Shown here one piece after another: positions 1-64,000 of a stretch of 64,000 nucleotides of DNA (position 1 is the stretch's first letter; each line of letters begins with the position of its first letter). The stretch comes from Acidobacteriota bacterium (lineage in GTDB: Bacteria; Acidobacteriota; Holophagae; Holophagales; Holophagaceae), in NCBI GenBank assembly GCA_016192145.1, contig JACPUT010000018.1, positions 124,001 to 188,000 of the forward strand, given 5' to 3'. Below the pieces are notes generated by a model. That model saw nothing but the letters and a program-made list of their open reading frames with translations. It did not search any database and was not told where the DNA came from. The position numbers were made by a program, and so were the translations under genes.

Positions 1-2
1 AC

Positions 3-1025
3 CAGGATCTGGCCACCAGCCTTGCGGGGCAAGCCGGCGTGGCCGTGCGCAACGCTCAGCTCCGCGAGGAGATCGAGGTGCTCTTCGAGGGCTTCGTGAA
101 CGCCTCCGTCACGGCCATCGAGGCCCGGGATCCGGTCACCTCCGGCCATTCAGGCCGGGTGGCGGATCTCACCGTGGGGCTGGCGGAAGCGGTGAACGCC
201 ACGCCGAACGGCCTCTATGGCGAGCTCTTCTTCTCCGACCGCCAGCTGCGCGAAGTCCGCTATGCAAGCCTGCTCCACGACTTCGGCAAGGTCGGGGTGC
301 GGGAGCAGGTGCTCGTGAAGGCCAAGAAGCTGCAGCCGGAGAAGCTGGAGGTGATCCTGCAGCGCCTGCGCCAACGTCAGTTGGAGGATGCCCTGGTGCT
401 CATGGAGGAGGCCTGGCGCAAAGGCGAATCGTTCGATGCTGGAGCCTGGGCGCGGATCCTCAACGGCCGGGCCGAGGATTCCGAGCGGCTGATCCACCTA
501 GTGCTCCAGAGCAATGAGCCCACGGTGCTGGCCCAGGAAACGGCCGATGGCCTGAGCCTGCTGGGGAACCTCGATTACGGCCACTGGGACGGAAGCCGGA
601 AACCCCTCGTGGATCCCAAGGACCTCTCCTGTCTCAACATCCGGCGCGGCAGCCTCTCGGAGGAGGAACGGCTGGAGATCGAGAGCCACGTCACCCATAC
701 CTTCCGGTTCCTCCAGCAGATCCCCTGGACCAAGGATCTGGGGGGCGTCCCGGAGATCGCCTACGCCCACCACGAGCGGCTCACGGGCACCGGCTATCCC
801 CGGAAGCTGGCGGAGAAGGAGATTCCCGTCCAGAGCAAGGCGATGGCGATCAGCGATGTCTTCGATGCCCTGACGGCCCGGGATCGGCCTTACAAAGGGG
901 CTGTGCCCCTGGAGAAGAGCCTTTCGATCCTCGATGAGGAGGCCCGGAGCGGGCAATTGGATCGGGTGCTCCTGGACCTCTTCATTGAAGCCCGGGTCTT
1001 CGATCGGGTGGTGAAGGTGTCGTGA
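3..1025 (+). CDS. GAF-HD-GYP domain phosphodiesterase, 5' end outside window
   Basis: The frame is open from base 3, so the gene begins upstream of the window. The first visible residues (QDLATSLAGQAGVAVRNAQL) look like the last helix of a GAF domain. An HD-GYP domain follows: LLHDFGKVGV near base 276 is the HD metal site and HHERLTGTGYP near base 768 is the GYP signature. HD-GYP proteins usually hydrolyse cyclic di-GMP, so the likely role is second-messenger breakdown controlled by a GAF sensor. About 100 residues, mostly helical and charged, separate the HD motif from the next conserved block, which is longer than usual. The GYP motif reads HHERLTGTGYP where HHE-x-x-D-G-x-G-Y-P is typical. 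The GTG at 39 is an internal codon, not a likely start. Confidence 0.85.
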   Translation, partial: QDLATSLAGQAGVAVRNAQLREEIEVLFEGFVNASVTAIEARDPVTSGHSGRVADLTVGLAEAVNATPNGLYGELFFSDRQLREVRYASLLHDFGKVGVREQVLVKAKKLQPEKLEVILQRLRQRQLEDALVLMEEAWRKGESFDAGAWARILNGRAEDSERLIHLVLQSNEPTVLAQETADGLSLLGNLDYGHWDGSRKPLVDPKDLSCLNIRRGSLSEEERLEIESHVTHTFRFLQQIPWTKDLGGVPEIAYAHHERLTGTGYPRKLAEKEIPVQSKAMAISDVFDALTARDRPYKGAVPLEKSLSILDEEARSGQLDRVLLDLFIEARVFDRVVKVS

Positions 1026-1029
1026 AGCA

Positions 1030-1153
1030 GGCTGGAGACCGGAGACTGGAGGGGGAAAGCGGGGCGGCCCTCCGGGCCACGACCTCTGGGGAGGTCCGGC
1101 ACCTTTGGTGCCGGGCGAATTCCACCTCCCGCCTCCAGTCTCCAGCCTCCAGC
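1030..1153. repeat. Intergenic element with inverted CTCCAG-type arms and three internal hairpins
   Basis: The left arm (1030-1053) and right arm (1132-1153) are built of CTCCAG(T/C)-like heptamers in opposite orientation and match as an inverted repeat at about 20 of 22 positions. Between them lie three short hairpins: GGCCC/GGGCC, GACCTC/GAGGTC and CGGCACC/GGTGCCG. Related elements lie at 4855-4877, 12268-12365 and 56937-57005. It separates the HD-GYP gene from fabZ and may end transcription of the former. Confidence 0.7.
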
Positions 1154-1194
1154 ATGGCCCCAAGTCGTGCGACAATGACCGGTTGGAGCCGAAT

Positions 1195-1677
1195 ATGACC
1201 GAAACCACCGAGCGCACGCCGACCCCCATCGATATCCAGGGGATCATGGAGCTGTTGCCCCATCGCTATCCCATCCTCCTGGTGGATCGGGTGGAGGACT
1301 TCGAGCCCAAGCAGTGGATCCGCGGCATCAAGAACATCAGCTATTCCGACCAGATTTTCCAGGGCCATTTCCCCAAGCGCCCCGTGTTTCCGGGGGTGCT
1401 GATCGTGGAGGCCATGGCCCAGACGGGTGGCTGCCTGATCATGCAGGAGTTCGAGGATCGCTCGAAGAAGGTCATCTACTTCATGGCCATCGACGCGGTG
1501 AAGTTCCGCAAGCCCGTGCTGCCGGGCGATCAGCTCGTCATGGAAGTCAAGGTGGTCAGCTTCAAGGGCCGCATCTGCAAGATGCGCGGCGAGGCCTTCG
1601 TCAACGGCGCCAAGGTGGCCGAGGCGGAGTTCATGTCCATGCTTCAGGATCTGACTGGCGAGGAGGCCGGACAGTGA
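1195..1677 (+). CDS. fabZ: 3-hydroxyacyl-[acyl-carrier-protein] dehydratase FabZ
   Basis: This 160-residue protein should dehydrate 3-hydroxyacyl-ACP in type II fatty-acid synthesis, in the cytoplasm. The hot-dog fold signature is clear: [16 protein letters not shown] near the N-terminus, the catalytic His in [13 protein letters not shown] and the catalytic Glu in EAMAQTGG. Length fits the family. The frame is open upstream, but the ATG at 1195 gives the expected family N-terminus, and sequence before it falls in a repeat element. The stop overlaps the lpxA start (GTGA), so the two are probably translated together. FabZ competes with LpxA for 3-hydroxyacyl-ACP, which explains the common pairing. 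Confidence 0.95.
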
Positions 1678-2459
1678 GCGCGCAGGTCCATCCCTCCAGC
1701 ATCGTCAGCCCCGAGGCCGTGATCGGGGAGGGCGTCGTCATCGGCCCCTTCTGCGTCGTGGAGGGCAACTCCCGCATCGGCGCCCGCACCGTGCTGCGCA
1801 GCCACGTGGTCGTGGGCCCCCATACCACCCTGGGCGAAGACTGCGTGCTCTTCCCCCACAGCACCGTGGGCATGGAGCCCCAGGATCTGAAGTTCAAGGG
1901 CGAGGCCACCACCCTGGTGATCGGCGATCGCAACCAGTTCCGCGAGGGCACCACCATGCACCGCGGCACCGTGGGCGGCGGAGGCATCACGAAGATCGGC
2001 GACGACAACTTCTTCATGGCCCAGGCCCACGTGGCCCACGACTGCATCGTGGGCAACAAGAACATCTTCGCCAACGCCGCCACCCTGGCCGGGCACGTGG
2101 AAGTGGGCTCGGGCTGCAACATCGGCGCCTTCTCCGCCGTGCACCAGTTCTGCCGGGTGGGCGACCACGCCTTCATGGGCGGGTTCACCGTGGCCACCCT
2201 GGACGTGCTCCCCTTCATGAAGACGGTGGGGGCCCGCGAGACCAAGAGCTATGGGGTGAATTCCATCGGGCTGCAGCGGAAGGGCTTCGCCCCGGAGGTG
2301 ATCGAAGGGCTGAAGAAGGCCCACCGCCTCCTCTTCCTCTCGGGCTTGCAGCGGGAAGAGGCCCTGGCCAAGGCGGAAGCGGAACTGGGATCCATCCCGG
2401 AGGTGGCCTACCTCCTGGGCTTCGTCCGCGACAGCAAGCGGGGCGTGCATCGTGGTTGA
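1674..2459 (+). CDS. lpxA: UDP-N-acetylglucosamine acyltransferase LpxA
   Basis: This 261-residue protein catalyses the first step of lipid A synthesis, moving a 3-hydroxyacyl chain from ACP to UDP-GlcNAc. The N-terminal two thirds is a left-handed beta helix of hexapeptide repeats. The catalytic His lies in AHVAHDCIVGNKN and the family HQFCRVGDHAFMGG block follows; the C-terminal part is the usual helical domain. Length equals that of E. coli LpxA. The start is GTG at 1674, inside the fabZ stop. Its own stop overlaps the GTG of era at 2452. The organism therefore makes lipid A. Confidence 0.95.
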   Translation: MSAQVHPSSIVSPEAVIGEGVVIGPFCVVEGNSRIGARTVLRSHVVVGPHTTLGEDCVLFPHSTVGMEPQDLKFKGEATTLVIGDRNQFREGTTMHRGTVGGGGITKIGDDNFFMAQAHVAHDCIVGNKNIFANAATLAGHVEVGSGCNIGAFSAVHQFCRVGDHAFMGGFTVATLDVLPFMKTVGARETKSYGVNSIGLQRKGFAPEVIEGLKKAHRLLFLSGLQREEALAKAEAELGSIPEVAYLLGFVRDSKRGVHRG

Positions 2460-3366
2460 AACCAAGAAATTCGCGACGGTGGTCATCATCGGGCTTCCCA
2501 ACGCGGGCAAGTCCACCCTCCTGAATGCCCTCGTGGGCGAGAAGGTGGCCGCCACGAGCCAGATGCCCCAGACCACCCGGGGCAAGGTGCTCGGCGTCGT
2601 GAACCGGGGCGCCACCCAGATCGCATTCCTGGATACGCCCGGCATCCACAAGCCCGAACACGCCCTCAATGAGCGCATGATGCGCCACGTGGACGTGGCC
2701 ATCGACGAAGCCGACCTGATCCTCTGGATGGTGGACGCCGACGAGTACCTGGGCCCCGGCGAGCACGCCCTGGCCAAGCGCCTGCGCAAGATGGACCGGC
2801 CCGTCTACCTGCTGCTGAACAAGATCGATCTGCTCTCCAAAGGACGGCTGCTGGAGAAGGTGGTCACCTACAAGGACCTCCTGCCCTTCAAGGAGGTGAT
2901 TCCCATCGGCGCCAAGATGGGCCTGAACCTGGATCCCCTCTGGGCCATCCTCGAGCGCGACGCCCCCGAGGGCGAGTGGGCCTACGACGAGGAGACCTTC
3001 ACCGATCAGACGGAGCGCAGCCTCGTCACGGAGTTCATCCGCGAGAAGGTGCTCCGCAAGACCCAGGAGGAAGTGCCCCATGGCGTGGCCGTGCTCATCG
3101 AGCGCTGGCTCGAAGCCGGGCATGAGGACTTCCCCGAGGATCTCGATCCCACCGGCGTCTACATCGCCGCCCAGATCCTCGTGGACCGCTCCAACCACCG
3201 CAAGATCCTCCTCGGCACCGCCGGCGAGAAGATCCGCGACATCCGCATCAGCGCCCAACGCGAAGTGAAGAAGCTCCTCCAGCGCCCCGTGCGCCTGGAA
3301 CTCCACATCAAGGTGGAGGAGGGCTGGCGGGATCGGCCGGACAAGCTGGATCGGCTGGAGATCTGA
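2452..3366 (+). CDS. era: GTPase Era
   Basis: Era is a GTPase that binds the 3' end of 16S rRNA and helps mature the small ribosomal subunit. Visible motifs are G1 GLPNAGKSTLLN, G2 TTRG, G3 DTPGIHKPE and G4 NKIDLL, followed by a C-terminal KH domain with GTAGEKIRDIRISAQREV. Length (304 residues) is typical. The GTG start at 2452 overlaps the end of lpxA, making fabZ-lpxA-era one transcription unit. The usual lpxB partner is absent from this position. Confidence 0.95.
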   Translation: MVETKKFATVVIIGLPNAGKSTLLNALVGEKVAATSQMPQTTRGKVLGVVNRGATQIAFLDTPGIHKPEHALNERMMRHVDVAIDEADLILWMVDADEYLGPGEHALAKRLRKMDRPVYLLLNKIDLLSKGRLLEKVVTYKDLLPFKEVIPIGAKMGLNLDPLWAILERDAPEGEWAYDEETFTDQTERSLVTEFIREKVLRKTQEEVPHGVAVLIERWLEAGHEDFPEDLDPTGVYIAAQILVDRSNHRKILLGTAGEKIRDIRISAQREVKKLLQRPVRLELHIKVEEGWRDRPDKLDRLEI

Positions 3367-3403
3367 AAGGTCCTTAGTCTTTAGCCCTTGGCTCGAAATT
3401 TCT

Positions 3404-3436
3404 AAGTGCCCTGTTTCCGGCGGAATCAGGGCACTT
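3404..3436 (+). terminator. Stem-loop after era
   Basis: AAGTGCCCTG at 3404-3413 pairs perfectly with CAGGGCACTT at 3427-3436 around a 13-base loop. It lies 38 bases after the era stop. There is no clear T-tract, so Rho-independent termination is plausible but not certain. Confidence 0.5.
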
Positions 3437-3649
3437 CTGCAATTCCATCCAAGGGCGGTGACCCGGACGGCAACCACTTAGGCCCTGAGGTACCTGTACG
3501 GCCTAATCGGTGGGGACGCTCCACCGGACTCGGGTCGATGCGGATCGGGTCCAAATTACCTGATTGATGGGACCTGTCATTCGGGGGGCCGGGCCAAGCT
3601 AACGCCGGACGGAAATGGGTCGAATATCTACCTACGGCTGGAGGACACC

Positions 3650-4801
3650 ATGAGCCTGCGCTTGATGTGGATGTTGGCTTGGATTTCCTCAGTAGGTTTG
3701 GCTCAGGTGTTTCCGAAGGAGGAACCTCGGCCCATCTATTGGAGTTCCAATGAGCTGGTGGCCTATGAGCCCCTTGCCCATGCTTTTGTGATGAAGGGAT
3801 TCAAGGATGGTTCGGTCAAGGCGCAAATAGACTTGGGGTCCGATTCCAAACCTGCGGGTTTCAGTGACGGAGTCTATTGGGCGGTCAATAAACTGAGCTC
3901 CACCAAGCCTGCGGATAAACCCATCAAACGCATCCTCTCCACTCGGGATGGAAAGGAATGGAAACTCGAAGGCTGGATTCCATTGACCGAGGATATTGAT
4001 GTCGATTTGATTCAGCCCCTAGGTGGAGATCGATTCCTGCTCATGGCGTTCACCCGGATCCGGATCGGGGAACGTTATTCCAGATTCGCGCTGGCCACTC
4101 GGGACGGTGAAAAACGGTTGGTGCCGGATCGCCTGCTGGATATGGGGCTGGAGAAGCCCTGGGGCATTCCTCGGACTGAGGGCAGCCTGGCGGGGCATTT
4201 CGGAGTCAATCCCGCCTATAACGAATTGTTCATCGGGGGATACTCGATCCTTCGAAGCGGAACTTTTCTTGCGGTGGTTTCCCTGCGGGCTGGCTATGTG
4301 TGGCTCCTGGATGCGGGGCGGGAACATCCCACACTCGAACTGGTGCGGGTCCATTCGGGCGTCAAAGATGCGTTTCTCGCAGGGGAGCCCCACTTGGAGC
4401 ACTGCGTCTTGGACGCCCATCCGACCTCGGACGGGCGGTTCCTGTTTGCCACGCGCTCCGAGCGGGCCGTGATCTTCGGCGCCATGCACCATCCGAAACC
4501 GGTGGATATCACCTCCATGAAGGACCCGATCTTCAAAACAGATCGCGCCGTCGCGCAGATTCTGAGCCTTCGCGATGAGCCGGATCTGGAGTGGTACGAA
4601 CTTGATCCCATGGCGAAGACATTCAAGTCCGTCCCCTCACCTCCGGGAGTGCCCGAGCGGCTGGTGAAGCCCGAGGAGATCAAGGGTTTCCGGTTTTGGT
4701 TCACATCGAAGGGGCATGTCGCATGCACCCTCTCGACCTACGTTCCGGGGGAGCCTGTGGCCGTTCCGGGAGCGAAGAAGGCCGTGAAGGGCCCCCGATA
4801 A
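3650..4801 (+). CDS. Secreted protein of unknown function, possible beta-propeller
   Basis: I do not recognise this 383-residue protein. The first 19 residues (LMWMLAWISSVGLAQ) form a likely Sec signal peptide, so it should be periplasmic or exported. The body is rich in beta-type segments; STRDGKEWKLEGW near residue 105 and ATRDGEKRL near 148 resemble BNR/Asp-box repeats, which suggests a beta-propeller. GGAGG lies six bases before the ATG at 3650. The 283-base region upstream holds the era stem-loop and otherwise no recognisable feature. The gene looks somewhat less GC-rich than its neighbours. It ends just before a strong bidirectional terminator. Confidence 0.75.
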   Translation: MSLRLMWMLAWISSVGLAQVFPKEEPRPIYWSSNELVAYEPLAHAFVMKGFKDGSVKAQIDLGSDSKPAGFSDGVYWAVNKLSSTKPADKPIKRILSTRDGKEWKLEGWIPLTEDIDVDLIQPLGGDRFLLMAFTRIRIGERYSRFALATRDGEKRLVPDRLLDMGLEKPWGIPRTEGSLAGHFGVNPAYNELFIGGYSILRSGTFLAVVSLRAGYVWLLDAGREHPTLELVRVHSGVKDAFLAGEPHLEHCVLDAHPTSDGRFLFATRSERAVIFGAMHHPKPVDITSMKDPIFKTDRAVAQILSLRDEPDLEWYELDPMAKTFKSVPSPPGVPERLVKPEEIKGFRFWFTSKGHVACTLSTYVPGEPVAVPGAKKAVKGPR

Positions 4802-4814
4802 GGTCGGTTTGAGC

Positions 4815-4852
4815 AAAGGGAAAGCGGGGCATTTCGGCCCCGCTTTCCCTTT
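4815..4852. terminator. Bidirectional terminator between convergent genes
   Basis: A perfect 16-bp stem (4815-4830 with 4837-4852) closes a six-base loop and ends in AAAGGG/CCCTTT on its outer edges, giving a T-containing tract in both directions. It sits between the secreted-protein gene and the convergent ABC ATPase gene. Confidence 0.8.
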
Positions 4853-4854
4853 GT

Positions 4855-4877
4855 GCCTCCAGCCTCCAGTCTCTAGC
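4855..4877. repeat. Single CTCCAG-type repeat arm beside the terminator
   Basis: GCCTCCAGCCTCCAGTCTC is the same heptamer run that forms the right arm of the elements at 1030-1153 and 12268-12365. Here it follows the 4815-4852 hairpin directly and no left arm is evident. It abuts the stop codon of the ABC ATPase gene. Confidence 0.6.
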
Positions 4878-5609
4878 CTAAAGACTGAGGTGCGCCAGGT
4901 GCTCCTCGGAGGTGATGGGCACGTTGGGTTCATCACTGAGCACCTGGCCATCGCGCAGCTTCACGATGCGGTGGGCGTGCTTGGCGATGTCCTCCTCGTG
5001 GGTGACGAGGATGATGGTGTTGCCCTTCTGGTAGAGCTCCTCGAAGAGGGCCATGATCTCCACGCTGGTTTTGGAGTCGAGGGCGCCCGTGGGCTCGTCG
5101 GCGAGGAGGATGCTCGGGTTGTTCACCAAGGCCCGGGCGATGGCCACGCGCTGGCGCTGGCCGCCGGAGAGCTGGTTGGGCATGTGATCGGAACGGGAGC
5201 CGAGGCCCACGTTTTCCAGGGCCTTCTGGGCCATGGCGTGGCGCTCGGCGGGGGTGATGCCGGCGTAGATGAGGGGGAGCTCCACGTTCTGCAGGCTGGT
5301 GGTGCGGGCCAGCAGGTTGAAGGTCTGGAAGACGAACCCGATCTCCTCGTTGCGGATCTGGGCCAAGTCGTCGTCGGTCATCTTCTCAACCTGTTTGCCG
5401 TTCAGCTCGTAGCCGCCGGTGGTGGGGGTGTCGAGGCAGCCGATGACGTTCATCATGGTGGACTTGCCGGAGCCGGAGGGGCCCATGATGGCCACGTATT
5501 CGCCCTTCTGGATGGTGAGGCTCACCCCATCCAGGGCGCGGACTTCCATGTCGCCCATCTGGTAAACCTTCGTGATGTCGTTCAGGACGATGAGGGGGGC
5601 CTCGGTCAT
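4878..5609 (-). CDS. MacB/LolD-type ABC transporter ATP-binding protein
   Basis: This 243-residue ATPase has Walker [10 protein letters not shown], the signature [15 protein letters not shown], Walker [13 protein letters not shown] and the switch His in LVTHEED. It matches the LolD/MacB/FtsE group that powers lipoprotein release or efflux through FtsX-like permeases. The start at 5609 is chosen because AGGAG lies seven bases before it; the frame is open 13 codons further. No permease is adjacent, so its partner must be elsewhere, and the substrate cannot be told. Confidence 0.85.
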
Positions 5610-5730
5610 GGGGACTCCTGCACCCAAGGTTATCCCAGGGCTGTCCACTGGTTTCGTGGTGGGGGTGAGCGGCGTTTAGCCGGGGATGAGCGGGGGAGGA
5701 ACTTCGGTGGGGAATCGGCCACCCGTGGGC

Positions 5731-6870
5731 CTATCCCGGCACTTCCACCAACAGGGCCAATCCCAACCCGCCCCCGATGCCCAGGGAGGCCACGCCCAGG
5801 CCACCGCCCCGCAGCCGGAGCTGGTGCACCAGGGTGGTGACGATCCGGGCGCCGCTGGCCCCGATGGGGTGGCCCAGGGCGATGCCGCCGCCGGCGATGT
5901 TGAGCCGATCCTCGGGAAGGCCGAGCTGGTGGCTGCACGCGAGGATCTGGGCGGCGAAGGCTTCGTTGATCTCCCAGAGGTCGATGTCCTTCACGGCCAG
6001 CCCATGCTGGTCCAGCAGCCGCCGGATGGCGGGGACGGGGGCTTCGCCCATGTCCATGGGATCCACGCCAGCTTCCGCGCTGCCCAGGAGGCGGGCCAGC
6101 GGACGCCGGCCCGGAGCCTGATCCGGCCGGGCGAGCAGGAGCGCCGAGGCGCCATCCGAGAGCGCGGAGGCGTTCCCCGCGGTGACCTGGCCAAGGGGAT
6201 TGAATACGGGCGGGAGGAGGGCGAGGGAGGCCTCGGTCGTGCCGGGTCGGATCCCCTCATCGTGATCCAGGGCGGGGTGGGGGGCGGTCTCCGGGCCAAA
6301 GTCCGCGGCCCTGGCCCGGGCGTGGCTCCGGGCGGCGTAGGCGTCGGCCTCCGGGCGGGTCACGCCCCGGCGCTCGGCCAGGCTTTCGATGGTCTCGCCC
6401 ATGAGGAGGCCGGTGACGGGGCAGCGCAGACCATCCTGGTGCATGACATCCGGCAGGCTGCGATGCCCCATCCGGAACCCCCAGCGCAGGCCCGGTACCA
6501 GATGCGGGGTGTCGGACATCGCTTCGCTGCCCCCGGCGAGGATGGCACCTGGAGCGCCGATTTCCAGGGCCTGGGCGGCCAGGATCAGGGCCTGGAGGCT
6601 CGAACCGCAGGCCATGTTCACCGTGGTTCCCGTGCAGGTGTCGGGCAGGCCGGCCCGGAGCGCGATCGTACGCGCTGGATTCATGCCCTGGGTGTGACTC
6701 CGGGCCATGCCCCACAGCGCCCGGTCCGGGCGGGGCAGAGCCGGGTCGGCCAGCAGGGATCCCACGACGGATTCGCCCAAGGCCACGGCGCCCAGGCCCC
6801 GGTAGGCGCCGCCGTAGCGGCCCTGGGGCAGGCGGAGAGCGGCGAGGAGGTTCACGGCCTGGAACTTCAT
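5731..6870 (-). CDS. Thiolase (acetyl-CoA acyltransferase family) lacking the second catalytic cysteine
   Basis: This 379-residue protein spans a full thiolase fold. The nucleophilic Cys lies in NMACGSSLQ (about C88), NEAFAAQ is present, and the His motif GGGIALGHPIGASG is intact. The C-terminal motif, usually C-I-G-G-G-x-G, reads GIGGGLG, so the cysteine that acts as acid/base is glycine (about residue 364). The reaction would be thiolytic cleavage or Claisen condensation of acyl-CoA, but activity may be reduced or altered. The ATG at 6870 overlaps the stop of the upstream DUF218 gene (ATGA), so the two are coupled. Confidence 0.85.
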   Translation of the reverse strand: MKFQAVNLLAALRLPQGRYGGAYRGLGAVALGESVVGSLLADPALPRPDRALWGMARSHTQGMNPARTIALRAGLPDTCTGTTVNMACGSSLQALILAAQALEIGAPGAILAGGSEAMSDTPHLVPGLRWGFRMGHRSLPDVMHQDGLRCPVTGLLMGETIESLAERRGVTRPEADAYAARSHARARAADFGPETAPHPALDHDEGIRPGTTEASLALLPPVFNPLGQVTAGNASALSDGASALLLARPDQAPGRRPLARLLGSAEAGVDPMDMGEAPVPAIRRLLDQHGLAVKDIDLWEINEAFAAQILACSHQLGLPEDRLNIAGGGIALGHPIGASGARIVTTLVHQLRLRGGGLGVASLGIGGGLGLALLVEVPG

Positions 6871-7547
6871 CGGGGCAACCAATCTTCGGGGGTGGCTTCG
6901 CGGGGCCCCAGGATCGCGTCCGGAGGGAACCAGGAATCCAGGGCGGCGAGGTGCCTGGCCACGTATTCGCGAACCCAGAACTGGAAGCGCTTCATGCCCC
7001 GGAATTCCCGGGTGGGGCTGGGGACGCCGACGGCATCCAGGCCCGCGATCTCGGCGAGGTAGAGGGCCCTGGGCAGGTGGAAATCCGAGGTCACGATGAT
7101 GCAGCGCCTGAGGCCGAAGACCACCGAGGCCCGCTTGAGGCTGTCATAAGTGCGACGCCCGGCATAATCCTCGATGATGCGGGTGCGGGGCACGCCCTGT
7201 TTCACCAGCCATCGGCGCATGGCCTGGGGTTCGTTGTAGGCCGGGGTCCGATTGTCGCCGCTTACGAGAAACCACTGGGAACGGCCCGCCCGATGCAGGT
7301 CCAGGGCCGTTCTGAGGCGGCCTTCGAGGATCTCCGTCGGCTCCCCATCGCTGTAGACGCCCGCGCCCAGCACCAAAATCGGTGCACCCGGGGGCAGGAT
7401 CTGCTCGGGCGATTGGATCCGGGCCGCCTGGGATCGCGGGAACTTCCACAGAGTCCAGCACAGATCGAGGACAAGGAGGGCCGTGAGGCCCCCGCCCAAG
7501 GCGCGCCAGCGTCGGGGTACACGTTGGAAGAGAGCAAGGATCGACAT
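6867..7547 (-). CDS. SanA/YdcF-like DUF218 membrane protein
   Basis: One N-terminal transmembrane segment (residues about 16-34) anchors a DUF218 domain facing the periplasm. VLGAGVYSDGEP, the SGD segment, YNEPQAM, GVPRTRIIEDYAGRRTYDS and SDFHLPRAL are the family motifs. SanA-type proteins affect envelope barrier function and vancomycin sensitivity; the biochemistry is poorly known. Length (226) fits. It is first in a two-gene unit with the thiolase, whose function is not obviously related. It diverges from the lipoprotein gene at 7610 with 62 bases between. Confidence 0.8.
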   Translation of the reverse strand: MSILALFQRVPRRWRALGGGLTALLVLDLCWTLWKFPRSQAARIQSPEQILPPGAPILVLGAGVYSDGEPTEILEGRLRTALDLHRAGRSQWFLVSGDNRTPAYNEPQAMRRWLVKQGVPRTRIIEDYAGRRTYDSLKRASVVFGLRRCIIVTSDFHLPRALYLAEIAGLDAVGVPSPTREFRGMKRFQFWVREYVARHLAALDSWFPPDAILGPREATPEDWLPR

Positions 7548-7609
7548 GCTCGGTTAGCATAGATCCTTACGCCTCAATCGCCCTTGACCCGTTCCGAGCA
7601 CCCCAGCCA

Positions 7610-10600
7610 ATGACCCAGCCCCTCCCGCTTTCCATGGCCCCAATCGTCTCCCGGAGGGCCTGGCCGCTCCTCATGTTGCTGGCTGCCGCCGGCACCGGCT
7701 GCTATCGGGCCACGGGCATGGCCCGACCGACGCTGGTGGCCGCCGAGATCCCGGCCAGTGGAGGGGACCGGGTGCGTGGACTGAAAGCCACGGCCACGGT
7801 GGGTGACGTCTTCCTGGGGAACGACTTCGTTTCCCTGGCCGTGGATGGCGCGACCTGGCAGAACCGCGAGGGGCAGTTCCAGGCCCCTTCGGGTGGCGCG
7901 ATCCTGGATATCGGCGCCATCGCCCTGGATCAGAATTTCAAGCGGGTGTCGGTGCCGAGCGACCTGGTGGATCGGCTCGCGCCCGTGCTCAATCAGGATC
8001 CGGATCTTCCCCTGGTCTTCGATGCCATCTCTCCGGTGACGGAAGGGGACATTTCCCGGATCGAGATGCGGGGCGGCGTGGTCGATGCCGCCGGCAAGCT
8101 GGGACTCCCCGTGGATTCCAATAATCGGGTGATCGGCTTGGAAGTGGCCCACACCATTTCCCTGGCCTTGCGGGGTCGTCATTTCGAGCTGACCACGACG
8201 GTCACCAACCGCACCGGCGCCCCGGTAACCGTCTATTCCATCGGTGATTACCTGGACCAGCGTGGAGCCGCGGGATACCGCGTGATGGCGCCGGGGCAGC
8301 AATCTTCCGGGATCGCCCAGTCGGCCGGTTCCCCGGCCGTGGGGGCCGCGGCGGTGAACCTGGTGCATGACTGGGGTGTCGAGATCCCCGGAAGCGATTT
8401 CGCCCGGCCCCTGGGCACCTCGGTGCGGGCCATGGGCGTGGGGTTCCAGGGTGCTGAATCCGCGGGTGAATTCGTCGACAGCCACATGTCCCTGGGGATC
8501 ATGTCCGCGGATGCCAGCCGTCCCCAGATCCTGGTGGCTTCGGATCCGCAATCCGTCCTGAACGAGCCGAGGCCCCGGGCCGTGGCCAAGGTCGTCGCCG
8601 GTCGGGTTCCCGACTTCGACGCGGGTGGCGTTCCCCTTCCGATCGCCAGTGGAGGCAGCCTTTCCCACACGCGCAGGCTCTACCTCATCGGTGGCGCCAG
8701 CGTCGGCGGATCCCGGCCCACCATCACCGCCGACGTGTTCAATCAGATGTACCTGGATCGTTACGCGATCTCCAGCCAGTCCTATGGCGCGATCGGCTTC
8801 AGCACCTTCGGCACGGCGGTCGAATCCGGCTCCCTCCAAACGGAAGTCCGTTTCGAACGCTACCTGGCCCCGGCGGTGTTCGATCCGATCGCCGACGCCA
8901 ATGATCCGTCCCGTTGGATGACCGAGCGGGTGGAGTACTTCGAACGCGGCGAGGTCCTTACGGGCAACTCCATGCATGTCTCTGTGCTCCCCGCCATTCC
9001 TGAAACCTCGGTGGATCCCACCCGGAAGGACAGGAGCCAGGTCTTCCGCATGGTCGTCCGGAATCGGGAGGAGGGGGCCAACACGCCCTTCCTCAAGTTC
9101 ACCAATTCCCATTCTTCCCGCCGCACTTCCTTGCTCGACTATCTCGAACCGAGGTTCGGCAACCCCTTCCTCATCGAGGAGCCCCTAGCCCCGGAGCGGA
9201 ACAACGCACCGTATGTCGTGGACGGGGCCGGGAACGAAGTCGGCTTCCGCCGGGTCAACCGGATGTTCGTGAGCCGTGATTTTTCCGGAGATGCCAGCGT
9301 CCGTCAGCCCATGCGCGTGATGGTCGCCGGGCTGGATCCCGCGGGCAACCTGGCCTCCGTGAACGATCCGAACCTCCTGAGAACCCGGCACTGGAGCACG
9401 ATCTTCTATCCCATCGGCCTGCAGCGTACCGCTGGCGATTTCTTCTTCGGGGGCGTGAATTTCCGGGCTGGTAACGAGGCCTTTGGAACGGGTTTCCCGG
9501 GCAGCTCCTCGGATAACTCGCTGGTGGCGCGATTCGAGCTGCCCCTGGACCATTCCTACCGGGCCTTCGCGATTCGGGGTCCCCTGGCCCCCCTCCAGAC
9601 CCAGGATTTCAGCACCGCGCCCGTCGGCGAACCCAACTTGGCCTCATTCCTGTTCGAGAACAAGAAGGGGCCTGCCGGGTGGATCAGCTTTGACATCCCC
9701 GGCCCCAGCCTTGCCACCGGGGGAGGCATGCATCCGATGGAACAGATGGCGGGTGCCCTGGCGGAGGACGTCAAGATCATCGGACGCACGGAAGTCGATC
9801 GGAACATCTCGGGCCCGACCACCTATGCCGGGTTCCGGGGGGAGTTCGTGGATTACCCCCTTTCCGTCAACCAGCTGGCCCCGGTGGGGGAGGACCCCCT
9901 CGTGATCGGGGCCAGATCCTCCGCCCTGGCGGATGGTTCCGTCACCGCCCTCTTCCCCCCCGATCCCAGCGTCGCGGGATACCCGGGTCTCCGGCCTTCC
10001 AAGGGATGGACCCTGGCCGACTTCCTCCACCAGGCCGAGGGCCAGTTCAACGTCATCCACCGCCCCTTGGGGCCCGGCGGGTTGTTCTCGATCAAGGGGT
10101 ATTCCCTGACGGATGCCCTGGGCGCGGGTGCCAACGCCTGGTGGGATGATTCCGATTCCCTCTCCGGTGGCAAGCGCATGGGTGACTTCGATGCCCTCGA
10201 GTTGCTCCGGGGTGAAAGCCTCGCTTCACAAACCCCCGCCCAGTGGCACCAGGAGTACAAGCAGCTCCGGGCGCTGTGGTTCAAGCTCATCGCGGCCCAA
10301 TCCCCGACGTTCTTCACCAAGGCACTCGGGCTATCGTCCGGCAAATACAGCTTGGATACGCCCGTGGGTCTTGCCCGGACCTACCTGAAGGTGGCCACCA
10401 CCCCCACGGAAACCGATCTGACGGGTGTGCTCGCGGCCCTGAAATCCGGTGCGGCGGTGGCTTCCACGGGACCCATGCTCGAAGTGGATGTGAATGGAAC
10501 GGCGGGTCCCGGCCAGCTGCTCTCCGGTACCAATGCCACCGTCACACTGAACATCGCCGTGACGGCCCCGGAGTGGGTGCCCGTCGAGCAGGTGAAGGTG

Positions 10601-10888
10601 TACGTGAATGGCGCCCTGGTCCAGACCCTGGATCCCGCCACATTCAATGTGGATCCCACGGATGACCGCCGGCGCAGCATCGCGATTCCGGGCCTCGCCT
10701 TGAGCCAGGACTCCTGCATCGTGGTGGAAGCGGGCACCCCCGACGCGGGCCCCACCGTGGGCTCCGCGCCCTGGGATGGGCTCTACCCCGTGTGGTTCAA
10801 GCTTCAGCGGAACATCTACCCCATCGTGATTTCGAACCCCGTCTTCGTGCTCCGGAATGGCGGATCCTACACGCCTCCTGGCAACTGA
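7610..10888 (+). CDS. Large exported lipoprotein with CehA/McbA-like C-terminal region
   Basis: This 1092-residue protein has a signal segment ending in LLAAAGTGC (about residue 31), a plausible though imperfect lipobox. The long middle part is beta-rich and unrecognised. The last 300 residues resemble the C-terminal half of CehA/McbA-type metallohydrolases (PHP-like): FNVIHRPLG, FDALELLRGE, then the ALKSGAAVASTGPMLEVDVNG segment and a beta-sandwich. The usual metal-binding His clusters of a PHP domain are not evident, so it may be a non-catalytic relative. A second ATG at 7634 is an equally good start. It stands just before dnaB with six bases between. Confidence 0.6.
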   Translation: MTQPLPLSMAPIVSRRAWPLLMLLAAAGTGCYRATGMARPTLVAAEIPASGGDRVRGLKATATVGDVFLGNDFVSLAVDGATWQNREGQFQAPSGGAILDIGAIALDQNFKRVSVPSDLVDRLAPVLNQDPDLPLVFDAISPVTEGDISRIEMRGGVVDAAGKLGLPVDSNNRVIGLEVAHTISLALRGRHFELTTTVTNRTGAPVTVYSIGDYLDQRGAAGYRVMAPGQQSSGIAQSAGSPAVGAAAVNLVHDWGVEIPGSDFARPLGTSVRAMGVGFQGAESAGEFVDSHMSLGIMSADASRPQILVASDPQSVLNEPRPRAVAKVVAGRVPDFDAGGVPLPIASGGSLSHTRRLYLIGGASVGGSRPTITADVFNQMYLDRYAISSQSYGAIGFSTFGTAVESGSLQTEVRFERYLAPAVFDPIADANDPSRWMTERVEYFERGEVLTGNSMHVSVLPAIPETSVDPTRKDRSQVFRMVVRNREEGANTPFLKFTNSHSSRRTSLLDYLEPRFGNPFLIEEPLAPERNNAPYVVDGAGNEVGFRRVNRMFVSRDFSGDASVRQPMRVMVAGLDPAGNLASVNDPNLLRTRHWSTIFYPIGLQRTAGDFFFGGVNFRAGNEAFGTGFPGSSSDNSLVARFELPLDHSYRAFAIRGPLAPLQTQDFSTAPVGEPNLASFLFENKKGPAGWISFDIPGPSLATGGGMHPMEQMAGALAEDVKIIGRTEVDRNISGPTTYAGFRGEFVDYPLSVNQLAPVGEDPLVIGARSSALADGSVTALFPPDPSVAGYPGLRPSKGWTLADFLHQAEGQFNVIHRPLGPGGLFSIKGYSLTDALGAGANAWWDDSDSLSGGKRMGDFDALELLRGESLASQTPAQWHQEYKQLRALWFKLIAAQSPTFFTKALGLSSGKYSLDTPVGLARTYLKVATTPTETDLTGVLAALKSGAAVASTGPMLEVDVNGTAGPGQLLSGTNATVTLNIAVTAPEWVPVEQVKVYVNGALVQTLDPATFNVDPTDDRRRSIAIPGLALSQDSCIVVEAGTPDAGPTVGSAPWDGLYPVWFKLQRNIYPIVISNPVFVLRNGGSYTPPGN

Positions 10889-10894
10889 GGCGCC

Positions 10895-12265
10895 ATGGAC
10901 GGCTGGCTCCCTGACCGACTGCCGCAGGACCCGGAGGCCGAGAAGAGCCTCCTGGCCACCTGTTGCGCTCCGGGTGGGGACCTGGCCTTCGCCGAGGTGG
11001 CGCTGGGCCTGACGGAAGAAGACTTCGTCGTGCCCGCCCACAAAGCGCTCTACAAAGCGTTGGTGCGCCTCCTGGAACGCCAGGTGGAGGTCAATGCCCT
11101 AACGCTGAAGGATGCGCTCGACCAGAATGGCGAGCTCTCCACGGTGGGCGGATTCCCGGGTCTTACGGAACTGCTGTCTGCCCAGGAAGTGGGGCGCCCC
11201 CAGGTGCTGGCGGATCTGCTCCGCCGCAAACACAAGCTCCGGCGGCTGCTGCGGCTGGGGGCCGGCCTGGCCCGACAAGCCGCCAACGAGGAGGAAGGCC
11301 CCGAGGCCCTCGTGGATGTGGCTGCGGAAGAGCTCTTCCGCCTCTCCCAGGGGGATTCGGATCGCAAGGGGCTCCTTTCCATCGAGAAGGTGGGCCTGGA
11401 GGGCATGGCCAAGCTCTATGACCGGCTGGACGGCAATGGCCATTCCGGCGTCACCACCGGCGGGGCCTTCCCGGCCCTGGATGCCCTCACCCAGGGCTTC
11501 CAACCCGGCAACCTCATCGTGCTGGCGGCGCGCCCCGGCATCGGCAAGACAGCCCTGGCCCTGAACTGGGTCCTCTCCGCGGCGAAGAAGCGGGGCACCT
11601 GCGGCGCCTTCTTCTCGCTGGAAATGAGCCAGGAGGAGGTCTTCCTCCGCATGCTCGCGTCGCAGGCCCGGGTGAACCTCAAGCGCATCCAGGCCGGGGA
11701 GTTCCCCAATGAAGCCCGGGAGCGGATCCGGGAAGCGGGCAATGACCTGCTGCAGCTTCCCCTCTACATCTCGGATCAGGCTTCCATCACGGTGCCCCAG
11801 ATCCAGAGCATGGTCATCAAGCAGGGCAGCCAGTCCAACCGCCGGGTGGAATTCCTGATCGTGGACTACCTCCAGCTCATCAGCAGCCCCGATGGCTCCC
11901 GGGCCTCCAAGCAGAACGAAGCCACCCGTGTGGGCGAGATCAGCCGCGGCCTCAAGCTGCTGGCCAAGGACCAGGGCATCCCCGTGGTGGTGCTCTCCCA
12001 GCTCAACCGCGAGGTGGAGCACCGGGCCGGCGGCCGTCCCCAGCTCAGCGATCTCCGTGACTCCGGCGCCATCGAACAGGACGCCGACATGGTGGCCTTC
12101 ATCCACCGCCGCATGATCGCCAAGGCCGACGAGGAACCGCCCGACAACACCGCCGAACTCGTCATCGCCAAGCACCGCAATGGCCCCACCAAGATCATCA
12201 AGCTCCTCTTCGAGGGCGAGTTCGCGCAGTACCGGGAACTGGTGGAGGAGACCAATCCGTACTGA
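10895..12265 (+). CDS. dnaB: Replicative DNA helicase DnaB
   Basis: DnaB is the hexameric helicase that unwinds DNA at the replication fork. The N-terminal domain starts with the usual PEAEKSLL segment; the RecA-like domain has Walker A ARPGIGKTAL (about residue 213), FFSLEMSQEE, Walker B LIVDYLQLI (about 321), VVLSQLNREVE and the SDLRDSGAIEQDAD block. Length (456 residues) is standard and there is no intein. It is followed by a strong terminator against the convergent E2 gene. Confidence 0.95.
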   Translation: MDGWLPDRLPQDPEAEKSLLATCCAPGGDLAFAEVALGLTEEDFVVPAHKALYKALVRLLERQVEVNALTLKDALDQNGELSTVGGFPGLTELLSAQEVGRPQVLADLLRRKHKLRRLLRLGAGLARQAANEEEGPEALVDVAAEELFRLSQGDSDRKGLLSIEKVGLEGMAKLYDRLDGNGHSGVTTGGAFPALDALTQGFQPGNLIVLAARPGIGKTALALNWVLSAAKKRGTCGAFFSLEMSQEEVFLRMLASQARVNLKRIQAGEFPNEARERIREAGNDLLQLPLYISDQASITVPQIQSMVIKQGSQSNRRVEFLIVDYLQLISSPDGSRASKQNEATRVGEISRGLKLLAKDQGIPVVVLSQLNREVEHRAGGRPQLSDLRDSGAIEQDADMVAFIHRRMIAKADEEPPDNTAELVIAKHRNGPTKIIKLLFEGEFAQYRELVEETNPY

Positions 12266-12267
12266 GG

Positions 12268-12365
12268 CCGGAGTCTGAAGGCTGGAGACCGGAGGGAAAG
12301 GCAAAGCGCCGACCCAGCGGATGGGTCGGCGCTGTCTTTACCTGCAGTCTCCAGTCTCCAGTCTC
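12268..12365. repeat. Intergenic element with inverted CTCCAG-type arms around a terminator
   Basis: The left arm (about 12268-12295) contains GGCTGGAGACCGGAG, shared exactly with the left arm at 1030-1053. The right arm (about 12342-12365) carries CAGTCTCCAGTCTCCAGTCTC. The terminator hairpin 12305-12333 lies between them. This is the same architecture as at 1030-1153. Confidence 0.7.
12305..12333. terminator. Hairpin terminator between dnaB and the E2 gene
   Basis: AGCGCCGACCCA (12305-12316) pairs perfectly with TGGGTCGGCGCT (12322-12333) around a five-base loop, followed by GTCTTTA. It lies between convergent genes and can serve both strands. Confidence 0.75.
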
Positions 12366-12368
12366 AAA

Positions 12369-13724
12369 TCACTCGAGCCCGAAGGTACCCTTCTCCAGCT
12401 CGTTCTTGACCACGCTCATGAACTGGTCGCCCACGGCGCCATCGATGACGCGGTGGTCGAAGCTGAGGCCGCTGAACATGATCTGGCGGATGGCGATGGC
12501 ATCGTTGCCGAGGTCATCGGTGACGACCACGGGGCGCTTGGCGATGGTGCCAATGGCCTGGATGGCCACCTGGGGCTGGCTGATGATGGGCAGCGCGAAG
12601 ATGTCGCCGAAGACGCCGGGGTTGGTGATGGTGAAGGTGCCGCCGCTGATCTCGCTGGGCTGCAGCTTCTTGGCGCGGGCGCGCTCAGCCAGGTCGTTGA
12701 GGCTGCGGGCCAGGCCGCCGAGGTTGAGGCTGTCGGCGTTCTTGATCACGGGGACGATGAGGCCCCAATCCAGGCTCACGGCGATGCCCAGGTTGATGTC
12801 CTGCTTGTAGACGATGTTGTCGCCATCCACGGAGCTGTTGACGATGGGGAAGGCCTGCAGGCCCTTGATCACGGCCTTCATGATGAAAGGCATGAAGCTG
12901 AGCTTCGTGCCGTAGGACTCCTCGAAGGCCTTGCGGTGCTTCGCGCGGAGGCGGGCCACGTTGCTCATGTCGATCTCGAAAATCGTGTAGACATGGGGGC
13001 TGGTGCGGAGCTTCGAGTTCACCATGTTGTCCGCGATGATCTTGCGCATGCGGCTCATGGGCTCGACCTTTACGCGTTCGCCGGGGGCGAAGGCGGGCTG
13101 GGCGGGGGCGGGGGGAACCGCCAGGCCGGGGACCACTCCCAGGGTGGGGGCGCTGGGGTCATGGGTGGGGGCCATCATGGGCATGGAGCCGCTCACGGGC
13201 GCCGGAGCCGCGGCGGCCTTGGCGCCGGAGGCGATGAAGGCCTCGATATCGGCCTTGCTCACGCGGCCGTGCTCGCCGGTGCCCTTGACCATGCGGAGGT
13301 CGATGCCATGCTGCTTGGCCATCTCGCGGACGAGGGGGCTGCTCTTGGAGCGGAGGCGGGCCTCCTCGCTGTTGTCGTCCTCGTCCGCCATGGGATGCAC
13401 GGGGGTGGCGAGCTTGGCTTCGGCGGCGGGCGCGGCGGCGACCGAAGCAGCCGCGGCAGGGGCGGAGCCCCCGGCGGGCTTCTCACCGGCGGCGCCGATG
13501 CGAGCGACGATGGAGCCCACGGGCACGGTCTTGTTCACGTCGACGAGGATTTCCAGCAGCACGCCGGCGGCCGGGGCGGGGATCTCGGCGTCTACCTTAT
13601 CGGTGCTGATCTCGTAGAGGGTCTCGTCCTTGGCGATGGTGTCGCCGGGGGCCTTGAGCCACTTCAGGACGGTCGCTTCGGCGATGCTTTCGCCCATCTG
13701 CGGCATGATCACGTCAAAGGCCAT
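12369..13724 (-). CDS. Dihydrolipoyl acyltransferase, E2 of a 2-oxoacid dehydrogenase complex
   Basis: The 451-residue E2 has an N-terminal lipoyl domain with the modified Lys at about 43 (EISTDKVDAEIP), an Ala/Pro-rich linker, a peripheral-subunit binding domain (RLRSKSSPLVREMA to GRVSKADIEAF), a second linker and a catalytic domain ending in SFDHRVIDGAVGDQF with active-site His and Asp (about 424 and 428). It transfers acyl groups from lipoate to CoA. The DKVDAE and HRVIDG sequences suit a 2-oxoglutarate or branched-chain complex, but substrate cannot be fixed. E1 and E3 genes are not adjacent. gatA lies upstream on the same strand, 45 bases away. Confidence 0.88.
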   Translation of the reverse strand: MAFDVIMPQMGESIAEATVLKWLKAPGDTIAKDETLYEISTDKVDAEIPAPAAGVLLEILVDVNKTVPVGSIVARIGAAGEKPAGGSAPAAAASVAAAPAAEAKLATPVHPMADEDDNSEEARLRSKSSPLVREMAKQHGIDLRMVKGTGEHGRVSKADIEAFIASGAKAAAAPAPVSGSMPMMAPTHDPSAPTLGVVPGLAVPPAPAQPAFAPGERVKVEPMSRMRKIIADNMVNSKLRTSPHVYTIFEIDMSNVARLRAKHRKAFEESYGTKLSFMPFIMKAVIKGLQAFPIVNSSVDGDNIVYKQDINLGIAVSLDWGLIVPVIKNADSLNLGGLARSLNDLAERARAKKLQPSEISGGTFTITNPGVFGDIFALPIISQPQVAIQAIGTIAKRPVVVTDDLGNDAIAIRQIMFSGLSFDHRVIDGAVGDQFMSVVKNELEKGTFGLE

Positions 13725-13769
13725 TTCGTGCTCCTTAGGGTCTGTCTAGATAATGATGGCGTGTGGGAA

Positions 13770-15224
13770 TCAAAGTTCCGGGGTACGGAGGTGGTAATCG
13801 GTTCGTTCCTGGAAGGCTTGAACGAGTTCCAGGAGGCGGACGTCGGAAAGGGCAGGGCCCATGAGCTGCATGCCCACGGGAAGGCCGGCGCTGAAGCCGG
13901 CGGGGAAGGCCAGGGCGGGAAGGCCTGCCAGGGGGGCGCCCACGGCGTAGACGTCGGCCAAGTGCATGGCCAGGGGATCATCCAGCTTGGCGCCCAAGGG
14001 GAAGGCCACGGTGGGGCTCACGGGGGTGGCCAGCACGTCCACCTGTTCAAAGGCCTTGAGGAAGTCCTGGCGGATGAGGGTGCGGACCTTCAGGGCCTTG
14101 AGATAGAAAGCGTCGTAGTGACCCTTCGAGAGGCAGAAGGTCCCCAGCAGGATGCGGCGCTTGGCTTCGGCCCCGAATCCGGCGTTCCGGGTGAGGGCCA
14201 TGAGCTCGGCCAGGGTCTGCCCCTCGACGCGCTCACTGAGGCCATAGCGCAGGCCGTCGAAGCGGCTGAGGTTGGAGCTCACCTCGCTGGTGCAGACGAG
14301 GTAGTAGGCGTCGATGGCGTAGCGGGTGTGGGGGAGGTCCACTTCCACCAACTCAGCGCCGGCATCCTTGAAACGCTGCAGGGCGCCTTCGATGGCCTCG
14401 CGCACGCCGGCTTCAAGGCCCTCGCCGAAGTACTCCCGGGGGAGGCCCACCCTCAGGCCCTTCAAGGTCGCGGCCCTCAGGGGCCACAGGGCTTCCTGAC
14501 GGGGCAGATCCACCGAAGTGGCATCCAGGGGGTCGGCGCCGGCCATGACACCGAGGAGGGCGGCCACATCCTCGGCGGTGCGGGCGATGGGGCCCACCTG
14601 ATCCAGGCTGCTGGCCATGGCGGTGACCCCGTAGCGGCTGAGCACGCCGTAGGTGGGTCGCAGGGCCGTGAGGTTGCAGAAACTGGCGGGCAAGCGGACG
14701 CTGCCGCCGGTGTCACTGCCCAGGGCGAAAGGCGCGTAGCCCGCGGCCACGGAGACCGCCGACCCGCTGCTGCTGCCGCCGGGGACGCGGGCCGTATCCC
14801 AGGGGTTCCGGGCGGGGCCGAAGGCGCTGAACTCGCCGCTGGAACCCATGGCGAATTCGTCCATGTTGGCCTTGGCCAGGGGGACCGCCCCGGCCTGGAG
14901 GAGGCGGGCCACCACGGTGGCATCGTAGGGCGCTCGGTAGCCTGCGAGGATCCTGGACCCGCTGGTGCAGGGCGTCCCCTTCCAGTGCAGGTTGTCCTTC
15001 AGCACCACGGGTAGGCCCAGCACGGGGCCCCGCTCTCCCCCCGCCAGGCGGGCATCGGCGATCCTCGCCTGCTCAAGGCTGCGGGGCGCGTCCGTGGAGA
15101 GCACGGCCTCAAGGCGGCCATCCAGGCGCTGGATGCGCGCGAGGCCAGCCTGCACGAGGCCCTCGGCGGAAAGATCGCCCGCCGCCAGGCCCTCACGCAT
15201 GCTGTTGGGGGTGGCCCACGCCAT
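13770..15224 (-). CDS. gatA: Aspartyl/glutamyl-tRNA amidotransferase subunit A
   Basis: This 484-residue amidase supplies ammonia to convert Glu-tRNA(Gln) or Asp-tRNA(Asn) to the amide form. The Ser-cisSer-Lys triad is visible: Lys in GLPVVLKDNL (about 76), the GGSSSGSA loop (about 149-156) and the nucleophile in GSDTGGSVRLPA (about 175). Overall length and the C-terminal RILLGTFCLSKG block match GatA rather than a general amidase. GAGGAAGG precedes the ATG at 15224. gatB and gatC are not in the window. Confidence 0.9.
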   Translation of the reverse strand: MAWATPNSMREGLAAGDLSAEGLVQAGLARIQRLDGRLEAVLSTDAPRSLEQARIADARLAGGERGPVLGLPVVLKDNLHWKGTPCTSGSRILAGYRAPYDATVVARLLQAGAVPLAKANMDEFAMGSSGEFSAFGPARNPWDTARVPGGSSSGSAVSVAAGYAPFALGSDTGGSVRLPASFCNLTALRPTYGVLSRYGVTAMASSLDQVGPIARTAEDVAALLGVMAGADPLDATSVDLPRQEALWPLRAATLKGLRVGLPREYFGEGLEAGVREAIEGALQRFKDAGAELVEVDLPHTRYAIDAYYLVCTSEVSSNLSRFDGLRYGLSERVEGQTLAELMALTRNAGFGAEAKRRILLGTFCLSKGHYDAFYLKALKVRTLIRQDFLKAFEQVDVLATPVSPTVAFPLGAKLDDPLAMHLADVYAVGAPLAGLPALAFPAGFSAGLPVGMQLMGPALSDVRLLELVQAFQERTDYHLRTPEL

Positions 15225-15472
15225 CCGACCTTCCTCCGCAATCAGAACCATCAAGTGTGCCATCAAATGGCTTCAGCCTCGACCCGGCGGTCTGCAGGAG
15301 AGCCGTGGGGGCGCGCAATCGGTGGGAAGGAGGCATCGGCTGGCGGCTTCCTGGGACACCCGAACCCCGGAGGTGCTGATGGCGGCGCAGGATGCCTGGT
15401 CAGATTCCTGCACGAACCGCAGGATTTAGGCTACCATCCCCCTTGCCCCATCCGAGCAGGACCTCTTCCCAT

Positions 15473-16174
15473 ATGAATCCCTTCGACGTGCTAGAAGTAT
15501 CCCAGGACGCCAATCCGGACGAGATCCGGGCTGCCTATCATCGCCTGGCCAAACAGTGGCATCCCGACCGGTTCGCCGGTGAGGAGAAGGTCCAGGCCGA
15601 GGAACGGTTCCGGCAGCTGGCGGAGGCCTTCGCCAATCTCAAAGATCCCGTGAAGCGCCAGTCCTATCAGACGGCCCGACCCCAGGCCGCCGTCGGGGCC
15701 ATGAGCGCGCCAGGGGGCCAACCCAGCGCTCCAGCCCAGGAGCGGTCCGCCGACGACTGGATGGAGGAGTCCCGGAAGGCGCTCGAGGCCAAGCAACTGG
15801 ACCAAGCCAAGGGGTTCATCCTGTACGCCCTTCGCTTGGATGCCGCCAAGCCTGAGTTCCACCTCCTGCAGTCGGAGATCCTGGAGGCTGAAGGCCGTGA
15901 TCCCCGAGGTGCCATCCGGAGCCTGGAAACCTATCTCAAAGCCAGGCCCAAGGATGCTGACGCGCTCATCCGGCTCGCGGACCTTTATCTAGGGCAGGGG
16001 ATGCAAGCCCGGGCCCAACGATTTCTGGATGACGCACGGGCCATCGCACCGAAGCACAAGCGTTTCAATGTGCCTGCCGAAGGGAAACCCAAGGTCCTAC
16101 CCCCTGCGAGCGAGCCCGCAGGGATCGTGGACCAATTGAAGGGGCTCTGGGGCAGGTTGGCGGGGAAAGGGTGA
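15473..16174 (+). CDS. J-domain protein with TPR-like C-terminal region
   Basis: The first 65 residues are a J-domain with the essential HPD in LAKQWHPDRFAG, which stimulates DnaK-type chaperones. After a flexible linker, residues 100-215 form TPR-like helices (SRKALEAKQLDQAKGFILYALRL and LADLYLGQGMQARAQRFL in part). Glycine-rich and zinc-finger regions of full DnaJ are absent. The ATG at 15473 gives the expected N-terminus. It overlaps the PP2C gene start by TGATG, so chaperone recruitment and phosphatase may act together. The 248-base region upstream, shared with gatA, holds no promoter I would call. Confidence 0.85.
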   Translation: MNPFDVLEVSQDANPDEIRAAYHRLAKQWHPDRFAGEEKVQAEERFRQLAEAFANLKDPVKRQSYQTARPQAAVGAMSAPGGQPSAPAQERSADDWMEESRKALEAKQLDQAKGFILYALRLDAAKPEFHLLQSEILEAEGRDPRGAIRSLETYLKARPKDADALIRLADLYLGQGMQARAQRFLDDARAIAPKHKRFNVPAEGKPKVLPPASEPAGIVDQLKGLWGRLAGKG

Positions 16175-16953
16175 TGATGACGATCAAGGCGGCGGGCATG
16201 ACGGACGTGGGATGCGTCCGCAAGCACAACGAGGACAACCTCCTCGTGGATCCGTCCCTGGGGCTGTTCGTCGTTGCCGACGGCCTTGGAGGACATGCCG
16301 CAGGAGAGGTGGCCAGCCAGATCGTGGTGGAGCGGGTGGGTGAGTTCGTGGCCCAGACCAAGGAGAAGGACCGCACCTGGCCCCTGGAGTACGACACCAC
16401 CCTGAGTTTCGATGGGAATCGCCTGAAGGTGGCCCTGCTGCTCTCGGACCAGGCCATCGCGGAGGACATTCGGAAGAACCCCGAGCGGGAGACCATGGGG
16501 TCCACCGTGGTGGCCAGTCTGCTGAACCATCGCCGGGTGACCCTGGCCCATGTGGGCGATTCAAGGGCCTACCTGGTGAGCAAAGAGGGAATCCGGCAGG
16601 TTACCCGGGATCATTCCTGGGTCGCCGAGCAAGTGGCCCATGGCATCCTCACCCCCTCGGAAGCCCGCGTGCACCCCTTCCGGAACGTCATCACCCAGGC
16701 CCTGGGCAATGGGGGCGACCTGGAAATTGAAGTTCAAGAACTCGAGTTGGCCGATTCGGACCGACTCTTGCTTTGCTCCGATGGCCTGTCCGGTATGGTC
16801 GGGGACCAACAGATCTGGGACATCATCCAAAACGCAAACGATCTCGATCATGCGGTCGAAAGTCTTGTGACTGCAGCAAGAGAGAACGGGGGCGAGGACA
16901 ATATCACGGCTGTCCTGATCGGTTTGGCCAACGACAATACTGCATCTAAGTAA
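16174..16953 (+). CDS. PP2C-family Ser/Thr protein phosphatase
   Basis: This 259-residue protein has all the PP2C metal-site motifs: VRKHNEDNLL, VVADGLGGHAAGEVAS, the GST segment, HVGDSRAYLV, LLLCSDGLSGMV and GGEDNITAVLI. It should remove phosphate from Ser/Thr residues using two metal ions, like the stand-alone PrpC/PphA enzymes. It starts within the J-domain gene stop (GTG at 16171 or ATG at 16174). No Ser/Thr kinase gene lies in the window. It ends 57 bases before the promoter-bearing gap in front of pilM. A paralog lies at 24362-25279. Confidence 0.9.
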   Translation: MMTIKAAGMTDVGCVRKHNEDNLLVDPSLGLFVVADGLGGHAAGEVASQIVVERVGEFVAQTKEKDRTWPLEYDTTLSFDGNRLKVALLLSDQAIAEDIRKNPERETMGSTVVASLLNHRRVTLAHVGDSRAYLVSKEGIRQVTRDHSWVAEQVAHGILTPSEARVHPFRNVITQALGNGGDLEIEVQELELADSDRLLLCSDGLSGMVGDQQIWDIIQNANDLDHAVESLVTAARENGGEDNITAVLIGLANDNTASK

Positions 16954-16961
16954 AGACAGGC

Positions 16962-16989
16962 TTGACTCAAGCCACTCCAGTGCTATTTT
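16962..16989 (+). promoter_or_regulatory. Sigma-70-like promoter for the pil operon
   Basis: TTGACT at 16962-16967 and TATTTT at 16984-16989 are separated by 16 bases. This is the best -35/-10 pair seen in the window and lies 32 bases before the pilM start, in an AT-richer patch. Confidence 0.6.
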
Positions 16990-17021
16990 AAACGGCATCT
17001 TTCCTCATAGTGAGGCTCCCC

Positions 17022-18104
17022 GTGGGTCTGTTCGGCGGCAAAAGCAAGAGTCTCGTCGGTCTGGACATTGGGTCCAGTGCGATCAAAGTCTGTGAGCTGC
17101 AGCAGAGTGGCAAGGGGGCCAACGCCCGCTACCGCCTGCAGAAGCTCGGCGTGGCCCAGGTGCCTCCCGATTCCATCGTGGATGGGGACATCATGGACTC
17201 CAACGCAGTGGCCTCCGCCATTCGCCAAGTGATGGGGGAACAGAAGATCAAGGCCAAGGAAGTGGCTATATCCGTGGCGGGCCAGCAGGTGATGGTCAAA
17301 AAAGTGACCTTCCCGCTCATGAGCCCCGCGGAACTCGCCGAATCGGTGCGCTGGGAGGCCGAGAGCTTCTTCCCCGCCGGCCAGGGATTGGATTCCTACG
17401 CCCTCGACTACGCGGTGCTCGAGGAGCGCCCCATGGAAGGCAACATGGATGTCGTCCTCGTGGCCTGTCGGAAGGACAAGCTGGAGAGCTACGTCTCCTG
17501 TGTCGCCCAGGCGGGCTATACCCCCAAGGTGGTGGACGTCGACGTCTTCGCCCTCCAGAACGCCTATGAGGTGAACAGCACGCCCGGGGCCACCGACGAG
17601 GTCGTCGCCCTGGTGAACATGGGTGCCACCTTCACCAACCTCACCATGATGGTGGGAGCCCGTTCCGTCTTCTGGCGCGACATCAGCTGGGGCGCCAACC
17701 GCTTTACCGACAAGCTCATGGAAGATTGGGGGCTGAACCGGGAGGAGGCGGAATCCCTCAAGCGCGGCCGCGAAGCCGGTGGCCGCAGTTCCGAGGAGAT
17801 CCAGCCCTCCCTCATGGCCATGGGTGATGCCTTCGCCGACGAGCTGAGCCGCACCATCGACTTCTTCCGCAGCAGCTTCAAAGTGGATCGCCTTGACCGG
17901 GTGCTCCTCGCCGGTGGTGGGGCCCTCACCCCTGGCCTCGTGGATGTCCTCCAGGATCGCCTCCGGGTCAGCGTCGACCGTCTCAATCCCCTCCAGGCCA
18001 TCGAGATCGACGGCCGCAGCGTGGATCCGGCCTCCGTGCGGGATCTGGGTTGCGCCGCTTCCATCGTGGTGGGCCTCTCCCTGCGCAAGGCGGGTGACCG
18101 ATGA
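17022..18104 (+). CDS. pilM: Type IV pilus inner-membrane assembly protein PilM
   Basis: PilM is an actin-like cytoplasmic protein that binds the tail of PilN and links the alignment complex to the pilus motor. The FtsA/actin fold shows in LVGLDIGSSAIKVCEL (phosphate-binding loop) and in LLAGGGALTPGL near the C-terminus. I choose the GTG at 17022 because TGAGG lies six bases before it and the family starts M-x-x-F-G; a GTG at 17010 is in frame and possible. It overlaps pilN by ATGA. Confidence 0.92.
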   Translation: MGLFGGKSKSLVGLDIGSSAIKVCELQQSGKGANARYRLQKLGVAQVPPDSIVDGDIMDSNAVASAIRQVMGEQKIKAKEVAISVAGQQVMVKKVTFPLMSPAELAESVRWEAESFFPAGQGLDSYALDYAVLEERPMEGNMDVVLVACRKDKLESYVSCVAQAGYTPKVVDVDVFALQNAYEVNSTPGATDEVVALVNMGATFTNLTMMVGARSVFWRDISWGANRFTDKLMEDWGLNREEAESLKRGREAGGRSSEEIQPSLMAMGDAFADELSRTIDFFRSSFKVDRLDRVLLAGGGALTPGLVDVLQDRLRVSVDRLNPLQAIEIDGRSVDPASVRDLGCAASIVVGLSLRKAGDR

Positions 18105-18700
18105 TCAGGATCAACCTTCTAGGTGACGCACTGGCCCAGGCCGGAACGAAGAAGGGCGGGGCGGAAGTCCAGCCCATGCAGGTCTACGTGGAAGGGGAGG
18201 GGGCGGCCCGCTCGAGCCTTCCCATCGCGGGCGTCCTCATCGGTTTATTGGGCGTGGCTGGTTCCGGGGCGTATGCGCTGATGCTCTTCAATGACGTTCG
18301 CAAGCTCAACGAGGAACAGGTCCGGCTGCAGGCCGAGGCCAAGAAGTACGAACCCTACTTGCAGCTCGAGAAGACCTTCCGCGAGCGGAAACAGCAACTC
18401 CAGCGCAAGGAGGACGTGATGAACGCCCTCAAACGCCAGCAGGCCCTTCCCGTGCATTTCATGGAGGAATTGGCCAACAGCCTTCCCGAGGATGTGGTCT
18501 TCACCAAGATCAGCCAGAAGGGGATGAGCTTCACCATCGAAGGTGAGAGCCGCTCCTTCGAGGCGGTGAACGCCTTCTACAACAACCTCCAGAGCCGCAA
18601 CCGGTGGTTCCAGAAGATCAACTACCCCGGCGCGAGCAGGGCCGCCAATTCCAACGTGCTGGTCTTCAAGATCAGCTTCGACCTGCAGAACGCGGTGTAG
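18101..18700 (+). CDS. pilN: Type IV pilus assembly protein PilN
   Basis: This 199-residue bitopic protein begins MIRINLLG, the conserved PilN tail that docks in PilM. After about 35 residues comes a transmembrane helix (IAGVLIGLLGVAGSGAYAL), then a coiled coil and a small ferredoxin-like periplasmic domain that pairs with PilO. The cytoplasmic tail between the motif and the membrane helix is longer than in classical PilN. It overlaps pilM by four bases and precedes pilO by ten. Confidence 0.9.
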   Translation: MIRINLLGDALAQAGTKKGGAEVQPMQVYVEGEGAARSSLPIAGVLIGLLGVAGSGAYALMLFNDVRKLNEEQVRLQAEAKKYEPYLQLEKTFRERKQQLQRKEDVMNALKRQQALPVHFMEELANSLPEDVVFTKISQKGMSFTIEGESRSFEAVNAFYNNLQSRNRWFQKINYPGASRAANSNVLVFKISFDLQNAV

Positions 18701-18710
18701 AGGAGCGACG

Positions 18711-19319
18711 ATGAATCCCCAGCTTCAACGTCAGGTCCTGATCGGTGCGGTCGCCGCGATCGTGGTGGGTGGTCTCACCTACTTCGCGACGGGTGCGAAG
18801 CGGGAAGAACAGGAAACCCTCAAGGGAGCCAATGCGGACCTTCAGAAGAAGGTGGAGCAGGGCATGATGCTCAAGAAACAGTACGAGCAGCTCCGCGAGG
18901 AAGTCGAAAAACAGCAGAAGCGCATCGATGAACTGATCAAGATCATGCCGAACGACGCCGACATCAACGAGCTTCCCTACAAGGTCAAGAAGCTCTCGGA
19001 TGGATCCGGAATCGACCAGACCTCGTTCGCGGTCAAGCCGGAACGGAAGGACCAGTACTACACCGAGAAGATGATGGATTTCGAATTCCGAGGCGGGTAC
19101 CACTCCTTCGGGCAGTTCGCTTCGCTCGTCTCCGGGTACGACCGCATCATCAACATCTCCAACATGGAGCTGACCCGGTTGAAGGATCCCCGAGGGATCT
19201 ACTCGGCCACGATCAAGTGCACGATCAGCGCCTTCGTCTACAACCCCGTGGAGCCGGTAGCTGCGCCGGCGGCTCCCGCACCTGGAAGGCCGAAGGGCCC
19301 TGCAGGCAAGGAAGATTGA
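18711..19319 (+). CDS. pilO: Type IV pilus assembly protein PilO
   Basis: This 202-residue protein has one N-terminal transmembrane helix (about residues 9-25), a long coiled coil rich in Lys, Glu and Gln, and a C-terminal periplasmic domain typical of PilO (the FRGGYHSFGQFASLVSGYDR region). It forms heterodimers with PilN in the periplasm. The C-terminus is Pro/Ala-rich. GAGGAG sits just before the ATG. Position between pilN and pilP supports the call. Confidence 0.9.
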   Translation: MNPQLQRQVLIGAVAAIVVGGLTYFATGAKREEQETLKGANADLQKKVEQGMMLKKQYEQLREEVEKQQKRIDELIKIMPNDADINELPYKVKKLSDGSGIDQTSFAVKPERKDQYYTEKMMDFEFRGGYHSFGQFASLVSGYDRIINISNMELTRLKDPRGIYSATIKCTISAFVYNPVEPVAAPAAPAPGRPKGPAGKED

Positions 19320-19329
19320 GGACGCGGCC

Positions 19330-19782
19330 ATGAAAATCACCCCGACGCTTCTCCTGCTCATGACACCCGCCCTGTTCGCCCAAGGGGCTCCGAAAGGCGA
19401 CAAACCGGCCTCGGCCGGTCAGGCGGCGCCAGAACCCTCCGCCACGGACGCCGGCGTGATCAAGTTGGTGCCCTACAAGCCGACGCTTTCCCGGGAACCC
19501 TTCCTCACCCTCAGCGATGCTGGAGCGGCCGCGGGTGGGGATCTCGTGGATGATCTGGCGGTCAAGGGGCGATTTGTGCGAGATGGCAAAGTTTTCGCAA
19601 TCATCGCCGACAGCCGTGGCAACACCCGGTGGCTTCCCATCGGCTACAAATTCAAGGATGGAGAACTCGTGGCCATCGACGATAAGTCGGTGACCTTCCA
19701 TCAGTGGGACCCCAACTCCACCAACAAGTCCGTGTACAGGAAAGTCGTCAAGTCGTTCAAGCGCGAGGAGGCCAAACGATGA
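19330..19782 (+). CDS. pilP: Type IV pilus assembly protein PilP
   Basis: This 150-residue protein has a signal peptide (TLLLLMTPALFAQG) but no lipobox cysteine, unlike the classical PilP lipoprotein. The C-terminal half (LAVKGRFVRDGKVFAIIADS to IDDKSVTFHQ) is the small beta domain that contacts the PilQ secretin. It bridges the PilNO inner-membrane complex and the outer membrane. It overlaps pilQ by ATGA. Confidence 0.85.
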   Translation: MKITPTLLLLMTPALFAQGAPKGDKPASAGQAAPEPSATDAGVIKLVPYKPTLSREPFLTLSDAGAAAGGDLVDDLAVKGRFVRDGKVFAIIADSRGNTRWLPIGYKFKDGELVAIDDKSVTFHQWDPNSTNKSVYRKVVKSFKREEAKR

Positions 19783-21821
19783 ATGCTCGCCTGAGTTCCC
19801 TGCTGGTGGCCGGGGGCGTGGCCCTCGTGGCCCCGGCGTCCCTGTCCCTTTACGCGAATGTCGGCTCCGATGCGCCGGTGGTCCGCTCCTTGGCCCTCCA
19901 AGGCCACGAAGCCCAGGCCACGCAGGTGCATCTGGGTATTCCCGGCCTTCCTGGACAGCCCCGTGTCGAAGTCTTGACCAATCCCCATCGCGTCGTGATC
20001 GACGTGCCCGGTGTGCTCCGTGGCTCCCTCGTGGGGCGAAAGGACCTCCAGGGCTTGGCCCATCCCCTGATCCTGAAGGCCCGCCTGGCCCAATTCTCCG
20101 AGGCCCCCGCGCCCATCACGCGATTGGTGCTGGAAGTCGCTGCCGGCACCCAGGTGGCGGTCCACTCCAGTGATTCGGGTCTCACCCTGGACCTGATGGC
20201 CGGGAAGGGCGCTGTGCAGGCCCGATTCGAGGGCTTGGCTGCATCCCCTGCGGCCCCCGCCCCGATGGCGACGGCGCCCTCTGTCAAAGTCGAAACCGAG
20301 GTCGTGACGGCCAAGGCCCAGCCTGCTTCCGTCAATCCCTTGGCCGATCTGCCGGGCACGCCTGGCTCCTTCAACATGCTCCCCCGCCTCGCGGCCAGCA
20401 CGCTGATGCCTGTGGCAAACCCTGAGGCCCTCCAGGAAGTCAAACCACCCGTGACTCCCGCGGCTCCGGCCCCGGTGCAGGCGACTGCCCCGAAGGCCTC
20501 GGGCTCTGGCCGAACCATCGGGGATCGTGGCCAACGCTACAGCGGCGCCAAGATGACCATCGATCTGCAGAACACGGACCTGGTCAACTTCCTCCGGATC
20601 ATCGCCGAGACGGGCAAGCTGAACCTGGTCGTCGACAATGATGTCCAGGGCACCTACAACTTCAAGTTCACCGACACCCCCTGGGACCAGATCCTGGACG
20701 TGATCCTGAAGAATGCGGGCCTGGGCAAGGAGATCGACAACGGCGTGCTCCGCGTCGCCAAGACCGAGAAACTCCAAAGGGAAGAGGAGGACCGGAAGAA
20801 GTTGGATGAGGCCAAGGCCCTCGCCGGCGATCTGCAGACCATCACCCGCCCCCTCTCCTATGCCAAGGTGGCCGATGTCGCCAAGATCACCAAGGACATG
20901 CTCACCAAGCGTGGTTCGGTGATCGTCGACGATCGCACCAATACCCTCATCATCACGGACCTCCCCTCCCGCATGGGCACCTTGGACGAACTCATCCAGA
21001 CCTTGGATGTGCAGATCCAACAGGTGCAGATCGAAGCCCGGGTGGTGGAAGCCGCCAAGGGTTGGGATCGGGAATTCGGCGTGAAGTGGCCCACGAGCAA
21101 TGCCGGCGATGCCAAGATTTCGATCGTTGATTCAACAGGAAAGACCTCTGATGCACCCTGGCTTGGACCTGGCCCTTCCTGGAACAGCGCTTCCGCGCCC
21201 AGGAGCTCCCGCTATGACCTCACGGGGGGCTTCGCCCCCGGCAAGGATGGCGTCACAACGATCTCCAATCCCGCCGGTGAGTTCTGGTTCAGCTTCCTCA
21301 GCAATCGGCTGAGCATCAACGCCATCCTCCAGGCCCTGGAGAAGGACAGCCTTGTCAAGGTCGTCTCCAGCCCGAAGGTGGTCACCCAGAACAATAAGAA
21401 GGCGACGATCCTCAGCGGCGAGAAGGTCCCCTACCCCGCTCAGCAGGGCGGTGCGGCGGGTGGTGCCATCACGGTGCAGTTCGTAGATGCCAACCTGAAG
21501 CTCGAAGTGACGCCCCAGATCACTTCCGAGGGGACCATCATCATGGATCTCAACATCGAGAAGGCGCAGGCCGATTTCAGCCGCACCGTGCTCGGCACTC
21601 CCACCATCCAGCGCAAGTCCATCGAGACCCAGGTCCTGGTTCGTGATGGTGGCACCGCGGTTCTGGGCGGCGTGTACATCACCAACAACCAGCTTGGTTC
21701 CACGGGTGTGCCCTTCCTCAAGGACATCCCCATCCTGGGCTGGCTGTTCAAGAACAAGATCACGAAGGAAGACAACGCCGAACTGCTGATCTTCATCACC
21801 CCGCGCATCGTGCGGCAGTAG
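19779..21821 (+). CDS. pilQ: Type IV pilus secretin PilQ
   Basis: This 680-residue protein forms the outer-membrane channel for the pilus. A signal sequence is followed by one AMIN-like domain (LTNPHRVVIDVPGVL), a Pro/Ala linker, an STN/N0 domain (MTIDLQNTDLVNFLRIIAETG), a secretin N1 domain (DDRTNTLIITDLPSRM) and the secretin core (LEKDSLVKVVSSPKVVTQNN, VLGGVYITNNQLGSTGVPFL, ELLIFITPRIVRQ). All segments needed for a functional secretin are present. The ATG at 19779 overlaps the pilP stop. A terminator follows at 21843. Confidence 0.93.
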   Translation: MNARLSSLLVAGGVALVAPASLSLYANVGSDAPVVRSLALQGHEAQATQVHLGIPGLPGQPRVEVLTNPHRVVIDVPGVLRGSLVGRKDLQGLAHPLILKARLAQFSEAPAPITRLVLEVAAGTQVAVHSSDSGLTLDLMAGKGAVQARFEGLAASPAAPAPMATAPSVKVETEVVTAKAQPASVNPLADLPGTPGSFNMLPRLAASTLMPVANPEALQEVKPPVTPAAPAPVQATAPKASGSGRTIGDRGQRYSGAKMTIDLQNTDLVNFLRIIAETGKLNLVVDNDVQGTYNFKFTDTPWDQILDVILKNAGLGKEIDNGVLRVAKTEKLQREEEDRKKLDEAKALAGDLQTITRPLSYAKVADVAKITKDMLTKRGSVIVDDRTNTLIITDLPSRMGTLDELIQTLDVQIQQVQIEARVVEAAKGWDREFGVKWPTSNAGDAKISIVDSTGKTSDAPWLGPGPSWNSASAPRSSRYDLTGGFAPGKDGVTTISNPAGEFWFSFLSNRLSINAILQALEKDSLVKVVSSPKVVTQNNKKATILSGEKVPYPAQQGGAAGGAITVQFVDANLKLEVTPQITSEGTIIMDLNIEKAQADFSRTVLGTPTIQRKSIETQVLVRDGGTAVLGGVYITNNQLGSTGVPFLKDIPILGWLFKNKITKEDNAELLIFITPRIVRQ

Positions 21822-21842
21822 AACCCGTCGTATTCATGGCCC

Positions 21843-21865
21843 GCGGAGCCCCAATGGGGCTCCGC
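21843..21865 (+). terminator. Rho-independent terminator of the pil operon
   Basis: GCGGAGCCCC (21843-21852) pairs with GGGGCTCCGC (21856-21865) around a three-base loop, followed by TTCGTTTT. It lies 21 bases after the pilQ stop. Confidence 0.8.
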
Positions 21866-21877
21866 TTCGTTTTGAAT

Positions 21878-21919
21878 CCCCAAAGAAAAGCGGCCCATTC
21901 GGGCCGCTTTTCTTTGGGG
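21878..21919. terminator. Perfect 19-bp hairpin, terminator for the minus-strand operon
   Basis: Bases 21878-21896 pair perfectly with 21901-21919 around the loop ATTC. The arms contain AAAGAAAA/TTTTCTTT, giving T-rich tails on either strand. It lies just past the stop of the zinc-ribbon gene and backs up the pil terminator, so convergent transcription is well insulated. Confidence 0.8.
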
Positions 21920-21928
21920 GTGGAATGA

Positions 21929-22141
21929 CTACTTGCGGATTGGAAGGGTGCGTACCAAGCGCTTGCAGTTGGTGCAGAGGATCGTGTAGGTGTCGGGCAC
22001 TTCGCCGTGGTACTTGAAGCCCGGTCCCTCCATGGGCTCCTGATCCACCTTCTCGAGGCGGCCGAAATGGTACTCGGCGATTCGCACGCTCTGGGGGGCG
22101 GTGAGATCGAACCCGCAATGGGTGCAGGAGATGGCGGCCAT
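21929..22141 (-). CDS. Small zinc-ribbon protein
   Basis: A 70-residue protein with two Cys pairs, ISCTHCGFDL near the N-terminus and ILCTNCKRLV near the C-terminus, which together should bind one zinc ion. The function is unknown; proteins of this shape often contact nucleic acids or partner proteins. It lies 27 bases after the 50-residue membrane-protein gene and is probably the last gene of the flavoprotein operon. Confidence 0.75.
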   Translation of the reverse strand: MAAISCTHCGFDLTAPQSVRIAEYHFGRLEKVDQEPMEGPGFKYHGEVPDTYTILCTNCKRLVRTLPIRK

Positions 22142-22168
22142 GCTCGCTCCGTAATGATGGGCCTGGCA

Positions 22169-22321
22169 TCACTTCAGGAGACGCCAGATTCCCCAGCTTA
22201 TCAGACCCAGCGCCGCCAAACCCACGAGGATGCGAATGAGGATCTGCCCAAGTTTGAATGCCACCCAGCCGACCACCAGCAGGCCCAGGCCGAGGGCGGC
22301 CAGCATCCATGGTTGGCTCAT
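22169..22321 (-). CDS. 50-residue membrane protein, translationally coupled
   Basis: This short frame encodes MSQPWMLAALGLGLLVVGWV followed by a second hydrophobic stretch from ILIRILVG to ISWGIWRLLK. It looks like a two-helix membrane protein with a short loop containing Lys and Gln and a basic C-terminus. The ATG overlaps the stop of the upstream dehydrogenase gene (ATGA), and the frame is clean to TGA, which supports a real gene. No family is recognised. Confidence 0.65.
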   Translation of the reverse strand: MSQPWMLAALGLGLLVVGWVAFKLGQILIRILVGLAALGLISWGIWRLLK

Positions 22322-23172
22322 GCCTTCTCCGGAGGATATTGGAGGAGGCCCTGCCCGGATTTCAAGCCCAGATGGCCGTGGGACACGCAGTCCATCAACA
22401 GGGGCGGGGCCTGAAACCGCTCTCCATAGGCCTCTCGGAGGCGATTGGCGATGTTCAGGCGCAGGTCCAGGCCCACCTGGTCGCTGAGTTCGATGGGACC
22501 CCGGGGGTGCCCGTAGCCCAGCTTCATGAGGGCGTCGAGATCCTCAGCGGAGGCGACGCCCTCTTCCAGCAGGCGCATGGCCTCCAATCCCAGGGCCAGG
22601 GACATGCGGGCGGCGGCGTAGCCGATCCCATCGCGGACTTTGGCCACCCTCAAACCGAGGGCTGCTCCGAGGTTCTGGGCGCGCTCAATGGCGACGGCGG
22701 AGCTGCCAGGGGGCACCACCAGTTCGACGATCCGCATGCTCCGTACGGGTACGAAGAGATGGAAACCCAGAAGATGCCCACTCCGCTCGGCCGCCTGGGC
22801 AAGCGGGCCTACGGGCAGTGCCGAGCTGCCCGTCAAGCAGAGCATTTCCGGGGGCAGGGTTCTGGATAAGTCCTCCCAGATTCGGGCCTTCAATTCCGGC
22901 TGCTCGGGTATGGCCTCGAGCAGGGCACTGCAATCAGCCCAGTGGTGGGGTACCAGGGCGCGAACGCGTCCCAGGAGAGCCTTTGGGGCATCTGAGCGGA
23001 TCTTCCCCTTGGTCGCGAGCAGCTCCCAGCGGCGGGCAAGTTCGGTCAGGCCTCGCTCCGCGTGGGGGAGATCCCGCCCGATCAGGCGCACCTCGAGGCC
23101 TTGTTCCGCAGCCCATTGGGCCAGGGAGAGTCCCAGCACCCCCGGGCCCAGGATGCCCAGGACCTCGGTCAT
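22318..23172 (-). CDS. 3-hydroxyacyl-CoA dehydrogenase-like protein with altered active site
   Basis: This 284-residue protein has the N-terminal Rossmann motif GILGPGVLGLSLAQ and a C-terminal HAD-type helical domain (GYGHPRGPIELSDQVGLD). It should oxidise 3-hydroxyacyl-CoA with NAD+. The catalytic His (about H138, GFHLFVPV) and Glu (about E150) are present, but the Asn of the usual HFFNP motif is Val141 and the Asn of the usual GFIVNR motif is Ala188. The substrate or reaction may therefore differ. The start at 23172 overlaps the flavoprotein stop (ATGA). Confidence 0.75.
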   Translation of the reverse strand: MTEVLGILGPGVLGLSLAQWAAEQGLEVRLIGRDLPHAERGLTELARRWELLATKGKIRSDAPKALLGRVRALVPHHWADCSALLEAIPEQPELKARIWEDLSRTLPPEMLCLTGSSALPVGPLAQAAERSGHLLGFHLFVPVRSMRIVELVVPPGSSAVAIERAQNLGAALGLRVAKVRDGIGYAAARMSLALGLEAMRLLEEGVASAEDLDALMKLGYGHPRGPIELSDQVGLDLRLNIANRLREAYGERFQAPPLLMDCVSHGHLGLKSGQGLLQYPPEKA

Positions 23173-24188
23173 TCGGAGCTCCGCCTGGCGCCCGGGAATC
23201 CTTCGGGGATCCGGCACTCCAAGTGATCCTGGCAGAGCCCCTCCCAGACGACCCGATGGCCGGTATTGAAGGCTTTGACGATGCTGCCCTTCCCGCCGGC
23301 CACCAGATCGCCGGCGAGGTAGAGGCCGGGCACGGTGGTATGGAACCGTTCGTCCACCACGGGGCTTTTTCCATCGATCATCACGCCAGCGGCCTTGAGG
23401 AAACCCTCCGGCGTGCTGCCACCGATGCCGTAAAGCACATGATCAAAGGCCTCCACCCGGCCATCTTTGAAGGTCACTTCAACGCGGGGGGCGGTGCTTG
23501 TGTCGCGGAGCCCGGCCACATCCGCCCCCAGCCACACCCCGAGCTTCCCCCCGGAATCAAGGTCTGAGAGGATCTGGCGGTTCACCTCATTGGCCTTGGC
23601 GAACTCGTGGCCCCGGTAGGCCAGCGTGGTGGGGTGGTCGGCGTACAGGTAGGCCGCGTACTCCAGGGCGGTATTGCCACCCCCTATGATGAGCACGGAT
23701 TCACCTGCCGGGATGCCGTGGTTCAAATCGAAGTGCACATGGCCTTTGAGGCTGCCGGGCAGCGGGTAATCCGGCTTGTTGGGACGGCCGAACACGCCGA
23801 TGGCGATCACGATGGTACGGGTGAGGAACTCATCGCCCCTCGTATCCCGTACCCGGAAGCCCCCCCCCTCGAGGGTATCGATCCGCTCCACCTCCGTGGC
23901 GTACTGGATGGGCAGGTCATATTGCGCCACGAAGGCATCCAGGGTTGCCAAGGCCGTCTCACGGGTGCCATCGATGATGCAGACGGCTCCGTCGCAATCC
24001 ACCTCCTGGCCCAGGTAGACCTTATCCACCCGCTTGCCCGGGGTGTAGAGCTTTTCGATGGACCAGCTATGGCTGGGGCCCTTCTCCAGGAGCATCAGGC
24101 GCTCGATGCCCGCCCGCCGCGCTTCCACGGCGGTGCTGATTCCCGCGGGCCCCGCGCCCACGATGAGTAGGTCCAGATCCAGGGCCAT
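23169..24188 (-). CDS. NAD(P)/FAD-dependent oxidoreductase, YpdA/thioredoxin-reductase-like
   Basis: The 339-residue protein has an FAD-binding motif LIVGAGPAGISTAVEA at the start, an NAD(P)H motif VLIIGGGNTALEYAAYL in the middle and a C-terminal FAD segment VPGLYLAGDLVAGG. The CxxC redox pair of thioredoxin reductase is absent, as in the YpdA-type reductases, which it resembles in domain order and in the KLYTPGKRVDKVYLG segment. It probably reduces a disulfide or quinone. TTGGAGG lies six bases before the ATG at 24188, which decides the start. It leads a four-gene minus-strand operon. Confidence 0.75.
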   Translation of the reverse strand: MALDLDLLIVGAGPAGISTAVEARRAGIERLMLLEKGPSHSWSIEKLYTPGKRVDKVYLGQEVDCDGAVCIIDGTRETALATLDAFVAQYDLPIQYATEVERIDTLEGGGFRVRDTRGDEFLTRTIVIAIGVFGRPNKPDYPLPGSLKGHVHFDLNHGIPAGESVLIIGGGNTALEYAAYLYADHPTTLAYRGHEFAKANEVNRQILSDLDSGGKLGVWLGADVAGLRDTSTAPRVEVTFKDGRVEAFDHVLYGIGGSTPEGFLKAAGVMIDGKSPVVDERFHTTVPGLYLAGDLVAGGKGSIVKAFNTGHRVVWEGLCQDHLECRIPEGFPGARRSSE

Positions 24189-24258
24189 GCCCATCCTCCA
24201 ATCCTGTAGAGTGTGTCGCAATTTTCCCTGGAGTCTACGGCCAGGTGGGTCGAGGTAT

Positions 24259-24280
24259 GATGGGAAGCTTGCTTCCCATC
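24259..24280. promoter_or_regulatory. 22-base palindrome in a divergent intergenic region
   Basis: GATGGGAAGC (24259-24268) and GCTTCCCATC (24271-24280) are perfect inverted arms around TT. It lies 70 bases upstream of the flavoprotein start and about 80 bases upstream of the PP2C start, a fitting place for an operator shared by both operons. No matching regulator gene is nearby. Confidence 0.4.
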
Positions 24281-24361
24281 CATGAGGCCATCCACCACGG
24301 AGCTTCCGGGCTGCGGGCCAACCCCTCCCTCCGGGACCTTCGACCCGGCCACCAAGGGCAC

Positions 24362-25279
24362 ATGCAGATCGATTACGCCGCCATCACCCACTCCGGCCGG
24401 GTGCGGAAAAACAATGAGGACGCTTACCTCCTGAGCGCCCTGAATGGCGACGAGCCCATTCTCAATACCCCCCCCCGCCCCTTGCCCGTGGGCACCGCCG
24501 GGCTGCTCGCGGCCGTGGCGGATGGCATGGGAGGCGCCGCGGCCGGTGAGGTGGCCAGCCGGGAAGGCCTCGCGGCGGTCACCCTGCACCTGTTCGGCCA
24601 CTGGGGGCGGTTTTCCGAACTGCCCCGCAGGGAGGAAGATCTTCTCAAGGCCCTCGTCATCGCCGTGGAGGAAGCCAGTGGCGCCATCCTCCGCTATTCC
24701 GATGACGACCGCACGGCCCGGGGGATGGGCAGTACCCTCACGGCGGGCCTGCTCTGGAACCAGCAGCTCTACGTCGCCCAGGTGGGCGATTCCCGGGCCT
24801 ACCTCTTCCGCAATGGCCAACTGCACCAGATCACCGAGGATCAGACCCTCGTGAACGATCTGGTCGCCAGCGGCTCCCTCACGGCGGAACAGGCCAAGGT
24901 TCATCCCCAGCGGAACATGATCACGCAGGCCCTGGGCTCCCCCCAGCAGTTGGTGGTCGTGGTCTACAAGATCGCCCTACGCCGCGGAGATCGCCTGCTG
25001 CTCTGTTCCGATGGCCTCCACGGGGAGGTGGATGATTCCCGCATCCGAGAACTGCTCGCGCCGGGTTTCAGTCCGCGCAAGACCCTGGAGAGCCTCGTGG
25101 AGGAAGCCATCGCCAATGGTGGCCGCGACAACGTCACCGGCGTGCTGTTGGCCCTCAACGACCCCCTGCTGCCATTGCCCCAGCCTGGCGAGGCGCTGGT
25201 GGTGGATAAACCCCTCCTGCCGATGGTTCCCCGGGGCTGGATGCGGAAGATCAAGACCATCTTCGGAGTTCGCAAATGA
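24362..25279 (+). CDS. PP2C-family Ser/Thr protein phosphatase (second copy)
   Basis: A 305-residue stand-alone phosphatase with VRKNNEDAYL, VADGMGGAAAGEVAS, GMGSTLTAGLL, VGDSRAYLF, LLLCSDGLHGEV and GGRDNVTGVLL. All metal-site Asp residues are present. It differs from the copy at 16174 by insertions after the NED motif and a basic C-terminal tail ending WMRKIKTIFGVRK, which could bind membrane or a partner. The frame is open further upstream, but the ATG at 24362 gives the family N-terminus. It overlaps the next gene by ATGA. Confidence 0.9.
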   Translation: MQIDYAAITHSGRVRKNNEDAYLLSALNGDEPILNTPPRPLPVGTAGLLAAVADGMGGAAAGEVASREGLAAVTLHLFGHWGRFSELPRREEDLLKALVIAVEEASGAILRYSDDDRTARGMGSTLTAGLLWNQQLYVAQVGDSRAYLFRNGQLHQITEDQTLVNDLVASGSLTAEQAKVHPQRNMITQALGSPQQLVVVVYKIALRRGDRLLLCSDGLHGEVDDSRIRELLAPGFSPRKTLESLVEEAIANGGRDNVTGVLLALNDPLLPLPQPGEALVVDKPLLPMVPRGWMRKIKTIFGVRK

Positions 25280-25887
25280 GCCTGTTGCAGGGGGCGTTCA
25301 GCCTCAAGCGGTACCTGGTACTGGGCCCCGTGCCCGAGGAGAAGGATCTGCTGGCCGGTCTGAGCGAGCAACGCTACCGCCCCTTCGAGGATGGGACCGA
25401 GGAGGAGCGCTTCGGCTGGGTGGACTGGCGCAATCCCCTCATCTCCCCGCCCGAGGCGGAGTGGGTGGGGCAGGATCGCTTCGCCCTCTTCGGGCTTCGA
25501 ATTGACACCCGCCGGGTTCCCCCCGTGCTGCTCAAGGCCCATGTGGACCTGCGCCTGTCGGGCCTCATGAAGGAGAAGGATCTCGCCTTCGTGGGGAAGG
25601 AGGCCCGCATCAGCCTGCAAGACGAGGTGAAGGTGGAACTCCTGCGCAAGGTGCTGCCCACGCCCAAGGTCACGGAAGTGGCCTGGGATCTGAAGGGCGG
25701 TCTCCTGTGGACCACGGCCACCTCCAGCAAGGTGCAGGGTGTGCTGGCCCAACTCTTCGTGAAGAGCTTCGGCCTGGAGCTTCAGCCCCTGGCGCCGCTG
25801 CTCCTGGCGGGCCGCCTCTCCCCGGAGATGGCACCGGAATCGTTGCTGGGCCTCGAGCCCCTGAGTCTCGCGTTGGATGGTGAGTGA
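25276..25887 (+). CDS. RdgC-like protein, N-terminal portion
   Basis: This 203-residue protein resembles the N-terminal half of RdgC, the ring-shaped DNA-binding protein that limits RecA action. Points of similarity are the GWVDW segment near residue 48, the VPPVLLKAHVDLRL stretch where RdgC has its LP-x-x-V-x-x-x-L helix, the KEARISLQDEVKVELL region matching the KKE-x-x-x-x-KDE helix, and the following GGLLWTTATSS strand. It is joined by TGATG to the next gene, which looks like the C-terminal half. The match is made by eye on pattern only. Confidence 0.5.
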   Translation: MSLLQGAFSLKRYLVLGPVPEEKDLLAGLSEQRYRPFEDGTEEERFGWVDWRNPLISPPEAEWVGQDRFALFGLRIDTRRVPPVLLKAHVDLRLSGLMKEKDLAFVGKEARISLQDEVKVELLRKVLPTPKVTEVAWDLKGGLLWTTATSSKVQGVLAQLFVKSFGLELQPLAPLLLAGRLSPEMAPESLLGLEPLSLALDGE

Positions 25888-26426
25888 TGCAGCCCATGGA
25901 ATTGATCGAACAGGGCCGCTTTCTGGGTGAGGAGTTCATCCTGTGGCTGTGGATGCGCGGCCTCACGGAAGGCGGCGCCAGCGGCCATGAGGGGGATGGC
26001 TCCGCCTGCTTCCTCGATGACGCCGTGCAGCTCTCCGGCGAGCAGGGCGACGTGAAGGAGATCTCGCTGCGCAAGGGCAACCCCAGCGAGAGCCGCGAGG
26101 CCTTCGAGGCCCTCAGCCGAGGCATGCGCCCGGCCAAGGCCAAGCTGCGCATGATGGCCGGCGATCTGGAGTGGGTGTTCAGCCTCAACGCCGCCACGCT
26201 CGACCTCGGCGCCGTGAAGATGCCGCCCACGGCCTCCAAGGATCCCGCAGGCCGCCTGCAGGATCGCCTCTTCCTGCTGGAAGAGGGCGCTGGCCACCTG
26301 GAGCGCCGCTTCAAGGCCTTCCTCCAGGAGCGGACCAAGGATGCCGATGGCCTCCAAGGCCGCATGCGGGAGTGGGTGCGCACCGGCCTCCAGGCCCCCG
26401 ACGCCACGGCCCCCTGGGAGGCTTGA
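25887..26426 (+). CDS. RdgC-like protein, C-terminal portion
   Basis: This 179-residue protein starts at the ATG overlapping the previous stop by one base (TGATG); a GTG at 25884 is also in frame. FLGEEFILWLWMRGL and the SRGMRPAKAKLRMMAG to VKMPP segment resemble the second half of RdgC-type proteins as seen in delta-proteobacteria-like genomes, where a WLW motif follows the first domain. The frame differs from that of the N-terminal gene, so the pair is either a natural two-subunit form or an old frameshift. It overlaps the amidase gene by TGATG. Confidence 0.5.
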   Translation: MQPMELIEQGRFLGEEFILWLWMRGLTEGGASGHEGDGSACFLDDAVQLSGEQGDVKEISLRKGNPSESREAFEALSRGMRPAKAKLRMMAGDLEWVFSLNAATLDLGAVKMPPTASKDPAGRLQDRLFLLEEGAGHLERRFKAFLQERTKDADGLQGRMREWVRTGLQAPDATAPWEA

Positions 26427-28081
26427 TGGGGGCGCTCCGCCCATGCTTGCTGCTCGTCCCCGCGCTGCTGATGGCCCAGGAACCGGCCATGCAGGAGCGG
26501 GAGGCTACCTTGCCGACGGGTGAAATGGCCAAGGTGCGGCTGCAGTTCCGAAAGGGCGTCTTCGTCGAAGGTCCCCTCCCCAGGGGTTTCGTGGCGAAGC
26601 CTGGACGCAAGGGCGCCCTCTCCTACGATGAACTCACTCCCGAGGGTCGGCGCTGGGTGCTTGCGGCCCTATTTCCCAGGGATCGCTGGATGGAATCCGA
26701 GGTGCGGCACCGGGTGCACTACCCCGAGCTGGAATCCGTGTGGCTCATGGCCACGCTCTTCACGGGGCATGGCCAGAACTATGGGCGGTTGATGCGGGAG
26801 AACCCCGATCAACCGGAGAAGCTGGTCGATGGGGATCTCTGGCGCATCCCCCGGAGCCTCCTGTGGGATGGCTTCGGCGGCGACACCAAGGGGGCTGACC
26901 GGAGCCAGCCCGAGGATGAGCTGGATGACGAATCGCGCGTGGCCGCCTATCGGGGCATGCTCTCCTTCGAACGGGACGCCAAGGGCCCCTATGCCGCCTA
27001 CCATCTGCGCAAGGCTGAAGCGCTCTACAGCTCCGTGGTGATCCGCTACACCGACCGCGTGGATCCCAAGGATGTAAACGATCTGGCCCTGGTGATCGCT
27101 GCGCGGAGCGGCATCGCGGACGTACGCTCCATCCAGCCGGGTACCCTGGTGAAGATCCCCCTGGAGGCCCTGGCAGATCCCTTCCAGCCCGAGGGCACCC
27201 AGGCGCTAGAGGAGGAACGCGAAGTGCGCGCCGAGGTGCGCCGGACCGTGCGGACCGAAGCGGGGCCCCGCCTCGGGGGCGTCCGCATCGTGCTCGATGC
27301 GGGCCACGGCGGCGTGGATAACGGCGCCATGGCCAACGATATCTGGGAGGCGGATTTCGTCTACGACATCATGACCCGCGTGCGCCGTTTGCTGGAGCAG
27401 GAGACGGAAGCCTCGGTGAGCAGCACCATCCGCTACCCCACCTTGGGCTTCAAATCGCGGGAGTTCATCCGTCGGCCCACGCGGGATGCCGAGATCCTCA
27501 CCACGCCTCCCTTTCCCAACGATGGAGACAGCCCCACGGCGCTATCCGTGCACCTCCGGTGGGTGCTCTCCAACGAGCTGTTCACCGAATTCGTGAAGCG
27601 GAAGGGGGACTTCAACAAGACGCTGTTCATCAGCTTCCACGCCGATAGCCTCCACCCCAGTGCCAAGGGGTCCATGGTCTACGTTCCCGGCGCCATCCAG
27701 GTGCCAAACCGGTTCACCCTGCCGGCGAAGCGGACGGCCCGGGTTCAGGAGCTGAAGCGGGGCGGGCAGGTGGCCTTCACGGCCCGGGAGAAACTCCAAG
27801 GCGAAGCCCGCAGCCGCCAGTTCGCGGAAGTGCTGATGCGGAACCTCCAGAAGGCCAAGATCGCCGTGCATCCCAACCGCCCCATCCGGAATGTGATCCA
27901 CCGGGGCGGGAGGAAGTTCGTGCCCGCGGTGATCTGCTACAACCGGGCCTCCGCGAAGGTCCTGCTGGAGGTGGCGAACCTCACCAACGAGCAGGATGCG
28001 GCCAATCTCAGGGATCCGGATTTCCGGGAGCGCTACGCGGCCGCCGTCGTGGCCTCCATCCGGGCCTACTACCGCAGATAG
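26426..28081 (+). CDS. N-acetylmuramoyl-L-alanine amidase (Amidase_3) with LysM-like segments
   Basis: A signal peptide (LLLVPALLMAQ) leads a 551-residue protein. Residues about 80-260 contain two LysM-like stretches (NYGRLMRENPDQPEKLVDGD and VIAARSGIADVRSIQPGT), which would bind peptidoglycan. The C-terminal Amidase_3 domain has the zinc ligands in IVLDAGHGGVDNG (about residue 290), EADFVYDI and LFISFHADS, and the catalytic Glu in LLEVANLTNEQDA. It should cleave the amide bond between MurNAc and the stem peptide in the periplasm, as in cell separation. It contains an insertion of about 60 residues (PTRDAEILTTPPFPNDGDSP) before the second His. Confidence 0.85.
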   Translation: MGALRPCLLLVPALLMAQEPAMQEREATLPTGEMAKVRLQFRKGVFVEGPLPRGFVAKPGRKGALSYDELTPEGRRWVLAALFPRDRWMESEVRHRVHYPELESVWLMATLFTGHGQNYGRLMRENPDQPEKLVDGDLWRIPRSLLWDGFGGDTKGADRSQPEDELDDESRVAAYRGMLSFERDAKGPYAAYHLRKAEALYSSVVIRYTDRVDPKDVNDLALVIAARSGIADVRSIQPGTLVKIPLEALADPFQPEGTQALEEEREVRAEVRRTVRTEAGPRLGGVRIVLDAGHGGVDNGAMANDIWEADFVYDIMTRVRRLLEQETEASVSSTIRYPTLGFKSREFIRRPTRDAEILTTPPFPNDGDSPTALSVHLRWVLSNELFTEFVKRKGDFNKTLFISFHADSLHPSAKGSMVYVPGAIQVPNRFTLPAKRTARVQELKRGGQVAFTAREKLQGEARSRQFAEVLMRNLQKAKIAVHPNRPIRNVIHRGGRKFVPAVICYNRASAKVLLEVANLTNEQDAANLRDPDFRERYAAAVVASIRAYYRR

Positions 28082-28104
28082 CCCGGAAGACCGATGCTTG
28101 GGGC

Positions 28105-28512
28105 ATGCGGTGGATCCTGATCCTGTTCCTGCTGTTCCTGCCGGGGTGCCGGCAGGCGGAGACCCTCCCCCCTCCCTCCACCGCGCGCCTGACCCTTTAC
28201 TTCCTGGATATGGAGGGCGTGCTGGGGTTGGAGCGCCTTCCCCGAGAAGGGGCATGGGCGTTCATGGATTCGGGCGCCTGGCGCCCTTTGGACATCCTTT
28301 GGAAGGATGGGGGAAGGCGGGGTATCGGGGTGGTGCCCCGGACGGCGCCGGCCTGGGTGCTGCTGAGGGATCCGGAGGGTGAGATCCACCGGATCGTGAT
28401 GTGGGAGGACCCCCCTCCTTTCCATGGAAGGGAGGATGGATTGGCCGATGAGGAGCGGGAGTGGCTCGCGGCCCTCGGTCTGCTCTGGGTGCTCCAGTGG
28501 ATCAGGCGGTGA
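28105..28512 (+). CDS. Small predicted lipoprotein
   Basis: A 135-residue protein with a clear lipoprotein signal (ILILFLLFLPGC, Cys at about 15). The rest has no recognised domain; it is Trp-rich and acidic near the C-terminus. It follows the amidase by 23 bases and may be in the same unit. Its last 11 bases overlap the convergent purK stop, so both coding ends share DNA. Confidence 0.65.
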   Translation: MRWILILFLLFLPGCRQAETLPPPSTARLTLYFLDMEGVLGLERLPREGAWAFMDSGAWRPLDILWKDGGRRGIGVVPRTAPAWVLLRDPEGEIHRIVMWEDPPPFHGREDGLADEEREWLAALGLLWVLQWIRR

Positions 28513-29641
28513 GGGCGCTTCGCGCTTCCCGAACCCGCTGAAGCGCGGCTTCGGGGGTATCGCCCATCACGGTGAGGTGCCCCATCTTCCGGCCCCTGCG
28601 GGGATCCACCTTGCCGTAGAGGTGGAGCTTCACATCCGGGAAGGCCAGGAGGCGTTCCCAGGCGGGCTCGCCGTTCTCCCAGAGGTCGCCCAGGAGCTGG
28701 GCCATGGCCGCGGGGCGGAGCAGGGCGGGATCGCCCAGGGGTAAACCGCAGACGGCCCGCACCTGCTGTTCGAACTGGCTGGTGACGCAGGCATCGAGGG
28801 TGGCGTGGCCGCTGTTGTGGGGCCGGGGCGCCACCTCGTTCACCAGCAGCTTTCCCCCGGGCAGGAGGAAGAACTCCACGCAGAGCACGCCGACCATCCC
28901 GAGGGCCACGGCGATGGCCTCGGCCATGCGGCGGGCCTCCCTGGCGATGTCGGTGGGGATCCGGGCGGGCAATACCGTGGTGTCGAGGATGTGGTTCACA
29001 TGGTCGTTCTCGGCCACTTCGAAGGCGATGGTCTCGCCAGTGGCGCTGCGGGCGGCCACGACGCTCACCTCCAGCTCGAAGGGGGCGAAGGCCTCCAGGA
29101 TGCCCTGCTGGCCCTGGAGGGCCCCGAAGGCCGCGTCCAAGTCGATGCCGGGGGTGAGCTTCTGCTGCCCCTTGCCGTCGTAGCCGAAGGAGGCGGTCTT
29201 GAGGATCGCCGGCAGGCCGAGGTCCGCCACCGCGGCCTTCAAGTCGACGGCGGTGTTTATCTCGCGGAAGGGGGTGACGGGGAAGCCGTTGTCGGAGAGG
29301 AAGCGCTTCTCCCGCATGCGGTGCTGCACGGTGTGGAGGACGGATGCCCCGGGGCGCATGGGGCAGATCTTCGCGACGGCCTCCAGGGTCTCCGCGGAGA
29401 TGTTCTCGAACTCCACGGTCATCACGTCCACGTTCCGGGCCATCATCTCCGCGGCGTAGACATCGTCGTAGCTGGCGCGGATTTCGAGATCCGCCACCTG
29501 GCCGGCGGGGCAGTCGTGGCCGGGATCCAGGGCGTGCACCCGGTAGCCCAGGCGCCGCGCTTCCAGGGCGAACATGCGCCCCAGCTGGCCTCCGCCCAGG
29601 AGGCCGAGGGTGGCACCGGGTCGGATGACGGCTGCGGACAT
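28502..29641 (-). CDS. purK: 5-(carboxyamino)imidazole ribonucleotide synthase PurK
   Basis: PurK uses ATP and bicarbonate to carboxylate AIR in purine synthesis. This 379-residue ATP-grasp protein shows LGLLGGGQLGRMFALEA at the N-terminus, the ATP-grasp core ILKTASFGYDGKGQQKL, VEFFLLPGGKLLVNEVAPRPHNSGH and the C-terminal LYGK segment. Length is standard. The ATG at 29641 follows GGGGGAAG. purE, its usual partner, is not in the window. It is divergent from mogA with 42 bases between. Confidence 0.93.
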   Translation of the reverse strand: MSAAVIRPGATLGLLGGGQLGRMFALEARRLGYRVHALDPGHDCPAGQVADLEIRASYDDVYAAEMMARNVDVMTVEFENISAETLEAVAKICPMRPGASVLHTVQHRMREKRFLSDNGFPVTPFREINTAVDLKAAVADLGLPAILKTASFGYDGKGQQKLTPGIDLDAAFGALQGQQGILEAFAPFELEVSVVAARSATGETIAFEVAENDHVNHILDTTVLPARIPTDIAREARRMAEAIAVALGMVGVLCVEFFLLPGGKLLVNEVAPRPHNSGHATLDACVTSQFEQQVRAVCGLPLGDPALLRPAAMAQLLGDLWENGEPAWERLLAFPDVKLHLYGKVDPRRGRKMGHLTVMGDTPEAALQRVREARSALTA

Positions 29642-29683
29642 GCTTCCCCCAAAACCTGCATTCTCCCATGGCATGCTGGTTAG

Positions 29684-30169
29684 GTGGAGCGCGTACACCT
29701 CATCACCCTCTCGGATCGGGCCTCGGCGGGAGTCTACGAGGACCTCAGCACCCCCGTGCTGAGGGAGTGGCTGCAGGCCCAAGGCGCCACCGCCGTGACC
29801 TCGGAGTTGATGCCCGACGACGCCTCCGCCTTGGAATCGGCCCTGCGGCGGGCCGTGGCCGGGGGCACCGAGCTGATCCTCACCTGCGGGGGCACGGGCT
29901 TCGGCCCCCGGGACCTCACGCCCGAGGCCACCCGCCGGGTGCTGGAGCGGGAGGCCCCCGGCATCGCCGAGTTCATCCGGGCCAAGGGAGGCCACCCCAT
30001 GGCCTTCGTGAGCCGGGCCGTTTGCGGTACCTCTGGCCTCAGCGTGATCCTCAACCTCTCGGGCCGCCCCGCCGGAGCGCTGGAACAGCTCCAGCTGGCC
30101 TGGCCCCTCCTGCGCCATGCCGTGTCCACCCTGCGCAAGCGGGTGGAACCCTCCTCCTCCTGCTCCTGA
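29684..30169 (+). CDS. mogA: Molybdopterin adenylyltransferase MogA/MoaB
   Basis: This 161-residue protein activates molybdopterin by adenylation before molybdenum insertion. Family motifs are LSDRASAGVYEDLS, LTCGGTGFGPRDLTPEAT and the SRAVCGTSGLSVILNLSGRP stretch. It resembles MogA more than MoaB in the SDRAS-GVY segment. Start is GTG at 29684. No other molybdenum cofactor gene is nearby. It overlaps the next small gene by TGATG. Confidence 0.88.
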   Translation: MERVHLITLSDRASAGVYEDLSTPVLREWLQAQGATAVTSELMPDDASALESALRRAVAGGTELILTCGGTGFGPRDLTPEATRRVLEREAPGIAEFIRAKGGHPMAFVSRAVCGTSGLSVILNLSGRPAGALEQLQLAWPLLRHAVSTLRKRVEPSSSCS

Positions 30170-30390
30170 TGGCCACCCTCTTCGTCCGCATCAACCGGGT
30201 TGGCTGGGTTCACCTCTGGGCCAGCCGGGAAGCCTTCGACGAAGGGGATCCTTCCCTCCACTTCTTCAACGGCCGCATCGATCCCCGATGGCAGGAAACC
30301 TGGCCGAAGCTCAGGGATGAAACGCGGGCCGCCTTGGGCCGAGGAGAACTGGTTTCCATCGAAGATCCGGGCTACCTCGACGAGGGGTGA
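30169..30390 (+). CDS. 73-residue protein of unknown function
   Basis: A short acidic protein starting MATLFVRINRVGWVHLWASR, coupled to mogA by TGATG. No domain is recognised and no signal peptide is seen. The last 19 bases overlap the convergent gene at 30372-30938. Coupling is the main support for its being real. Confidence 0.5.
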   Translation: MATLFVRINRVGWVHLWASREAFDEGDPSLHFFNGRIDPRWQETWPKLRDETRAALGRGELVSIEDPGYLDEG

Positions 30391-30938
30391 AGCGCCCAAT
30401 TCACGAGGAGGCGGCCCCCTCGGGCTTCCGGAATGAGTGAAACCTCGGGTTCCCCCGCGCCGAACTGGATGAGGCACTCCCGGATCCAACCGCAAAACAT
30501 CAGCAGGTAAAGCGCCGGGTCGGGATGGGGGAAGATGATCCGGATCCGGGCGTGACCTGGCAGAAGGGCTTCGAGAAGCAGAGTCCCTCCCCGGTACATC
30601 TCATCCCAGATATCCGGCAACCGCTCCAGGAAGCCTTCGGGTGTATGGGGCACCGGTGTGTCCAGGAAGCCCTCCCGGAACATCATCTGGGCTCCCGCGA
30701 TGCTGCGGGCCCCATAGGTATCCCACGCCCGGGCCCTTGCCAGCCCTTCCAGCGCCTCCCAGAGCTGGGAGTAGGGTAACCAGGCCTGGGGGTCCGGGAG
30801 TTCGCGCCAGGGGGAGGTCTCGGGGAGCCCGGTGAGGAAGGAATCCCATTGGGCCGGGGGGAACTGTCCCCGGGCGAAGTCCCGCCAGAGGAGGACCAAC
30901 TTCCCTCGCACCCAGAAATCCGTCTCGGGTTCAGCCAT
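30372..30938 (-). CDS. Conserved-looking cytosolic protein of unknown function
   Basis: A 188-residue protein without signal peptide or membrane segment. The composition is typical of a folded helical/beta protein (WRDFARGQFPPAQWDSFLTG at the start, a hydrophobic LYLLMFCGWIRECL helix near 145). The overall shape, with a central YGARSIAGA and a C-terminal strand region, loosely recalls myxobacterial paralogous families of about 180 residues, but I cannot assign one. Confidence 0.55.
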   Translation of the reverse strand: MAEPETDFWVRGKLVLLWRDFARGQFPPAQWDSFLTGLPETSPWRELPDPQAWLPYSQLWEALEGLARARAWDTYGARSIAGAQMMFREGFLDTPVPHTPEGFLERLPDIWDEMYRGGTLLLEALLPGHARIRIIFPHPDPALYLLMFCGWIRECLIQFGAGEPEVSLIPEARGGRLLVNWALHPSSR

Positions 30939-31048
30939 GTCCGTGACTTCGGTCGGTAATGCCCGACCTTTGAATCCAGAATGTTTTAGATCACCGCCTT
31001 TCTGGTCGAACAGAAGGCTAGCCCCGCCCGGGGTTAAACTGGCCCCCC

Positions 31049-31555
31049 ATGGATTACGCCGCCCCCTGTCTCCTCGTGGCCCATCCGGGTCTGATGGACC
31101 CCAACTTCCTCCATACGGTGGTGCTCATCGTGGAGCACGACGAGGAAGGTGCCTTGGGTGTCATCCTCAACCGGCCCTTGCCTTTGACCTTGGAGAAAGT
31201 GAGCGAGGAAGGGGATTTCCAATACAGTGGCTCCCCCTCGACGACAGCTTGGCGGGGCGGCCCGGTGGATCCCCAACGGGGGATCCTGCTCGTGCAGGGC
31301 GGGCTTCCCGAGGACGAGGACACGGTGCTGGATCTCAGCCACTTCGTAAGCCATCGGAAGGACCTGCTGGAGCACCTGCTCCTGGATCCCGATGCGCGAT
31401 ATCGCCTGTTCCTGGGGTATGCGGGCTGGGGCCCCGGGCAATTAGAAGGCGAGATGGCCCAAGGGGCCTGGACCCGCCGCCCGATCCACAGCGACTGGCT
31501 GATGCATCCGGATCCCAGCGGGCTCTGGCAGGTGGCCATGGCCATGGGCGATTAG
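31049..31555 (+). CDS. yqgE: YqgE/AlgH family protein (UPF0301)
   Basis: A 168-residue protein with the family start APCLLVAHPGLMDPNFLHTV, the EHDEEGALGVILNRPL strand, WRGGPVDPQRGILLV and LFLGYAGWGPGQLEGEM. The family is widespread but its biochemical role is unsettled; AlgH has been linked to regulation and redox or phosphatase functions. TAAACT lies eight bases before the ATG and no Shine-Dalgarno sequence is visible, so the mRNA may be leaderless. Confidence 0.9.
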   Translation: MDYAAPCLLVAHPGLMDPNFLHTVVLIVEHDEEGALGVILNRPLPLTLEKVSEEGDFQYSGSPSTTAWRGGPVDPQRGILLVQGGLPEDEDTVLDLSHFVSHRKDLLEHLLLDPDARYRLFLGYAGWGPGQLEGEMAQGAWTRRPIHSDWLMHPDPSGLWQVAMAMGD

Positions 31556-31685
31556 CGGGCGGCCCGGGGTTCCAGGCCGGTGATCGGCGAGGTGAAGTCG
31601 TTTGCAGTTTTCGGAGGTGCAGGCCTGATTCCCGCTCGTGGCAAAGCGGGTCTGGGCCGGCCTGAGGATGCGGCCGTAAGGAGGG

Positions 31686-31750
31686 GCTGAGGCCATTCCT
31701 CAGCTAGAATGGTTCCTGGGTCCAGCCTGCCGACCAAGGTGGCTGGACCC
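31686..31750 (+). terminator. Two tandem stem-loops between yqgE and the ferredoxin gene
   Basis: GCTGAGG (31686-31692) pairs with CCTCAGC (31698-31704). GGGTCCAGCC (31718-31727) pairs with GGCTGGACCC (31741-31750), followed by CTTTCCTT. They lie about 130 bases after yqgE and just before the ferredoxin start, so they may end yqgE transcription or act in the leader of the next gene. The rest of this 228-base gap shows nothing else. Confidence 0.45.
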
Positions 31751-31783
31751 CTTTCCTTCGTCCCAACCGATCAGCGAGTTCCG

Positions 31784-32074
31784 ATGTTCACCCTGCGATT
31801 CAAGACCAAGAAAATAGAATCCGAGACCCAGTGCGAGCGCGAGGTCGCCCTCCTGGCCGCGTCCACCACGGCCGGGGTGGAATTGAACCATCGATGCGGG
31901 GGCCACGCCCGATGCGGCACCTGTGTCGTGACGGTGCTTTCCGGGGCCGACCACCTTTCGGAGCCCCTGGCCTCCGAGAAGCGGATCCTCACCATCCTGA
32001 AGGCCGCCCCCGACCAGCGCCTGGCCTGTCAGGCCTGGGCGAAGGGTGACGTCAGCTGCGAAGCGAAGGGCTAA
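31784..32074 (+). CDS. 2Fe-2S ferredoxin
   Basis: A 96-residue plant-type ferredoxin. The cluster ligands are CGGHARCGTC (C-x5-C-x2-C, about residues 38-47) and a fourth Cys in RLACQAW. It should carry single electrons in the cytoplasm. The ATG at 31784 gives the usual length. No redox partner is adjacent, so its path is unknown. Confidence 0.85.
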   Translation: MFTLRFKTKKIESETQCEREVALLAASTTAGVELNHRCGGHARCGTCVVTVLSGADHLSEPLASEKRILTILKAAPDQRLACQAWAKGDVSCEAKG

Positions 32075-32080
32075 GCCCGC

Positions 32081-32797
32081 TCACTCGAGCCAGAATCCGA
32101 CGCCCTGCCAAACCTTGACCTTGGTTCCCTCTGCGGTGCGGGCGGGATCGAATACGAGCTTTTTGGCGGCTTCCACGCAGGCGATCTCGGCATCGCGGAG
32201 CTTCTCCCCGTCCCCGGGGAGGCCCTGCAGCAGGCGGGAGCCCACGACTTCGCCATTCTGATCCACGAGCACGTTCACCACCACCACGCCTCGGGGCTTG
32301 GTCCAGCCTTCCAGCCGCGGAGTGACGCGGTTGAGGTTGATGGCGCGGGCGGGGGTGATCTGGTCCCCTCCGGCCACCAACGCGCCCTCCTCGGGCGGCC
32401 CCAAGCGGGCCTGCAGGGTCTCCAGCTCCAATTTCAGGCGCTCGCGCTGGGAGTCGCATTCGGCTTTGGCGGCTTTCGCCGCCTTCAGATCCTTGAGGAG
32501 GGGCTCAAAACCGGCTTGGTTCTCGCGGAGGGTCGCTTTCAGGGAATCCAGCTCCGTCCTGGCTTCCTTGGCGTCCGACTTGGCCAGATCCCGCGCCTTC
32601 TGGGCCGAGGCCAGATCGGCTTGCAGGCCTTCCGCGACGGAAAGCCGGGCTTTGAGCTCGTCGCGCTCCGCGACGACCTTCTTCAACTCGGATTTGAGCT
32701 GGGCGGTGCTGGGCGGCTTGGGTTTCTTGCCCTGGGCCGCGGCGGGGGTGATCGCGAGGAGCAGGGCAAGCGGGGCCGGGATGAACAAGGCGCGCAT
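32081..32797 (-). CDS. Periplasmic coiled-coil protein with TonB-C-like domain
   Basis: A 238-residue protein with a signal peptide (LALLLAITPAAAQG), a long Lys/Glu/Ala coiled coil (about residues 30-130) and a C-terminal domain (GVVVVNVLVDQNGEVVGSRLL to VWQGVGFWLE) that looks like the TonB C-terminal fold. There is no transmembrane anchor after cleavage, so it is not a standard TonB; it may bind outer-membrane or envelope partners. It stops seven bases from the convergent ferredoxin stop. Confidence 0.65.
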   Translation of the reverse strand: MRALFIPAPLALLLAITPAAAQGKKPKPPSTAQLKSELKKVVAERDELKARLSVAEGLQADLASAQKARDLAKSDAKEARTELDSLKATLRENQAGFEPLLKDLKAAKAAKAECDSQRERLKLELETLQARLGPPEEGALVAGGDQITPARAINLNRVTPRLEGWTKPRGVVVVNVLVDQNGEVVGSRLLQGLPGDGEKLRDAEIACVEAAKKLVFDPARTAEGTKVKVWQGVGFWLE

Positions 32798-32864
32798 GGA
32801 GCCTCCAGATGGGGATGCCCTAGTCTACCCTTCGTCGTGGTCGCGCTGGTGGCTTGGGAGCTGC

Positions 32865-33998
32865 TTAGCGGAGGCCGTAGCCCTGGCCCGCGCTGGCTTC
32901 GGGGCCACCGGCCTTGGTGTCCTTGAGCACGCCGCGCTTCAGCAGCTTCGAGAAGATCCCGAGGCACTCCTCCTGGTCGAAGGGGGCGATGGTGAGGATG
33001 TCGCGCACCGTCCAGAGGCCGTTCACGCGCGTGGCGAGGAAGGCTTCGTTGGGGCCGAGGTTCACGTGCATGAGTTCTTCCAGGCTCATGGCCAGCTCGG
33101 GGATCATGTCGAGGTCGACCTTCTTCTCCTCGAGCATGTCCTTGACGACCATCATCATCTTGCTGGCGTCCTGGTGCAGGGGCTGATCCTGGAGGACGCG
33201 CTTCAGCTCTTCCTGCGCTTCCTGGAGCTTCTGCTTTTCCACCAGGGCCCGGGCCCGCTGCAACTGCAGGCTGGCGTTGTCGCCCAGGTTGCCGCCGGCC
33301 AGGACGAGGCGGATCATGCCCCGCTCCTTCAAATCGAAGATGAGCTTGTGCACCTTGAACTCCGGCGCACGCATTTCGATGACGAGCTGATCCAGGGTCT
33401 TGATGCCATCCACCCGCGCCAGAACGTCCGCATCCTCGGAGGCGAGGGGCAGCTGATCGGCGATGGCTTCGGGCACGGCGGCGGGCACGGCGTCGCCGCC
33501 CTTGATGAATTCCCGGATGCGCTTCCACTCATCCAGACGCCGCGCGCCTTCCAACACGATGCCCGTGACATCGAGGCTGATGAGCATGGACTTCTGGCCC
33601 AGGGAGGCGCCATCGTGGAATTCGAAGCCACCGGCCTGCCAGAGGAAGCAGTCGAAGATGCCCTCTTCCACCTTCAGCTGCACGATGCGGCGGATCTCCG
33701 CCTCCGTCACCAGCTGGCGGTTGATGAGGATGCGGCCCAGGAGCTGGTTCTCATCCTCCTGCGTGGCCAGGGCCTCACGGAGCTGCTCTTCGGTGATGCG
33801 GTTGAAGGCGAGCAGGTACTGGCCCAAATACTCGCGCGGATCCGATGACCAGATAGAGGTGACGCGGCCCTCATGGAAGCCCACGCGCTTGGTATGCAGG
33901 GGTCCGCGGAGCTCCAGGACGCCGGTCTTCTTGCCTACGGCGAGCCACTGGAAGATGTCTTCCAGCCCCATCGTGGCGAGATCGCCGTTCAACGCCAT
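32865..33998 (-). CDS. DUF4388/PATAN domain regulatory protein
   Basis: The N-terminal 110 residues (MALNGDLATMGLEDIFQWLA, TGVLELRG, GFHEGRVTSIWSSD) are a PATAN/DUF4388 domain, found in bacterial signalling proteins often tied to gliding or pilus motility. A GspE-N-like segment (LGRILINRQLVTEAEI) follows, repeated blocks occupy the middle, and a TPR-like helical pair lies near 240-290. There is no output enzyme domain, so it probably acts as an adaptor. 377 residues. No operon partner is obvious. Confidence 0.75.
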   Translation of the reverse strand: MALNGDLATMGLEDIFQWLAVGKKTGVLELRGPLHTKRVGFHEGRVTSIWSSDPREYLGQYLLAFNRITEEQLREALATQEDENQLLGRILINRQLVTEAEIRRIVQLKVEEGIFDCFLWQAGGFEFHDGASLGQKSMLISLDVTGIVLEGARRLDEWKRIREFIKGGDAVPAAVPEAIADQLPLASEDADVLARVDGIKTLDQLVIEMRAPEFKVHKLIFDLKERGMIRLVLAGGNLGDNASLQLQRARALVEKQKLQEAQEELKRVLQDQPLHQDASKMMMVVKDMLEEKKVDLDMIPELAMSLEELMHVNLGPNEAFLATRVNGLWTVRDILTIAPFDQEECLGIFSKLLKRGVLKDTKAGGPEASAGQGYGLR

Positions 33999-34113
33999 TG
34001 GAACTGCTCCGGTAGAACAACTAATTTATACCAACCTGATCACGGATCCTTACAAAAAAGGGGGATGAGCACACCCTCCCCTGAATGGTCCTCTCGGCAG
34101 GCTGAATGGAAAG

Positions 34114-35103
34114 CTAAAGCATCTGTATGACTTCCCTGACCGCCTGGTTGAGCAGATCGGGGTGGTGCCGCGCGATGGGGGCGTCCGGATCCAGCAGGGG
34201 ATGGGGGTGGAGGGGTACGCCGAGATCCTGGGACAGGGTGGGGAGCACGGGCTCGGCGCCTTCCTCCAGATAACGCGTGAGCACCGGGCCCGGGAAGGGG
34301 GTGGAATTGGCAAGGACACCGCTAAGGGCCACTTCGCCAAAGGCCTGGATGCTAGCCACGTGGTCCAGGAGCGTCAGCCCCTGGCTCTCGCCGGGCTCCG
34401 TCATGAGGTTCGCGATGTAGAGCAGGGGGGCCTTGGAGACGGCGATGCTCTCCCGGATCTCCGGGATCAAGAGGTTGGGGATGGTGGAGGTGTAGAGGCT
34501 GCCGGGGCTCAGGATGATGAGGTCGGCCCTGAGGATGGCCAGGAGGGCCTCCGGCAGGGGCTCGGCATCCTGGGGCTCGAGCCAGATGCGGGCGAGGGGG
34601 GGATGGCTCTCGTTGACGTTGGTCTCGCCCCGGTAGGATCGCCCCTCGAGATCCTCGGCACAGAGGGTCACGGGTTGGAGGGTGGAGGGGTAGAGGCGCC
34701 CCGCGGTGACCACCACGGAGCCGAGCTGGCGGATGGCCCGCACCCAGTTGCCCGTGAGGTCCGCCAGGGCGAAGAGCATCAGGTTGCCCAGGGAATGCCC
34801 CGCGAGGGTGCCCGTCCCCTTGAACCGATAGTTCAACATCTCCGTGAGGAGCCCTTCCTCCTTGGCCAGCGCCGAGAGGCAGTTGCGGATGTCGCCCGGA
34901 GGGATGCCGCCCATTTCGGTGCGCAGGCGCCCGCTGGAGCCGCCGTCGTCGGAAACGGTGACGATGGCCGTGAGGCTCCAGGGGTCGCGGGGGCGAACGC
35001 CTTCCCGCTTGAGGGCGCGCAGCAGGGCCGCCATGCCGGTACCGCCCCCGAGGGTGACTACCCGCAGGGGCTGGTCAGGGTGGAGCCGGGGTTCCCGCGC
35101 CAC
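34114..35103 (-). CDS. yvcK: YvcK/CofD-like gluconeogenesis factor
   Basis: This 329-residue protein has VVTLGGGTGMAALLRALK, VSDDGGSSGRLR, IPPGDIRNCLSALA and ADLIILSPGSLYTSTIPNLL, the signature of the YvcK family. In Firmicutes YvcK binds UDP-sugars and is needed on gluconeogenic carbon and for cell-wall synthesis; the role here is inferred. The usual rapZ and whiA neighbours are missing. The start is GTG at 35103, 16 bases after the upstream TPR gene. Confidence 0.88.
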   Translation of the reverse strand: MAREPRLHPDQPLRVVTLGGGTGMAALLRALKREGVRPRDPWSLTAIVTVSDDGGSSGRLRTEMGGIPPGDIRNCLSALAKEEGLLTEMLNYRFKGTGTLAGHSLGNLMLFALADLTGNWVRAIRQLGSVVVTAGRLYPSTLQPVTLCAEDLEGRSYRGETNVNESHPPLARIWLEPQDAEPLPEALLAILRADLIILSPGSLYTSTIPNLLIPEIRESIAVSKAPLLYIANLMTEPGESQGLTLLDHVASIQAFGEVALSGVLANSTPFPGPVLTRYLEEGAEPVLPTLSQDLGVPLHPHPLLDPDAPIARHHPDLLNQAVREVIQML

Positions 35104-35119
35104 TTCTCTTCGAGGGGCT

Positions 35120-35653
35120 CTAGCGGCCGAGGGCGAAGCCGAAGGCCGGATGGTCGCGCATGTCCTCGAAGTCGGGCTCCATGCGGAAGAGGTAGGTCAG
35201 GTCCGCATCCAGCTCCAGGGCGGTCTTGAGACAGGCGGCGCAGGGCTCGTCCTGCTCCAGCTGGGCCAGGGCCACCGCCTTGAGGTAGTGGAGCTTGGCT
35301 TCCTTGGGGTGGGTCTTGAGGGCCTTCTCCAAGATCGTCAGCGCGGCCTTGGGATCCTTCCGGTTCAGATCGAGCTGGGCTTCGGCCTCAGGTGTGAGCT
35401 TGGTTTCCTTGGGCGCGGCGGTCTGGCGGAGGGCCAGGTTCAGGTAGCTCTGGGCACTGCGCTTGAGATGCCACTGACCCTGCTCGTGGGCCTTGGTGAC
35501 GAGGGCTTCAAAGGCCTTGGCGGCCTCGGTGCCCTTGCCCGCCTCCATCAGCTTGATGGCCTTGGCGAAATCTTCAGCCAGGGGATTGGGTCCCGCACCC
35601 TGGGGGGCGGCCTGGGGAGCAGCGTCTTGCTTGGCTTTGGCCTTGGTGACCAT
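35120..35653 (-). CDS. TPR-type protein of unknown function
   Basis: A 177-residue soluble protein with a Lys/Ala/Gln-rich N-terminus (MVTKAKAKQDAAPQAAPQGA) and three helical repeats, for example AKAFEALVTKAHEQGQW and KAALTILEKALKTHPKEAKL. Likely a protein-protein adaptor. GAGG sits before the ATG at 35653, which decides the start although the frame is open further. It is coupled to yvcK by 16 bases. Confidence 0.7.
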   Translation of the reverse strand: MVTKAKAKQDAAPQAAPQGAGPNPLAEDFAKAIKLMEAGKGTEAAKAFEALVTKAHEQGQWHLKRSAQSYLNLALRQTAAPKETKLTPEAEAQLDLNRKDPKAALTILEKALKTHPKEAKLHYLKAVALAQLEQDEPCAACLKTALELDADLTYLFRMEPDFEDMRDHPAFGFALGR

Positions 35654-35749
35654 GGATACCTCGTTGGATCGTCTTGTCACTATAGCAAGTCCGCCGGAAT
35701 AGGCGGAAAGTCCCGCTGGGGCGGGACTCTCCACGTCGGCGGATCAGGT

Positions 35750-36970
35750 TCAGACCTTGAAGAGCGCCTCTTCGCGATCCAGCAGCTTGGTGGCCAGGGC
35801 CACGGCGGCGGCGGCGAGGACGATGGTCATTCCCAGCGCCAGGGTGTATTCCCAGGCCACGAACTGCTCGCCGAACAGCTTGCGGATGGAGAGGGAGACG
35901 TTGAGGATGGGCACCCAGGGAAGGGCGGCCATCTTCTCCACGCCCGGGGCTGAGGAGAACATGCCGAGCATCATGACGATGAAGATCCCGGGGGTCATGG
36001 ACATGGTGGCTTCCCGGGTGTTCCGGGCCTGGGTGCCCAGCAGCACGATGATCGCGGAGAACAGCAAGCCCATGGGGATCACGAGGAACAGGGCCAGGAG
36101 GAGGTTGGCTGGATTGGCCAGGTTCGCCATGGCGGAGACTTGGGGGGCCGTGCTGGCCGCCGCCTGAGTGGAACTGGCGATCTCCTTGCTGAGGGAAGCG
36201 AAGCCCAGGAACCAGCCCGCCAGGGAGGCGACGGCGCTGCCGAGGCCGACGGTGAAGACCATGAGGAGCTTGCCGTAGATGATGGATTTCCGGCTGAGGC
36301 GGGTCGAGAGGAGGCTGAGAAGCGTGCCACGCTCCTTTTCACCCGCGGTGACGTAGGCGCCGTGCTGCATGGCTCCCGCGTACATCACGATGATGAGGAG
36401 GTAGGGCAGCCAGGCGCCCATGATCTTGCCCATCTCCCGGGCCTTGTCGCTGGCGTTCTGTTCCACCAGCTTGGCGGGCTCGGCCAGCATGCTGGAGGCA
36501 TGGGCGCTCTCCAGCCGGGCTTTCACCCAAGCCTGATTCTGTGATTCCAGGGCCTTCTTTAGGCGCTTGAGGGCCAGTTCGGAGGCCCGCTCGCTCTCAT
36601 CGACCTGGGTGGTGAGGGTGAAGGTCTCTTGGCGGGCCAGCTTGGCAGCGGCTTCGGGATCCACATCGAGGATGAGGTCCAGCTTCTGATCGAGAAGGGC
36701 CTTCTTCAGATCTCCTTCGGGTGCCTCGACGAGCTCGAATTCCTTGGTGCCTTTCTGCAGCAGGGGACGGATGGCCGAGGTCGGATCGATGAGCACCACG
36801 CGGCTGGGCCGGCCCTTCTGTTTATCCGAGTCGCCCTTCGCGAGCTTGGTCATCATCGTGAAGATGGTGGGATAGAGGATCAGCGGAAGGATGAAGGTGA
36901 AGAACACCGTCTTCCGATCCTTGGAGAATTCGAGCATTTCCTTGCGGAAGATGAGCCAGGTTCCGCGCAT
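35750..36970 (-). CDS. ABC-2 type transporter permease, NatB-like
   Basis: A 406-residue membrane protein. Residues 20-40 form the first membrane helix (FFTFILPLILYPTIF), then comes a large extracytoplasmic domain of about 150 residues, then six helices beginning LPYLLIIVMYAGAM and including the family block AYVTAGEKERGTLLSLLSTR. This layout matches NatB-type exporters of sodium or other small substrates. The start at 36970 lies one base after the stop of the ATPase gene. Confidence 0.85.
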   Translation of the reverse strand: MRGTWLIFRKEMLEFSKDRKTVFFTFILPLILYPTIFTMMTKLAKGDSDKQKGRPSRVVLIDPTSAIRPLLQKGTKEFELVEAPEGDLKKALLDQKLDLILDVDPEAAAKLARQETFTLTTQVDESERASELALKRLKKALESQNQAWVKARLESAHASSMLAEPAKLVEQNASDKAREMGKIMGAWLPYLLIIVMYAGAMQHGAYVTAGEKERGTLLSLLSTRLSRKSIIYGKLLMVFTVGLGSAVASLAGWFLGFASLSKEIASSTQAAASTAPQVSAMANLANPANLLLALFLVIPMGLLFSAIIVLLGTQARNTREATMSMTPGIFIVMMLGMFSSAPGVEKMAALPWVPILNVSLSIRKLFGEQFVAWEYTLALGMTIVLAAAAVALATKLLDREEALFKV

Positions 36971-36971
36971 C

Positions 36972-37727
36972 TCAGGCCTCCTTGCCATTGGCGAGCTGGA
37001 AGAAGACCTCGTCCAGAGTCCCCACGTTGAATCGCTGCAGCAGCTCCCTCGGCGGTGCATCCCCGTGGAGCTGGCCGTCGAAGATGATGCCGACGCGATC
37101 ACAGATCTTCTCGACCATGGGCATCACGTGGGTGGAGACGATCACGGTGCGGCCCTCGTCCCGCATGATGCGGAGGAGATCCAGCACGGTCTTGGCCGTG
37201 AGCACGTCCAGGCCCGTGGTGGGCTCGTCGAAGATCACCACCTTGGGATCGTGGAGCAGGGCCCTCGCGATGCTGAGTTTCTGCTTCTGCCCGGAGGAGA
37301 ACCCGTCGACCTTCACATCGGCGAAATCGCCCATGCCGAACCGGTCCATGAGGTGCAGGCCCCGGCGTTCCGCCGTGAGCGGCTCCACGCCCTGAAACTC
37401 GCCGAAGAGTCGGAGGATCTCCCGAGGCGTGAACCGGTCATAGACGCTCATGTCCGTGGAGAGGAAGGCCAGCTTGCCGCGCACCCCCTCCGGCTCCGCC
37501 TTGGTATCCATGCCGCACACCTGGATGCTGCCCTGATCCGGGAGCATGAGCGAGGCGATCATGCGCAGGGTGGTGCTCTTGCCGGCGCCGTTGGGGCCCA
37601 GCAGGCCGTAAATCTCCCCGGGCTTCACCGAGAAGGAGATGCCGCGTACGGCCTCGATGCGCTTGGGTTTGCGGTTTTTCTTGTCTTTGACGGTGAACGC
37701 TTTGTGGACGTTCCGAAGCTCGATCAT
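36972..37727 (-). CDS. ABC transporter ATP-binding protein, NatA-like
   Basis: The 251-residue ATPase has Walker A GLLGPNGAGKST, the signature GFSSGQKQKLSIARAL, Walker B VVIFDEPTTGLD and the switch His in VSTHVM. It pairs with the downstream permease to form an ABC-2 exporter. A basic loop, KDKKNRKPKR, lies between the first two strands. The two genes form an operon with GGAGAGAG before the ATG. Confidence 0.88.
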   Translation of the reverse strand: MIELRNVHKAFTVKDKKNRKPKRIEAVRGISFSVKPGEIYGLLGPNGAGKSTTLRMIASLMLPDQGSIQVCGMDTKAEPEGVRGKLAFLSTDMSVYDRFTPREILRLFGEFQGVEPLTAERRGLHLMDRFGMGDFADVKVDGFSSGQKQKLSIARALLHDPKVVIFDEPTTGLDVLTAKTVLDLLRIMRDEGRTVIVSTHVMPMVEKICDRVGIIFDGQLHGDAPPRELLQRFNVGTLDEVFFQLANGKEA

Positions 37728-37759
37728 GAGGGCTCTCTCCGGGTTCCAGTCTAGGAAGA

Positions 37760-37786
37760 CCGAGGACCCCGGATCGGGGTCCTCGG
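37760..37786. terminator. Stem-loop downstream of uppP
   Basis: CCGAGGACCCC (37760-37770) pairs perfectly with GGGGTCCTCGG (37776-37786) around GGATC. On the minus strand it follows uppP and is followed by TCTTCCT, so it can terminate uppP ahead of the ABC operon. Confidence 0.65.
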
Positions 37787-37829
37787 TGAACGGCTCGGCT
37801 CCGCCGGTGAACGGGGGAGGGCGAATGGC

Positions 37830-38717
37830 TCAACGGTGGGCGATGCCACCGAGCGAGTACAGCCCATCCACTCCGACGGTGCCCAGGATGAGCATCAGGG
37901 TGCCCACGCAGAGGCAATAGAAGGCGAAGCCGTTGAGGCGGGGCGAGCGGGTGAAGCGGTCCAGCATGCCGATGGCCAGGTAGCCGGAGATGGCGGAGAC
38001 CACCACGCCCACGGTGCAGGCCACGGCGGGGCTTACGCCGCCGCTGAGCTGGGGGAAGGCCATTTCAGCCGCGAGGGGCTGATGGGTGATCAGGGCCTTC
38101 ATCAGGTTCTTCGTCTCGAAGACCGCGGCCCCGAGGATGGTGGGGATGCCGAGCAGGAAGCTGAAACGCGCGGAGGCCGGCAGGCTCAGACCCCCGAACA
38201 CGCCCATGGAGATCGTGGAGCCGGAGCGGGAGAGCCCGAATCCGCCGCCCAGTCCCTGGATGCTGCCCACGATGAGGGCATCCCTGGGGGTGGCGGCTTC
38301 CAGATCCCGGGCGGAATCGGCCGTCGCGGCCTTCGCATTGGCCCTGAAGAGCATCCAGGCGGTGAGGAGTAGGAAGAATCCATAGACCCACATGTGCTGC
38401 TTGGACCACTCCTTGGCATGCCGCGTGATCAACCCGAAGGCGATGGTGGGGATCATGGCGAGGAAGAGGAGATAGGCCAGGCGGCGCCCCTCCGCATCCT
38501 TGCCGAGCATGCCCATCACCACGCGGACGAGCTCCTTGCGGAAATAGATGGAGAGGGCCACCAAGGTGCCCACGTGGAGCAGCACATCGAACGCCAGGGG
38601 CATGCCACGCCCCAGGAGCAGGTGCTCCGTCAAGGTGAGGTGGGCGGTGCTGGAGACCGGCAGAAACTCGGTGAGTCCCTGGACGAGGCCCAGGAGAATG
38701 GCGTGCCACAACTGCAT
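37830..38717 (-). CDS. uppP: Undecaprenyl-diphosphatase UppP/BacA
   Basis: This 295-residue membrane protein recycles undecaprenyl diphosphate for cell-wall and LPS synthesis. The catalytic motifs are GLVQGLTEFLPVSSTAHL at the N-terminus and GFGLSRSGSTISMGVFGGL in the middle; about eight membrane helices are present. The second motif is usually PGxSRSG, but here the Pro is Phe. GGAG precedes the ATG. It stands alone with its own stem-loop. Confidence 0.9.
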   Translation of the reverse strand: MQLWHAILLGLVQGLTEFLPVSSTAHLTLTEHLLLGRGMPLAFDVLLHVGTLVALSIYFRKELVRVVMGMLGKDAEGRRLAYLLFLAMIPTIAFGLITRHAKEWSKQHMWVYGFFLLLTAWMLFRANAKAATADSARDLEAATPRDALIVGSIQGLGGGFGLSRSGSTISMGVFGGLSLPASARFSFLLGIPTILGAAVFETKNLMKALITHQPLAAEMAFPQLSGGVSPAVACTVGVVVSAISGYLAIGMLDRFTRSPRLNGFAFYCLCVGTLMLILGTVGVDGLYSLGGIAHR

Positions 38718-38786
38718 GAAGGCTCCGAAAGACGAAGCTCCAGTTTGACATGTTCTCGGGAATTCCCAGGCGGAGCGCGTTCCCCC

Positions 38787-39101
38787 TCAGGTCCCCAGCG
38801 CCTTTCGGAGCTGAGTCTGGTAGGCCTCGAGTGCATGCCGACCTTCCTCGGTAATGCGAAACGTCGTGACGGGCAGCCTGCCTCGGAACGTCTTCAGCGT
38901 CTCGAGGTAACCCGCACCTTCCAGCTTTTGGGTGTGGGAGGAAAGGTTGCCCTTGGTCAACCCGAGCACCTTCTGGAGGAAGAGGAATTCCACTTCTTCC
39001 GCGGCTGCCAGCACGGTGAGGATGGCGAGGCGGGCCGGCTCATGGACCACTCGGTCGATTTCGAGGATGGAATGGAGCTGGGTCTCCTGTCGCTTGCTCA
39101 A
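38787..39101 (-). CDS. Winged-helix transcriptional regulator, TTG start
   Basis: A 104-residue DNA-binding protein with a MarR/PadR-like winged helix: VVHEPARLAILTVLAAAEEV, LQKVLGLTKGNLSSHTQKLE (recognition helix) and the wing FRITEEGRHALEAY. I choose TTG at 39101 because GGAGG lies five bases before it; the codon overlaps the upstream stop as TTGA. It is third in an operon with two paralogous membrane proteins and is a natural candidate to bind the palindrome in the operon promoter. Confidence 0.8.
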   Translation of the reverse strand: MSKRQETQLHSILEIDRVVHEPARLAILTVLAAAEEVEFLFLQKVLGLTKGNLSSHTQKLEGAGYLETLKTFRGRLPVTTFRITEEGRHALEAYQTQLRKALGT

Positions 39102-39856
39102 GGAGCCTCCAGGGCCCGCAGCTCCCGCCGCAGCTGCAGGTAGCGGAGGTGCTGGGCGAAGCCCATCCCGATGGCCACCGGGATCATGGCGATCAACAGG
39201 GGAATGAGGACCCAGCCCAGGTAGCCCCTCCAGAGCACCGGATTCCAGTAAGACGCCAAGGTCATCAGGGCCATGGGGGTCCAGACCATGCATTCCTGCC
39301 AACCCCGCACCCGGGCCCAGCCCAACCCGGGCAAGGCCCAACAAGCCGTCAGGCCGAGCGTGAGTTCGAAGGGCGACATGTGCTGGCCCAATTCCCCACC
39401 CGAAAACCACACGGCCATGAGCGGAATGGTGAATCCTGCGAGGATGAGGGACACCCTTGACCCTCCACGTATCCAAGCCGAAGTCCGGATCGGCTCCGGC
39501 TCCACCAGCCCGAAAGAATGGTAAAGCCGGGTCCGTAGCCAATCCTTTCCCAAGACCCAGGAAAGGGGCACGAGCGAGAGCAGGATGGGCCGGCATTGAT
39601 CCAGGAAATAGACCCAACCCCTCCAGGCGTGAACCTGCGCCGTGGCGGCTGTCATGGGGTGAGGGTAGGCCCGATCCAGGTGAACGGCCAGGGCGCCCAG
39701 GGCCACCCGATGGCCCACCAGCAGGATTAGCAGGAGTCCTCCCCAGACGAGGGGAAGGCCGCCCTCATCCCGCGTCCAGGCCGCATAGCGGCGCGTGAGA
39801 TCGGTGAGGCTGTCCAGGTTTTTGGGATTGATTTTCAACGCGTCTCCGGAGTTCAT
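39098..39856 (-). CDS. Membrane protein, paralog of its upstream neighbour
   Basis: A 252-residue protein with about six transmembrane helices. It shares with the adjacent gene the start motif LTDLTRRYAAWTRDEGGLPL, a VLGKD segment after the third helix, SPFELTLGLTACWALPGLGW and the C-terminal QHLRYLQLRRELRALE. No family is recognised. The ATG at 39856 overlaps the upstream stop (ATGA). Confidence 0.7.
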   Translation of the reverse strand: MNSGDALKINPKNLDSLTDLTRRYAAWTRDEGGLPLVWGGLLLILLVGHRVALGALAVHLDRAYPHPMTAATAQVHAWRGWVYFLDQCRPILLSLVPLSWVLGKDWLRTRLYHSFGLVEPEPIRTSAWIRGGSRVSLILAGFTIPLMAVWFSGGELGQHMSPFELTLGLTACWALPGLGWARVRGWQECMVWTPMALMTLASYWNPVLWRGYLGWVLIPLLIAMIPVAIGMGFAQHLRYLQLRRELRALEAP

Positions 39857-40605
39857 GAAACCTCCAGGGTCAAGAGCTCCCGACGCAGGTTCCGGAACCG
39901 GAGGTGTTGCACACACCCCAGCCCGATGGCCGCGGGAGCGACGAGGAAGATGTACAGCAGTACGAGCACCAGGGGCGCGCCCAGGTAGGTGATGCGCGAG
40001 GCCATGGGCGTCCATAGAAAGAGGAGGGATATCAGCGCCATGGGGGCCCAGACCAGGTTCTCAAGCCAGCCTCGAACCCGCGTCCAGCCCAGCCACGGCA
40101 AGGCCCAACAGGCCGTCAGACCCAAGATCACCTCAAAAGGGGACAACCGTAGGAAAAGCTCTCCACCATTGTCCAGGGCCGCGAGGATCGGGATGCAAAC
40201 GGCGGCCAGGAGGATCAGCAGCCGGGTGCCCCGCTGAACCCAGATCGACGCGTGGCTGAACTCGGGTTCAACGACCCCGAGGATCTGATAGCGGCTTGCG
40301 CGGAAGGCATCCTTGCCCAACACCCAGGCCAGCGGAAGGAGCACCGCGACCACGGGGTGGACCTGATTTAGGAAATAGGGCCATCCCTTCCAGCCATGGA
40401 TCACCGCGGAGCTCGGCTCCATGGGAGTGGGATGGGTGCGTTGCAGTGCGTAGGCCAGGAAGAGGAGGCCCACCCTGAGGCCCACCTGCAAGGCGAGGGT
40501 GAGTCCGCCCCAGGCCAGGGGGAGGCCACCTTCCTCGCGGCCCCACGCTGCATAGCGACGGGTGAGGTCGGACAGTTGCTGGAGTCTGCCAGTGTCTGGG
40601 TGCAT
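39853..40605 (-). CDS. Membrane protein, first gene of a palindrome-controlled operon
   Basis: A 250-residue six-helix membrane protein paralogous to the next gene: LSDLTRRYAAWGREEGGLPL, WVLGKDAFRASRY, SPFEVILGLTACWALPWLGW and QHLRFRNLRRELLTLE match block by block. The two probably arose by tandem duplication and may form a heteromer. GAGG precedes the ATG at 40605. A TTGACA-type promoter with an embedded palindrome lies directly upstream. Function is unknown. Confidence 0.7.
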   Translation of the reverse strand: MHPDTGRLQQLSDLTRRYAAWGREEGGLPLAWGGLTLALQVGLRVGLLFLAYALQRTHPTPMEPSSAVIHGWKGWPYFLNQVHPVVAVLLPLAWVLGKDAFRASRYQILGVVEPEFSHASIWVQRGTRLLILLAAVCIPILAALDNGGELFLRLSPFEVILGLTACWALPWLGWTRVRGWLENLVWAPMALISLLFLWTPMASRITYLGAPLVLVLLYIFLVAPAAIGLGCVQHLRFRNLRRELLTLEVS

Positions 40606-40627
40606 GGGGGCCTCTGGATGTGCAGAC

Positions 40628-40656
40628 AAGTTTGCAGTGCAAACTGTTCTTGTCAA
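40628..40656 (-). promoter_or_regulatory. Promoter with a perfect 17-base palindromic operator
   Basis: On the minus strand TTGACA (40656-40651) is followed 17 bases later by AAACTT (40633-40628), a weak -10. Between and over them lies AGTTTGCA-G-TGCAAACT (40629-40645), perfect 8-bp arms around one base. A dimeric regulator bound here would block RNA polymerase. The start codon of the first membrane-protein gene is 23 bases downstream. Confidence 0.6.
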
Positions 40657-40694
40657 CCCCGCATCCCCTTTCCGTTTCGGCCATGCTTCTATCC

Positions 40695-41732
40695 ATGAAA
40701 CCAAGCCTCGATTTCCGATCCGACACGGTCACCCAGCCGTCTCCCGAGATGCGCCGGGCCATGGCTGAGGCCGTGGTGGGCGACGACGTGCTGGAACACG
40801 ATCCCACCCTGGCCCGGCTCGAAGCCCGGGTGGCCGAGCTGGTGGGCATGGAGGGGGCCCTCTGGACCCCCACGGGTTGCATGGCGAACCTCATCGCCCT
40901 GATGCTGCACCTGCAGCGGGGAGATCGGTTCCTGGCCCCGGATCAGGCCCACGTGCTGGGCTCCGAGCTGGGCACCGCCGCCTGGCTGGCCGGGGGCATG
41001 CCGCACGCGCTGCCCTGGGATGGGGGCCCGGGCCGTCCGAAGGCGGAGACGGTGAGCGCCGCAGCGGGCCGCCCCGGCCCTTATTTCAATTTGCGCACCA
41101 CGCTCCTGTGCCTGGAGAACACCCACAACTTCGCCGGCGGTGCCGTCACCCCCGTGGCGGAGCAGGAGGCCCTGGTGGCCGCTGCCAAGGCCGCCGGTCT
41201 CAAGGTGCACGTGGATGGCGCCCGCATCTGGCATGCGGCCGCGGCCCTGGGCTGCGAGGTGAGGGCCCTCACGCGGGGCGTGGATACGGTGCAGGTCTGC
41301 CTCTCCAAGGGGCTGGGCGCGCCCATGGGCAGCCTCGTGTGCGGCACCCGGGGTGCCATGGAGGAGGCCCGGAGGATCCGGAAGATGCTGGGCGGCGGTG
41401 TCCGCCAGGGTGGGGTGGTGGGCGCGGCCGGCCTCGTGGCCCTCGACTACCTTCCGCGGATTCCCGAGGACCACGCCAAGGCCCGGCTGCTCGCGGAGGG
41501 CCTCCGGGGCATGGGCTTCACCCTGGCGATGCCGGAGACGAACATCCTGCTGATGGAGGTGCCCCAGGCCGCACCGGCGCTGGAATTGCTGGCGAAGGCC
41601 GGGGTCCTGGCGGTGCCCGTGGGGAACCGGATCCGGTTCATTCCCCACCGGGATCTCTCCGAAGCCGAGGTCCGCGAGGCCCTGGCGCGCATCGCGCCGG
41701 TGGCGGAGGCCATCCTGAAGGGAGCCGCGTGA
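40695..41732 (+). CDS. Low-specificity L-threonine aldolase
   Basis: A 345-residue PLP enzyme (fold type I) that cleaves threonine or allo-threonine to glycine and acetaldehyde. DFRSDTVTQPSPEMRRAMAE at the start, GDDVLEHDPT, LENTHNFAGG, VHVDGARIWHAA and the PLP-binding Lys in VCLSKGLGAPMGS are the family marks. Two in-frame ATGs (40683 and 40695) are possible; the second gives the usual N-terminus. It is coupled to the next gene by TGATG-like overlap at 41730-41734. Confidence 0.9.
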   Translation: MKPSLDFRSDTVTQPSPEMRRAMAEAVVGDDVLEHDPTLARLEARVAELVGMEGALWTPTGCMANLIALMLHLQRGDRFLAPDQAHVLGSELGTAAWLAGGMPHALPWDGGPGRPKAETVSAAAGRPGPYFNLRTTLLCLENTHNFAGGAVTPVAEQEALVAAAKAAGLKVHVDGARIWHAAAALGCEVRALTRGVDTVQVCLSKGLGAPMGSLVCGTRGAMEEARRIRKMLGGGVRQGGVVGAAGLVALDYLPRIPEDHAKARLLAEGLRGMGFTLAMPETNILLMEVPQAAPALELLAKAGVLAVPVGNRIRFIPHRDLSEAEVREALARIAPVAEAILKGAA

Positions 41733-42628
41733 TGCGCAAAGGCCTGATCGCCGGAATCGGGGTGGGTGTCCTGGGCCTGGGGGGCCTGGGCTGGTGGCTT
41801 TGGCAAGAGCAGCTGCAGCCGCTCCCCCTGGCCCCAGAGGCCGAGCTGTGGGAGCAGCCCAACCCGGAAGGGGAGCAGGACTTGGCCCAACTGGAAATCC
41901 TGCTGGCCGCCGGCCCCGGGGCCCAGGCCCTGCTGCGGAACCAGTGCTTCGAGCCCCTGCTGGAGCAGCAGGATGGGCGCTGGATCGGGATCCTCGCCGA
42001 GGCCGCCTGGCACAGCCGCCACGAGAAACGGTGGCGCTTCAAGCCCCGCCCGGGCCTGCGATTCCAGGATGGCCACGCGCTGGATGCGGCGACCCTCGTG
42101 GCCACCTTCCCCGCCTGGGCGCCGGCGGAGCTCAAGGCGGATCTGAAGCAGTCGCAGGTGGTGGATGGCATGGCCGAGTTCCGCTTCCAGCACGCCCAAC
42201 CTGGAGCGGCGGTGGCCTTCGCGGCCGCGCCGGTGCGGGATGCCCTCACGGGCATGGGCACGGGCCCTTACCGGCTTTCCGCGGATGGCACGGCGCTGGA
42301 ACGCTCCGACTTCTTCCGCCATGGGCGGGCGGGGTTCCAATCCCTGAGGCTCAGCACGGATGCCGCCCTGTTGGAGGGGAACGCCTGGGCTTCGAGCCTC
42401 CTGGCCAAGCGCTGGGCCATCGCCCAGTACCCCGGCCAGGTGCCCGGGGAGGCCATGGCCCAGGTCCGGCTCGGCGCCTACGATGACCTGCGCATGGCCG
42501 ATGGCTCCGTTTGGTTCATCAGCCGCCGCCTGCGGCGCCTGCGGCCGGTGAAGGCCGACTGGGCCCGTACCCGCCTCTTCGGCGTGTGGCGGGCGGATTA
42601 CGAACTGCAACGCAAGGAGGAGCCCTGA
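41732..42628 (+). CDS. Short membrane-anchored protein resembling family-5 solute-binding proteins
   Basis: A 298-residue protein with one N-terminal membrane helix (LIAGIGVGVLGLGGLGWWLW). Residues about 60-150 resemble the first lobe of SBP family 5: LRNQCFEPLLEQQDGRWIGI, WRFKPRPGLRFQDGHALDAATLV and GTGPYRLSADG. The family usually has about 500 residues, so the C-terminal lobe is largely missing. No ABC permease is adjacent. It may bind a peptide-like ligand or may be a structural remnant. Confidence 0.65.
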   Translation: MRKGLIAGIGVGVLGLGGLGWWLWQEQLQPLPLAPEAELWEQPNPEGEQDLAQLEILLAAGPGAQALLRNQCFEPLLEQQDGRWIGILAEAAWHSRHEKRWRFKPRPGLRFQDGHALDAATLVATFPAWAPAELKADLKQSQVVDGMAEFRFQHAQPGAAVAFAAAPVRDALTGMGTGPYRLSADGTALERSDFFRHGRAGFQSLRLSTDAALLEGNAWASSLLAKRWAIAQYPGQVPGEAMAQVRLGAYDDLRMADGSVWFISRRLRRLRPVKADWARTRLFGVWRADYELQRKEEP

Positions 42629-42659
42629 GGGGCACCTTCCTTTTTCGTTAGCACCGCGA

Positions 42660-43535
42660 TTACTCCAGGTTCGCAGCCTGCTCGCGGATCTGATCCAGCA
42701 CGCCCTTGGCCTCCATGACGGCCCGGGTCATGGTCAGGCGCTTGCACTTGGAGCCCGTGGTGTTCAGCTCCCGCAGCACCTCCTGGCACCAGACGTCCAC
42801 GGCGCGGCCTTCGAGGCGGCCCTTGGCCAGGCGCTCGGCGAAATCGTCGAAGTGCGCGGCGAGGCGCGTCATCTCCTCCCGCACGTCGAGACGCTCCGCC
42901 ATCACGCCGGCTTCGGCCAGCAGCCGATCCTCAGCCACCTTGCCCGCGAGCTGGGCATCCTGAAGCACCTGCTCGATGCGGGCCTTGAAGAGGGCGGGGA
43001 GCTCCGCCGCCTGGGCTTCGGCTTCCGCGATCAGGGTCTGGCGCAGGGATTGGAGGCGGCCGAGGGACTCGTTGAAGAAGGGCGCCAGGCGCTCCGCCTC
43101 TTTCTCCCGCCCTTGGTTCCAGTGGGTGAGCAGATCGACCAGGGCCTCCTGGACATCCCCTTCCCAGGCCTGGGCCACGTCGCCCTCCGCGGCGAGGAAG
43201 GCGCCCGGCAGCCGCAGGAATGCCTCGGCGTTGAAGGGGGGCAGGTGCAGCCACTCGGCCTCCTCGGCCCAGGCCTTCGCCAGGGAGCGGAGCAGGGGGC
43301 GGTTGAGGCGGGGCTCCAGGCGGGCGTCCTCCTGCAGCTCGAGGGTGAGATCCAGCTTGCCCCTCTGAGCGGCACCCCGGATCTGGGCCCGCACGGCGGG
43401 TTCCAAGGAGGCCAGGGCGGGGTGCAGGCGCACGGAGAGGTCGAGCCCCTTGCCGTTCACGCTGCGGAGGGCCAGGCGCAGCCTCCCGGAACCCAGGGGC
43501 CGGATCACTTCGGCGAAGGCGGTCATGGAGCGCAT
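42660..43535 (-). CDS. yicC: YicC-family endoribonuclease
   Basis: The 291-residue protein begins MRSMTAFAE (family MTGF-type start) and continues RLALRSVNGKGLDLSVRL; the C-terminal block RLAAHFDDFAERLAKG to ELNTTGSKCK is the DUF1732 domain. E. coli YicC acts on RNA and influences RyhB turnover. The family motif QEMNRE-x-NT is QEVLRELNT here. The gene stands alone; gmk, a common neighbour, is not adjacent. Confidence 0.88.
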   Translation of the reverse strand: MRSMTAFAEVIRPLGSGRLRLALRSVNGKGLDLSVRLHPALASLEPAVRAQIRGAAQRGKLDLTLELQEDARLEPRLNRPLLRSLAKAWAEEAEWLHLPPFNAEAFLRLPGAFLAAEGDVAQAWEGDVQEALVDLLTHWNQGREKEAERLAPFFNESLGRLQSLRQTLIAEAEAQAAELPALFKARIEQVLQDAQLAGKVAEDRLLAEAGVMAERLDVREEMTRLAAHFDDFAERLAKGRLEGRAVDVWCQEVLRELNTTGSKCKRLTMTRAVMEAKGVLDQIREQAANLE

Positions 43536-43621
43536 GCAGGCATTGTGACTGGCCCGAGCTCCCCGATGAAAGGAAACGGCCCCACCTCCCGACGAGAGGA
43601 GGGGAACCCACCCACCTGCCC

Positions 43622-45283
43622 ATGACCCTTTCCCCCGGATTTCCCATCGCCCGTGCCCTGATCGCCCTCGGCTTGGCCCTGGTGTCCTTGGCCTGCGGCG
43701 GGAGGAATCGGGGGAAGGTCGAACTATCGCAGGGTGAGCGGGACTGGCTGCGGGCCCATCCGGTGGTCCGCGTCGCCCCCATCCCGGATTATGCGCCCCT
43801 GGAGTGGATCGATGCGAAGGGGCGGGTGCAGGGGGTGACTCCGGACCTGCTCAAACTCCTGGAAGCGCGGTCGGGGCTCCGCTTCGAGTACCTCCCGGCG
43901 GGAAGTTGGCAGGAGGCTCTCGACCTCGTGAAGGCCGGTAAGGCCGACTGCGTGGATCTGGCCGCCCCCACCGAGGAGCGGAAGGAGTACCTGGCCTTCA
44001 CGCGCAGCTACATGGAGATTCCGGATGTGGTGGTGGTCAACGAGGACTGGACGGGACCCACCACGCTCGATGGCCTCGTCGGGCACCGGATGGTCGTGGT
44101 GCGGGGTTACGCCGTGAATGACTGGATGCGGCGTAAGCACCCCGGGATCATTCAGGTGGAGGTGCCCGATCTGCTGACGGGGCTCCGCAGGGTCTCCTTC
44201 GGTGGCGGGGAGGCCATGGTGGTCAACCTGGCTCCGGCGACCTATCACATCCGGGAGCAGAAGATCACCAATTTGAAGGTGGTCTCGGATTCCGGGTTCT
44301 ACTACCGGCTTGGGTTCGGGGTTCGGAAGGACCTTCCGGAGCTGCTGGGGATCATCGACAAGACCCTGGCCACCCTCACCGAAGGGGAAGTGGAGGCCAT
44401 TTCAGGGAAGTGGTTCGAGGTGCGTGCCCGATGGCGGCCTTCACCGCTTCAATGGGCCGCATTGGCCGGCGGCTTGGTACTCGTGGCCGCTGCCTCGGGG
44501 CTTGCTTGGATCTGGACCCTGCGGATCCAGGTTCGAGAACGGACCGAGGCCCTGCGGCTCCAGCTGGCCCAGCAGAAGCGGCTGGAGGAGCGCCAGGAGG
44601 CCTTCGTGGTGATGATCACCCACGAGCTCCGAACCCCGCTCACCGCCGTGAAGGGGGCCATGGATCTGCTGGCCGGCGCCGAATTGGATGACACCCGGAA
44701 GCGAGAGCTGGTGCGCATCTCCAAGGACAACGCGGATCGCCTCGTACTGCTCGTGAATGACCTCCTGGATCTGGAGCGGTTCGGGGCGGGTGCCGTGGAT
44801 CTGGAGGTGGCGGAGGTGGATCCGGCGAACCTCCTGCGCGAGGTCACGGAGGCTTGCCAAACCTATGCCTCCCCATTGGGAGTGCGGATCCAGGTGGAGC
44901 CCGGGGATCCTGACCTGCCCGCGTGCCCCATGGATGGCCGCCGGATGGCCCAGGTGCTCTTCAACCTGCTATCCAACGCCATCAAGCACAGCCCCGAGGG
45001 GGGAGTGGTCCGACTTCACGCAGGGCGTGAGGACGGATGGCTCCGGATCGAGGTATGGGACGAGGGGGCTGGGATCCCGAAGGAACTCGTCCCCCGGTTG
45101 TTCGAACCCTTCATCCAGGGCGAAATTCAAGGGCGCGGACCGAAGGGCACCGGCTTGGGGCTTGCGATCAGCCGGGCGTTGGTGGAGCTGCATCAGGGGC
45201 GGATCGGGGTCGAATGCGGCCCCGCCGGCGGAAGCCGGTTTTTCGTCCTGCTACCGTTGGCCCCAGGGGCGGCCCAAACCTGA
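43622..45283 (+). CDS. BvgS-like sensor histidine kinase with periplasmic solute-binding domain
   Basis: A 553-residue hybrid receptor. The signal ends in ALVSLACGG, which fits a lipobox. Residues 35-270 form one SBP family-3 (Venus-flytrap) domain (VVRVAPIPDYAPLEWIDAKG, FTRSYMEIPDVVVV). A membrane helix near 280-300 leads to HisKA (VMITHELRTPLTAVKG, His about 334) and HATPase (NLLSNAIKHSPEGG, DEGAGIP, GTGLGLAISR). It should sense a small molecule and phosphorylate a response regulator, but none is adjacent. A lipid anchor plus a membrane helix would be unusual. Confidence 0.87.
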   Translation: MTLSPGFPIARALIALGLALVSLACGGRNRGKVELSQGERDWLRAHPVVRVAPIPDYAPLEWIDAKGRVQGVTPDLLKLLEARSGLRFEYLPAGSWQEALDLVKAGKADCVDLAAPTEERKEYLAFTRSYMEIPDVVVVNEDWTGPTTLDGLVGHRMVVVRGYAVNDWMRRKHPGIIQVEVPDLLTGLRRVSFGGGEAMVVNLAPATYHIREQKITNLKVVSDSGFYYRLGFGVRKDLPELLGIIDKTLATLTEGEVEAISGKWFEVRARWRPSPLQWAALAGGLVLVAAASGLAWIWTLRIQVRERTEALRLQLAQQKRLEERQEAFVVMITHELRTPLTAVKGAMDLLAGAELDDTRKRELVRISKDNADRLVLLVNDLLDLERFGAGAVDLEVAEVDPANLLREVTEACQTYASPLGVRIQVEPGDPDLPACPMDGRRMAQVLFNLLSNAIKHSPEGGVVRLHAGREDGWLRIEVWDEGAGIPKELVPRLFEPFIQGEIQGRGPKGTGLGLAISRALVELHQGRIGVECGPAGGSRFFVLLPLAPGAAQT

Positions 45284-45320
45284 AAGTCCCGATTAGACTG
45301 GGGGGATCCCGGAGATGTCG

Positions 45321-46202
45321 ATGCGTTTCGTGCTCGGATTGCTGGCCCTGCCTCTGCTCGCCCAGGCCCCTCAGGCCAACCCGAGGGAGCTCCATGAACA
45401 GTGGCGGAAGGGCCGTATCGAGCGCCTTCAATCGGAAGAGGGCTGGCTCACCCTCGTGGGTCTGCACTGGCTCTCGGAAGGGGAGAACCTGATCGGGACG
45501 GATGCCGGGGCCAAGGTCCGGTTCCCCGAGGGCAAAGGGCCCCAGAAGGCGGGTGTGCTGGTTCTGGAAGGTGGCAAGGTCCGCCTGAAGACAGTGGAAG
45601 GAAGCCCGCTCACCGTGAACGGGGCGGCCGCCACGGACATGCCCCTGCGCATGGATGCGGATGGCAGGCCCGATGTGCTTCAGCTGGCCGGCCGCAGCTT
45701 CTTCGTCATCCGGCGCGGGCCGAAGGGGGAGAAGGTCGGTGTCCGCGTGAAGGATCCCAAGAACCCGGTTCGGATGGGCTTCAAGGGCATCGAGATGTAT
45801 CCCTTCGACCCCGCCTACCGCGTGGTGGCGACCTTCGAACCCTACCCGGAGCCCAAGATCGTGCAGATCCCCACGGTGATCGGCGTATCCGACGCCATGA
45901 AGGCCTGGGGCCGCGCGCATTTCACGCTCAAGGGGAAGCAATTCGCGCTGGAGCCCGTGGATGAAGGAGATGGCCGCCTGTTCTTCATCTTCAGCGATGC
46001 CAGCAACGGCAAGACCACCTATCCCGCGGGGCGCTTCCTGTACGCAGATCCGCCTAAGGACGGGAAGGTGATCCTGGACTTCAACCAGGCCTACAACCCG
46101 CCCTGCGCCTTCACCCGGTTCGCCACCTGCCCGCTGCCGCCGCCGCAGAACGTGATGAAGGTCGCCGTGAAAGCGGGAGAAAAGAACTACGGGGATCACT
46201 GA
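45321..46202 (+). CDS. Secreted DUF1684 protein
   Basis: A 293-residue protein with a signal peptide (LGLLALPLLAQA). The DUF1684 marks are the EEGWLTLVGLHWLSEGENLI segment, MYPFDPAYRVVATF and the C-terminal DFNQAYNPPCAFTRFATCPLP. Function is unknown; in other genomes the domain is found in secreted proteins with a conserved Cys pair as here. CGGAG lies six bases before the ATG at 45321, which I prefer over the ATG at 45315. Confidence 0.85.
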   Translation: MRFVLGLLALPLLAQAPQANPRELHEQWRKGRIERLQSEEGWLTLVGLHWLSEGENLIGTDAGAKVRFPEGKGPQKAGVLVLEGGKVRLKTVEGSPLTVNGAAATDMPLRMDADGRPDVLQLAGRSFFVIRRGPKGEKVGVRVKDPKNPVRMGFKGIEMYPFDPAYRVVATFEPYPEPKIVQIPTVIGVSDAMKAWGRAHFTLKGKQFALEPVDEGDGRLFFIFSDASNGKTTYPAGRFLYADPPKDGKVILDFNQAYNPPCAFTRFATCPLPPPQNVMKVAVKAGEKNYGDH

Positions 46203-46215
46203 AACCGGAGTTCAA

Positions 46216-46329
46216 AAGAAGAAAAGAAAACCGGTGATGAACGGTGATGAACAGTGATGAACAGTGATGGGAATGCGGTGCCTTTATCACCGTTCATCAC
46301 TGTTCATCACTGGTTGATCTTTTCTTCTT
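46216..46329. repeat. Long inverted repeat built from 10-base tandem units
   Basis: AAGAAGAAAAGA (46216-46227) pairs with TCTTTTCTTCTT (46318-46329). Inside, the left arm carries three full tandem units of GTGATGAAC(G/A) from about 46233 plus a fourth partial one, and the right arm carries their inverse (GTTCATCAC units, 46290-46310). The whole could fold into an imperfect stem of about 45 bp. It lies between the convergent DUF1684 and radA genes, so it may act as a terminator or be a dispersed repeat. Confidence 0.65.
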
Positions 46330-46376
46330 GAGGTCTGGCGTCGCGCGTGTTCTCTGGGCTCCTCCGGCCTCGAAAA

Positions 46377-47744
<1,368 letters not shown>

Positions 47745-47750
47745 GGGCCC

Positions 47751-47756
47751 ATTCTA
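47751..47756 (-). promoter_or_regulatory. Possible -10 element placed for a leaderless radA mRNA
   Basis: TAGAAT on the minus strand differs from TATAAT at one position and ends six bases before the radA ATG, so transcription would begin at or near the start codon. No good -35 is seen at 17 bases (the hexamer there is TCGCTT or near it). Confidence 0.35.
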
Positions 47757-47905
47757 GATGGTGGCGAACAAAAAGCGAAAAGTTTTTGATTTGACGCGTC
47801 ACATCGCCCGCTGTGATGACCATCAAGACCCGGGGGCAACGGATCCCGGGACCTCGGCGTCGAACCTATCGTGGAGGGGTGGCGAGCTGCCGCGAGGGGA
47901 CTTCC

Positions 47906-49816
47906 ATGAACCCAACCATCCTTCCCGGCGTCGAACCTGTAGCCAAAACGAAGCGCGTGGGGAGCGATCTCGAAATCGCCCAGGCGGCCAAGCTGCGGCC
48001 GATCCAGGAAATCGCCCTAGAGCTGGGCCTCCTCGAGAGCGAACTGGAATTGCACGGGCCCCACATGGCCAAGGTGAGCCTGGAGGCGTTGGATCGCCTC
48101 GGCTACCAGGCCATGGGCCGCTACATCGACGTCACGGCCATCACGCCCACGCCACTTGGCGAAGGCAAGACCACGGTGACCGTGGGCCTGGGCCAGGCCC
48201 TGGGCGCGCGTCTCGGTCTCAAAGCGGTCACGTGCATCCGCCAGCCCAGCCAGGGCCCCACCTTCGGCATCAAGGGTGGCGCCGCCGGCGGCGGCTATAG
48301 CCAGGTGATCCCCATGGAGGCCTTCAACCTCCACCTCACGGGCGACATCCACGCCATCACGGCCGCGCACAACCTCTGCGCCTCGGCCCTGGAAGCGCGG
48401 ATGCTGCATGAGTCGAAGCTGGACGATGAAACGCTCTTCGATCGGCTCTGCCCGAAGAAATCCGATGGGAAGCGCCGCTTCACCCAAACCATGAGGTCCC
48501 GCCTCAAGCGCCTGGGCATCGGCATGGAGGATCCCGACTCGCTGACCACCCATGAGAAGCACCGGTTCGCGCGGCTGGACATCAACCCCGATGCCATCCA
48601 GTGGCGCCGGGTGTTGGATACCAGCGATCGCTTCCTGCGTGGCGTGAAGGTGGGCATGGGCTCCGAGGAGGCCGGGCACGAGCGGATGACGGGCTTCGAT
48701 ATCGCCGTGGCCAGCGAGCTCATGGCCATCCTGGCCCTGGCGTCGGGACTGGAGGATCTGCGCCATCGCATCGGCCGCGTCGTGGTCGCGCTCGACAAGG
48801 CCGGCCAGCCCGTCACCACCGAGGATCTGGGGGTGGCGGGCGCCATGACGGTGCTCATGAAGGACACCCTCAAGCCCACCCTCATGCAGAGCCTGGAGGG
48901 CAACCCCGTGATGGTGCACGCGGGGCCCTTCGCCAACATCGCCCATGGCAACAGCTCCGTTCTCGCGGATCGCATCGCCCTCAAACTCGCGGACGTGGTG
49001 GTCACCGAGAGCGGCTTCGGCGCCGACCTCGGCATGGAGAAGTTCTTCAATATCAAATGCCGCACCTCAGGCCTCGTGCCTGACGCAGTGGTGCTGGTGG
49101 CCACGGTGCGCGCCCTCAAGATGCATGGGGGCGGGCCCAAGGTGGTGGCTGGCAAACCCCTGGCGGCCGCCTACGTGCAGGAGGATCTGGCGCTCCTCGA
49201 GAAGGGCCTGCCCAATCTACTCCATCACATCTCCATCGCCCGCAAATTCGGCGTGCCCGTGGTGGTGGCGGTGAACGCCTTCGCCACCGACAGCCCCGCG
49301 GAGCTGGAGTTCGTGCGCAATGCCGCCATGACCCAGGGCGGTGCGGCGGATGCCGTGATCAGCCACCCCTGGTCCGAAGGGGGCGCGGGCTGCGAGGAGC
49401 TGGCCAAGGCCGTCCTGCGGGTCACGGAGGAGCCTGGATCCTTCCGCTTCCTCTATCCGTTGGATTGGCCCATCCGCCGGAAGATCGAGGCCATCGCCAA
49501 GGAGATCTATGGCGCCGATGGGGTGGATTACACGCCGGAGGCCGAGGCCCGCATCGAGGAGTTCACCCGGCTGGGCTACGACAAAATGCCCATCTGCATG
49601 GCCAAGACCCACCTCAGCCTCGGGCCGGATCCCACGGTCAAGGGCGTGCCCAAGGGCTTTCGCCTGCCCATCCGCGACATCCGCGCCAGCGTCGGCGCCG
49701 GCTTCCTCTATCCCCTCGTAGGGCAGATGAGCACCATGCCGGGCCTGCCGGCCCGGCCTGGGTTCTATGACGTGGATGTGGACCTGGTCACGGGCAAGGT
49801 GATCGGACTGAGCTGA
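47906..49816 (+). CDS. fhs: Formate-tetrahydrofolate ligase, eukaryote-like long form
   Basis: This 636-residue enzyme joins formate to THF using ATP in one-carbon metabolism. Motifs: [16 protein letters not shown] (ATP loop), [45 protein letters not shown]. Bacterial Fhs is usually about 557 residues. This one has about 55 extra residues after ALEARMLHE, including [16 protein letters not shown] and [11 protein letters not shown], and a C-terminus ([20 protein letters not shown]) that match the synthetase domain of eukaryotic C1-THF synthase as I remember it. GAGGGGA precedes the ATG at 47906. The frame is open upstream. Confidence 0.92.
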
Positions 49817-49838
49817 TCCCGATCGAAGCGCCCCGGGG

Positions 49839-51833
49839 CTATTTCAGCCAGCGCGAGAACCACTCCACGTTGGCCTCGGACAAGCGCAGGAGCGCCCGGG
49901 GTTCCGTGGGGCCGTGAGCCTGGCGGGGCACCACCTGCATGCGGCACTCCACGCCCTGCCGCTTGAGGGCGTTGTAGAGCTCGTAGCCCTGCCCGATGGG
50001 CACGCGCTGATCGCCCTCGCAGTGCTGGATGAGGGTGGGGGTGGTGACGCCCTTGACCTGGAAGAGGGCGGAGTGGGCGCGGTAGCGGTCCAGCTGCTCC
50101 CAGCTCTCGCCGCCGAAGTAGTCGGGGACGAAGCCGGGGATGTCCGTGGTGCCGTTGAAGCTCATGAGGTTGGTGACGCCGGCGCCGACGCTGGCCGCTT
50201 TGAACCGCTTGGTTTGCGTGATGCTCCAGCTGGTCATGAAGCCGCCGTAGCTCCAGCCGGCGATGCCCAGGCGCTGCGGATCCGCCACGCCCAAGGTGAT
50301 GACGTGATCCACACCGGCCATGAGGTCTTGGAAGTCGAGGCCTCCCCAATCGCCTTCATTGGCGAAGCGGAAGTCGCGGCCATAGCCCGAGGAGCCACGG
50401 ATATTGGGCCGGAGCACGGCGAACCCGTTGGCGGCCAAGGCCGCTAGCGGGTACTGGGAGGGGGTGGCGGTGTAGGTTTCTCCATACACCTGAGTAGGGC
50501 CGCCGTGGGGCAGCACGAGCAGCGGGGCCTTCATGCCGGGTTTCCCCTGGAGGGGATGGGTGAGGATTCCCTCGATCTCCATGCCCTTCGCGCCCTTCCA
50601 GCGGATGACCTCCGTGCGGGGCAAGGGATGGTGGGGCAGGTCCTCGTTGGGTCGTGCGATGACCTTGGGGGAGAACTGGGAGATGGGGCTGAAGGCGAGG
50701 GCCGGGGGCTCGGAAGATGTCTGCACCACCATGCCCAGGTAGCGCCCCGTGGGATCCAGTTCCACGAATTCGCCCGCGCCCACCATGGGCCCGTTGGCCA
50801 CGGTCCAGATTCCGGTATCCAGACGGAGCAGGGTGCCATCGTCGGTTCGCATGGAGTAGACACCACCGCGGGTCGCCGTGGGCTCGACGAAGAGCAGATG
50901 CTTGCCATCCCCGGACCAACCCAGGAGCTGGGCGCGGGCGTCGGGCGTGGCGGGCAGCGTGTGGATCGCGCCCGAGGCCACGTCCAGCAGGGCGATGCGG
51001 TGAGAGCCCGCCCATCGGGGCTTCGAATCGCTGAGCGTGAAGGCGAGCGTCTTGCCGTCGCGGCTGAACAGGGGGGTGGATTCCGCGGCGGAGGTGGCGG
51101 CGAGGACCCGCTGCTTGCCACCTTCGAGGGCCACCAGGGCCAGATCGGCGGTGGGCCAGTGATCCGCCTTGGCGCTGAGCGCGTGGGCGTAGGCGATGGC
51201 GGTGCCATCCGGCGCCCAGTCGAAGGAGAGCACGTGGCGCGGCTCCGGCGTGAGCAGGCAGGCGCCGCGGGGACCGGACGCCTCGGGGGCCAGGCTCGTG
51301 AGGTAGAGGCGCGCCACCCTGGGCTGCTCCTCGTGCCACCGGGCGTCATCCTTGGCGCGATCCCGCTTTTCCTCTTCCTCCGTCTTGGCGTCCGTCATGG
51401 TGTAGGCCAGCTGGCGGCCATCCGGGGACCAGGCGAATTCGGTGACGTCCCCCTTTCCCGTGGTGATCAGTTCCGCCTCGCCGCCATCCATGCGGAGCAC
51501 GTAGATCTGCATCTTGCCGCTGCGGGCGCTGCGGAAGGCCAGCCGCTTCCCATCCGGGCTCCACTGGGGATCCAGGCTCGATTTTTCCGACTGGGTGAGG
51601 GCCCGCGGGGTGCCGCCGGTGGTGGCGGCCAGGTGGATCTGGGTGCGGAACTCGCTCTGCTCGGGCCCCATCATCGCGGACCTCACGGTGAAGGCGACCC
51701 ATTGCCCATCCGGGCTGGGACGGGGCGCATCGATGCGCTTCACCTGGAGCATGGCTTCCGGAGTCCAGCCTTGAGAGGGTTCCTGGGAGGCGAGGGACAG
51801 CGAGGCGAGGGCTGCAAAGACGAGGTGGCGCAT
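49839..51833 (-). CDS. Exported S9-family prolyl oligopeptidase-like peptidase
   Basis: A signal peptide (VFAALASLSLASQ) leads a 664-residue serine peptidase. Residues 30-370 form a beta-propeller with TolB-type blades (PQWSPDGKRLAFRSARSGK, EFAWSPDGRQLAY). The alpha/beta-hydrolase domain holds the nucleophile in GIAGWSYGGFM (about 531), the Asp in HCEGDQRVP and the His in RQAHGPTEP. It should degrade peptides in the periplasm, in the style of dipeptidyl peptidases. It is convergent with fhs (22 bases) and divergent from the TonB receptor. Confidence 0.88.
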   Translation of the reverse strand: MRHLVFAALASLSLASQEPSQGWTPEAMLQVKRIDAPRPSPDGQWVAFTVRSAMMGPEQSEFRTQIHLAATTGGTPRALTQSEKSSLDPQWSPDGKRLAFRSARSGKMQIYVLRMDGGEAELITTGKGDVTEFAWSPDGRQLAYTMTDAKTEEEEKRDRAKDDARWHEEQPRVARLYLTSLAPEASGPRGACLLTPEPRHVLSFDWAPDGTAIAYAHALSAKADHWPTADLALVALEGGKQRVLAATSAAESTPLFSRDGKTLAFTLSDSKPRWAGSHRIALLDVASGAIHTLPATPDARAQLLGWSGDGKHLLFVEPTATRGGVYSMRTDDGTLLRLDTGIWTVANGPMVGAGEFVELDPTGRYLGMVVQTSSEPPALAFSPISQFSPKVIARPNEDLPHHPLPRTEVIRWKGAKGMEIEGILTHPLQGKPGMKAPLLVLPHGGPTQVYGETYTATPSQYPLAALAANGFAVLRPNIRGSSGYGRDFRFANEGDWGGLDFQDLMAGVDHVITLGVADPQRLGIAGWSYGGFMTSWSITQTKRFKAASVGAGVTNLMSFNGTTDIPGFVPDYFGGESWEQLDRYRAHSALFQVKGVTTPTLIQHCEGDQRVPIGQGYELYNALKRQGVECRMQVVPRQAHGPTEPRALLRLSEANVEWFSRWLK

Positions 51834-51977
51834 GTCGGCTCCCGGAGGGTGGGCTCAGGGTCGGAGGGGGAGGCGCGGGCGTCAAGGGTGCCTTTCCCGG
51901 GACGGGGGGTCGCGTTGGCCGTTTGTTTCCAACATGGTTCAATGGTCCTCATCGTCTTCAAGGCCATCGGAGTCTTC

Positions 51978-54044
51978 ATGAACCCCTGCCGTCGGGCGGT
52001 GCGCCTGCACCGCCCCATCCTGTCGGGCCTTTTCGCAACCGCGCTGGTGGCTCAAGAGCCGCCACCGGGGGCGGCGCCGCCTCCAGTGCCGCAGGCCGAC
52101 GGCCAATCCGATGCCCCCGAGAGCTGGGCCGCGGAATCCAGGCCCGTGGCGCTGACCCGAACGCCCTCCCAGGTGCGCGTGTTCAATGAGGACGACATCC
52201 TGCGCAGCGGGACACGGACCCTGGGCGAGTTCCTCGTGCGGGAAATCCCGGGTCAGGTGCAGAACGAGGGCGGCCCGGGTCTGCCTTCCCGCAGCTTTAT
52301 GGGGGGCACGCGGCCACAGGATTCCGTGGTGATCTTCGATGGCATCCCGATCACGGATCCGGGGCAGTTGGGCACGGATCTGAATGAGATCCCCCTCCTG
52401 GGCGTCACCCGCATCGAAGTGATCACGGGCTCTCCGGGCATGGGCCTGGGCGGGGCCGGGGGCACCATCGCGCTCTTCACGGGGCGGCCCGAAAAGGAAG
52501 GCCTCTCCGGCGACGTGAGCGGCCTGGGGGGCGGCAACGGCAAGGGAGGGGCGACCGTGGCCCCGGGCTACGCCTGGGACGGCGGCTACTTCAAGGGCGG
52601 CCATTTCAGCGGGGAGGAGCAGCAGACCATCAAGACGGTGCGCCCCTACCGCCAGGTCACCAACTTCTTCTCCCTGGGGCAGAAGTCCGGAGACGCCATC
52701 TGGACCCTGGGCCTGCGCAGCACCTCCTTCGGCGTGCCCGTGCCCTTCCAGGAGGTCACGGATTCCACCCGCGTGTTCTCCCCCGGCCGGGAAAGCCGTC
52801 AGCGCAGCGATAGCGGATTGTTGAAATTCGAACTCGGCCTCTCGCCGAAAACCAGCCTGGACACCACCTTCTCGCTCACCCGCTTCCGCCATGAAGCGCC
52901 CGGTGAGGGCCAGGTGGAACTCCAGCGCTACGAAGGGCGGGAGGGGCGGTTGCAGGTGGGGCTCAACCTCCAGGCCACGCCCCGCACGGGGTTCTCCTTC
53001 CGCCTCGATGGCAGCGAATCCAAGCAGATGGGCACGGATGATCCCGCCGTTCCAGGTACCGCCAAGGGGCGCACCCTGGGCGCGGGCGTGGAATGGCGCT
53101 TCGATCCCGTGCCCCGGTTCCGGGTGATCGGGCAGGCCCGTTACGGCTGGACCCGGCAATCCATCGAAGAAGGTGGGCAGAGCCGGGAGGTGCTGAAGGA
53201 TTCCGGCGCGGTGTTGCGGTTGGCCCTCAACCAGGAACTCGGTTGGGGCTTCCGGGCCTACGCGGGCCTCGGATCCGCGGACCTCGCGCCCCACCTCATC
53301 CAGCAGCTCCGCAACGCGGAAGTGCAGGGCGCGGCGCCCCTGAAGAACGAACGGATGACCTTCACCCAGGTCGGCCTGGCCTGGGGCACGGGCAAGGCCT
53401 ACGCCCGGGCGGAGGCCCAGCAGATCGAGATCAGCGGGGGAATCGGGGTGGAGGCGCTGGCCACGGCGCCGATGGTGCTTGGCGCCGCGCCTGGTGCCGC
53501 CAACGTGCCCCCGGACTCGAAGTACGTGAACCAGGATCGCTTCCGTACCCGGGGCGTGGAGACGGCGGTGGGGTGGACGCCCATCCGGGGCTTCGCGCTG
53601 GAAGGCTTCGTGCGGGCCCAGGAGGCCCGGGACCTGAACGCGCCCGAGGGCCAGGAATTCTCCACGCCGGTGGTGCAGCGTCGGCCCTTCTCAACCCACG
53701 GATTGAAGACGAGGTTCGGCACCGAGCGCGTGCAGGTGGATGTCCATTACACCAACGTCGGCCACCAGTTCGCCTCCATCGGCGACTGCAACTGCGCCGT
53801 GCCCGTGCCCACCATCCGGCCCATGAACGTCACCTTCAAGGACGTGGGCATGACCACCACGGTGAAGGCGGGCAAGCGCTGGACGCTGGTCTGGCGCGGG
53901 GAGCACCTGCTCCAGCCCAGGGTGAGCGTGGCCGAGTGGGTGGCCGGCGCCAAGGATTCGAAGAGCGACGCCTACATGGTGTACGGCTATCCCGCCGCCC
54001 GGCCCAGCTATTCATTCGAAGCCCGCTACCGGTACGAGGAGTAG
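51978..54044 (+). CDS. TonB-dependent outer-membrane receptor
   Basis: A 688-residue receptor. A signal sequence ends near ATALVAQE; the plug domain shows QVRVFNEDDILRSGTRTLGE, GTRPQDSVVIFDGIPITDP and EVITGSPGMGLGGAGGTIAL; the rest is a beta-barrel of alternating strands. The last residues (SFEARYRYEE) end in Glu instead of the usual aromatic. Size and plug resemble BtuB/Cir-type receptors, but the ligand is unknown. GGAG lies six bases before the ATG at 51978. The Kelch lipoprotein gene follows by two bases. Confidence 0.85.
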   Translation: MNPCRRAVRLHRPILSGLFATALVAQEPPPGAAPPPVPQADGQSDAPESWAAESRPVALTRTPSQVRVFNEDDILRSGTRTLGEFLVREIPGQVQNEGGPGLPSRSFMGGTRPQDSVVIFDGIPITDPGQLGTDLNEIPLLGVTRIEVITGSPGMGLGGAGGTIALFTGRPEKEGLSGDVSGLGGGNGKGGATVAPGYAWDGGYFKGGHFSGEEQQTIKTVRPYRQVTNFFSLGQKSGDAIWTLGLRSTSFGVPVPFQEVTDSTRVFSPGRESRQRSDSGLLKFELGLSPKTSLDTTFSLTRFRHEAPGEGQVELQRYEGREGRLQVGLNLQATPRTGFSFRLDGSESKQMGTDDPAVPGTAKGRTLGAGVEWRFDPVPRFRVIGQARYGWTRQSIEEGGQSREVLKDSGAVLRLALNQELGWGFRAYAGLGSADLAPHLIQQLRNAEVQGAAPLKNERMTFTQVGLAWGTGKAYARAEAQQIEISGGIGVEALATAPMVLGAAPGAANVPPDSKYVNQDRFRTRGVETAVGWTPIRGFALEGFVRAQEARDLNAPEGQEFSTPVVQRRPFSTHGLKTRFGTERVQVDVHYTNVGHQFASIGDCNCAVPVPTIRPMNVTFKDVGMTTTVKAGKRWTLVWRGEHLLQPRVSVAEWVAGAKDSKSDAYMVYGYPAARPSYSFEARYRYEE

Positions 54045-54046
54045 CC

Positions 54047-56170
54047 GTGCGATCCCGCCTCTTGCTCGTTTTCCTGACCCTCCTCACCCTGCTCGGCTGC
54101 AGCAAGTCCGAGGATGGCGGCAGCATTCCGATCATCGTGGAATTCCTGCCTTCGCGCGCCAACGTGAATCCCGGCGGCTCCACCCTGCTGGTGGCCAATT
54201 TCCTCGGCGGCACCGCCACCGTGGATCAGGGTGTGGGGCCCATCACCAGCGGGGTGCCCGTCACGGTGTCCCCCACGATCACCACCACCTACACCCTCAC
54301 CCTCGTGGGAACCAAGGGCGACATCGCCCTGGCCAAGGCCACGGTGACGGTGGGGGCCCGCTCCCTGGACATCACGCCGGCCCAGGTGGCCCTTTCGGGC
54401 GCCCAGACCCAGTCCTTCACGGCGGTGACCACGGGCCTTTCGGATACCCGGGTCAAGTGGTTCGCGGAGCAGGGTTCCATCGATGACACGGGGGTCCACA
54501 CCAGCCCGAACCGGTCCACCAGCTACTGGGTGAGCGCCACCAGCGTGGAGGATCCGACCCTGTGCGCCAAGGCCTTTGTCACCGTCGCGCGGGCGCCCAT
54601 CTTCCTCAGCATCGAGTCCCCGGGACCCACCGCCTCGCTGCTGCCCGGTGAATCGATGACGGTGCTCTACAGCATCTTCAACGCCACCAATCCCGCCGTG
54701 ACCTTCAGCTCGACCTTCGGATCCATCACGGCGGGAGGCGTCTACTCCGCCCCACTGCGGGTGGGCACCGGCACCATCACGCTGCGGAGCGTGGAAGATC
54801 CCACCGTGACCGCGGTGATCGACGTGACCGTGCCCGCCATGGTGCTGCCCCGGAGCCAGACGGTCGCCCCCGGCGCCACCTTCGCATTCCGGGCGGTCTG
54901 CCTGGGGCTCTCCAATCCGGCCGTCACATGGTCCGTGGACGCGGGCGGCTCCATGTCCCCCGACGGCGTGTTCACCTCTGATGGCAGCACGGGCTTCTTC
55001 ACGGTGAGCGCCAGCACGGCGACCACCCCGCCCATCGTGGGCCAGGCCTTCGTGACGGTCACGGGCGGCTTCACCTACGCCAATACCTTCGTCGCCCCGT
55101 CCGCGGGCAATGAGATGACCACGCGGCGCATCGACCACGCCCTCACGCGCACCTACGGGGATCTGATATTGGCCAGCGGCGGCCTCAGCGCTGGAGTCGC
55201 CTCCAACCGGCTGGAGGTCTTCAACCCCTCCGGCCAGTTCTGGAGCCAATCGGGCGTCACCCTGGCCACGGCGCGATCCCGCCATTCGGCGACGCTGCTG
55301 CCCACGGGGCACATCCTCATCGTGGGGGGCCGCAGCGCCTCGGGTACGCCCCTGGCCACCGCCGAGATCTACAATCCCAGCTCCGATGCCATCACCCCCG
55401 CCGCGGGCAGCCTCGGCACGGCCCGGGAGGATCACACCGCCACGCTCATGCAGGATGGCCGGGTGCTCATCGCGGGCGGCCGTGGGGCCACAGGCACCTT
55501 GAATTCCCTGGAGATCTTCAATCCGGCCACGGGCACCTTCACTCCCTTCGGCACGGCCATGGTGGATGCCCGGGTGGGGCACACGGCGGAGGTGCTGCTG
55601 GATGGGCGGGTCTTCCTGGGCGGCGGCAGCAAGGATGGGACGGATGCCAACCTCAGCAACACCGCCAGCCTGTTCAACCCCTTCACGGGGGCGCTCTCCA
55701 CGGCGGCGGGATTCATGAACGCCGGGCGCCGGAACATGGGGGCGGTCCTCGCGCCCAACGGCCTCCTTTCGCTCCTGGGTGGGGTCTTCACCCCCTCCGT
55801 GCCCCTGGTGAACCAGGGCGGGCAGCGCTTCGACCCAGTGACCGGGACCTTCTCCTCCCTGACTTCCTCCATGTCCGCCCCGCGCAACCGGCCGCTCATG
55901 TCGATCCTCGCGGATGGCCGGGCCCTGGTCTTCGGGGGCAGCACGGATCTGGGCGCCACGGGGGATGTGGCGGGCACGGCCCCTTCGGGCACCTTCGATG
56001 TCTACGACCCGTCCTCGACGGCCTTCCCCGTGTTTGGGAGCAACCCGCCCGCCGTGGGGGGGGATCAGCTCACGGGCCGCTGCATCCTGCTCTACACGGG
56101 GGGCGTGCTCATCGTGGGCGATGCCAGCAACGGCGCGGGCACCCCGGTGGGATCCGTCGTGTACCAGTAA
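54047..56170 (+). CDS. Kelch-repeat surface lipoprotein with Ig-like domains
   Basis: A 707-residue protein starting at GTG 54047 after GAGGAG. The signal ends in LLTLLGCSKS, a clear lipobox. Residues 25-345 look like three or four Ig-like beta domains (ITPAQVALSGAQTQSFTAV, SNPAVTWSVDAGGSMSPDG). Residues about 355-700 hold Kelch-type repeats: ARSRHSATLLPTGHILIVGG, AREDHTATLMQDGRVLIAGG and ARVGHTAEVLLDGRVFLGGG, forming a beta-propeller. It probably sits on the outer membrane and works with the TonB receptor encoded just before it. Confidence 0.8.
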   Translation: MRSRLLLVFLTLLTLLGCSKSEDGGSIPIIVEFLPSRANVNPGGSTLLVANFLGGTATVDQGVGPITSGVPVTVSPTITTTYTLTLVGTKGDIALAKATVTVGARSLDITPAQVALSGAQTQSFTAVTTGLSDTRVKWFAEQGSIDDTGVHTSPNRSTSYWVSATSVEDPTLCAKAFVTVARAPIFLSIESPGPTASLLPGESMTVLYSIFNATNPAVTFSSTFGSITAGGVYSAPLRVGTGTITLRSVEDPTVTAVIDVTVPAMVLPRSQTVAPGATFAFRAVCLGLSNPAVTWSVDAGGSMSPDGVFTSDGSTGFFTVSASTATTPPIVGQAFVTVTGGFTYANTFVAPSAGNEMTTRRIDHALTRTYGDLILASGGLSAGVASNRLEVFNPSGQFWSQSGVTLATARSRHSATLLPTGHILIVGGRSASGTPLATAEIYNPSSDAITPAAGSLGTAREDHTATLMQDGRVLIAGGRGATGTLNSLEIFNPATGTFTPFGTAMVDARVGHTAEVLLDGRVFLGGGSKDGTDANLSNTASLFNPFTGALSTAAGFMNAGRRNMGAVLAPNGLLSLLGGVFTPSVPLVNQGGQRFDPVTGTFSSLTSSMSAPRNRPLMSILADGRALVFGGSTDLGATGDVAGTAPSGTFDVYDPSSTAFPVFGSNPPAVGGDQLTGRCILLYTGGVLIVGDASNGAGTPVGSVVYQ

Positions 56171-56229
56171 CTAGGAGCGTGTCCAAGTAACCCGCGGGAG
56201 CCCCACGGGTTACTTGGACACGCTCCTAG
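56171..56229. repeat. Perfect 24-bp inverted repeat bounded by CTAG
   Basis: Bases 56171-56194 and 56206-56229 are perfect inverted copies around an 11-base centre. Both outer ends are CTAG, and the arms then read GAGCGTGTCCAAGTAACCCG. CTAG is a known target for some IS5-group elements, so this may be a miniature inverted-repeat element. There is no T-tract after the stem, although it could still terminate the convergent genes on either side. Confidence 0.7.
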
Positions 56230-56243
56230 GAGGTGCGGCGCGT

Positions 56244-56930
56244 TCACTCCGACCGGGTGAACGCGTCGTGCACTTCCTCGCCAGGCAGCAACCGGGCGAG
56301 TTCGGCATCGAGCTCCGCCATGGTGTCCACGAGGATGTCCGCGCCCGTGGAGAGGAGCTCCTCCCGGCTGCCGTAGCCCCAGGTGACTCCGATGGCCGTG
56401 AGGCCATGGGCCTTGGCGGCGATCATGTCCTGGTTGCGATCGCCCACCATGACGCCGCCGGGCTCGATGGTGCCGGCCTGGCGCAGGCCGTTCATGACGT
56501 CCACCTTCTCCTGCCACTTGCCCTTGAGGGTCGAACCGAAGATGTCGTCGAAGATGAGGTTCAGGTCGAACTGGTAGGCGATGCGCCGGGCGAAGATGCC
56601 GGGCTTGGCGCTCACGATGTAGATGCGGTGGCCCTGGCGCTTGAGGCGGTGGAGGATGTGCACCACACCGGGATAGAGCTCGTGCTCGAAGACGCCATCT
56701 TCGCGGTAGGCCTCCCAGTAGCGCTCCAGGGCCTCCTCCCGGCGGGCGGGATCCTCCAGGCCCGGAATCTGCCCCAGGCTCTCGCGCATGCCGAAACCGA
56801 TCCAGTTCCGGATCGTGGCTTCGTCGGGGCAGGGTAGGTCCATCTGCCGGCAGACCTTGGCCACGCAGTTGCGGACCCCCAGGAGGGGGTCCACCAGCGT
56901 GCCGTCGAGGTCGAAGCAGATGAGGCCCAT
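56244..56930 (-). CDS. HAD-superfamily phosphatase, Gph/PpaX-like
   Basis: A 228-residue HAD hydrolase with motif I ICFDLDGTLVDP, motif II VSAKPG, and motif III/IV GGVMVGDRNQDMIAAKAHG. The helical cap between motif I and II is of the C1 type, as in phosphoglycolate phosphatase and the pyrophosphatase PpaX. The start at 56930 gives the family N-terminus; the upstream frame runs into repeat DNA. It lies 74 bases downstream of inorganic pyrophosphatase, which would suit a role in phosphate turnover. Confidence 0.85.
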   Translation of the reverse strand: MGLICFDLDGTLVDPLLGVRNCVAKVCRQMDLPCPDEATIRNWIGFGMRESLGQIPGLEDPARREEALERYWEAYREDGVFEHELYPGVVHILHRLKRQGHRIYIVSAKPGIFARRIAYQFDLNLIFDDIFGSTLKGKWQEKVDVMNGLRQAGTIEPGGVMVGDRNQDMIAAKAHGLTAIGVTWGYGSREELLSTGADILVDTMAELDAELARLLPGEEVHDAFTRSE

Positions 56931-56936
56931 GGGACT

Positions 56937-57005
56937 CCAGACTGGGGGCTGCAGGCTGGAGGCTGGAGGAGGGGGTGCGCGGACTCCAGCCTCCAGCCTC
57001 CGGTC
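56937..57005. repeat. Intergenic element with inverted CTCCAG-type arms
   Basis: The left arm holds GGCTGGAGGCTGGAG (about 56954-56968) and the right arm its inverse, CTCCAGCCTCCAGCC (about 56984-56998), with a short GC-rich centre. It lies between ppa and the HAD gene and touches the ppa stop. It belongs to the same family as the loci at 1030, 4855 and 12268. Confidence 0.7.
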
Positions 57006-57520
57006 TATCCCTCGTAGGCGGCGATGCACTTGCGGATGAAGGCGTGCGCCTCTTCCTTGCCCACCCAGCCGTCGCTATGGACGTCCTTTTCTTCGAGATC
57101 CTTGTAGGTCACGAAGAAGTGCTCCACTTCCTTCATGAAGTGGGGGGGCAGGTCGGCGAGGGTCTCCACGTGGGCGTAGTTCGGATCGTCGTGGGCCACG
57201 CAGAGGATCTTGTCGTCGCCGCCCTTGTCGTCGTGCATCTTCAAGAGGCCGATGGGCCGGGCGCGGATGACGACGCCGGGGTAGGTGCTGCCGTTGATGA
57301 GCACGAGCACGTCGGCGGGATCGCCGTCGGGGGCCAGGGTCTTGGGGATGTATCCGTACTCGGCGGGATAGTGGAAGGGGCTGTAGAGCACCCGATCCAC
57401 GGTCACCAGGCCGGTGTCCTTGTCGATCTCGTATTTGATGCGCGATCCGGCGGGGATCTCGATGATCGCGTTGACGATCTCAGGCGCGTTGGTGCCGGGC
57501 TCGAGCTTGAGCGGGGACAT
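57005..57520 (-). CDS. ppa: Inorganic pyrophosphatase (family I)
   Basis: A 171-residue soluble pyrophosphatase that hydrolyses PPi to drive biosynthesis. The active site is visible in KYEIDKDTGLVTVDRVLYS, HYPAEYGYIP, and APDGDPADVLVLI, with the later D-x-x-P block (CVAHDDPNY). Length is standard. Single gene with an ordinary start, separated from bfr by about 55 bases. Confidence 0.94.
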   Translation of the reverse strand: MSPLKLEPGTNAPEIVNAIIEIPAGSRIKYEIDKDTGLVTVDRVLYSPFHYPAEYGYIPKTLAPDGDPADVLVLINGSTYPGVVIRARPIGLLKMHDDKGGDDKILCVAHDDPNYAHVETLADLPPHFMKEVEHFFVTYKDLEEKDVHSDGWVGKEEAHAFIRKCIAAYEG

Positions 57521-57574
57521 GGATACTCCTCAAAGAACCTAGGGCATCCATGTTCCCATGGCTTGGGTCACAAG

Positions 57575-58054
57575 TCAGCTGCCGATCTCGCCCGTGGCGC
57601 TCTGGATGTAATTGGGCAGGCCCATTTTCTGGACCAGCTCCAGCTGGGTCTCCAGGAAGTCCACGTGCTCCTCCTCGCTGTGGAGGATGCCTTTGAGCAT
57701 GTCGCGGGTAATGAAGTCGCCCACTTCCTCGCAGAGGCGGATGCCCTCCTTCAGGGGAGGCATGGCTTCCATTTCCAGGGCCAGGTCGCCCTTGAGGATC
57801 TCCTCCACGTTCTCGCCGATGCGGAGCTTGTGGAGATCCTGCAGGTTGGGCAGGCCTTCGAGGAAGAGCACCCGCTCGATGATGCGATCGGCGTGCTTCA
57901 TCTCGTCGATGGATTCCTTGTATTCGTAGTCGCCCAGGCGCTTCATGCCCCAGTTCTTCAGCATCCGGCTGTGCAGGAAGTACTGGTTGATGGCCGTGAG
58001 CTCATTCGCGAGCACCTTGTTGAGGAGCTGGATGACGCGTCGATCGCCTTGCAT
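57575..58054 (-). CDS. bfr: Bacterioferritin
   Basis: A 159-residue iron-storage protein that assembles as a 24-mer. Ferroxidase ligands are all present: E18, E51, H54, E94, E127 and H130. Met52, the axial ligand for haem between subunits, is also present (DEMKHAD). It oxidises and stores iron in the cytoplasm. The bfd gene lies 77 bases upstream on the same strand, matching the usual pairing. Confidence 0.94.
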
Positions 58055-58131
58055 GGGAGACTCCGGAGGATGGGGATCCCCAGCCTAGGCCCCTTGGCCC
58101 ACCCGGGGCAAGGGGCGCGGCGTGGAGGCGG

Positions 58132-58365
58132 TCAGGAAGCTTCCGCCACCCGGGGGGCCACTTCTTCCAACGTGCGGAAGGGACAGGTGCCACATCCCTG
58201 GAGCACCTGGAATCCCGCGATCATCTGCTCCATCTGGGGCACGCAGCGCCCGCAGGTCCGCTCACCTCCGCAGGCCTTGAACACCTGGTCCGGGGTCTCC
58301 GCGCCGGCCTCAATGGCCCGATTGACCATCTTCTCGGTGAGGGCGTTGCAGATGCAGACGTACAT
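58132..58365 (-). CDS. bfd: Bacterioferritin-associated ferredoxin, with an extra CxxC
   Basis: Bfd gives electrons to bacterioferritin to release stored iron. The 77-residue protein starts MYVCICNAL and has the 2Fe-2S ligands C4, C6, C38 and C41 (TCGRC). Two further Cys at about 58 and 61 (GCGTC) lie in a C-terminal tail that classical Bfd (about 64 residues) lacks. It is upstream of bfr. A possible Fur site lies about 33 bases before its start. Confidence 0.9.
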   Translation of the reverse strand: MYVCICNALTEKMVNRAIEAGAETPDQVFKACGGERTCGRCVPQMEQMIAGFQVLQGCGTCPFRTLEEVAPRVAEAS

Positions 58366-58397
58366 GGGTTCCAGCTCCAGAACCCATTATTAAGATA

Positions 58398-58414
58398 TTG
58401 AGACTGAGAATCAA
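58398..58414. promoter_or_regulatory. Possible Fur box upstream of bfd
   Basis: TTGAGACTGAGAATCAA contains TGAGAATCA, the common half of a Fur site, plus a second TGAGA copy six bases before it and TTGA/TCAA outer ends. The region is AT-rich compared with its surroundings. The dyad is imperfect, so the call rests partly on the iron-related genes that follow. Confidence 0.4.
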
Positions 58415-58424
58415 GTGATGAAAT

Positions 58425-59498
58425 TCACGACCCCAGGGGGGCCGGTAGCCTCACATGGACCGTCGTGCCCTTGCCTGGTTCGCTCTCCAGGAAGAGCAAC
58501 CCCCCGTGGGCCACGACGATGCGGTGGCAGACGGCCAAGCCCAGCCCCGTCCCGCCCCCAAACGTCGTGAAGAAGGGATCGAAGACCCGGGTCAGATCCT
58601 CCGGGGGAATCCCGCAGCCGTTGTCCTGCAGGGTCAGGTGCCAGAAGCTACGCCCCTCCAGTTCTTCCAAAGTGGCGCGAAGCACGACCTTGGGCCGGGC
58701 CTGATCCTGGGTCGCCCGCCAGGCGTTTTGCAGCAGGTTGAGGGCCACCTGGCGCAGGAGGTCGGGATCCCCCCACCACCGGGCCTTCCGAGGGACCTTG
58801 TTATCCCAAGCGGCGGCCTCCGCCAGGGTGGCGCTGCCGAGGGCCTCATCCCAGAAGGCGTGCAGATCGAGCACGGCGGGCTTGGGCATGAGGTCGCGAC
58901 TGAAGGTGAGGGTGTTGGCCACCACGCGGTTCAGGCGTTGGATATCCTCCTGCAGCTTGCGGGTGAGCTCCAGGGGCCCCTCCTGGCCGATCAGGTCCTG
59001 CTTGAGCATTCCGACATAGAGGTTCAACGCGCCCAAGGGGTTGCGGATCTCGTGGGCCAGTTCGGCGGCCATGCGGCCCATGGCTTCGAGGCGCTCCTCC
59101 CGGGTGTCCTGCTGGCGGCGCAGCACTTCCTCCGTCACGTCCCGCAGGATGACGATGCGGCCGCCCCCGGGCACGGAGCGGTGCTCGGTTTCCAGGAAGC
59201 GCTCGGAGCCCTCCGGGGTCTCCAGGCGGCGCAGGCCGGGCTTCGATTCGAGCCGCCAGGGTTCGGCCCCATCCTGGAAGGTGCCGGAGACGCCTTCCGG
59301 CCGGTTGGTGAAACGCAACTCCCCATCTTCGCCCAGCACCCAGATGGCGAAGGGCACGCTCTCCAGCACGGCCTGGAGCTCCCCCTGGAGCAGGCCCAGT
59401 TGGCCCTGCAGCGCGGTGTACCGAGCCTGAAGCTGGTCGCTGGCCGCGGTGAAGGCCTGGAACGCCTCCAACAGCTTCTGCGTGTCCTGGATATCCAT
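58425..59498 (-). CDS. Cytoplasmic PAS sensor histidine kinase, NtrB/FlrB-like
   Basis: A 357-residue soluble kinase. An N-terminal coiled coil precedes a PAS domain (residues about 42-120, SVPFAIWVLGEDGELRFTN), then HisKA with the phosphorylated His in AAELAHEIRNPLGALN (about 147), and HATPase with NLLQNAWRAT, DNGCGIP and GTGLGLAVCH. It resembles partners of sigma-54 activators. No response regulator is adjacent. It starts nine bases after the HEAT-repeat gene stop. Confidence 0.87.
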   Translation of the reverse strand: MDIQDTQKLLEAFQAFTAASDQLQARYTALQGQLGLLQGELQAVLESVPFAIWVLGEDGELRFTNRPEGVSGTFQDGAEPWRLESKPGLRRLETPEGSERFLETEHRSVPGGGRIVILRDVTEEVLRRQQDTREERLEAMGRMAAELAHEIRNPLGALNLYVGMLKQDLIGQEGPLELTRKLQEDIQRLNRVVANTLTFSRDLMPKPAVLDLHAFWDEALGSATLAEAAAWDNKVPRKARWWGDPDLLRQVALNLLQNAWRATQDQARPKVVLRATLEELEGRSFWHLTLQDNGCGIPPEDLTRVFDPFFTTFGGGTGLGLAVCHRIVVAHGGLLFLESEPGKGTTVHVRLPAPLGS

Positions 59499-59507
59499 AC
59501 CGGCCTT

Positions 59508-61856
59508 CTAGCGCAGGAGGCCGAGGAAAGCTTCCCGCATCTCGCCCTTGGGCTCCGCCTCGGCCACCTGCTGCAGGGCCTGCCGCCCGGCGGGGAAGAT
59601 GGCCGCGAGGGCCCGGGCGGCGCCCATGCGGATGGCCGGGGTCTCGGAGCCGGAGAAGAACCCCTTCTTCCGGATCAGGTCCATGAGGGGCTGGACGCAA
59701 CGGGAGCTCTGGATGAAGGCGAGGGTCTCCAGGGTCTTGAGCCGGATCGCCTCGGGGGTGCGCCTTTCCTGGAGCAGGTCCAGGAGGGTCGGCACGGCGG
59801 TCTCGGAGCGCATCTGGCCCAGGCCGAAGATGATCTCCAGCTGGGTCTCGGGATCCGCCTCCTTCAACATCGCCAGGAGGTGGGGTTCCGCGGCGGGGCC
59901 GCCCAGCTTCCAGGCGGCGCGCACGGACGCGCGGCGCACGCGGACCTCCTTCGCCCTCAGGAGGGGGAGCACTTCGGTGAGGGCCCCCGCATCTCCGACC
60001 TCGGAAAGCAGGGTGAGGAGGTTCCGGGCGAGGAACCAGGGGATCGGGCTCGCGAGGCTCTCCCGCAGATGCTGGAGAGACAAAGGGCCGAACGTGCGAA
60101 GGGCATCCATGAGGCGGCCCCGGCGGCCGCGATCCGGCTCCTTGCCCAGGGCCTGGATGAGGTGCCGCACCATGGGGCCACCGATGAATTCGAAGTAGCT
60201 CGCGGTGGCGATGATGGATTGTTCCTTGTCGAACCGGAACAGGCAGGCCAAGGCCTTATCCAGGGCCTCCGGCTGCTGGAGGCTGGCCTTAAGCTGGCCC
60301 AGGGCCTCGGTGCGCCAGGGGTGCGCCTCGTTGAGCATCGCCGCGTGGTTCTGCAGCTCCTGGATCTCCTCCAGGATCAGGATCAGCTGCCCCCGCTCGA
60401 GGGGGGCCGCGAGCAGCCGCTCCAGGCCCTCGGCCGTGTGTCGATGGACGAGGGGATCGGGCTCCCATCCGAAGTGGGACCGCAGGCCTTGATCCAACTG
60501 GTTCTCCACCTCGAGGGGGAGACCCGGATCCGTGGACCACAGCGCCATGCCCGCGAGGGTTTGGGCCGCCTGGGTGCGCAGGGCCGGGTTGTCGGACTGG
60601 AGGGCTTCCAACACCCGTTCCAGGCAGCGCACCATGGCTTCGGTGCGCTTGCCATCCAGCAGCTCGCGGAGGAGGGCCAGGCGCTGCTCGAGGCTGAGCC
60701 GGAAGAGGGCGCCCTCATCCAGCACCTTCACGAGCTTGGCTTCGGGGCTCAACGCCTCCCACTCGATGCGCCGCTGCAGCACCTCCGCGGGGGCCGCATC
60801 GAAGTTCATGCCGCGAAGGTGGGTGGACAGGCTCTTCAGCAGGGCCGATCGCTCCGGCAGGGGGCCGAGGATGGTGAGGAGGGGCTGCTGGAGGTCCTCC
60901 CAAGACGTGTTCAGGCTCAGCAGCGTGCTGACGGCCACGGAGAGGATCTCGGGGGCCAGGGCCTTGATGCCGAGGGCCAGCCCTTGGGGCTTCTCCGGCA
61001 GGGAACCGATGCCAGCCAGGATGCTCAGCTGCCGCTCGGAGGGCAGATCCATCAGCACCTGCCTGAGCACGCCCATCTGGGCGGCGGAGGGCATCTTGTC
61101 GGTGAGGCCGAGCGTCTGGCCCATGGCGGAGAGGCCGCTGAGGTCGGCGGGTTCGAAGGTCTCCAGGATCGATGAACCGATCCCGGTCAGTTTGTCCCGC
61201 ACGGGGGGCGGAGGAAGGGTGCGAAGGAGGGCCTGCTTGACGAGGTTGATCAACTGCTCGGGCGGGCCGAAGGCGCGTTGTTCGCCGGATGACCCCGGTA
61301 CCGCCCAGCCTCCGCTGTCCCCGGCGCCGAGCCCGGCAACGGGGCCGGATTCCGGACGTCGCGGGGCGGGGGGCGCGCTCATCACGGAAGGGGCCCGGCC
61401 TTCCGAGCCCTCGGCCGTTCCCGGATCGCCCTCGCGGACCTCCCGGTACTGCACCTGGCTTACCCGGATGGCGGCGACGCCCTGCTGATCCAGGAGGGTC
61501 TGGACTCCCCCCACCTCCTCCAGCCGCTGCGGCTTGAGCAGGAGGATCTCGAGGAAAGCCTGGATATCCCGGGGCGTGACGCCCCGCTCGAATACGAAGC
61601 CGCTCACGTGGCGATCACCGATGGTCTTGATGAGATTGGCCATGTGGGGGCCCTGCACATCCACGGGCTGCCCGTTCACGAAGGCCTTGCCGGCGCCCAC
61701 CACGAGCTGGAGCTGGTTTGATTCCTGGAGCCACGCCGCGAGGGCGGCCTGGGCTGCCCTGAGGGCGTCCTGGCTGCGCGGGTGCGCCGCCGTGTACATC
61801 TGGATGCCCTTGAGTCCCATGGAGAGGGCCTGGGCGAGCGGAAGGAAGTCGCTCAT
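59508..61856 (-). CDS. HEAT-repeat protein
   Basis: A 782-residue soluble protein. The first 110 residues (MSDFLPLAQALSMGLKGIQM to ERGVTPRDIQAFLEIL) form a conserved-looking helical/beta domain. A Pro/Gly/Ser-rich linker spans about 165-210. From about 400 to the end come HEAT-like helical pairs, clearest at SDNPALRTQAAQTLAGMALW and VRRASVRAAWKLGGPAAEPH. It is likely a scaffold. It overlaps the HD-domain gene upstream (ATGA) and is followed closely by the histidine kinase, so it may gather the three into one pathway. Confidence 0.75.
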   Translation of the reverse strand: MSDFLPLAQALSMGLKGIQMYTAAHPRSQDALRAAQAALAAWLQESNQLQLVVGAGKAFVNGQPVDVQGPHMANLIKTIGDRHVSGFVFERGVTPRDIQAFLEILLLKPQRLEEVGGVQTLLDQQGVAAIRVSQVQYREVREGDPGTAEGSEGRAPSVMSAPPAPRRPESGPVAGLGAGDSGGWAVPGSSGEQRAFGPPEQLINLVKQALLRTLPPPPVRDKLTGIGSSILETFEPADLSGLSAMGQTLGLTDKMPSAAQMGVLRQVLMDLPSERQLSILAGIGSLPEKPQGLALGIKALAPEILSVAVSTLLSLNTSWEDLQQPLLTILGPLPERSALLKSLSTHLRGMNFDAAPAEVLQRRIEWEALSPEAKLVKVLDEGALFRLSLEQRLALLRELLDGKRTEAMVRCLERVLEALQSDNPALRTQAAQTLAGMALWSTDPGLPLEVENQLDQGLRSHFGWEPDPLVHRHTAEGLERLLAAPLERGQLILILEEIQELQNHAAMLNEAHPWRTEALGQLKASLQQPEALDKALACLFRFDKEQSIIATASYFEFIGGPMVRHLIQALGKEPDRGRRGRLMDALRTFGPLSLQHLRESLASPIPWFLARNLLTLLSEVGDAGALTEVLPLLRAKEVRVRRASVRAAWKLGGPAAEPHLLAMLKEADPETQLEIIFGLGQMRSETAVPTLLDLLQERRTPEAIRLKTLETLAFIQSSRCVQPLMDLIRKKGFFSGSETPAIRMGAARALAAIFPAGRQALQQVAEAEPKGEMREAFLGLLR

Positions 61857-62542
61857 TCACTCACCTCGGGCATGGGTTCCATGGGTTCACTCCATTCGCG
61901 TTGCAGTTGCGCGTAGTGGGCCTTGATGAAGTCGAGGCGCCGGGCCCCTTCCCGTCGGGCGGGCTCCGTGTTGAAGCTGGCGACGATGCCCTCGGCGAGC
62001 GTAAGCCAAGCGGTGCCTCGGCGGAGGATCTCTTCGGTATCGATGGGCTGGAAGGCGCCGCTGACGCAACCGAAATGGATGAGGCTCGCCGCGCCCACCT
62101 TGCTCAGCTTGTCGCAGTCCCAGAGGCAGGCGGTCTCCAGCGGTTCCAGGCGCTTCGTGAGACGCAGGCCCACGTGGTGCTCGATGGCGTGGCGCACGGC
62201 CGGGATCTTCTCCATGGGGAAGTCCGTGCCCGCCAGGATCTCCGCCACGGCGGCACTGGCATCCTGCGCGTGGGTGTCCTTGTTTTCCGGATCCTTCAGC
62301 CGTTTCCGCACGTCATGGAGCCAGGCGGCGCATTCCACCACGTCCAGATCCGCGCCCACGAGGGGGCAGAGCCAGCGGGTCAGCTTCACCGCGGCGAAGG
62401 TGTGCTCGAAGCGGTAATTGAAGACGGGCTTCGGGCCCTCTGCCGTGTCGTGGCCCACGCGCCAAAATCGCAGGGCGTCCGCGTCCGAATAGGATCGGAG
62501 GGCCACTTCGCATGCTTGGCGCCAGGGCTTCAGGAGGTTCAC
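61853..62542 (-). CDS. HD-domain phosphohydrolase
   Basis: A 229-residue protein with an HD domain: His in YRFEHTFAAVKLT, the HD pair in AAWLHDVRKRL, a later His pair IEHHVGLRL and an Asp in LWDCDKLSK. The metal ligands are complete, so it may act on a nucleotide or phosphorylated metabolite; the GYP motif is absent. GTG start at 62542 with GGAGGG before it. First gene of the HD / HEAT / kinase operon. Confidence 0.78.
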   Translation of the reverse strand: MNLLKPWRQACEVALRSYSDADALRFWRVGHDTAEGPKPVFNYRFEHTFAAVKLTRWLCPLVGADLDVVECAAWLHDVRKRLKDPENKDTHAQDASAAVAEILAGTDFPMEKIPAVRHAIEHHVGLRLTKRLEPLETACLWDCDKLSKVGAASLIHFGCVSGAFQPIDTEEILRRGTAWLTLAEGIVASFNTEPARREGARRLDFIKAHYAQLQREWSEPMEPMPEVSE

Positions 62543-62607
62543 CCCTCCAACCTACACGGAGGCGTAGGGTTGGGCTAGAAGCGGATCGATGCTGCTGATC
62601 ATCTCTG

Positions 62608-64000
62608 CTACGTGGGGGAGGACGTTGGTGCGGGCTCCCCGGCAGGCCTGGATCCTTTCAGGATGCGGGGGGCCACCACCAGCGCGATGCCAAAGCATGC
62701 GAAGGTGATGGCGAGGGGCAGGGGCTTTCCCGCAGGTAGGTCCTGCAGCAGCACCTTGAGGGCCGTGAGGCCGAGGAGGGGGTAGACGAGCCACCAGGTC
62801 TCGGACGTCGGCACCCACCGGGGCAGGAAGGCCGCACCCACGGTGACGAGGGCCAGGATGGCGGTCCTCAGGGCGGCGAGGGCGGAGGGCTCGGGGAAGG
62901 CGCGGGCCGTTCCGAGCACCACCAGCGAGGCCAAACCGAGGCCGGCCCAGAGGGCGAGGGCGAAGGAGGGGAGCTTGCGCCACCACACCAGGGGAGTCCG
63001 GGCCCTCTGGGTGGCCGTGTAAACGTGGGCCAACGCCATGCCACCGCCGAAGGCGGCCAGCGCCAGGGGCTGCTCGAGGGGCGCCAAGGGCAGCGATCCC
63101 CAGAAAGCCGCCCCCGCGAGCGCGGGGATTCCCAGCGTGATGGCCATGGAGGAGTAGTACACCGCGCCATGGGTACGTAGGATCCAGCGGTTCTGGCGCA
63201 CCCCGAGGATCAGGGACAAGGTGCCCAGGGTGGCCAGGGTGGGGACCAGACCGGTCCGGGGCACCACGAGGATGCTCCCCAGGAGGGTGAAGACCAGCGC
63301 CAGGGTGGTGAAGAAGAAGAAATTCACCACCGCATCCTCCTCCTTCTCCATGAAGGCGAAGGCCACTCCGTAGCAGGCGAGTCCGGTGATGAGGGCGGCG
63401 ATGCCGAAGGGGATGAGGGTGGAACCCGAGGCCAGGGCGATCCGGATGGCGCCGCCGAATCCGACCACCACGGCGAGGCTGCTCTGGGTGATCTCGAAGA
63501 CGTTCACCTTGCGGTTCTTCTGCAGGGTTCTGGCGGCGATGCTGCCCACGTAGACCACCACCAGGCCCAAGGCGAGGGCCATGGAGCCGCCGATGGAGAG
63601 GTCCCGGTACGCCTCCGGCGGGCCACCGGGCGTCGCCGCGATGCTGGTCAGCACGAGCACGGCCAGATCCGCCACGAGGGCGGCGGGCCAGCGCAGTCCA
63701 TGCCACTTGCGGCCGTAGGTGAGCCAGAGGATGCAGCCCCCGATGGCCAGGAAGAGGGCCGTGTAGGGGATGGGCGCGGTGGTGGTGGCCATCAGGGCGA
63801 AGCCGGTGGCCAGGGAGGTCAGCAGTGCCACCCAGGCGGCGGTGCGGAGGTCGCCACGCCAGGAGATCCAGAGGAGCCCGGCGGTGGAGGCGCCGATCCA
63901 GAGGGCGGCCAGGAGCGGCGATAGAACTCCGAACCGGGTGGTGGATTCGAACAGCAGGGGGTAGATGAGAAAGGCCGAGAGCACCGTGTAAAGGCTGGCC
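62608..64000 (-). CDS. Polytopic membrane protein, DUF2339-like, 5' end outside window
   Basis: The frame is open to the right edge, so the N-terminus is missing; at least 464 residues are visible. There are about twelve hydrophobic helices in a regular pattern with short loops (for example AALWIGASTAGLLWISWRGD and HGAVYYSSMAITLGIPALAG), which resembles DUF2339 membrane proteins of unknown function. The C-terminus is Pro/Ser/Thr-rich (SRPAGEPAPTSSPT). The assignment to DUF2339 is tentative. It ends 65 bases before the HD gene on the same strand. Confidence 0.6.
   Translation of the reverse strand, partial: ASLYTVLSAFLIYPLLFESTTRFGVLSPLLAALWIGASTAGLLWISWRGDLRTAAWVALLTSLATGFALMATTTAPIPYTALFLAIGGCILWLTYGRKWHGLRWPAALVADLAVLVLTSIAATPGGPPEAYRDLSIGGSMALALGLVVVYVGSIAARTLQKNRKVNVFEITQSSLAVVVGFGGAIRIALASGSTLIPFGIAALITGLACYGVAFAFMEKEEDAVVNFFFFTTLALVFTLLGSILVVPRTGLVPTLATLGTLSLILGVRQNRWILRTHGAVYYSSMAITLGIPALAGAAFWGSLPLAPLEQPLALAAFGGGMALAHVYTATQRARTPLVWWRKLPSFALALWAGLGLASLVVLGTARAFPEPSALAALRTAILALVTVGAAFLPRWVPTSETWWLVYPLLGLTALKVLLQDLPAGKPLPLAITFACFGIALVVAPRILKGSRPAGEPAPTSSPT

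Follow-up and report, generated by a model that had tools for sequence, protein, structure and literature searches.

The window, by which we mean the whole stretch of 64,000 nucleotides analysed here, carries on its minus strand three tightly packed genes and, ahead of them, a palindrome lying across what looks like their promoter. The initial annotation read this locus as an autoregulated membrane stress or signal device and recognised no described family in it. The locus raises two questions: whether the palindrome serves as the operator of the small regulator encoded last in the operon, and what the two membrane proteins encoded before it do for that regulator.

A three-gene operon behind a palindrome

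The elements of the locus are listed below.

40651..40656, minus strand: -35 element TTGACA, read from the sequence; TTGAC stands here in 22 of 27 Holophagaceae operators
40629..40634, minus strand: inferred weak -10 hexamer CAAACT after a spacer of 16 bp, within the right arm of the palindrome
40629..40645, no strand: perfect 17-bp palindrome AGTTTGCA-N-TGCAAACT, putative operator core; the only site of the genome with at most two mismatches
40624..40650, no strand: extended 27-bp putative operator with imperfect outer arms, conserved at homologous loci
39853..40605, minus strand: mem1, 250 aa with six membrane helices, unmatched in Pfam at E<=1
39098..39856, minus strand: mem2, 252 aa, paralog of mem1, with an ATGA overlap with mem1
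38787..39101, minus strand: winged-helix regulator, 104 aa; its TTG start overlaps the mem2 stop (TTGA)

The overlap of the three genes by four bases each was borne out on the minus strand, the mem1/mem2 junction reading ATGA and the mem2/regulator junction TTGA, and a purine-rich stretch resembling a ribosome-binding site precedes mem1, mem2 and the regulator alike. The first two genes are indeed tandem paralogs (53% identity over 245 aligned positions), and the AlphaFold2 model of mem1 (pLDDT 86.7, pTM 0.82) comprises an N-terminal helix, the six membrane-length helices that had been announced and a long C-terminal helix. The description of the operon as self-contained also holds: the whole genome has one gene of the regulator's family, HTH_34, and one site for the palindrome.

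The palindrome is not significant in itself, and we rejected that argument: the window contains four perfect 8+1+8 palindromes, against a mean of 2.1 and a maximum of 6 in 20 mononucleotide shuffles. We count it as real because it is unique in the genome at up to two mismatches and conserved at homologous loci. Indeed, a search of the 3.8 Mb genome for further copies returned none within two mismatches beyond the operon's own, and 40624..40650 is the single site of the window to reach 10 bits with the operator matrix described below. The claim that the 17 bases fill the spacer and the -10 of a TTGACA promoter stands as to the palindrome and the TTGACA, but the palindrome overlies only 11 of the 16 spacer bases, together with the -10, and the latter is weak, CAAACT agreeing with the consensus at three of six positions. 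A scan for a strict sigma-70 consensus did not call the promoter at 40629-40656.

A named regulator family and a nameless membrane family

That the third gene encodes a small winged-helix protein is confirmed by its match to the Pfam family PF13601, HTH_34 (85 bits against a cut-off of 27, E 4.2e-24), and by its predicted structure (pLDDT 89.0), whose top PDB match is 1ub9 (TM 0.85/0.88, rmsd 1.6); by sequence the regulator matches 1ub9 with an E of 8.3e-9. HTH_34 ranks best among the domain families, HTH_5 scoring 16.8 bits, under its cut-off of 22, and a weak PADLOC match to Csa3 (30.9 bits) was set aside as a reflection of the common winged helix. The protein consists of a single DNA-binding domain, which leaves no space for a separate sensing domain, and it has no cysteine, as is the case for 62 of the best 80 of its 349 relatives, the other 18 having at least one. 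The failure to recognise a described family hence applies to the membrane proteins, which have no Pfam or NCBIfam match above cut-off, but not to the regulator, which belongs to a named domain family.

Neither mem1 nor mem2 matches any Pfam model at E<=1; NCBIfam returned one sub-threshold model only, and PADLOC none over its cut-off. For their relatives, the Pfam and NCBIfam matches are scattered, weak and confined to single members, the best being PF13796 'Sensor' (E 9e-5, one of the 16 members of group A8). Fold searches with the mem1 model gave a best Foldseek E of 0.16, with none at or below 0.001, and a best VIA-align Z of 7.4, to generic helical bundles, while a tBLASTn-style scan of the named genomes with mem1 alone returned 53 candidate stretches with no relative among them. 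Profiles of the membrane partners are related to one another to varying degrees (all E values being for single pairs): the window-type profile matches that of the Xanthomonad, Deinococcales and Myxococcales partners (hhalign 99.8%, E 1.8e-28), and the latter matches the Chloroflexota/Acidobacteria type (95%, E 3e-8) and, weakly, the Hydrogenedentota type (37%, E 4e-4).

Conservation within the membrane family is unevenly distributed along the protein. With cytoplasmic, helical and external boundaries that we set from the model, the four segments assigned to the cytoplasm average about 2.0 bits, versus 1.0-1.2 in the external loops; and the 26 most conserved positions divide into 17 in the cytoplasmic-assigned segments, nine in helices and none in external loops. 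The conserved residues on the cytoplasmic side include Y18, Y106, R178 and H234. If the modelled topology is right, such a conserved face agrees with a partner that is met in the cytoplasm, and the repressor is the simplest candidate for that partner.

The same site precedes homologous operons

The proposal that the palindrome is an operator gains support from the presence of the same site upstream of homologous operons. In the window's genus and in another genus of the family it lies shortly before the membrane gene, and it is present at 27 of 30 Holophagaceae loci, the window included. At two of the three others it was found farther upstream, ahead of a TraB/GumN gene in L012 and likewise displaced in L013 (the same locus as L045); the third, L020, is cut by a contig end. 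The named set L039-L062, which overlaps both the Holophagaceae set and the family genomes, has the site at 23 of its 24 loci. An early reading of L039 as a locus without a membrane gene, and hence without an operator, was rejected, as the contig end cuts the membrane gene there.

The exact 17-mer, present in one of 396 sampled genomes of the phylum (the window's own), proved too strict a pattern, and a degenerate core and a matrix were used instead. Of 77 family genomes, 22 have the core, GTTTGYANTRCAAAC, in a single copy each, and at 21 of these 22 sites an HTH_34 operon follows downstream; the reversed pattern, as a control, occurs in one of the 77. The sole core site elsewhere (L130, in G067) lies upstream of a MarR gene, keeps the core only and scores 11.7, and was judged unrelated.

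The 27-bp matrix was derived from 23 distinct Holophagaceae operators, so that matches within Holophagaceae arise partly by construction. The regulator profile retrieved 349 relatives; we retained the best 80 in order of regulator similarity, and the lower-ranked 56 of these (L063-L118) include one MAG of the window's own genus (L086). At 39 of the 56 loci the matrix reaches at least 10 bits, a level attained by 200 permuted palindromic matrices in 15 of 11,200 locus maxima. Judged by record titles, from which all phylum labels are taken and many of which denote MAGs, the 39 loci span about eight phyla, and include Acidobacteria, Deinococcales, Myxococcales, Chloroflexota, an Acidimicrobiia MAG, WOR-3, Verrucomicrobia and Gammaproteobacteria. 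Cultured strains of Rhodanobacter, Luteimonas, Lysobacter, Stenotrophomonas and Ornatilinea are among them. TTGAC lies just upstream of the site in 20 of the 39; in nine more the site comes just after a TAnnAT or GAYAAT hexamer, as though placed over the transcription start; and these simple patterns detect neither promoter hexamer in the other 10.

The 17 loci scoring under 10 bits comprise 15 of the Hydrogenedentota-type subfamily (L074, L077, L078, L081, L084, L085, L091, L094, L095, L099-L101, L103, L110 and L118), together with L066, where the expected place scores 5.4 bits, and L105, which is cut by a contig end. The Hydrogenedentota-type loci keep both the membrane pairing and the KGNLSSH recognition helix, and no palindrome common to the 15 was found among them by eye or by script.

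Six further Holophagaceae HTH_34 genes (L174-L179), all with six-helix partners, make up a second class. The palindrome AGANNACTCTGNNNTNCAGAGTNNTCT stands at five of these six loci, behind a TTGAC- or TTGCG-like hexamer, in a count whose fit is not independent evidence, the pattern having been written from the same loci. The recognition helix of this class reads LSDGNLGAHLLKLE, versus L(T/S/N)KGNLSSH--KLE in the window-type regulators; judging by these letters, repressor and putative operator have changed together. Several of the second-class loci also have an extra short gene first in the operon.

Pairing of membrane gene and regulator

The pairing of membrane and winged-helix genes recurs in other genomes. 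Among the best 80 of the 349 regulator relatives, 75 loci have a membrane gene beside the regulator by a strict rule, which demands a product of 150-300 aa with at least three hydrophobic segments, encoded adjacently and on the same strand. The five unpaired loci comprise a frameshift (L070), a wider gap (L075) and three contig edges (L039, L044 and L053). Across the 77 family genomes, the membrane profile is found in 31, all of them within the 35 that have the regulator (hypergeometric 1.6e-17, phylogeny ignored). As for the four regulator genomes without it, the locus meets a contig edge in G028, and G032, G061 and G070 have different six-helix partners.

The arrangement of the pair is variable. 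The membrane gene comes first in the window's genus and the regulator first in Geothrix, and there are one to four membrane copies per regulator. In a WOR-3 MAG (L083, 1087-4330), tandem membrane ORFs, apparently four copies, lie between operator and regulator. In G005 (L187, about 1334-1480), an operator of 41.1 bits is accompanied by a regulator start fused into the end of a membrane gene. This is a decayed module, and the module is therefore dispensable.

Attached genes and the neighbouring uppP

At some loci further genes are attached to the pair. Among the 35 downstream ORFs listed for L063-L118, we picked 15 for looking like real genes and scanned them against Pfam; four belong to the PF00144 beta-lactamase family, five are M23 peptidases, four are ABC ATPases, one is a TPR protein and one has no match. 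Within the family, G052 has an ABC ATPase gene after the regulator and G059 a TraB/GumN gene first. That the attached genes are mostly envelope-related suggests an envelope signal.

A gene of undecaprenyl-phosphate recycling could be taken for another such attachment. The gene that follows on the same strand is uppP (BacA, PF02673) in 41 of 54 overlapping Holophagaceae rows, at a distance of 36-84 bp from the module (155 in L009), which speaks for a reading in which the Holophagaceae operon serves this recycling, with uppP as co-transcribed cargo. We consider that reading very improbable, since in five of the six module-lacking genomes checked uppP adjoins a threonine aldolase gene, in four of the six a TGGCACACT-like element, recognised by eye, lies ahead of it, and uppP is not seen at L011 and L012, relatives outside the uppP site. 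Because uppP adjoins threonine aldolase when the module is missing, and seemingly has a promoter of its own, we do not count it as cargo, a role that we downgraded on the evidence from the module-lacking genomes; it seems to be a neighbour of long standing. In the window, TGTCAAACT stands ahead of uppP (38742-38750, minus strand); it resembles TGGCACACT and is perhaps uppP's own promoter. Genes for an ABC ATPase and an ABC-2 permease lie downstream of uppP on the same strand (35750-37727).

How the module may work

It is very probable, from the position and conservation of the site, that the operon is autorepressed via the 27-bp operator. The HTH_34 protein would be the cognate repressor of the promoter-overlapping 27-bp palindrome and keep the operon low and, in the window's genome, it would control its own operon only. 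The six-helix protein would be the sensor and probably a protective effector too. An envelope-acting compound or disturbance would engage it from the membrane side, and the conserved cytoplasmic surface of the engaged protein would then bind the repressor and take it off the DNA. Removal of the repressor would give more membrane protein and, in other phyla, more of the attached effector gene's product as well. We place the signal with the membrane partner because the regulator is a single bare domain free of cysteine and the cytoplasmic face of the partner is conserved. Release of the repressor by a membrane sensor is the mechanism that assumes least, and we give it about an even chance. The best explanation as a whole, drawn by analogy, would be an autorepressed sensor operon akin to SdpI/SdpR with an unrelated membrane partner, and our confidence in it is evenly balanced.

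Co-inheritance and translational coupling would equally follow from a purely effector role of the membrane protein. In that case the HTH_34 repressor itself could sense a small molecule or a lipid and leave the DNA, the six-helix protein acting in export, lipid handling or immunity. The best structural matches of the regulator include MarR, PadR and ArsR proteins that share its fold, some of them solved with ligands, and the genes attached in other phyla (PF00144, M23, ABC ATPase) are effector-like. Against this stand the single short domain, free of cysteine in the window's regulator, the few charged residues in several membrane helices and the lack of any transporter family match, and we regard a ligand-sensing repressor as a serious but rather unlikely alternative. 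It is more improbable still that the six-helix protein is a membrane-tethered corepressor, which keeps the repressor active, lets go on signal and whose loss derepresses the operon. The coupled genes and the conserved cytoplasmic face are the anatomy that this arrangement would have, as does our best explanation, but with it the ratio of repressor to membrane protein should be constant, whereas a regulator is accompanied by anything from one to four membrane copies.

Our preferred reading, a membrane sensor that releases its repressor, can be extended beyond the window. The module could represent a deep and multi-phylum family of membrane sensors and autorepressors, convergent with SdpRI, with one 27-bp operator code in about eight phyla and at least one diverged specificity class; its six-helix receptor and protector would remove the repressor, and an optional and exchangeable third gene would serve envelope defence or remodelling. 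We offer this generalisation tentatively, with limited confidence. A search of the literature found no description of the membrane/repressor pair or of the operator, and the module has the look of a membrane sensing device that controls itself, is widespread and has apparently gone undescribed. For a six-helix family without a name, this supplies a candidate for the cognate repressor, the sequence of an operator and a direct way of assaying it with a reporter. Homologous operons of the culturable Stenotrophomonas, Rhodanobacter, Luteimonas, Lysobacter and Geothrix have almost the same operator in front of them, so that these bacteria could serve in a screen for the inducing signal, and the two classes of operator, each with its own recognition helix, constitute a natural specificity switch to test.

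Comparison with known systems

The regulator is closest to HTH_34 and to PH1061, the protein of 1ub9: it exceeds the PF13601 cut-off, and its predicted fold is alike. The 1ub9 protein differs in being archaeal and is annotated as hypothetical; a literature search for its operator or for a membrane partner found no description. The ArsR, MarR and PadR repressors share a related fold with the regulator and match it in sequence below threshold, but it falls under all their Pfam cut-offs and, being free of cysteine, has no evident metal or thiol site.

The nearest parallel in organisation is SdpRI of Bacillus subtilis, in which, according to PMC1626106, SdpI sequesters the autorepressor SdpR at the membrane; SdpI serves as both receptor and immunity protein. 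In both systems a short operon encodes a small winged-helix autorepressor (a putative one in our case) together with a membrane protein of six helices, and an operator over the promoter is an inferred further likeness. The parts are nevertheless different: the membrane proteins compared with eight SdpI proteins give hhalign probabilities of 0.4% and 0.2% and have no match to PF13630 (SdpI) at E<=1, the regulator is of the HTH_34 type whereas SdpR-type regulators are ArsR HTH_5, and gene order and copy number vary in the module described here. A true SdpI gene exists elsewhere in the window's genome (L135, G000:C7 around 563391-563579; 62.6 bits against a cut-off of 28.2), directly behind an ORF that reads by eye like ArsR, and the two form a genuine SdpRI-type pair. 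By analogy, the module may well work as SdpRI does, a proposition with about equal weight on either side, through a membrane partner that profile comparison indicates to be unrelated to SdpI.
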